A program made the translations under genes and the position numbers. From Gemmatimonadota bacterium (GTDB taxonomy: Bacteria; Gemmatimonadota; Gemmatimonadetes; Gemmatimonadales; Gemmatimonadaceae): a stretch of DNA of 27,885 nt. The notes beneath the pieces were generated by a model that was not told where the DNA came from, searched no databases, and worked only from the letters and a program-made list of their open reading frames with translations. Numbering within the stretch: the first letter of the stretch is position 1; every line of letters starts with the position of its first letter. Positions 1 through 27,885 of the stretch are shown here, piece after piece. Location: contig CANJOX010000003.1 in assembly GCA_947475795.1 (NCBI GenBank), forward strand, positions 1 to 27,885, written 5' to 3'.

Positions 1-228
1 CCGCGACGCCATCTGCTGCATCTGCAGATCGAAGTTCGCGTCGAGGTACGGCTGGATCAGACCTTTGGTCGCGACCACCACGACCAGCGTGACGATGGTC
101 AGCAGGAGAATGTGCATCCCCGCCCCCTTCGCGCGTGCGCGGTCGAAGACGGTGGCCGGTGCCCAGAGCACCTCCAGCACGTCTTCGAACACACTGCCCG
201 TGCCCGATCCGGTGGTCTTGTCGTTCAT
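1..228 (-). CDS. YIP1-like integral membrane protein (N-terminal part, runs off the window)
   Basis: Only the first 76 codons are in the window; the frame is still open at base 1. The ATG lies in the sequence ATGA, so it overlaps the speA stop by 4 bases. A GGAG about 10 bases upstream, inside speA, can serve as ribosome binding site. The visible protein has a polar head, an amphipathic stretch around residues 14-32 (FEDVLEVLWAPATVFDRAR) and one strongly hydrophobic span at about residues 38-57. This head-then-membrane arrangement, with the 'L.APA.VFDRAR' style motif, is what I recognise from bacterial YIP1-family multi-span proteins of unknown function. The family call is tentative because most of the membrane domain is missing. 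The overlap implies co-transcription with speA, but nothing in the sequence says why the two would work together. Confidence 0.7.
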   Translation of the reverse strand, partial: MNDKTTGSGTGSVFEDVLEVLWAPATVFDRARAKGAGMHILLLTIVTLVVVVATKGLIQPYLDANFDLQMQQMASR

Positions 229-2183
229 CGCGCGGCTTCTCCTTCGAGGTAAGTGTACCCTTCCAGCCCGGCGACGTAATCCGCGATGAAGGCGTTGGCC
301 TCTTCGCGCGTCAGGGTGGACGTGGAGTTCACCTTACGGCGGAACGTGGCGAGGAGTTGCGAGGCGCCGAACTGCACGTAGTTGAGCACCTCGGTGACCG
401 TGTCGCCCTCGACAAGGTCGGTGATCTCGTACGCGCCCTGCTCGTTGAGCCGCACGTGCACGGCGTTGGTGTCGCCGAACAGGTTGTGCAGGTCGCCCAG
501 GATTTCCTGATACGCGCCCGTGAGGAAGATGCCGAGGATGTAATCCTCGCCGTCCCGGAACTCATGGAGCTCGAGGCTGGGGCGGCCCTTCTTGTCGCCG
601 ACGAACCGATCGATCTTGCCGTCGGAATCGCAGGTGACGTCCTGCAGGGTACCGCGGCGCACGGGCTCTTCATCGAGCCGGTGGATCGGCATGATCGGGA
701 AGAGCTGGTCGATGGCCCAGCTGTCGGGCAACGACTGGAAGAGCGAGAAGTTACAGAAGTAGCGATCGACGAGCGACGACTCGAGCTCGGGGAGGATATC
801 AGCGTAGGTGTCCTCGTCGGCCTTGGCGATGCGATAGATCGCATTCATCGTGCCGAGCCAGAGCACCTCGGCCTTGGCCAACCCACGCAGGCTGAGCACG
901 CCGCTGTTGAAGTAGTTGCGGGCGCGGTCCTTGTCGAACGACGCATCGTGGAAGACCTCGAGCACCTTACGCGGCTTCGCGCCGCGCTCAGTCAGGGTGC
1001 GCCAGTCCTCGTACATTTCATGCAACAGCGAATGCTCGTCGTCGTCGAGTGCCGGGATGGGCTGTTCGGCCTGCGATTCCACATCGATGACTTTGACCAG
1101 CAGCAGCGCATGATGCGCCGTGAGCGCGCGTCCCGACTCGCTGATGATGTGCGGCATGGGCAGCTCGGCATCGCGACACGCCTCAGCGATCGTGTAGATC
1201 ACGTCGTTGGCATATTCCTGGAGCGTGTAGTTGACGCTCGCATTGTTCGTGGAGTTGGTGCCGTCGTAGTCGATGCCCAGGCCACCGCCGACATCGACGT
1301 GCGTGATGTCCACGCCGATGGCCCGCAACTCGAGATAGAAACGCGCCACTTCCTGCAGTCCCGACTTGATGAAGCGGATGTCGGTGATCTGACTGCCGAG
1401 GTGGAAGTGGATCAGCTTGAGGATGTCGAGCTTGTTGAGCGCCTGCAGCTTGTCGATGAGCTTGATGAGTTCGGCCGAGCTGAGGCCGAACTTGCTCTTC
1501 TCGCCACCGCTCTGCGCCCAGCGACCGGCGCCCTCGCTGGCCAGCTTGATGCGCACGCCGCAGGTGGGCGTGACGCCCAGTTCTTCGGCGACTTCGAGCA
1601 ACACGTCGAGCTCACTGACCTGCTCGAGCACGATGAACACTTTGTGTCCAAGCTTCTGTCCCATGAGGGCCAGCCGCATGAACTCATGGTCCTTATAGCC
1701 GTTGCACACGATGAGGTGCTCGGTGCTTTCCGAGAGACCGAGGACAGCCTGCAGTTCGGGCTTGGAGCCGCATTCGAGCCCGACGCCGTGCGTCTTGCCG
1801 AACTTGACGATCTCCTCGACCACGTGACGCTGCTGATTCACCTTGATCGGATACACGGTGGTGTAGCCACCGGTGTACTCGAACTCCTTCATCGATGCGT
1901 CGAACCGCTCACTGAGCGTTTCGATGCGCGATTTGAGGATGTCGGAGAAGCGCAGCAACACCGGGAGGGCGATGCCCTGCCCTTCGAGATCATGCGCGAG
2001 GTCGCGCAAATCCGCAGTGAGGTGCGGCTGCTCGGGATTGGGGCGGACGATCACCCGCCCGCGCTCATTGATGTCGAAATATCCGGCACCCCACCCTTCT
2101 ACGTTGTAGAGGGCGCGGGCGGATTCGATGCTCCAGGCAGCCGGCAGGGGCGCCTCGGTCTCGGGCTGGTTTCGCGTGGCCAT
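225..2183 (-). CDS. speA: Biosynthetic arginine decarboxylase (SpeA)
   Basis: The 652-residue protein matches the usual length of the PLP-dependent biosynthetic arginine decarboxylase, which converts arginine to agmatine and CO2 as the first step of putrescine and spermidine synthesis in the cytoplasm. The fold-type III signature is intact. YPIKVNQQ carries the PLP lysine at about K114. HFHLGSQ is at 259-265. The glycine-rich phosphate-binding DVGGGLGIDYDG lies around 297-308, and SESGRA around 349-354. The C-terminal barrel has the catalytic CDSDGKID at about 518-525. ATG at 2183 gives the normal N-terminus (WSIESARALYNVEGWG). No Shine-Dalgarno sequence is visible in front of it, so initiation may be leaderless or weak. 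A terminator-like hairpin lies upstream at 2206-2233, which makes independent transcription likely. The 3' end overlaps the YIP1-like gene. Agmatinase or agmatine deiminase is not in the window. Confidence 0.97.
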   Translation of the reverse strand: MATRNQPETEAPLPAAWSIESARALYNVEGWGAGYFDINERGRVIVRPNPEQPHLTADLRDLAHDLEGQGIALPVLLRFSDILKSRIETLSERFDASMKEFEYTGGYTTVYPIKVNQQRHVVEEIVKFGKTHGVGLECGSKPELQAVLGLSESTEHLIVCNGYKDHEFMRLALMGQKLGHKVFIVLEQVSELDVLLEVAEELGVTPTCGVRIKLASEGAGRWAQSGGEKSKFGLSSAELIKLIDKLQALNKLDILKLIHFHLGSQITDIRFIKSGLQEVARFYLELRAIGVDITHVDVGGGLGIDYDGTNSTNNASVNYTLQEYANDVIYTIAEACRDAELPMPHIISESGRALTAHHALLLVKVIDVESQAEQPIPALDDDEHSLLHEMYEDWRTLTERGAKPRKVLEVFHDASFDKDRARNYFNSGVLSLRGLAKAEVLWLGTMNAIYRIAKADEDTYADILPELESSLVDRYFCNFSLFQSLPDSWAIDQLFPIMPIHRLDEEPVRRGTLQDVTCDSDGKIDRFVGDKKGRPSLELHEFRDGEDYILGIFLTGAYQEILGDLHNLFGDTNAVHVRLNEQGAYEITDLVEGDTVTEVLNYVQFGASQLLATFRRKVNSTSTLTREEANAFIADYVAGLEGYTYLEGEAAR

Positions 2184-2205
2184 AGGGGAGCAAAGCTAGA
2201 CGATG

Positions 2206-2233
2206 CGGGGCGGCGGAGGGAGCCGCCGCCCCG
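2206..2233 (-). terminator. Terminator-like GC-rich hairpin between the AIM24 gene and speA
   Basis: A perfect 11-bp inverted repeat (CGGGGCGGCGG / CCGCCGCCCCG) with a 6-base loop lies 23 bases after the AIM24 stop and 22 bases before the speA start. On the minus strand the stem is followed by CATCGTCTAGCTTTG, which is only mildly T-rich, so this is not a classical intrinsic terminator. It could equally be a barrier to 3' exonucleases or lower read-through into speA. The inverted repeat is seen directly; the function is inferred. Confidence 0.45.
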
Positions 2234-2256
2234 AATTCTCCCGTAACGGACCGGCG

Positions 2257-3048
2257 CTAGTTGTCGCCGTCGAGCAAACCGCCGAGGCCCCCGAGAATGG
2301 ACCCTTCGCCCTGACGGGTGCCCCCGGCGCGCGGCGACGCGGCGATGATCCGGTCGGCAAGACGCGAGAAGGGCAACGTCTGGAGAATCACACGGCCCGG
2401 GCCGGTGAGCTGCACGAAGAACAATCCTTCGCCACCGAACAGTGCCGTCTTGATGCCGGGAACCCGCTGGATGTCGTAGTCCACCGTGGGCTGGAAGGCG
2501 ACCAGACAGCCGGTGTCAACGCGCAGCTTCTCGCCGGGTGCGAGGTCAATGGCATGCAGGGTGCCGGACGCGTGCAGGAAGGCGAGGCCGTCCCCCTGCA
2601 ACTTCTGGAGAATGAAACCTTCGCCGCCGAAAAAGCCGGCGCCGATCTTCCGCGTGAACGCCACGGAGATGTCGATGCCGCGGGCGGCGCAGAGAAAGCT
2701 GTCCTTCTGCGCCATGACCGTACCGCCCCAATCCCGAAGGTTGAGCGGCACGATCTTGCCGGGATACGGCGCGGCGAAGGCCACGTCGGCGCGCCGCGCG
2801 CCGCTGTTGCCAAACAGCGTGACAAAGAACGAATCACCGGAGAGCACGCGCTTGCCGGCCCCGACCAGCTTGTCGAACAAGCCGCCGCCCTTGGCGTTGG
2901 GATCGAGCGTGGTGGCCATCGTGATCCCTTCGCGCATGAACATCATGCCGCCCGCCTCAGCGAACACCGCCTCGCCGGGGTCGAGCGTGATGATGACCGC
3001 CTGCAGGTCGTCGCCGATGATCTGATAGTCGATTTCGTCCGCTGCCAT
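2257..3048 (-). CDS. AIM24 / TIGR00266 family protein
   Basis: This 263-residue protein has the look of the AIM24 (TIGR00266) family: a beta-rich fold with repeated short glycine motifs, for example AEAGGMMFM near residue 32, GAGFFGGEGF and GGEGLFFVQL, and a glycine-rich tail (GSILGGLGGLLDG). AIM24 is needed for mitochondrial inner-membrane organisation in yeast. The bacterial relatives have no firm role, and no catalytic residues are evident. I chose the ATG at 3048 over a 26-codon longer reading because GGAGG (3055-3059) sits 6 bases upstream and the protein then starts at MAADEIDYQII, as family members do. That ATG overlaps the peptidase stop as TGATG, so translation is probably coupled. 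No signal peptide is seen, so the protein is predicted to be cytoplasmic or peripheral. Confidence 0.88.
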   Translation of the reverse strand: MAADEIDYQIIGDDLQAVIITLDPGEAVFAEAGGMMFMREGITMATTLDPNAKGGGLFDKLVGAGKRVLSGDSFFVTLFGNSGARRADVAFAAPYPGKIVPLNLRDWGGTVMAQKDSFLCAARGIDISVAFTRKIGAGFFGGEGFILQKLQGDGLAFLHASGTLHAIDLAPGEKLRVDTGCLVAFQPTVDYDIQRVPGIKTALFGGEGLFFVQLTGPGRVILQTLPFSRLADRIIAASPRAGGTRQGEGSILGGLGGLLDGDN

Positions 3049-6005
3049 CACTTGCCTCCATTCGGGTTGGCCATCTTCACCTGGTCGCGTCCCTTCTCGA
3101 GGAACGGGATGCCGCGCACCATCCATGACGGCGCGTCGGCCCCCTGAAGTTTCACCGCGAAGAATTCCTGCATCTTCTTGTCGATGTCCTTCTGGTTGGC
3201 GCGCTTGGTCGGATTGTGCTCGTCGCCGTTGTAGACCACCATGTACGCCTCCTTCTGGAGGCGGCGCATGGCCACGTAGAACTCGATTCCCTGGTACCAG
3301 GGCACCGCACCGTCGTTGTCATTGGCCATGAACAGGACGGGCGTGGTGACGCGATCGAGCTTGAAGAGGGGCGAGTTATCCAGGAAGCGCTCCTGATACT
3401 GCCACAACGACCCGCCGATGCGGCTTTGCGTATGCTCGTACTGGAAGGTGCGCGCGAGCCCTGACTGCCAGCGGATGCCGCCGTACGCACTGGTCATGTT
3501 GACCACCGTGGCATTGGGGACGGCGGCCGCGAACATGTTCGTGACGGTGATCAGATAGGCCGACTGGTACCCGCCCCACGACTGTCCGGTGATGCCGACG
3601 CGCTTGGGGTCCACGAACCCCTTGGCGATGAGCGCCTGCACGCCCGGAATGATGGACTTGGCCGCGCTCGGGCCGGGCTGGCCATCGGTATACACGATGT
3701 CAGGCTGGAAGACGATGTAGCCGAGGGCGTTGTAGACCAGCGGGTTGACCGTGTTCCGCCCTGACGGCGCCGTGTAGTTGTGGAGCCCGTCGGTGAGCTT
3801 TTCATAGAAATACACGATCATCGGGTACTGCTTCGCGGGATCGAAGTTCTCCGGCTTGTGCAGGAGCCCACGCAGTGGCACCCCGTCGGTGTTGATCCAC
3901 GAGACGAGTTCTACCGTCCCGCGGGGGTACTCCGCGTCCTGCGGGTTGGCGTTCGAGATCTTCGCGGTGCTGGCGAGTGACGTACCTGTGTACAGATCGG
4001 GGAAGTCGCGGTAGGTGCTCTGCGTGAGCAGGTACTGCTCGGCGTTCCGCGCCTTCTGCAATCCGTTCAGGTTGCGATCGGCCATCACGATCTTGTCCGG
4101 CTTTCCATCGACACCGATCCGATCGCGCCAGTAGCCAGTGGCTTTGGTGAGCGAGTCGACGGCACGCAACAGCAGCGGCTGGGCCGCATCGAGGAACGGA
4201 TCTTCCCGGTCGAGATCCACCACGCGGTAGGTCATGCCGGCGCGGCGTCCTTCGCCATCGGTGAGATTGCGCGGCGCGGCCACGCCCGACGGATCCACTT
4301 CCCAGATGTCGAAGCGGTCGTAAATGAGCACGCGCGCATCGCCGGTGGTCCAGCCGCCAAGACCATACGGGGGCGGCACGTCGGGGGAATCGAACTCTTC
4401 GTCCTGGAACTTCACCGGCAGCTTGTCGGTGAGCACGTTGCGACGGCCGGTGGCGGTGGCATAGGACACCCACTGACCGCGCTCGAACCACGTGACGTAG
4501 GTCGCGGCCGGCGAGAGCTGCGGATTCCCGTCGAGCTGCTTCGCGATCAGCGTGCGGGCGCCCGTGGCGGGATCGATGAGGTACGCATCGGTGGCCCCTT
4601 CCCCCCAGAACTGCGGGATGGCGTACTCCACGGCATTGAGACCCAAGACGCGCCGGCCATCATTGCTGACGGTCACGCGCAGGCTGTCATTGGCGAGCTG
4701 GGTCCACTTGCCGGTCGCGATCGTGTACAGCGCCGTGTAGGTGCGATTGCGGTCGCGGTTGGCGTTGACCTTTTGCTGCGGCATGATCTGGGTGTCCTTC
4801 CAGTGCCACAGGTCGTAGCCGGCCTTGTCGACCAGCGAATCGGCCGGAATGGAGTCCATGGGCACGTTGCCGAGGGCAAAGAGCACGCCGTTCCCCTCGC
4901 GGGTGAAGCTGAGGGTACCGCGCTCGGCGACGAGCAGCCCGGCGGGGACGTCGGCGGCGGCGACGATCCGGCGGGTGGTGATCGCCTTGCCCTTGGCGGG
5001 GACGAGCGAGGCGTGATACACGGCCATTTTGGGCTTGGCCGTGGAGTCGCCGATGTCCGACAGGAAGGCCACCTGGCGGCCCTTGCGATCGAAGGTGAGC
5101 CCACGGTAGGTGGCGGCCCCGGTGGTGAGCGGGGTGACCGTTCCCGAGGCCAAGGCGCGCACGTACGCGCCACTGGCGGCGCCGTCGCGGGTGCTCACGG
5201 TGTAGCCGAGCCACTGTTCGTCGTCGTCGAAGACGAACGCCGTGACGCCCTCCACGCGCAGGTCGGTGCCGGCGGCGAGATCACGGAGCACGAGCGTCAC
5301 GCCGGTCTCACGGCGTGCGGCGGGGGTGGCGGGTGCCGCCGGCGCGCTGCCGTTCCGGGCGGGGGCGGCGGTGGTGTCTTCGAGCAGATAGGCGAGAAAC
5401 CGGCCGCCGTTCCGGGCCATGCGGAACGAACGGACGCCGGCCACGCGGACGACAGCCCCGTCGGCCAGGTTCATGATTCCCATGGCATTCCGAGGCGCGG
5501 GAGTACCGCGGCGGGCCCGCGCCCGCTCGACCTCGGCGCGTGACGGGTAGATCGTGAACGCGACCACGCGCCCATCCGCGCTGAACTGCGGCGCCTGCGG
5601 GGAAAACTGCGCCGCTGAGTCGGCCGCGGGCTGAAGCTGCGGCCGGCCGGTGAAACCGCGCGGGGCGCGGTACTCGGTCGCGGCGGCCGTCGCGCGGACC
5701 ACCAGTTCCCCTTCGCCGACGGTGGGGCTGAGCGTATAGGCGGCCCACTTGCCGTCGTTCGACAGCGAGGCCCCGGAGATGGTGCGCCACTCGTCGTACG
5801 TGTCCTGCGTGATGGGCTTCTTGCCGGCGGGGATAGGCGGCGGGGTCCACCGCGACACGGCCGTGAACGGATTGGCCGACGTCGACGCGGCCGACTGCGC
5901 CGAGAGCGCCGTGGGCAGCGATGCGGCCACGAGGAGCCCGGCTGCGAGCAGAGATGAAGAGGCCGCGCAGGCGGCACGGGACGAACGCGTCACGGGCAAT
6001 CGCAT
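3048..6005 (-). CDS. Secreted S9 family (prolyl oligopeptidase-like) serine peptidase
   Basis: This is a large secreted serine peptidase of 985 residues. A long beta-propeller-like N-terminal region (WD/PD40-like segments, e.g. residues about 90-650) is followed by an alpha/beta hydrolase domain in the last ~270 residues. The nucleophile elbow reads GQSWGG with Ser at about 809. The acid is probably the Asp at about 898 in DNDGAVP, and the His is at about 930 in GDEHNP, so the triad looks complete. The first ~37 residues form a good signal peptide (MRLPVTRSSR, an Ala/Leu-rich core, then ALSAQ). I therefore prefer ATG 6005 to the in-frame GTG at 6068, which adds 21 polar residues before the signal; neither start has a clear Shine-Dalgarno sequence. 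The product should act in the periplasm or outside the cell on peptides. The stop overlaps the AIM24 start. The substrate cannot be told from sequence. Confidence 0.93.
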   Translation of the reverse strand: MRLPVTRSSRAACAASSSLLAAGLLVAASLPTALSAQSAASTSANPFTAVSRWTPPPIPAGKKPITQDTYDEWRTISGASLSNDGKWAAYTLSPTVGEGELVVRATAAATEYRAPRGFTGRPQLQPAADSAAQFSPQAPQFSADGRVVAFTIYPSRAEVERARARRGTPAPRNAMGIMNLADGAVVRVAGVRSFRMARNGGRFLAYLLEDTTAAPARNGSAPAAPATPAARRETGVTLVLRDLAAGTDLRVEGVTAFVFDDDEQWLGYTVSTRDGAASGAYVRALASGTVTPLTTGAATYRGLTFDRKGRQVAFLSDIGDSTAKPKMAVYHASLVPAKGKAITTRRIVAAADVPAGLLVAERGTLSFTREGNGVLFALGNVPMDSIPADSLVDKAGYDLWHWKDTQIMPQQKVNANRDRNRTYTALYTIATGKWTQLANDSLRVTVSNDGRRVLGLNAVEYAIPQFWGEGATDAYLIDPATGARTLIAKQLDGNPQLSPAATYVTWFERGQWVSYATATGRRNVLTDKLPVKFQDEEFDSPDVPPPYGLGGWTTGDARVLIYDRFDIWEVDPSGVAAPRNLTDGEGRRAGMTYRVVDLDREDPFLDAAQPLLLRAVDSLTKATGYWRDRIGVDGKPDKIVMADRNLNGLQKARNAEQYLLTQSTYRDFPDLYTGTSLASTAKISNANPQDAEYPRGTVELVSWINTDGVPLRGLLHKPENFDPAKQYPMIVYFYEKLTDGLHNYTAPSGRNTVNPLVYNALGYIVFQPDIVYTDGQPGPSAAKSIIPGVQALIAKGFVDPKRVGITGQSWGGYQSAYLITVTNMFAAAVPNATVVNMTSAYGGIRWQSGLARTFQYEHTQSRIGGSLWQYQERFLDNSPLFKLDRVTTPVLFMANDNDGAVPWYQGIEFYVAMRRLQKEAYMVVYNGDEHNPTKRANQKDIDKKMQEFFAVKLQGADAPSWMVRGIPFLEKGRDQVKMANPNGGK

Positions 6006-6121
6006 CGATGCAGGGGGGAGGCGTGAGTCGGGCTGGTCGTTCGGAGCACGGAGCCCCAAGTTGCTCACCAGGCTTTGAGCGAAAAGATTAACGGCGCGGC
6101 TTCGACCGCGTGAGGAGTACG
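6006..6121. promoter_or_regulatory. Divergent intergenic region between the S9 peptidase and DUF502 genes
   Basis: This 116-base region separates two head-to-head genes and must hold promoters for both, unless the peptidase starts at GTG 6068. The stretch 6073-6091 (TTTGAGCGAAAAGATTAAC) is the most AT-rich part and the likeliest promoter core. I see no convincing -35/-10 pair or operator. GAGGAG just before 6122 is the DUF502 ribosome binding site. Confidence 0.35.
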
Positions 6122-6712
6122 ATGAGACGGCTGCTGGGCTATTTCCTGCGTGGACTCGTGTTGCTGGCCCCCCTCGCGGTGACCGTGTGGGTGTGCTGGC
6201 TCATCTTCACGAATGTGGACGGGTGGCTGGGGCTTCCGGTCCCCGGGGCAGGCTTTGTGGCCACCCTCGTGCTGATCACGACCGTCGGGTTCCTGGGGTC
6301 GAATCTGCTCACGCGCTCGGCGGTGAACCTGCTGGAGGAGCTGATGAGTCGGCTCCCCTTCGTGCGCCTGCTGTACGGCTCCACGAAAGACCTGCTGAAT
6401 GCCTTCGTGGGCGAAAAGCGGCGGTTTGATAAGCCGGTGTCGGTGGCGTTGCAACCCGACGGCAGTGTGCGGCTGGTGGGATTCGTGACGCAGGAATCGC
6501 TGCCGCAACTGGGGATGCCGGGGTACGTCGCCGTGTACTGCCCGCACTCCTACGCATTCTCGGGCCAGCTGCACGTGGTGCTCGCGACGCGCGTTCAGGC
6601 GTTGGACGTGGCGAGTGCCGACGCGATGGCCTTTGTGGTGTCCGGCGGTGTGTCCGCACCGGCCCTTCCCCTCCCCGCCACTGGCGACCGCGCCACCCTC
6701 GAGACTCCCTGA
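6122..6712 (+). CDS. DUF502 family membrane protein
   Basis: The 196-residue protein fits the DUF502 family: two N-terminal membrane spans (about residues 6-27 and 39-60), then the conserved amphipathic segment that includes [17 protein letters not shown] (about 80-96), then a soluble beta-rich domain ([24 protein letters not shown]). The family has no established biochemical role in bacteria; plant relatives (LCV/COV1-like) affect vascular patterning. ATG 6122 was chosen because GAGGAG lies 4-5 bases upstream, rather than a GTG four codons earlier. The stop is fused to the next gene's start as TGATG, suggesting translational coupling with the amidohydrolase, although no functional link is known. 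Confidence 0.9.
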
Positions 6713-8019
6713 TGCCCCGACCAATGTCCTTCGCGTGGGCCCCGGTGGCCCTCGCCGTGCTGCTGGCAACGCCGGCGCTGTCAGCGCAGACCGCTGCCGC
6801 CCCGGCAACGCCGAAGCCGGTGCTGCTGGTGCCGGATGCCGTGTTCGATGGCGTGACCGACGCCCCGCACCGCGGGTGGGCCGTGCTGGTGCGCAACGGT
6901 CGCATCGCCGCGGCCGGTCCGGCCGCCAGCCTGTCGGTGCCCGCCGACGCCGAGCGCATCGCGCTGCCGGGCACGACGCTGCTGCCAGGGATGAGCGATC
7001 TGCACAGCCACGTGCTGCTGCATCCGTACGATGAAACCCCGTGGAACGATCAGGTGCTACGCGAGTCGCTCGCCCTGCGCACAGCGCGCGCCGTGAATCA
7101 TTTGAAGGCGACGCTGGATGCCGGCTTCACGGTGCTGCGGGATCTCGGGACCGAGGGGGCCGACTACGCCGACGTGGGACTCAAGGAAGCGGTGGATCAG
7201 GGGATCATCCCCGGTCCGCGACTGTTCGTGACGACCAAGGCGATCGTGGCCACGGGGTCGTACGGCCCGAAGGGGTTCGGCGCGGAGATCGGCGTCCCGC
7301 AGGGCGCAGAACAGGCCGACGGCATCGACGGCGTGACGCGCGTGGTGCGCGATCAGATCGGGCACGGTGCCGACTGGATCAAGATCTACGCCGACTACCG
7401 TTGGGGGCCGCGCGGCGAAGCCCGTCCGACTTTCACCAATGAGGAATGGGCGGCCATCGTGCGCACCTCCACCTCGAGCGGGCGCCCGGTCGTGGCGCAT
7501 GCCAGCACGGTGGAAGGGATGACGCGCGCGATTCTGGCCGGCGTGGAGGACATCGAGCACGGGGACATGGCCAACGCCGAGGTCTTTGCTCTGATGAAAG
7601 AGCGAAACGTGGCGTTCTGCCCCACCCTGTCCGCCACGGAGAGCACCACCCGCTATCGCGGCTGGAAGAAGGGGATCGATCCTGATCCGGCGGGAATCGT
7701 GCAGAAGAAGGCGATGTTCGCGGCCGCGCTGGCCTCGGGCGTCACGATCTGCAACGGCAGCGACGTGGGCGTGTTCGCCCACGGCACGAACGCCCTCGAG
7801 TTGGAACTCATGGTCGAGTACGGGATGTCTCCCGTGGCGGCGCTGCGCGCGGCGACCAGCGTGAACGCGCGCATCATGCACCGCGAGGCCGAGTTCGGCC
7901 GCGTGGCGCCGGGGCTGCTGGCCGACCTGGTGGCGGTGGCCGGCAACCCGACCGCCGACATCCGGGCGCTCCGCGCGGTCCGCTTCGTGATGAAGGGCGG
8001 CGTCATCGTCCGCCGGTAG
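6712..8019 (+). CDS. Secreted metal-dependent amidohydrolase (imidazolonepropionase / Xaa-Pro dipeptidase-like group)
   Basis: This is a 435-residue amidohydrolase-superfamily enzyme with a signal peptide ([18 protein letters not shown]...ALSAQ, about residues 1-26), so it is exported. All expected metal and catalytic positions are visible: the HxH pair in DLHSHV (H98, H100), the bridging lysine in WIKIYAD (K224), His in VAHAS (H263), His in IEHGD (H283) and Asp in NGSDVG (D351). This set, with a bridging Lys, is typical of binuclear enzymes that hydrolyse N-acyl amino acids or Xaa-Pro/Xaa-Arg dipeptides. The exact substrate cannot be read from sequence. The C-terminus carries the usual composite-sandwich strand ([13 protein letters not shown]...). 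The gene is the second in a coupled pair with DUF502, sharing TGATG. Confidence 0.94.
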
Positions 8020-8046
8020 GCCCCGCACGGTCTCAGCGGGTAGGGC

Positions 8047-8063
8047 CCCGCCGCCGAGGCGGG
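8047..8063 (+). terminator. Weak terminator-like hairpin after the amidohydrolase gene
   Basis: A perfect 6-bp stem (CCCGCC / GGCGGG) with a 5-base loop lies 27 bases after the amidohydrolase stop. It is followed by TCAATCAC rather than a T-run, so termination would be weak or Rho-assisted. The stem is seen; the role is a guess. Confidence 0.3.
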
Positions 8064-8112
8064 TCAATCACGCACCACCACTGGACATCTGCGGCGCCGG
8101 ACGGAATGCTTA

Positions 8113-8140
8113 CCGCCTGCGAACGGCGGCTGAACCGCCG
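8113..8140 (+). promoter_or_regulatory. Competing GC stems upstream of the NSS transporter
   Basis: Three short blocks, CCGCC (8113-8117), CGGCGG (8124-8129) and CCGCCG (8135-8140), allow two mutually exclusive hairpins that share the middle block. They lie 41-68 bases before the preferred TTG start of the transporter. If the gene instead starts at ATG 8106, the blocks are coding and this reading fails. Such short GC stems arise easily by chance in GC-rich DNA. Confidence 0.25.
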
Positions 8141-8180
8141 CGCCGCTGTCCGACTCCATTTCCCACCCATCGGAGCACGC

Positions 8181-9815
8181 TTGTCCTCGTCCAACTCCGG
8201 CTCGAACGAAGCCTGGGGTAGTCGCATCGGTCTCATTCTCGCCATGGCGGGTAATGCGGTCGGTCTCGGCAACTTCCTGCGCTTCCCGCGTCAGGCCGCC
8301 GCCAATGGTGGCGGCTCGTACATGATCGCGTACTTCATCGCGCTGCTGCTGCTTGGCATTCCGCTCATGTGGATCGAGTGGGGCGTCGGCCGCAACGGCG
8401 GCCGCTATCGCAAGGGGCACCTGCCCGGCATGTTCGCGGCGCTGTGGAAGCACCCGGCCGCGAAGTACATCGGCGTCGTGGGCTTGGTGGTGCCGATGGG
8501 CGTGATGATCTACTACACGTACATCGAAAGCTGGACGCTGGCCTTCGCCATCTTCTCGGCCACCAAGGACTACTGGGGCCAGACCACACAGGAAGGGATG
8601 CTCGGGTATCTGCGCTCGTTCCAGGGGCTCACCCCCGAGGGCGGCACGCAGTACCACGCCTCCTACACCCCGTACGCGTTCTTCACCGTCACCCTGCTGA
8701 TCAACATCTGGGTGCTGTCGAAGGGTGTCTCGGGCGGCATCGAGAAGCTCGCCAAGATCGGCATGCCGGTGCTCTTCCTGTTCGCCATTGTGCTGGCAGG
8801 TGTCGTGCTCACGCTGCCCGCGCAGCCGGGTGTCGGCACCACGCCGGCGCAGGGGTTGGAGTTCATCTACGCGCCGGACCTGTCGCGACTGGGTGAGCCG
8901 GGTATCTGGCTGGCGGCTGCCGGTCAGATCTTCTTCACGCTGTCGGTGGGCATGGGCTCGCTGCAGGCGTATGCGTCGTACCTGTCCACCAAGGACGATA
9001 TCGCGCTGAACGGCATCGCGACCGCGGCCACCAACGAGACGGCGGAAGTCGTGCTTGGCGGGTCGATTGCCATTCCGGCGGCCGTGACGTTCTTCGGCGT
9101 GGCGGGTGCCATGCAGATCGCGCAGGGCGGCGCGTTCGACCTGGGCTTCGCCACGATGCCGGTGGTGTTCCAGCAGATCGACAAGACGCTGCCGATCGGC
9201 AACCTGCTTGGCGTGATGTGGTTCGGCCTGCTGTTCTTTGCCGGCATCACGTCGTCGGTGGCCATGCTCACGCCGGTGACGGCCTTCTTCCGCGAAGAGT
9301 TCGGCTTCAAGCGGGAGACGGTGGCGTGGATTCTGGGTGGTATTTGCTTCGCGATCGGCCTGATGCATGTGTACTGGCTCGGCCACGGCTTCCTGGACGA
9401 GTGGGACTACTGGGTCGGGACGTTCGGGCTGGTGCTGGTGGCCGTCACCGAGGTGATCATCTTCGTGTGGATCTTCAAGCCCGAGAACGCGTGGAAGTCC
9501 ATCCACATGGGTGCGGACATCAACATCCCGACGATCTTCAAGTTCATCATGACGTACGTGACGCCGCTCTACTTGCTCATCATCCTCACGTGGTGGGGCA
9601 AGGACGAGGCGCTGCCGATCCTGCTCAACCAGCGTTCCGCCGGCAGTGCGACGCCGGTGTCGGACGCCGACATGCCGTTCATCATGATCTCGCGTGGCAT
9701 TCTGGTGCTCTTCGTGATCGTGTTCCTGTTCTTCATCCGCACGGCGTGGAAGAAGAACGGCTACGACGACCGTAAGGGCTTCGTCGAGATCGACACCAAC
9801 CGCGCGGGGGTCTGA
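8181..9815 (+). CDS. Sodium-dependent transporter, NSS (SNF) family
   Basis: This integral membrane protein of 544 residues carries the NSS hallmark GNAVGLGNFLRFP in the first membrane span (residues 24-36), which forms part of the sodium and substrate sites. About twelve hydrophobic spans follow. These include the second-span GGGSYMIAYFIALLLLGIP and a sodium-site region around FFTLSVGMGSLQAYASYL. The family imports amino acids or similar solutes with Na+. I prefer the TTG at 8181: GGAG sits 5 bases upstream, and the protein then begins MSSSNSGSNEAWGSRIG, directly before the first span. The ATG at 8106 adds 25 arginine-rich residues unlike the family. The stop overlaps the start of a tiny membrane-protein gene as TGATG, a pairing known for the MetP/MetS amino-acid importer. 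The substrate is not predictable from sequence. Confidence 0.94.
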   Translation: MSSSNSGSNEAWGSRIGLILAMAGNAVGLGNFLRFPRQAAANGGGSYMIAYFIALLLLGIPLMWIEWGVGRNGGRYRKGHLPGMFAALWKHPAAKYIGVVGLVVPMGVMIYYTYIESWTLAFAIFSATKDYWGQTTQEGMLGYLRSFQGLTPEGGTQYHASYTPYAFFTVTLLINIWVLSKGVSGGIEKLAKIGMPVLFLFAIVLAGVVLTLPAQPGVGTTPAQGLEFIYAPDLSRLGEPGIWLAAAGQIFFTLSVGMGSLQAYASYLSTKDDIALNGIATAATNETAEVVLGGSIAIPAAVTFFGVAGAMQIAQGGAFDLGFATMPVVFQQIDKTLPIGNLLGVMWFGLLFFAGITSSVAMLTPVTAFFREEFGFKRETVAWILGGICFAIGLMHVYWLGHGFLDEWDYWVGTFGLVLVAVTEVIIFVWIFKPENAWKSIHMGADINIPTIFKFIMTYVTPLYLLIILTWWGKDEALPILLNQRSAGSATPVSDADMPFIMISRGILVLFVIVFLFFIRTAWKKNGYDDRKGFVEIDTNRAGV

Positions 9816-9982
9816 TGTCTGGTGGAGCCATTGCCTTCATGGCGATCAGCTGGACGTTCGTGCTCGGGCTGACCGCCTGGTCGTTCGCGCAGCTGCTGGC
9901 CGATAAGAAGCACTTCGATCCGGATGGCATCGGTCCGGCGTCACCGCCCGAGCCGCCGCACGCGAAGAAAAAGAAGAAATAA
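9815..9982 (+). CDS. Small single-span membrane protein, likely MetS-like partner of the NSS transporter
   Basis: A 55-codon gene begins in the TGATG that ends the transporter and stops at TAA 9980-9982. The protein is MSGGAIAFMAISWTF followed by VLGLTAWSFAQLL: one membrane span (about residues 4-28). A short charged segment (ADKKHFDPDG), a proline-rich stretch and a C-terminal run of five lysines follow. The lysine tail predicts a cytoplasmic C-terminus by the positive-inside rule. Size, position and an N-terminal span right after the methionine all resemble the small subunit of the MetPS methionine/alanine importer described in Corynebacterium. I infer that it is an accessory subunit for the upstream NSS protein. 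It could instead be a lineage-specific short membrane peptide. Coding is supported by the overlap and by the sensible membrane topology. Confidence 0.8.
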   Translation: MSGGAIAFMAISWTFVLGLTAWSFAQLLADKKHFDPDGIGPASPPEPPHAKKKKK

Positions 9983-10005
9983 TTCGTTGTCGTGTGGCAC
10001 GAGAC

Positions 10006-10050
10006 CGGGTCGGAGCGCGTTGTTCAGCGTGCTCCGACCCGATTCTTTTC
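10006..10050 (+). terminator. Perfect 11-bp inverted repeat with T-rich tail, overlapping the photolyase start
   Basis: CGGGTCGGAGC (10006-10016) and GCTCCGACCCG (10031-10041) are perfectly complementary around a 14-base loop, and ATTCTTTTC follows (10042-10050). This is the architecture of an intrinsic terminator for the transporter pair, whose last stop is 24 bases upstream. The same bases hold the GGAG and the candidate GTG/TTG starts of the photolyase fusion. The structure could therefore also hide that gene's ribosome binding site. Structure is seen directly; terminator versus translational control is unresolved. Confidence 0.6.
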
Positions 10051-12410
10051 CCGACCAGCTGGCCGAGCGGATTACCGACCACTCCGGCCCCAACGCGACC
10101 GCCGCTGCCGCCGACGGTGCGTTCGTGATCTACTGGATGCGCACCGCGGTGCGCGCGCACGAAAACCCGGCGCTGGATGTCGCGCTGCTCGCAGCCGCGC
10201 AGCTCGGCGTGCCGGTGTTCGTGTATCACGCGCTCTCCGAGCGGTACCCGTTCGCGTCAGACCGGCACCACACCTTCATCCTGGAAGGGGCGCGGGACGT
10301 GGAAGCCGAGTGCCAGGCGCGCGGGATCGGGTACGCGTTCCACCTCGAGCGCCCCGGGCATCGTGGGCCGGCCCTTCGCACGCTGGCCGCACGGGCGGCG
10401 CTCGTGGTCACCGAGACGTTCCCCGTGGCCCCGTTGGACTGGCTGACCGACTCACTGGCGGACGCCGTGTCGTGCCCGGTGTGGAGTGTGGATACCGCCT
10501 GCGTGGTGCCGATGCCGTTGGTGGGGAAGGCACACACCCGGGCGTTCGCCTTCCGCGATGACACCGCACGGCTGCGGGCGGCGCGGGTGAGCGCGTCGTG
10601 GCGTGATGTGGCGCCGCAGTTGCCCCCGTTCGTGCCGGATGCGTTGCCGTTCGTGCCAGTCCGTCTGGCCGACGCAGACCTCGCGGCGCTGGTAGCGGCG
10701 TGCGAGATCGACCACGGGGTGGCGGCCGTGCCGCACACCCCCGGCGGGACGCTGGCGGGGTATGCGCGGTGGCAGGCGTTCGTGGAATCGGGGCGGCTGG
10801 ACCGCTACGCCGCCAAGCGGAACGATGCCACGATCGACGGCGTGAGCCGCATGTCGGCGTATTTCCACTACGGGATGGTGTCGCCCTTCCGCGTGGTGCG
10901 CGAGTGCGTGACGCGCGGTGGGGCGGGCGCCGAGAAGTATCTCGACGAATTGCTCGTGTGGCGCGAACTGGCCTACGCCTTCTGCTACTGGCACGATGCG
11001 CCGGACACGCTGGACGCGATCCCGGGGTGGGCGCGCGAGACACTCGCCCAGCACGAGCAGGACCGGCGCACGGTGCATTCGTGGGAGACGCTGGCGCGCG
11101 GCCGCACCGGCGATGCGCTGTGGGACGAGACGCAGGCATCACTGCGCATCCACGGCGAGCTGCACAACAACGTGCGCATGACGTGGGGCAAGGCCATTCC
11201 GACGTGGTCGGCGGGGGCGGCCGACGCGCTGGAGCGGCTGATCGACCTGAATCACCGGTACGCCCTCGACGGACGCGATCCCGCCTCGTTCGGGGGACTC
11301 TTGTGGTGCCTCGGGCAGTTCGACCGTCCCTTCACGCCGCCGGTGGCAGTGCTGGGGACCGTCCGTCCACGCACCACCGAATCACACGTTGAGCGCATGA
11401 ACCTGCCGGCGTACCGGGCGCACGTGCGGCGCCCCGTGGGTGCCACGCCGCGCGTGCTGGTGATCGGTGCTGGCATGGCGGGTCTCGCGTGCGCGCGGAC
11501 GCTGCACGACCACGGCCTCGACGTGACCGTGCTGGACAAGAGCCGAGGGGTGGGCGGCCGGCTGAGCTCACGGCGCGAGGGGGTGTGGCAGTTCGATCAC
11601 GGGGCGCCCGCGTTCCGTCTGGACGACCGCCGAACGGCGCCGTTCGCGACGTCCTGGCAGGCCGACGGCGTGCTGCAGGCGCAGGCCGACGGCGCCTTCA
11701 TCGGCGCGCGCGGCATGAACGCGCTGCCGAAGCACCTCGCGACCGATCTCACGGTGCGCACCGGTGTGCAGGTCGCGTCGATGACGCGCGACGGCGCGCG
11801 CTGGACGGTCACGGGCGCCACCGGGGGCACCCACACGGCCGACATCGTGGTGCTGGCCACGCCGGCGCCGCAGGCCGTCACGCTGCTCGGGACGTCGCCC
11901 GAGACGGCCGACCTGACCGCGACGCTGGCCGGCGTGCGCATGCTGCCCTGCTGGAGCACGATGGTGGTGTTCGACGCGCCGCCGTCGGCCGCCGTGGCTG
12001 CCTCCCTGCGCGACGGGCTGGCCAAGAGCGACGACCCGCGTGTGCATCGCGCGTGGCGGCAGTCGGTGCGCCCGGGCCGCCTGCCCGACGAGGCGTGGGT
12101 GGTGCACAGCGAAGGCGCGTGGAGCGCCGAGCACGTGGAGGCCACGCCGGCCGAGATCGCGGCACAGGTGTCGGAGGCGCTCCGGGCGCGCCTGGCGATT
12201 GACGGGGCGGTGGTGCACGCAGTGGCACACCGTTGGCGTTACGCGCGCGTGGCGTCGGGGCTGGACGACGCCTGCCTGTTCGACGCGGGGCGTGGTGTGG
12301 GCGCCTGCGGCGACTGGGGGGAGGCTGGCGCGACGCGCCGGGTACGGACCTCGGTGGAACGCGCGTGGCTGAGCGGTATTGCGCTCGCGGGGCGCGTGCT
12401 CGGGCGGTAG
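10029..12410 (+). CDS. Class II-like DNA photolyase fused to a renalase-like FAD/NAD(P) oxidoreductase
   Basis: One uninterrupted frame of 793 residues joins two flavoproteins. Residues ~1-455 are photolyase. The first strand reads FVIYWM (class II style 'YVLYWM'). They then carry SAYFHYGMVSP, WRELAY (311-316), HNNVRMTWGK (379-388) and YALDGRDP (411-418), matching class II cyclobutane dimer photolyases that repair UV lesions with light and FAD. After a short linker, ~473-793 form an FAD-binding Rossmann oxidoreductase: VIGAGMAG (478-485), GVGGRLSSR, FDHGAPAF, HRWRYA (734-739) and CGDW...VERAWLSG near the end. This is the renalase/COG3380 pattern. Renalase enzymes oxidise inhibitory NAD(P)H isomers. 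The start is uncertain: GTG 10029 or TTG 10020, both inside a hairpin; a longer frame from 9924 would overlap the small membrane gene and adds a basic, unlikely head. Both halves look intact. DNA-repair activity is likely, but a (6-4) or cryptochrome role is not excluded. Confidence 0.9.
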   Translation: MLRPDSFPDQLAERITDHSGPNATAAAADGAFVIYWMRTAVRAHENPALDVALLAAAQLGVPVFVYHALSERYPFASDRHHTFILEGARDVEAECQARGIGYAFHLERPGHRGPALRTLAARAALVVTETFPVAPLDWLTDSLADAVSCPVWSVDTACVVPMPLVGKAHTRAFAFRDDTARLRAARVSASWRDVAPQLPPFVPDALPFVPVRLADADLAALVAACEIDHGVAAVPHTPGGTLAGYARWQAFVESGRLDRYAAKRNDATIDGVSRMSAYFHYGMVSPFRVVRECVTRGGAGAEKYLDELLVWRELAYAFCYWHDAPDTLDAIPGWARETLAQHEQDRRTVHSWETLARGRTGDALWDETQASLRIHGELHNNVRMTWGKAIPTWSAGAADALERLIDLNHRYALDGRDPASFGGLLWCLGQFDRPFTPPVAVLGTVRPRTTESHVERMNLPAYRAHVRRPVGATPRVLVIGAGMAGLACARTLHDHGLDVTVLDKSRGVGGRLSSRREGVWQFDHGAPAFRLDDRRTAPFATSWQADGVLQAQADGAFIGARGMNALPKHLATDLTVRTGVQVASMTRDGARWTVTGATGGTHTADIVVLATPAPQAVTLLGTSPETADLTATLAGVRMLPCWSTMVVFDAPPSAAVAASLRDGLAKSDDPRVHRAWRQSVRPGRLPDEAWVVHSEGAWSAEHVEATPAEIAAQVSEALRARLAIDGAVVHAVAHRWRYARVASGLDDACLFDAGRGVGACGDWGEAGATRRVRTSVERAWLSGIALAGRVLGR

Positions 12411-12458
12411 CCCGACGTCACGCGCCCCGCGATACGACCCGCTTGGCCGGCCCCTTTG

Positions 12459-13208
12459 TTACTTGCTGATCCCTTCGGGGGCCTTGAAGAGCGCGGGGTC
12501 GGGGAGCGCAAACACCACCGCGGTGGTGGTGAGCACCACATCGCCCTGCGGCGTGCTCTGAGTGACCGTGGTGGGGATCAGCTTGCCCTCGAACGCCTTG
12601 TAGTCGTGAAGCGTAGCCTTCTGGTCGCCCATCGGGGACTTCGTGATGACGCCGCGGCGCAGTCCGGTGGCCACCTCGAAGTACTCGGTGCGAACCTCCC
12701 CGGACTTCGCGGTGATGGAGAGTTTGTAGCAGTCGACGCCGTCGAACGATTCCCGGGCGTCCACAGAGGCCCTGACAAACCGGCCGGCGTCGAGAAACTC
12801 CGCGCCGACCTGGACCGTCTCGGCCAGCGACTTTTCCTGATCGGGGGGCATGCGTGTGGCGGCGCCCATGGGCTGCACCGCCCACCCCACGGTGCCGTCA
12901 AACCCCTGATCGAGCTTGGCCATGCCGAGATCGATGATCATCCGCATCTTGTTCGGCGCGCCGGTGTGCCGTTCGTACGCGCCGGTGAGACCAGCGAAGG
13001 TGATGTTCGCGGTTCCCTTGTCGCTCCGCCCCTGCACCTTGGCCCACGCCTCACGGCCGCCCACGGCGGTGGCGAAGTGTTCAAACACCTGCTGGACCGT
13101 GGGCAGCTGGGCCGCAGGTGCCTGGGCCATCGGCGCCTGGCCCCGCGCGGGGGTGGCGATCACGCTCGCCACCACGGCGGCGATCCCGACCTGTCGTACG
13201 AAACGCAT
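12459..13208 (-). CDS. Secreted LolA-like / outer-membrane lipoprotein-sorting-like protein
   Basis: The 249-residue protein starts at ATG 13208, preceded by GGAG with a 5-base spacer, which rejects the 8-codon longer reading. It has a signal peptide (MRFVRQVGIAAVVASVIATPARGQA). The mature part opens with LPTVQQVFEHFATAVGG, then a series of beta-strands (KGTANITFAGLTGAYERHT, NKMRMIIDLG, GWAVQP) and a pattern ending in a 'DYKAFEGKLIPTTV' strand. This resembles the LolA/LppX-like fold group often annotated as outer membrane lipoprotein-sorting protein in Acidobacteria and Gemmatimonadota. No catalytic residues are evident; binding of a lipid or acyl chain in the periplasm is the usual guess. 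It lies 68 bases downstream of the M3 peptidase gene on the same strand, so it may belong to that transcript. Confidence 0.78.
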   Translation of the reverse strand: MRFVRQVGIAAVVASVIATPARGQAPMAQAPAAQLPTVQQVFEHFATAVGGREAWAKVQGRSDKGTANITFAGLTGAYERHTGAPNKMRMIIDLGMAKLDQGFDGTVGWAVQPMGAATRMPPDQEKSLAETVQVGAEFLDAGRFVRASVDARESFDGVDCYKLSITAKSGEVRTEYFEVATGLRRGVITKSPMGDQKATLHDYKAFEGKLIPTTVTQSTPQGDVVLTTTAVVFALPDPALFKAPEGISK

Positions 13209-13276
13209 GGAAGCTCCGAGGGAGAGGGTCATGCCCCGGATACGATCATGGCGCCCAAAGGTTTCCTACCGCGCCC

Positions 13277-15031
13277 TCACGCCGGCAGCACGCCCTGAAA
13301 CGGGGCGTCGGCCCCGGCGCGCAGCGCCGCGATGCGCTCCTCGGCGAACGCCACCAGCTCTGCCATGGTGTCCGCATCGAACACCAGCTTGACGCCGGCG
13401 GCGGCGTACAACTCGGGGAGCGGGCGGGTGCCGCCGAGCGCCAGGAAGCGCTTGTAGGCCGCCACGGCGTCACCGGCATCGTGCACCGCGTTGCGGAACA
13501 CCTGCAGCGCCCCGAGCTGCGCGAGCCCGTACTCGATGTAGTAGAACGGCAGTTCGAAGATGTGCAGCTGCCGGTACCAGCGTCCCACGCGCTCACGCTC
13601 GAGCCCCGTCCAGTCTACCCCTGACTCGAAGTCGCGGCGCAGCTCGAGCCACTTCGCGTCGCGGGCGTCGCGGTCGGCACCGGCGGGATCGGTGTAGATC
13701 CATGCCTGGAATGCGTCCACGCTGGCGATGTGCACGAGGCTGCCCAGCACGTCTTCGAGGTGCTCCAGCCACGCCACCCGCGCCTGATCGGGGGTGTAGT
13801 AACCGTCGGGGGCCACGAAGTAGGGCATGGCCAGCAGCTCCATGCTCATGGACGCGAGTTCGGCGGCCTCGTGTCCGGTTCGACGTTGCCATGTGAACGG
13901 CAGCCGATGCGTGGCGAAATCGTGGAAGCAGTGCCCCGCCTCGTGCACGAGCGTCTGCACGTCGTCGGGGACACCGACGGCATTCATGAAAATGAACGGG
14001 CGACCGCGGAACGGGAGATCGGTGCAGTAGCCACCGGGCGCCTTCCCCGGCCGGCTTTCGAGATCGAGCAGCTGCTCGTCGGCCATGATCGCGAACTGCG
14101 CACCAAGCTCCGGATCGACGCGCTGGAAGATGTTCTTCGCGCGATCGATGAAGGTGTCCACGTCCGCGAACGGCCGGAGCGGCTCGTCGGCATTGAGATC
14201 GACCGACACATCCCACGGGCGCAGCACGTCCACGCCCAGCGTGGCGCGGCGATGCTCCATGAGGCGCGCGAAGGCCGGCGCCACGGTGGTGCGCACCGCG
14301 TCGTGAAAGCGCGCGGTATCCTGCGGCGTATAGTCGAACCGATGTTTGGCCGCGAAGCAATACTGCTGAAAGTCGGAAAACCCGGCTTCGGTGGCGACCG
14401 CCGTGCGGAGCGCGTACATCTTGTCGAACAGGTCGGCGAACTCGTCGCGCTTGGCCATGTAGGCGTCGGCGCCGAGGCGGAACGCGCGTTCGCGCACCGC
14501 ACGATCGGGCGACTTGAGATACGGCTGCAGCTGCGGGATGGTTTTTGCCGCGCCGTCCCAGTCGACGCTGAGGCCGCCGGTGAGCTTCTGATAGGCGGCC
14601 GAGTACTCTTCGATCTGGGAGAAGCGCGCAACGTTTGCTTCGCGGAAGATCTCGATGTCGGTGCGGAACCGACGCAACGTGGTGTCGAGATCCGGGCGCG
14701 ACCAGCCCAGATCGAGCAGACGTTTGGCGAGGCGCACGCCCTGCTCTTCCAGTTGCGGGAAGATCGTCATGGAGAAGCGGAGGTACGCCTGTTCCGCCGC
14801 CGTGTCCGCCGTGTTGCCCGTGTAGGCAATCATGGCCAGCGAACCGGCCTCGCCCACCAGCGTATCGAGCCGCGACCACGTGCGGAGCCACGACTCGACC
14901 ACCGCATCGGTGGTATCGAGCGGCACCGCCGCGAGCGCGTCGTAGTACGGCAGGACGTCATCCCACGTGGCATCGCGGAGGGCGTCGGGTGAGACCGGAA
15001 GTTGAATCATGGTGTCGAAAAAAGGTCGCAT
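13277..15031 (-). CDS. M3 family oligoendopeptidase (zinc metallopeptidase)
   Basis: The 584-residue protein is a complete M3-type peptidase. The zinc motif HEAGH is at about 363-367 (H363 and H367 as ligands, E364 catalytic), and the third ligand is probably the Glu at about 391 in EAAELASMSMELL. Downstream tyrosines in FELPFYYIEYGLAQLGA match the substrate-binding region of the PepF/thimet-like fold. No signal peptide is visible, so it should cleave short peptides in the cytoplasm. ATG 15031 is a tentative choice between GTG 15040 and ATG 15010; none has a Shine-Dalgarno sequence, and the conserved region begins soon after 15010 (LPVSPDALRDATWDD). The gene follows the ALDH16-type gene by about 30 bases, so it is probably in the same operon, though no metabolic link is obvious. 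Confidence 0.93.
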   Translation of the reverse strand: MRPFFDTMIQLPVSPDALRDATWDDVLPYYDALAAVPLDTTDAVVESWLRTWSRLDTLVGEAGSLAMIAYTGNTADTAAEQAYLRFSMTIFPQLEEQGVRLAKRLLDLGWSRPDLDTTLRRFRTDIEIFREANVARFSQIEEYSAAYQKLTGGLSVDWDGAAKTIPQLQPYLKSPDRAVRERAFRLGADAYMAKRDEFADLFDKMYALRTAVATEAGFSDFQQYCFAAKHRFDYTPQDTARFHDAVRTTVAPAFARLMEHRRATLGVDVLRPWDVSVDLNADEPLRPFADVDTFIDRAKNIFQRVDPELGAQFAIMADEQLLDLESRPGKAPGGYCTDLPFRGRPFIFMNAVGVPDDVQTLVHEAGHCFHDFATHRLPFTWQRRTGHEAAELASMSMELLAMPYFVAPDGYYTPDQARVAWLEHLEDVLGSLVHIASVDAFQAWIYTDPAGADRDARDAKWLELRRDFESGVDWTGLERERVGRWYRQLHIFELPFYYIEYGLAQLGALQVFRNAVHDAGDAVAAYKRFLALGGTRPLPELYAAAGVKLVFDADTMAELVAFAEERIAALRAGADAPFQGVLPA

Positions 15032-15060
15032 GTCGTGCACACGTCGCTCGCGGCGGCGCG

Positions 15061-17505
15061 CTACTCGCCGTACGGGATCCAGATGTTCTTGACCTGCGTG
15101 GCGCGGCGGAGGAATTCCCGTCCCTCACCCACGCGCGGATCGAGCCACTCGCGCCCGTCCCATTCCGTCCAGGTGCGTTTCAGATTGGACGCCGATGCCC
15201 GTTCCACGGCGGCGGCGCCGTGCTGTGAACCAACGTACCACACTGCATCGACATCGTCATGGTCAGCGAGCACACTGGCGAGCACGTCGCGCGCTCCGGT
15301 CACGATGTTGACGGTGCCGGCCGGGACATCGGACGTCTCCAGCACACTGTAGAGGTCCGTGGCAGAAAGGGGAAACCGTTCCGACGGCACCGCAATCACG
15401 CGATTGCCGGTGGCCAGCAGCGGCGCGACGAGCGACACGAAGCCCAGCAGCGGATATGGATCGGGACAGGCCACCCCGACGACGCCGAGGGGCTCGTGCA
15501 TCGCCATCGCCACGCCGCGCAGGGGGACGTCGTGCACGGCGCCGTCGTGCTTGTCGGCCCAGGCGCCGTAGGTAAACAGCCGGGAGATGGCCGCCTCGAC
15601 TTCACGCACGCTGTCCTCGCCCGTCGCGCCCGTCATGGCACGCAGACGGTCGGCGACTTCCTGCTGTCGCGCCGACAGATTTTCCGCGACATAGAACAGA
15701 ATTTGCGACCGCTGATGCCCGGAGAGCTTGGCCCACGCCCCGCCGGCGTGTGCGGCCTCGACGGCGTTGCGGATATCCTTGCGACTCCCCTCGCCGACCT
15801 CCCCCACCGCGTGGCCGTCAGGACCGACCACGACGCGCGCGTAGCCGGAATCCGGACGTGCCTGCTTGCCGCCGATGAAGAGCTTCGCGGTGCGGTCGAG
15901 CGGCGGCATCGATGCCGTAGTCTGGTGCGCGGACGCGACGTCACGATGCGCGGCGTCGTGGCCCGCCGCGCGCGCGGGGGGCGCGAGCACGGGTGCCGGC
16001 GCCGCCTCGTGCGCCCGCACGGGCGTGAGGTATTCCCAAAGCCCTTCGCGTCCACCTTCACGCCCGAACCCCGATTCGCGGTACCCGCCGAACCCGGCGG
16101 CCGCGTCGAAGAGATTCGTGCTGTTGATCCACACCACGCCGCACTTGAGCTTGGGGGCGATGTCGAGGGCCAGATTGATGTTCTCGCTCCACACGCTCGC
16201 CGCGAGCCCGAAGGGGGTGTTGTTGGCGAGTGCCACCGCTTCGTCGGGGGTGCGGAAGGTCATGCTGACCAGCACCGGTCCGAAAATCTCGACCTGCGCG
16301 ATCGTGGCCGACGGGGCCACGTTGGTGAAGAGCGTAGGCGGATAGAACGACCCTTCGGCCGGTGTGGCCCACGAGGGCTGCCAGCAGGTGGCGCCCTCCT
16401 CGACTCCCTGTGCACAGAGCTGCCGGATGCGCTCGAGTTGCACCGGGGCCACGATGGCGCCCATGTCGACCGTCTTATCGAGCGGCGGGCCGATGCGCAG
16501 CCGCTCCATGCGTTCGCGCAGCTTCTCCAGCAGCCGGTCGGCGATGCCCTCCTGCACGAGCAGGCGCGACCCCGCGCAGCACACCTGGCCCTGATTGAAC
16601 CAGATCGCATCGACCACACCTTCCACCACGCTATCGAGATCCGCGTCCTCGAACACCACAAACGGACTCTTCCCGCCCAGCTCGAGCGAGAGTCCCTTGC
16701 CGGTGCCGGCCGTGGCCACGCGGATACTCCGTCCCACCTCGGTGCTGCCGGTGAACGCGATCTTGTCCACATCCGGATGGGCCACGATCGCGGCACCCGT
16801 GTGGCCGTCGCCGGTGACCAGATTGAATACGCCGGGAGGGAGACCGATCTCGTGCACCAGCTCCGCAAAACGCAGCGCCGTGAGCGGCGTGAATTCGGCG
16901 GGCTTGAGGACCACCGTGTTCCCGGCCGCGAGCGCGGGCGCGACCTTCCACGCCAGCATGAGCAGCGGGAAATTCCACGGAATCACCTGCCCCACGACGC
17001 CGTAGGCGTGCTGTCCCGGAAACTCCGCCGAGAGGAGCTGCGCCCAGCCGGCGTGATACGAGAAGTGGCGTGCGACGAGCGGAATGTCGATGTCACGCGT
17101 CTCGCGGATCGGCTTGCCGTTGTCCATCGACTCCAGCACCGCAAAGTGGCGCGCGTGTTTTTGGATGCCGCGGGCAATGGCGTACAGCCAGCGGGCGCGG
17201 GCGTGATCGTCGAGCGCCTGCCACCCCGGGAGCGCGGCGCGCGCCGCGGCCACCGCAGCGTCCACGTCGGCGGCACTGCCCTGCGCCACATGCGCGAGGC
17301 GCCGTCCGGTGGACGGGTCCTGCACCTCGAACTGCGCGTCGGGGGTGGGCGCGGTCCACGCCCCGCCGATGTAGTGCCCGAACGCATGCGCGCGCCCGGC
17401 CAGCCAGTCGCGCACCGGCGCATCGCCCTCCGGCGCGGGGCCGTAGCTCATCGCGTCGAAAATCTCACGGACAGTGGTCGGCGTCGATTTGGTCGTCGGT
17501 TCCAT
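15061..17505 (-). CDS. ALDH16-type aldehyde dehydrogenase with a second, degenerate ALDH domain
   Basis: At 814 residues this is far longer than an ordinary ALDH (~500). Residues ~40-497 form a full ALDH: PWNFP (N178), LKPAE (K201), FTGSTEVG (251-258), the general base in LELGG (E275) and the nucleophile in GQVCCAG (C309), then EIFGPV (406-411). A flexible Ala/His-rich linker (~498-537) leads to a second, shorter ALDH-like domain (~538-814). That domain keeps the cofactor-domain style (GVVGVACPDPYPLLGF, VNIVTGARD) but has no cysteine or glutamate active-site motif, and it ends in KNIWIPYGE. This architecture is characteristic of ALDH16. Bacterial members keep the catalytic cysteine, as here, unlike mammalian ALDH16A1. 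The ATG follows the aldolase stop by five bases, so acetaldehyde released by that aldolase is a likely substrate (inference). NAD+ is the expected cofactor. A start a few codons downstream is possible because no Shine-Dalgarno sequence is visible. Confidence 0.92.
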   Translation of the reverse strand: MEPTTKSTPTTVREIFDAMSYGPAPEGDAPVRDWLAGRAHAFGHYIGGAWTAPTPDAQFEVQDPSTGRRLAHVAQGSAADVDAAVAAARAALPGWQALDDHARARWLYAIARGIQKHARHFAVLESMDNGKPIRETRDIDIPLVARHFSYHAGWAQLLSAEFPGQHAYGVVGQVIPWNFPLLMLAWKVAPALAAGNTVVLKPAEFTPLTALRFAELVHEIGLPPGVFNLVTGDGHTGAAIVAHPDVDKIAFTGSTEVGRSIRVATAGTGKGLSLELGGKSPFVVFEDADLDSVVEGVVDAIWFNQGQVCCAGSRLLVQEGIADRLLEKLRERMERLRIGPPLDKTVDMGAIVAPVQLERIRQLCAQGVEEGATCWQPSWATPAEGSFYPPTLFTNVAPSATIAQVEIFGPVLVSMTFRTPDEAVALANNTPFGLAASVWSENINLALDIAPKLKCGVVWINSTNLFDAAAGFGGYRESGFGREGGREGLWEYLTPVRAHEAAPAPVLAPPARAAGHDAAHRDVASAHQTTASMPPLDRTAKLFIGGKQARPDSGYARVVVGPDGHAVGEVGEGSRKDIRNAVEAAHAGGAWAKLSGHQRSQILFYVAENLSARQQEVADRLRAMTGATGEDSVREVEAAISRLFTYGAWADKHDGAVHDVPLRGVAMAMHEPLGVVGVACPDPYPLLGFVSLVAPLLATGNRVIAVPSERFPLSATDLYSVLETSDVPAGTVNIVTGARDVLASVLADHDDVDAVWYVGSQHGAAAVERASASNLKRTWTEWDGREWLDPRVGEGREFLRRATQVKNIWIPYGE

Positions 17506-17510
17506 GCGGA

Positions 17511-18572
17511 TCAGACCATGGGTTGGCGATGGGCCGCCGCGTAGCGGCCCGTCACGTAGTGTTCGAGCTGACGCTCGACGTCGGTCAGCAAACCGCTGGC
17601 GCCGAAACGGAAGAGATGCGGACGCAGCCAGCGGTCGCCCAGCTCTTCCTTCATGAGGATGAGCCAGTCGAGTGCCTGCTTGGCCGTGCGGATGCCACCG
17701 GCCGGCTTGAAGCCGACCTCATGGCCGGTGCGCTCGCCGAAATCGCGAATCATGCGGGTCATCACGAGCCCCACCGGCAGCGTGGCGTTAGTCGCTTCTT
17801 TCCCGGTGCTGGTCTTGATGAAATCGGACCCGGCCATCATGGCCACCTGACTCGCGCGCGCGACGTTGGTGAGCGTGCCGAGCTCGCCGACGCCCAGAAT
17901 TGTCTTGAGGTGCGCCTCGCCGCAGGCGTCACGAAAGGCACGCACTTCGTCGTAGAGTGCCTGCCAGTTACCAGTCAGGACATGCGCGCGCGTAATCACC
18001 ACGTCGATTTCCGCGGCCCCGGCGGCGACGGACGCGTGGATCTCGGCCACCCGCTGCTCGAACGGCGACAGGCCGGCGGGAAAGCCGGTGGAGACGGCGG
18101 CCACGGGAATCCCGGAGCCCCGCAGCGCGTCGACCGCCGTGGCGACGTACTGGTGATAGACGCACACCGCGCCCACCGTGACGCCGAGATCGCGAACGCC
18201 GAGGGACTCGATGAGGTCGGCGCGCATCGGGTGGCGTGCCTTCGCGCACAGCCGGCGCACGTTGCCGGGGGTGTCGTCGCCGGCCAGCGTGGTGAGATCC
18301 ATGCAGGTGATGGCGCGCAGCAGCCAGGCCGCCTGCCACTCTTTCTTCACCGAACGCCGTCCGGGGAGCGAGGCCGCGCGGCGTTCGACGGCGCTGCGAT
18401 TGATCCGGAGGCCGCGCACCAACGCGAGATCGAGCGCGGTGCCCGGGTTGCGGCGGGGGGGAGCGTCCGGGCCCAATCCGGTGGGCCAGCGAACCCCGAC
18501 GGGGGCATCGGCATTCGCCTCGGCGTCCGCAGACCGGACCGGGCGTGGGGCGTGCAAGGGAGTGACGGTCAT
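17511..18572 (-). CDS. deoC: Deoxyribose-phosphate aldolase, eukaryote-like DERA type
   Basis: This class I aldolase converts 2-deoxyribose-5-phosphate to glyceraldehyde-3-phosphate and acetaldehyde, in deoxynucleoside catabolism. Key residues are intact: Asp in EIDVVI (D190), the Schiff-base lysine in DFIKTSTGK (K253) and the second lysine in GFKPAGG (K289). The 353-residue length exceeds typical bacterial DeoC (~220-260). The internal sequence follows the human-type enzyme closely, with KKEWQAAWLL (76-85), DLTTLAGDDT, VLTGNWQALYDE, GEAHLKTIL, SLLTDVERQ-like and KEELGD motifs. An extra ~45 residues at the N-terminus are low-complexity (Ala/Pro/Arg-rich) and may be partly untranslated. It is first in the run with the ALDH16-type gene. 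A short inverted repeat begins right at its start codon (18573-18618). No thymidine phosphorylase or deoB is in view. Confidence 0.95.
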   Translation of the reverse strand: MTVTPLHAPRPVRSADAEANADAPVGVRWPTGLGPDAPPRRNPGTALDLALVRGLRINRSAVERRAASLPGRRSVKKEWQAAWLLRAITCMDLTTLAGDDTPGNVRRLCAKARHPMRADLIESLGVRDLGVTVGAVCVYHQYVATAVDALRGSGIPVAAVSTGFPAGLSPFEQRVAEIHASVAAGAAEIDVVITRAHVLTGNWQALYDEVRAFRDACGEAHLKTILGVGELGTLTNVARASQVAMMAGSDFIKTSTGKEATNATLPVGLVMTRMIRDFGERTGHEVGFKPAGGIRTAKQALDWLILMKEELGDRWLRPHLFRFGASGLLTDVERQLEHYVTGRYAAAHRQPMV

Positions 18573-18683
18573 GGCCCGTGGAATCTAGGTGCGGCGAGGA
18601 GCCTCTGCATCACGGGCCTCAACTCCTGACCATGTCCAGCCGATACTCGCCTATGGAGAGGAGAACCCACGACCGACCTGACC
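18573..18683. promoter_or_regulatory. Divergent intergenic region with an 8-bp inverted repeat
   Basis: This 111-base region lies between deoC (minus) and the Ig-like protein gene (plus). GGCCCGTG (18573-18580), touching the deoC ATG, is perfectly inverted as CACGGGCC (18611-18618) with a 30-base spacer. On the minus strand a TAGATT about 9 bases before the deoC start could be a -10 element and would give a nearly leaderless mRNA. No matching -35 is seen. The repeat may be an operator for a local repressor, but an 8-bp match is weak evidence in GC-rich DNA. Confidence 0.3.
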
Positions 18684-19373
18684 ATGCGTTCCGCACGACC
18701 CACCCATCTGCTTGCCGTTCTGTTCACGGCCGTCCCGACGTTGCTGGCGTTCCCCGGTTGCACCAAAACCGTCGAACCCCCCACGGCGGCGCGGCTGACG
18801 ATCGTGCAGGGACACCTGCAAACCGCAGCCGCCGGCACCCTGTTGCCGACGGCGGTCGTGCTGCGCGTGATCGGCACCGACGGCGCCCCCATCGCGAAGA
18901 TCCCAGTGAGCTTCAACGTGCTCGCGGGTGGTGGCTCGGTGGACCCGGGTACCGTGGTGAGCGATGCGAACGGCGAGGTGAAGGCGCGCTGGACGCTCGG
19001 GCCCGGCGCAGCCACGCAGACCCTCACCGGCACCGCCCCCGGGCTGGACCCGGTCACGATCAGCGCGACCGGCATCCTGCCGAGCGAGCTCGTGATCGCG
19101 CAGGGGAACAACCAGACCGCCAAGGCCGGCGCGGCGCTGACCGTCCAGATCGTGCTGCGCGTCACCGGCGGCTCCAACGTGCCCATTCCCGGGCAGACCG
19201 TCGCCCTCGCGATCACCAGCGGCGGCGGGAGCATCTCGCCGCAGTCGGCGGTCACCAATGCGCTGGGCGAAGTCTCGGTGCGCTGGACGCTGGGCCCGTC
19301 CGCGGGTCCGCAGACGGCCACGGCCACGGCGGGCACGCTCGGCCCCATCGCCATCGCCGCCATCGCGAACTGA
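18684..19373 (+). CDS. Secreted protein with two tandem bacterial Ig-like (Big_1-like) domains
   Basis: The 229-residue protein begins with a signal sequence (MRSARPTHLLAVLFTAVPTLLAFPGC). Cys26 could be lipidated, although FPGC is a poor lipobox. Two repeats of about 95 residues follow (~36-130 and ~131-229). Each opens with a 'LTIVQG' or 'LVIAQG' strand plus 'QTA.AG', runs through 'VLRV', and closes with GEVKARWTLGP (98-108) or GEVSVRWTLGP (195-205), then 'QT.T.TA'. These are invasin/intimin-like Ig folds seen in surface proteins and abundant in Gemmatimonadota. It carries only two domains and no enzymatic or anchoring module, so it is probably a short surface or periplasmic lipoprotein. ATG 18684 has no clear Shine-Dalgarno sequence; GGAGAGGAG lies too far upstream (about 20 bases). 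Confidence 0.82.
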   Translation: MRSARPTHLLAVLFTAVPTLLAFPGCTKTVEPPTAARLTIVQGHLQTAAAGTLLPTAVVLRVIGTDGAPIAKIPVSFNVLAGGGSVDPGTVVSDANGEVKARWTLGPGAATQTLTGTAPGLDPVTISATGILPSELVIAQGNNQTAKAGAALTVQIVLRVTGGSNVPIPGQTVALAITSGGGSISPQSAVTNALGEVSVRWTLGPSAGPQTATATAGTLGPIAIAAIAN

Positions 19374-19412
19374 GCGCGCGCCGCCCCTCGGCGCGGCGCG
19401 GCCGGAACACTC

Positions 19413-19450
19413 ACGTCATCGGATCGCGGTTCGCCGCGAACCGATGACGT
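19413..19450. repeat. Large near-perfect hairpin between the Ig-like protein and SDR genes
   Basis: ACGTCATCGG-A-TCGCGG (19413-19429) is mirrored by CCGCGA-A-CCGATGACGT (19434-19450), so 16 of 17 positions pair around a TTCG loop. The single A/A mismatch is internal. A further CAC/GTG match lies two bases outside. A smaller hairpin (GCGCCG / CGGCGC, 19378-19394) precedes it. No T-run follows on either strand, so it is not a classical intrinsic terminator. It may act as a Rho-assisted terminator, an mRNA-stabilising stem, an operator or a dispersed palindromic repeat. Confidence 0.65.
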
Positions 19451-19530
19451 TCGTGCATCGTTGAGGTGATGCGCCGGCGACGCAGCGGGTATTCGTATCC
19501 CGACCGCCCGCCGTTACCCTGAACTACATC

Positions 19531-20451
19531 ATGCCGATCGCCTCCCCCCTCAGTGCGCTGGCCGGAAAAACCGTGGTCGTGACCGGCGCCAGCGACGGCG
19601 TCGGCAAGGCGGCGGTGCGCGCCTTCGTGCAGGCCGGCGCGTCGGTCGTGATGGTCGGCCGCAACGAAGCCAAAACCGCCGAGGCCGCGCACGAGATCAT
19701 GCGCGACACCGGACGCCGCACCGTGACATGGCAGATTGCTGACCTGAGCGACCAGTCGGCCGTGCGCGCGCTGGCCCACCGACTGCTGGCCACGGTGCCG
19801 CAGATCGACGTGCTGGTGAACAACGCCGGCGCGCTCTTCCTGACGCGTGAGACCACCGCGGATGGCCATGAGCGGACGTTCGCGCTCAATCACCTGAGCT
19901 ACTTCACGCTCACGCTGCTGTTGCTGCCGGCCTTGTCGGCCGCCGCGCGGCCCGGCGCCCCGGCCCGTGTGGTGTGCGTGTCCAGCCGCGCGCACCACAA
20001 CGCCCGCCCCGGGCTGGACGACCTGCAGCGCACGCGCGACTACACCGGCTGGCGCCAGTACGCGGACTCCAAGCTGTACAACATCTGGTTCACGCGCGCG
20101 CTCGCGCGGCGTCTCGATGCCTCGCGCCTCGTGGTACAGGCGCTGCACCCGGGCGTGGTGTCCACCCGGTTCGCGACCAACAACGGCCGTATGGGGATGC
20201 TGCAGCGCCGCATCATGGACCTCATCTCGATCACCCCGGAGCGGGGTGCCGACACGGCGGTCTGGCTGGCCGCTGCCGACGAGGGGTGCCGCGTGTCGGG
20301 GCAGTACTGGGTGAAGCGCCGCCGCGTGGAGCCGTCGCGCGCCGCACACGACGACGCCGCGGGCGAGCAGCTCTGGGGCGAGAGCTCCCGTCTGGCGGCG
20401 ATCGATGCCGATCAACTGATCCGCGACGCGGGGCTGCATGTTCTGGCGTGA
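19531..20451 (+). CDS. Short-chain dehydrogenase/reductase (retinol-dehydrogenase-like SDR)
   Basis: This is a classical-type NAD(P)-dependent SDR of 306 residues. The cofactor motif TGASDGVG is at 18-25, with Arg44 in VGRN suggesting NADP(H) preference. Further motifs are ADLSD (70-74), NNAG (97-100), the active-site Asn in LNH (N120), Ser in VSSRAHH (S151/S152) and YADSK (Y177, K181). The pattern after the active site (ALHPGVVSTRF) matches the retinol dehydrogenase / WW-oxidoreductase-like subgroup, which runs longer than 250 residues. The substrate is unknown. No Shine-Dalgarno sequence is visible before ATG 19531, but the N-terminus places the first strand normally. The 3' end overlaps the ABC1/UbiB-family kinase gene by 14 bases, implying co-expression. 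A role in quinone or lipid metabolism is only an inference from that neighbour. Confidence 0.93.
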   Translation: MPIASPLSALAGKTVVVTGASDGVGKAAVRAFVQAGASVVMVGRNEAKTAEAAHEIMRDTGRRTVTWQIADLSDQSAVRALAHRLLATVPQIDVLVNNAGALFLTRETTADGHERTFALNHLSYFTLTLLLLPALSAAARPGAPARVVCVSSRAHHNARPGLDDLQRTRDYTGWRQYADSKLYNIWFTRALARRLDASRLVVQALHPGVVSTRFATNNGRMGMLQRRIMDLISITPERGADTAVWLAAADEGCRVSGQYWVKRRRVEPSRAAHDDAAGEQLWGESSRLAAIDADQLIRDAGLHVLA

Positions 20452-21862
20452 TCTCCCCCGCCTTGTCGTCATTCTGTGGCGCGCGGTGCCGCTGGTGGTC
20501 TCGTTCACGCGGGATCGCCGGCGCTGGATCCGCGCGGGGGCGGGCGCCGTGCGGACGCCCGCCTTCCACGCACGGCGCGCGCGCCAGCTGGTGCACGATA
20601 TCGCCGCGCTCGGGCCGGCCTTCGTGAAGCTGGCACAGATCTTCGCCACCCGCGCCGACTTGGTCCCCGAGCCGTATCTGGCGGCCCTGGGCACCCTCAC
20701 CGACCGTGTGCCGCCGGTCCCCTGGCCCCACATTCACCGCGCGCTGACCGCGGCGTGGGGCGCGGCCCCGGAGTCGGTGGTGGACGGTCTCGACCCGATC
20801 CCGCTGGCAGCGGGCTCGCTGGGACAGGTGCACCGGGCGCGCTATCAGGGGCGCGAGGTGGTGGTCAAAGTGCTGCGCCCCAACGTCGAGGCGATCGTGG
20901 TGCGCGACGTGCGGCTGGCGCGTGCCATCGTGAACGCCGTGTACGCGCGCTTCCCGCATCATCACGTGCGGGGGTTCCTGGTGGTGCTCGACGAATTCGA
21001 GCGCCATGTGCGCGAGGAAATGGATTTCGAACGCGAAGCGATGCAGTGCCTGCGCATGCGGGAGCGCTTTGCCGACGAACCGCGGCTGCGCATTCCACAG
21101 GTGGAGACGGCGCTCACCCGCCGCGACGTGCTCGTGCTGGAGTATCTCGCGGGCACGCGCATCGACGCGCTGGACGATCAGATTGCGCGTGGCGTGGTGT
21201 CGCCGCGGACGCTCGTGGAAACACTGATCGAGACGTATGCCCGCATGATGCTGCGCGACGGGGTGTTCCACGCCGACCCGCACCCGGGCAACCTGCTGGT
21301 CGATGCACAGGGACGCATCGTGCTGCTGGACTTCGGCATGGTGATCGACGTGGAGATCCCCACGCGCAAGGCGCTCTTCGACACGATCATCGCGGCGATC
21401 CGGCGCGACCCCGAGGGGACCGCCGACGGGTTCTTCGCGCTCGGCATGGTGGCGCCGGGGACGTCACGCGACGCGATGCGGGACCTCGTGCGCGTACTGC
21501 TGGACATCGCGTACCAGGAAACGGCGATGGAAGAGCGTACCCGCGCGATCGCCGACCGGGTGATGCGCGAGCTGTTCAACTGGCCGATCGTGCTGCCGGG
21601 GGAACTCGTGTACTTCGCACGCACCGCCGCCCTCATCGAAGGGGTGGGGGCACGCTACGACCGCCATTTCAACAGCATCCGGGTGGCCTCACCGGTGGTG
21701 ATGAAAATGCGACGCGAGCTGCTCGCGGTGCTGCTGGGCGACGAGGGGACGCGCGAACCGATCATTACCTTCGCCGCCACCCTTGGCGCGCTGGCCGGTG
21801 GCGCCACGGCCCTCGTGGGGCGCGCGTGGCAGCGGCTACAGAAGGCGGCCGTGAGCCGTTAG
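20438..21862 (+). CDS. ABC1/AarF/UbiB family atypical kinase
   Basis: The 474-residue protein has the ABC1 (UbiB/COQ8) layout: the N-terminal KxGQ region LGPAFVKLAQ (58-67), the Ala-rich loop AAGSLGQVHRA (124-134), the ATP lysine VVVKVLRP (K144), EEMDFERE (193-200), the catalytic HADPHPGN (278-285) and the metal-binding DFG (298-300). The C-terminus has a weakly hydrophobic stretch around 440-460 that could be a membrane anchor. Relatives support ubiquinone or menaquinone biosynthesis and lipid homeostasis through ATPase-type activity at the inner membrane. The KxGQ glycine is Ala here (KLAQ), which is unusual for the family. ATG 20438 overlaps the SDR gene by 14 bases. The stop overlaps the convergent tamB stop by 4 bases, so no terminator can lie between them. 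Confidence 0.93.
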   Translation: MFWRDLPRLVVILWRAVPLVVSFTRDRRRWIRAGAGAVRTPAFHARRARQLVHDIAALGPAFVKLAQIFATRADLVPEPYLAALGTLTDRVPPVPWPHIHRALTAAWGAAPESVVDGLDPIPLAAGSLGQVHRARYQGREVVVKVLRPNVEAIVVRDVRLARAIVNAVYARFPHHHVRGFLVVLDEFERHVREEMDFEREAMQCLRMRERFADEPRLRIPQVETALTRRDVLVLEYLAGTRIDALDDQIARGVVSPRTLVETLIETYARMMLRDGVFHADPHPGNLLVDAQGRIVLLDFGMVIDVEIPTRKALFDTIIAAIRRDPEGTADGFFALGMVAPGTSRDAMRDLVRVLLDIAYQETAMEERTRAIADRVMRELFNWPIVLPGELVYFARTAALIEGVGARYDRHFNSIRVASPVVMKMRRELLAVLLGDEGTREPIITFAATLGALAGGATALVGRAWQRLQKAAVSR

Positions 21863-24800
21863 AAGATCCACTCACGGAACAGGTCGAAGCCGAACTGCAG
21901 ACGCGGGAAGCCGTTGGTGCCGAGCTGCGTGCACGGTGACGCCCCGGGATCGACACCGATCTGCCCGGAGAGATTGCGCGCGAAGCGATACTCGGCGGCG
22001 ATGCCTGCCCAGAGCGAGGCCCCGCGCAGCGAGGTGGTGCCGCCGCGACACACCCCCGTGTTGAGGCGCAGGAAGGTGCGCGGGCCAAGCTGCTTGCCCG
22101 CGCTGATGCTGAGGTTATCGAGCAACGAGAACGCACCCAGATCCTGTGTGGACTGTCCGCCGGCGGTGCTCACCTGAATCGTGTTCACACCGGGAAGCAA
22201 CCGCTGCAGCGCCCCTTCCACGGCGCCGCCCACCGAGGGGAGCAACACACCGGTCACGGCGCGCACGGTGCTCTGACTCTGGCCGTCCAGCGCGAACGTG
22301 GGCGCGCCGAAAATCAGCAGTGAAATGATTTCCGATTCCGGCGCGCTGGCGTACAGCGGATCGGTGCTGGAGAGCGTGAGCACCGGGACGTCGTAAGTGC
22401 CGCCGATGTGCACCCGTACCGGCACCGCACCGCCGCCCGCAATGCGCACCACATTCGTGGCGCTGATGTCGAGCGTCGGGGCGATTTCGCTGCTCCCGTA
22501 GAAGCGTACGCGGCCGGAATCGACGCTGAAGCTGCGGCTCACGACCCCGAGATCGAGCCGGTACTGGCCGCGGTTGGCCGTGACCTCGCCGTCGAGCGCG
22601 AGCCGCTCGCCACTCATGGCGATGGCGAGCCCGCCGGCGATGTTTACGCGCGACTCCGGGGTCTGCACCCAGACGTCGGCGCCAAGGTCGACCCGCGCGT
22701 TCTGCACCGTGAGCAAGGCGCCGAGCGCGGCGAGTGATTGCGCCGCGGTTTCGGCCACGGGCACCTCATCGGCGCCGAGCAGCGCGCGTGCCGCCTCGGA
22801 AGACAGGTCGAGCGCGCTGCGGGCGCTGAGTGGATCCACCACGAGATTGGCGCGCGGAATCGTGATCGCGCCGCTGAGCACCGGCCGCGTGAGCCGCCCC
22901 TCGAGCCGCAGGGCGCCGCTGAGATCGAGATCTGTGCCATCGCGCTGTCGCGAGAGCGCGGCGTTGTTGGCCGAGACCCGCAGCGCGACCGTGGACGGTT
23001 CGCCGGCGTGGAAGTGCAGCGCGCCGGACGCGGCGATGGTATCGAGCACGCCGCCGGTCTGCACGCGGAACGACTCGAGAATCAGCGAGTCTTCGGCCGC
23101 CCGGAGCACGACGCGGCCGCCCATCGGCTCGATCCCGAGATCGTCGATGAGGGCCCCGACGCCGTCGGCGGTCATCGTGCCGCGCGCCACGGGGTGATCG
23201 ACCGTGCCGCCGATGGCCAGCTGCCCCGACAGGCGCCCGCGCAGTCGCCGCACACCGGTGAGGGCCAGCGGCAGCCCCTCGAACCGCAGGGAGTCGGCCG
23301 TCAGCTCCGCGTTGACCTGATCCGACAGCAGCCGCGTGGCGACCGACGTGAGCGCGAGGTCAATCGGCACGCGGGCCTCCGCCCGTAGCGCGCCCCCCAT
23401 GGAATCCCGCAAAACCGCCTGCGCCACGAGCCGCCGGTCGGCGTAGCTCCCCGTGGCATTGATGGTGGGGACGCGCAGCCCCGGTACACCGAGTGAATCG
23501 GCGCGCAGGGTCCACGCGAGCCGCGGCGCGAGCCGCACGCCATCGAGTTGTGCGGTACCGCTGACGGTACCCTGAAACGGCGTCGTCCCGGCCAGCAACG
23601 CGGCGATCTCACCCACGGGAAACTGCTCGAGACGCAACGCGCCCGTGACCGCACGATCCCGCGGAATGTCGGCCGAGGCCTGCAGGATGCCGGCGGCGTT
23701 CGAGCGCAGCTCGAGCGGCAGCAGGCGCAGGCCCAGCGAATCCTGCTGCACCACGATGGGCTGCGCACTCTGCCACACCACATCGGCGTAGGACAGGCGC
23801 AGGGAGTCGAGAGCGACGGCCAACCGCGACGGCGCGCGCTGGAAGGCCCCGCGCGCCACGAGATGGGCGTCGCGGGCCGAACTCACGTCGAGCGTGAGGC
23901 GGCCGCTGTCGGGGTTGGCGTCCGCCACGCGGAAGGCCACCGACTGCAGGCGGATCGCGCCGAGGCCGTCCACGTCGTCGGCCGTGGCGGCGCCTTCGAA
24001 GGTGGGGCGCGTGAACACGTGGTCCGCCTGCACCGATCCGAACAGACGACCCACCTGCACCGCGCCGATGCGGACCGCGCTCGCGCCGAGGGCCGCGGTG
24101 GCCCCGGCGTCGGCGAGGCTGCCGTACAGGTAGCCCGAGAGCGAGAGATCTCCGGCGAGCGAGTCGACGGCCAGCGCGCGGACCGACGCGGCCGCGGTGC
24201 TATCCACCGGCTCGAGCATCGCGGCCACGCGCTCCATCTCCGTCCGGAGCGCGCCCAGCGAATCGGCGCGCACCGCCAGCTGCAGCGTGTCGAGCCCGCC
24301 CGCGTCGCGCGCGAGGGCCCCGTGCACGTCGAGCGTCACGCCGCCGAGGTGCGCGAGGGCGGAATCGACCACCAGCCGATCGGCGCCGAGCGACGCGGCG
24401 CCCGCGAGGTCGAACGCCGGATATGCGCGGCCGGCGCGCTGCTGCCACGCCAGCGCGAGCATGCCCGTGAGCGGCACCGGCGGTGCGAGGACCGGGGTGC
24501 CCGCGCCGGGCGCCACCGCCGCGCGATCGCCCCGCAGCGCGAACCGCCACGGGCCGTCGAGCGCCGTGTGCGGAACGGTGGGGTTCCCCATCCAGCGACG
24601 GAGATCGAACCGGTCCAGCGCGCCGTCGGCAGCCAGTCGCCACGCGGTCCCGTCGAGCGCCGCGGTGCCGCGCATGACCACCGCATCTCCGGGCGCCGCG
24701 CCCGCGGTGTCGGCAGCCATGCCAGCCGCCAGCCCCCCCGGTGCGTCGTCCACCGCGTGGAGCGCCGCACTCCACACCAGTGCATCCGTGCGCCCGTCCA

Positions 24801-26490
24801 CCGTGACGCGCCCCAAGAGCGTACCGCGCACCGGCAGGGTGGTGTCGATCCGCGCGAGCGCGCGCATCGCGAGCGGGGCGAGCTGCAGCGCGGCGTGCAC
24901 CTCGGGGGTGCGCGCGAAGGCCCCCCCGAAGCGCGCCCGGAGATCACCGCGCACGGTGGACTCCGTACCGGTGCCATCCCGCCACGTGAGTGCCATGTCC
25001 GCGAGGTCCACCGCGGACAGGTCGGCCAGGCGGATCTGCCCCCGCGCCGTGACGATCCCGTCCACCGCCGGCAGCGGCGGCACGAGTGACGGCGACAGCG
25101 CCTGCACCGAACGCAGGTCGAGGCGCGCGTCGGTGACGGTCATGTTCGTGGCGCGCGGACGGTCGCCGATCGACACCGTCCCCGCGAGCGCCACGGATGA
25201 CACCGCCCCGCCGCGCACGCGGGCGTCGGTAAAGCGCGCCGCCAGCCGATCCATGCGGAAGGCGGTCAGTGGCCCGCCCTGTGTGGCCACCAGCGTGCCG
25301 GTCAACAGGCCCCGGATCTCGGCGGGCAGCGCGTCGTAGCTCAGCCGGCGGAGCAGCGCGCTCTCCAGCGGCGCGAACGCCAGATCGACGCCCTGCAGGC
25401 GCATGACCGCCGGCTCGAGCACCACCTCGATGTCACCGGTGATCCTCGACGCGCCGCTCGCGACGTCGAGCGCGCTCAGGGTGAACGCCACATCGTCGGG
25501 ATTCGCGAGCGTGCGCATGCGCACGGTGGCGGTGCCACGCCCGTCGGTGGGGAGCACGTCCCAGATCCACCCCAGATCGGAGAGGCCGGCATCCGCCGCG
25601 ATCACGACGTCGTAGCGCAGCGGACCGGGCTCATTCCACGCGACGGTCCCCGTCACGCGGCCATGCGACGCGGGGAGCTGCACGTCGGGGAGGTCGAGCT
25701 GTAGCGAGTCGGAGGTCCAGCGCAGCTGGCCGCCGGCCTGCACGACGCGCACCGGCGGATCGGAGATCACGCCGCGCAGGCTGTCGAGTTGCACCGAGGC
25801 GGGGCGCCGCTGCGCATCGACGATGACGGCGTCGTGCGCCCGGACGCGATCGAGGGTGATGCGGCGACGTTCGCGCCAGCCGCCAGCGGGGCCTGGCACG
25901 AGATCGTGCAGACTGTCGCGCACCGCGATCACGCTGTCGCGCGCCGCGCCCGTGAACACCGGGTGCGGCGCCCACGGCGCGATCGTGGTGAGCCGTACGT
26001 CGTCAACCACGAGCGAATCGATGCGCACATCGTCGCCGAAGCCGGGCGCCCCACGGGGGCGCGTGACGGTATCCCCCGCGATGAGGTACGCGATGTTCCA
26101 GGGGCCCGCGTCGTCCTTGCGGAGATCGAGCCGGAGGCCGCGCACGGACAACCGCCGGACATGGATCGCCCGGTCCAAGAGCGTCCGTACATCGAGGGCG
26201 CCGTCCAGGTACTCGGCGGTGACGATGGGCACCCCGGCGGTATCCACGAGGCTGACCTGCTCGGCTACGATGCGCCCCACGCCGACCTCGCGCAGCACCC
26301 CCACGCGCAGCGATCCGCGGCCATGCAAGACCGCGTTCGCCCGCGAGATCGCCGCACTCAGCACCACGCGGCGGCCGCGCTCCGTGCCGGTGGCGAGCAG
26401 GTAGGCCAGCGTGACGCCACCGCCCGTCCCCAACAGGATGGCGGCCACCCACCAGAAGCGCCGTTGGCGCGCCGACATCGCGGGGGGCAT
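21859..26490 (-). CDS. tamB: Translocation and assembly module protein TamB (DUF490/AsmA-like)
   Basis: The 1543-residue protein has one N-terminal membrane anchor (MSARQRRFWWVAAILL..., about residues 5-34). A very long, repetitive beta-strand region follows, built of 'LRG.L..G', 'V.GT..' and 'LDVRTLL' type elements typical of AsmA/TamB hydrophobic-groove proteins. The DUF490 C-terminus includes ISLLIFGAPTF, VLLPSVGGAVEGALQRLLPG and LSISAGKQLGPRTFLRLNTG. It ends in FDLFREWIF. TamB spans the periplasm and, with TamA, helps outer-membrane protein insertion and phospholipid transport. ATG 26490 overlaps the preceding barrel gene as TGATG; ATG 26478 is a possible alternative. The frame remains open 107 codons farther upstream, but that part is antisense-like, Arg/Pro-rich and overlaps the barrel gene, so I excluded it. 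Confidence 0.93.
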   Translation of the reverse strand: MPPAMSARQRRFWWVAAILLGTGGGVTLAYLLATGTERGRRVVLSAAISRANAVLHGRGSLRVGVLREVGVGRIVAEQVSLVDTAGVPIVTAEYLDGALDVRTLLDRAIHVRRLSVRGLRLDLRKDDAGPWNIAYLIAGDTVTRPRGAPGFGDDVRIDSLVVDDVRLTTIAPWAPHPVFTGAARDSVIAVRDSLHDLVPGPAGGWRERRRITLDRVRAHDAVIVDAQRRPASVQLDSLRGVISDPPVRVVQAGGQLRWTSDSLQLDLPDVQLPASHGRVTGTVAWNEPGPLRYDVVIAADAGLSDLGWIWDVLPTDGRGTATVRMRTLANPDDVAFTLSALDVASGASRITGDIEVVLEPAVMRLQGVDLAFAPLESALLRRLSYDALPAEIRGLLTGTLVATQGGPLTAFRMDRLAARFTDARVRGGAVSSVALAGTVSIGDRPRATNMTVTDARLDLRSVQALSPSLVPPLPAVDGIVTARGQIRLADLSAVDLADMALTWRDGTGTESTVRGDLRARFGGAFARTPEVHAALQLAPLAMRALARIDTTLPVRGTLLGRVTVDGRTDALVWSAALHAVDDAPGGLAAGMAADTAGAAPGDAVVMRGTAALDGTAWRLAADGALDRFDLRRWMGNPTVPHTALDGPWRFALRGDRAAVAPGAGTPVLAPPVPLTGMLALAWQQRAGRAYPAFDLAGAASLGADRLVVDSALAHLGGVTLDVHGALARDAGGLDTLQLAVRADSLGALRTEMERVAAMLEPVDSTAAASVRALAVDSLAGDLSLSGYLYGSLADAGATAALGASAVRIGAVQVGRLFGSVQADHVFTRPTFEGAATADDVDGLGAIRLQSVAFRVADANPDSGRLTLDVSSARDAHLVARGAFQRAPSRLAVALDSLRLSYADVVWQSAQPIVVQQDSLGLRLLPLELRSNAAGILQASADIPRDRAVTGALRLEQFPVGEIAALLAGTTPFQGTVSGTAQLDGVRLAPRLAWTLRADSLGVPGLRVPTINATGSYADRRLVAQAVLRDSMGGALRAEARVPIDLALTSVATRLLSDQVNAELTADSLRFEGLPLALTGVRRLRGRLSGQLAIGGTVDHPVARGTMTADGVGALIDDLGIEPMGGRVVLRAAEDSLILESFRVQTGGVLDTIAASGALHFHAGEPSTVALRVSANNAALSRQRDGTDLDLSGALRLEGRLTRPVLSGAITIPRANLVVDPLSARSALDLSSEAARALLGADEVPVAETAAQSLAALGALLTVQNARVDLGADVWVQTPESRVNIAGGLAIAMSGERLALDGEVTANRGQYRLDLGVVSRSFSVDSGRVRFYGSSEIAPTLDISATNVVRIAGGGAVPVRVHIGGTYDVPVLTLSSTDPLYASAPESEIISLLIFGAPTFALDGQSQSTVRAVTGVLLPSVGGAVEGALQRLLPGVNTIQVSTAGGQSTQDLGAFSLLDNLSISAGKQLGPRTFLRLNTGVCRGGTTSLRGASLWAGIAAEYRFARNLSGQIGVDPGASPCTQLGTNGFPRLQFGFDLFREWIF

Positions 26491-27885
26491 CAGAACGCCT
26501 GCCCCAAGCCGAAGTGGAAGGCGAGCCGCGACAGGACGCCGCGCCCCGTGGGGGGGCGGAAACTGTTGGGGCACTCGAAGATCGAGGGGACGCCTTGCTC
26601 CGGCGTGGCGCGCGGGCTGGCGCAGAGAATCTGCCCCGTGGTGCCCTGCCCGTCGCCGGCGGTGAAGTACAGGGCCCGTCCGGCGCGCGGTTCGTACGGG
26701 CGGTAGCCGATGTCCATGCGGAAGGGGCCCAGCGGCGTCACGATGCGAAGGCCCAGCCCCGGCGTGGCGCGCAGGTTGCCCCACTGGAACCCCTCGGAGC
26801 GCGTCTCCCACACGTTACCGGCATCGACGAAGGCCGCGAACTGCAGTTGCTCCGCGAGTAGCCGGAACCCGCGACGCCACTCGAGGTTGGCCACCAGCAG
26901 CGCCGTGCCGCCACGCGGGACGGCGCGATAGCCGGTGTTCTCGCGCGCCACGACCACGCGCTCGCCGGCGGGGCCGGTGGTCTCATCGACATCGGTGACC
27001 ACATAGACCAGCGGCCCCAGCAGATTTTGCTGATAGCCGCGCACCGAGTTCTGCCCGCCCGAGAACAGGCGTTCCTGCTGCGGGAGGAGCGGTGAGCCAT
27101 CCACGAGTGCGGCGCCGGGGGCGAAGGCACGCGCCAGTTGCACCCGCACGCCCACCACCCCGCCCGCCACGCGGCGGTAGGTGGAGGCGTCGCCGGTCCC
27201 GCGGTAGAAGGTGAACGTTTCCACCAACGGCGAGAACGTCTGACCGGCGCGCGCCTCGCCCCGCAGCCTCCAGCCGCGCGCAGGGCTTGTGGGATCGTCG
27301 GTGCGATCGTGCGTGACCGTGCCGCTCACGATCCCCACGCCGCGCCCGAACAGCGAGAGCTGGAAGTCCTCGGGGCGGCACTGGCCGAAGCGCGCGCAGG
27401 AGACCGCAGGATCGGTGGTCGTCTTGCCGTTCTCGTACTGAAAGCCGGCGGTCCCGGCGGTGCGTGGGGAGAACTGCCGTGCGAGTTCGACCAGCGACCC
27501 GAAGCCCGTCTCGCGCAGATACGCGAACGGTTCGCCTCGCCGTTCGCTGTACAGCGCGAACACCGGCTGCACGGGAAGCCCGAACAAGCGTGTGTTCGTG
27601 ACGGTGGTGCCGACGTAGTAGTTGAGCCGCTCACTGAACGGGTCGACGCGGAGCGCGCCGGAGCAAAGCGCGGGGGCGAACCCGGCCGGCGCCCCGACGC
27701 CGATCTTCGAGGCGCGCGCCGACAGCTCCACCCGACGTCCCACCCCGAGGAAGCCGCGGTCGGTGATGCGTCCCTGCGCACGGATGCAGTCCTGCGTGGC
27801 CCATCCCAGCCCCACGCGGGCCGCGCGCGTGCGCGCCTCCGCCACGGCCACGCGCAGGTCGAGCACACTGTCACGTTCGCCCAGC
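26490..27885 (-). CDS. TamA/BamA-family outer-membrane protein (C-terminal barrel, runs off the window)
   Basis: The frame is open to the window's right edge, so the signal peptide and most POTRA domains lie outside. About 464 residues are visible. They start in what looks like the end of a POTRA domain (GERDSVLDLRVAVAEA), then VGLGWATQDCIR and a 16-strand-like barrel with amphipathic repeats (ITDRGFLGVGRRVELSARAS, NYYVGTTVTNTRLFG). The Omp85 signature is present as FSGGQNSVRGY, the VRGF/Y lid-lock motif. The C-terminus LAFHFGLGQAF ends in Phe like a BAM-recognised barrel. Immediate coupling to tamB (TGATG) argues for a TamA role rather than the essential BamA. Six cysteines occur in apparent pairs in loop regions. 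It inserts barrel proteins or works with TamB at the outer membrane. Confidence 0.92.
   Translation of the reverse strand, partial: LGERDSVLDLRVAVAEARTRAARVGLGWATQDCIRAQGRITDRGFLGVGRRVELSARASKIGVGAPAGFAPALCSGALRVDPFSERLNYYVGTTVTNTRLFGLPVQPVFALYSERRGEPFAYLRETGFGSLVELARQFSPRTAGTAGFQYENGKTTTDPAVSCARFGQCRPEDFQLSLFGRGVGIVSGTVTHDRTDDPTSPARGWRLRGEARAGQTFSPLVETFTFYRGTGDASTYRRVAGGVVGVRVQLARAFAPGAALVDGSPLLPQQERLFSGGQNSVRGYQQNLLGPLVYVVTDVDETTGPAGERVVVARENTGYRAVPRGGTALLVANLEWRRGFRLLAEQLQFAAFVDAGNVWETRSEGFQWGNLRATPGLGLRIVTPLGPFRMDIGYRPYEPRAGRALYFTAGDGQGTTGQILCASPRATPEQGVPSIFECPNSFRPPTGRGVLSRLAFHFGLGQAF

Follow-up and report, generated by a model that had tools for sequence, protein, structure and literature searches.

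The closest described relatives of the gene studied here are the class II photolyase MmCPDII of M. mazei (PDB 2xry/4cdn) and bacterial renalase, represented by the P. phaseolicola enzyme (4zcc/4zcd/5krq) and the P. syringae protein Q888A4 (3kkj). Human renalase converts the inhibitory 2- and 6-dihydro-NAD(P) to NAD(P)+ with formation of H2O2, as described in excerpts of two papers (PMC12565349, PMC5655536). Ties between flavin oxidoreductases and photolyases are also on record: in the RpoE-ChrR and LitR regulons, a flavin-containing oxidoreductase that is induced by light or oxidative stress is encoded with phrB, according to passages of two further papers (PMC5507510, PMC9758184). These photolyase regulons resemble the fused gene in linking such an oxidoreductase to a photolyase. 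The regulon oxidoreductase PSPTO_1118 / PME6625 belongs, we presume, to COG2907. In Pseudomonadales clusters (renalase, CbiX-like, DUF523/DUF1722 or 2-thiouracil desulfurase, MerR, class I PhrB), the same renalase family is tied to a photolyase, but as separate neighbouring genes and with a class I enzyme, whereas the fused gene has a class II one. No mention of a photolyase paired with a renalase, or of COG3380 with a photolyase, was found in the open-access literature searched, most subscription papers lying outside its scope.

The window, a 27,885-nucleotide stretch of DNA from a Gemmatimonadota bacterium, carries both families in one gene (Table 1). In comparison with MmCPDII, its photolyase has an extra C-terminal flavoenzyme, and in comparison with bacterial renalase, which stands alone in the described cases, its renalase is the C-terminal half of a photolyase. 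Translation recovered all five motifs that the sequence-only reading had listed for an uninterrupted 793-residue frame (GAGMAG, GVGGRL, HRWRYA, CGDW, and VERAWLSG). The frame extends upstream to an ATG at 9924, a possible start that would give 828 aa; the start of homologue P0014 corresponds to the GTG at 10029, and that of P0002 lies three codons earlier. A sodium symporter gene (8106-9815) precedes the fused gene, an M3 peptidase gene (13277-15040) follows it on the opposite strand, and a frame without family assignment (12459-13232) lies between the fused gene and the peptidase gene. The fused gene of genome G001, the closest of the genomes compared, is 96% identical to that of the window; together with the mostly Gemmatimonadota names of the homologues, this points to a Gemmatimonas-like source.

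Table 1. Coordinates of the fused gene, its parts and its conserved motifs in the window
Feature	Position	Strand	Remarks
Fused photolyase-renalase gene	10029..12410	+	793 aa (P0001), no internal stop
Inverted repeat (16 bp) that overlaps the start codon	10006..10041	+	Also in several close relatives
N half, class II-type photolyase	10110..11429	+	Residues about 28-467
W365 (M. mazei W360 equivalent, electron chain)	11121..11123	+	W in 74/75 fused proteins
Clade motif HNNVRMTW	11163..11186	+	Residues 379-386; N381 in place of M. mazei Y376
W386 (M. mazei W381 equivalent, electron chain)	11184..11186	+	W in 75/75 fused proteins
W393 (M. mazei W388 equivalent, electron chain)	11205..11207	+	W in 74/75 fused proteins
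Short joint between the halves	11430..11447	+	Residues 468-473; from predicted secondary structure and fixed spacing
C half, bacterial renalase-type FAD oxidoreductase	11448..12407	+	Residues 474-793
C-half FAD motif GAGMAG	11466..11483	+	Residues 480-485; three glycines in 70/70 fused proteins
HRWRYA motif	12228..12245	+	Residues 734-739
CGDW motif	12306..12317	+	Residues 760-763
VERAWLSG motif	12354..12377	+	Residues 776-783

The fused gene opens within the inverted repeat, whose 3' arm makes up its first codons. The repeat is also present at L012, L013, L018-L021, L023, and L024, and more weakly at L016, and is absent from L014, L015, L022, and L026. Its core occurs once, at the fused gene, in each of seven fused-bearing genomes searched, and was not found in either of two searched genomes that lack this gene. 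The repeat is kept with either a symporter or an amidohydrolase gene upstream. Between its arms 87.5% of cells pair, barely more than in shuffles, with slight covariation. It may be an operator, a start-codon hairpin, or a terminator.

The earlier description of a class II-like photolyase joined to a renalase/COG3380-type enzyme proved to be that of a single real and conserved polypeptide, the N half matching the M. mazei class II photolyase 2xry (E 2.5e-53) and the C half the bacterial renalase 4zcc (E 2.3e-38). Among the best 120 of 2981 homologues, whose source names are mostly Gemmatimonadota, alignment to the query is at least 95% complete in 118; the remaining two, N-terminally short at 631 and 640 aa, nevertheless run across the joint. 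The joint lies within a single open frame in all 80 loci kept from named genomes, chromosome records CP036526 and CP036272 among them, these being the best 80 of 413 and a selection that favours full-length matches. That the two parts are always separate genes in homologues, which had been proposed as a sign of artefact, is not the case at these loci. At one of the 80, L030, the contig ends inside the C half. Matches to both search patterns were obtained at 74 of the 80 loci, each of the remaining six having failed one; in all 74, the photolyase motif H-x-x-x-R-M-x-W precedes the renalase Rossmann motif by 101 or 102 residues. The joint is flanked by a predicted helix (459-466) and a predicted strand (from 475), and the structure model of the whole chain is confident (pTM 0.94). 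The fixed length of the joint suggests that the halves are packed against each other rather than floppy.

The N half shows the class II fold and matches NCBIfam TIGR00591 with 278 bits (E 1.9e-82), under the 550-bit cut-off; this low score is one of its differences from MmCPDII. Residues are numbered here as in M. mazei, which we take to be the 2xry chain index minus 18, in agreement with the PDB titles W388F and Y345F; E301, W305, N403, W421, and D428 are presumably lesion or FAD residues. The equivalents of R256, E301, W305, M379, W381, N403, W421, and D428 are identical in all 75 fused proteins, those of W360, W388, and R429 in 74, and the class II tryptophan chain is intact in P0001. As catalytic, FAD, and tryptophan residues are kept in 74-75 of 75 fused proteins, the N half is likely an active CPD photolyase. 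Three other positions set the fused clade apart from MmCPDII. Y376 is replaced by N in 73 of 75 fused proteins (Y in 15 of 18 separate class II enzymes) and W431 by F in 68 of 75 (W in 14 of 18), and the relay tyrosine Y345 is missing from 51 of 75, being Y in 24 of 75 versus 18/18 separate enzymes and H350 in P0001. Both unfused members of the clade (L093, L148) lack this tyrosine as well. Because it lies 15 positions from the first tryptophan, Y345 was equated with Y434 of X. laevis, which an excerpt of one paper describes as a tyrosine conserved in class II photolyases (PMC7560933). Perhaps, then, the lesion pocket and the electron chain of the fused photolyases are altered. The HNN motif as such was discarded as a speciality of the clade, since most separate class II enzymes have HNY and mainly the third letter differs.

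For the modelled C half, superposition on NADH-bound renalase extends over the whole domain with an rmsd of 1.6, and its predicted fold is that of an NAD(H)-binding bacterial renalase. Against the 44 positions conserved across 18 Pseudomonadales renalases (17 loci plus 4zcc), P0001 keeps 32 and differs from bacterial renalase at 12. Those kept include the FAD glycines, K504, R511, D523, P612, Q615, W642, and W698, together with H734, W736, G761, D762, E777, and S782. Nine of the 12 differences fall within 527-581 and 674-681, and P0001 is without a stretch near 553-556 that is found in most fused proteins. Positions altered in P0001 are kept by most fused proteins, namely W81 (4zcc numbering) in 62, P107 in 65, and K219 in 63 of 70. 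Judged by these residues, the fused family overall looks like a working renalase, and in the Gemmatimonas branch the substrate of the C half may have shifted; with 12 of 44 conserved positions changed, that of the window's C half may differ.

The distribution of the fused-type photolyase clade was surveyed with the photolyase half alone as query, which is less biased than the best-80-of-413 locus set, each census including the genomes that supplied its query or were reached through it. In Gemmatimonadota, the clade is present in 30 of 394 genomes, 29 fused and one unfused (G022); these members share at least 54% identity, and the next matches have at most 45%. Planctomycetota have it in seven of 246 genomes, all with frames of 836-946 aa, and Myxococcota in 17 of 188 at identities of at least 48%; of these 17, all but the unfused G837 (locus L148) have frames of 791-1049 aa, which makes 16. 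Both clade members among 289 alphaproteobacterial genomes are fused and were reached through loci already in the analysis, the degenerate fused form in G1005 being excluded from the count. All censuses taken together, 56 of the 1117 genomes have the clade and 54 of these have the fusion, the fused state being judged mostly by frame length and compared directly for L095-L098, L125, L127, L155-L157, and the loci from the genome scans. The fusion had been called unusual; the clade is found in about 5% of genomes (56/1117), yet it spans at least four phyla. Further matches to the photolyase half are frequent: 16 of 20 fused-bearing genomes from several phyla have one, as do all 18 genomes of the window's genus that carry the clade, so the fused photolyase is rarely the sole enzyme of its kind. 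In G. phototrophica, light induces two photolyases, according to an excerpt of the relevant paper (PMC11406998). G029, which is probably the genome of this species, contains three photolyase-domain genes that score above the cut-off, so the fused one cannot be assigned to the induced pair.

Some records in these sets are irregular. The fused gene of G104 (L096), a single-contig genome, is frame-shifted within the photolyase half; in G109 the C half was covered for its first part only, and in G181 the fused gene ends with the contig. G027 holds a contig-edge piece of the fused gene (residues 415-793) that falls outside the photolyase-half census count. L085, titled Klebsiella pneumoniae, groups with Pirellulaceae in the trees, and L025, titled Candidatus Kuenenia, agrees in coordinates and length with the match in G011, which is of the window's genus; both are probably mislabelled metagenome bins.

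When 18 bacterial class II photolyases and the M. mazei enzyme were included in trees for comparison, the 44 sampled fused photolyase halves (39 of 70 aligned rows, plus five more) and two unfused ones formed one clade with support of 100/100. That tree was made without L154; after its addition, a quick tree still gave one clade (100), in which the branch of L154 is very long. The unfused L093 lies inside the fused clade in two trees and L148 in one, in which the L154 row was misread in frame, and this nesting makes them apparent losses of the C half. They are the unfused genes of G022 and G837. L093 (1767-3206, + strand) and L148 (2318-4063, + strand) are clade photolyases without a renalase half, and L093 is flanked by amidohydrolase-like and M3-peptidase-like frames, as near the window's gene. 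The alphaproteobacterial fused protein L154 (643-3060, - strand) retains its frame and much of its C half, and its photolyase half lacks the equivalents of E301, W305, M379, W381, N403, W421, D428, and R429; possibly it is a pseudo-photolyase retained as partner or scaffold.

The C halves, in a tree with the same 39 fused rows, are not united in a single clade apart from the stand-alone renalases. Interspersed with them are ten stand-alone renalases of Gemmatimonadota (L113-L120, L122, L123), implying seven changes, at least two of which are forced by starred branches; L115 pairs with P0070/P0117 (SH-aLRT 99), and many C-half branches are weak. Excluded from this tree were L121 and L124, whose matches were broken or partial, and L143, L144, and L146, whose frames had been missed by the motif pattern. 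This pattern may reflect repeated escape of C halves from the fusion or their repeated replacement. Between P0001 and P0014, identity is 82% in the N half and 69% in the C half.

Genes of the COG3380 type had been said to adjoin photolyase genes often. This held in part: it was seen in Pseudomonadales, where a class I photolyase lies on the same strand as the renalase gene and no more than 2.5 kb away at seven of 20 loci, chosen non-randomly (17 best scoring and three lower) from 52 matching genomes of 145, but not at the loci of stand-alone Gemmatimonadota renalases, none of which (0/12, 7-11.5 kb each) has a photolyase beside it. At all seven, a MerR-type regulator lies between the two genes, and at three, CbiX-like and DUF1722 genes both lie in between; the cluster of L134, the regulator of L142, and the photolyase of L130 were checked with Pfam. 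A weaker photolyase match was obtained at one more of the 20, L144. At L145, the renalase is accompanied by another Rossmann-type gene, located past the photolyase. As far as these gene neighbourhoods and the fusion tell, the association between renalase and photolyase is real but patchy, with different photolyase classes in the two settings.

Taken together, these data establish a widespread pairing of two known enzyme families. As to its function, we lean, with modest conviction, towards a bifunctional light-stress enzyme, a CPD photolyase and a renalase fused mainly for joint one-to-one supply. This reading is based on both folds (from model and sequence), the catalytic residues of the N half and its single clade, the wide occurrence, and the confident model. 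The N half would bind FAD, be photoreduced through the tryptophan chain, and reverse pyrimidine dimers as a class II-type CPD photolyase, and the C half would be a flavoenzyme oxidising 2- and 6-dihydro-NAD(P) to NAD(P)+, the short joint of invariant length holding the two in a fixed arrangement. The shared stress would be light, which produces pyrimidine dimers, and oxidative stress, which disturbs the NAD(P)H pool; the benefit of fusion would lie in having both enzymes present together, in equal number, under the same stress. Several observations speak against the bifunctional enzyme: the N half scores below the class II cut-off and has lost the relay tyrosine (H350 here), a second photolyase match is common, 12 of 44 renalase positions are changed in P0001, the C-half tree has no single fused clade, stand-alone renalases have no photolyase beside them (0/12), and renalase-made H2O2 would be awkward next to DNA. 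That the partnership can be broken follows from G022 and G837, which lack the renalase half, and from L154, in which the photolyase half is degenerate.

It is unlikely, though worth serious thought, that co-regulated genes were simply joined and the fusion kept by inertia, without gain from the covalent link. The apparent loss of the C half in two genomes, the stand-alone Gemmatimonadota renalases that branch among fused C halves as if the halves part readily, and the lower conservation of the C half (69% versus 82% between P0001 and P0014) would all fit such a history, but retention of the fusion in 54 of 56 clade-bearing genomes from four phyla and a joint differing by at most one residue in 74/74 loci argue for more than inertia.

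Rather improbable, in our estimate, is an electron-coupled machine, in which the C half would relay electrons from a reduced nucleotide, by way of a fixed interface, to either the flavin of the photolyase or its tryptophan chain and so hold the photolyase in its active reduced form, or the excited photolyase would drive the C half. The fixed-length joint, the confident whole-chain model, and the presence of two FAD-type domains in a single chain are consistent with coupling, and absence of the relay tyrosine in 51/75 fused versus 0/18 separate enzymes would fit a new entry point for electrons. Yet this tyrosine is also absent in the unfused L093 and L148 and kept in 24 fused proteins, so that its loss does not track fusion and is weakened as a mark of coupling; the tryptophan chain, moreover, is intact, and in an excerpt of one paper renalase is described as making H2O2, that is, as giving its electrons to O2 (PMC12565349). 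The specific route from damaged NAD(P)H isomers through the renalase half and a rigid interface to the photolyase flavin, which would turn them into reducing power for DNA repair, appears quite improbable.

There is a slight chance that the Gemmatimonas C half has been repurposed, for another substrate or a mainly structural role, and that renalase activity is kept in other phyla. The retention of just 32 of 44 renalase positions in P0001, the crowding of nine of 12 changes into 527-581 and 674-681, the missing stretch near 553-556, and the keeping of W81, P107, and K219 by most fused proteins point that way, against which stand the intact FAD motifs, H734, W736, G761, D762, E777, and S782 of P0001 and the whole-domain rmsd of 1.6 between its model and NADH-bound renalase. 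An assembly or sequencing artefact that joined two genes, for which no supporting point was found, is ruled out for practical purposes by the identical joint in all 80 kept loci, chromosome records included.

Two families that adjoin each other in some Pseudomonadales are the same ones that are stably and covalently joined in other phyla, and the fusion ties bacterial renalase to light damage. Whether a photolyase gains from an attached NAD(P)H-handling flavoenzyme can now be tested directly.
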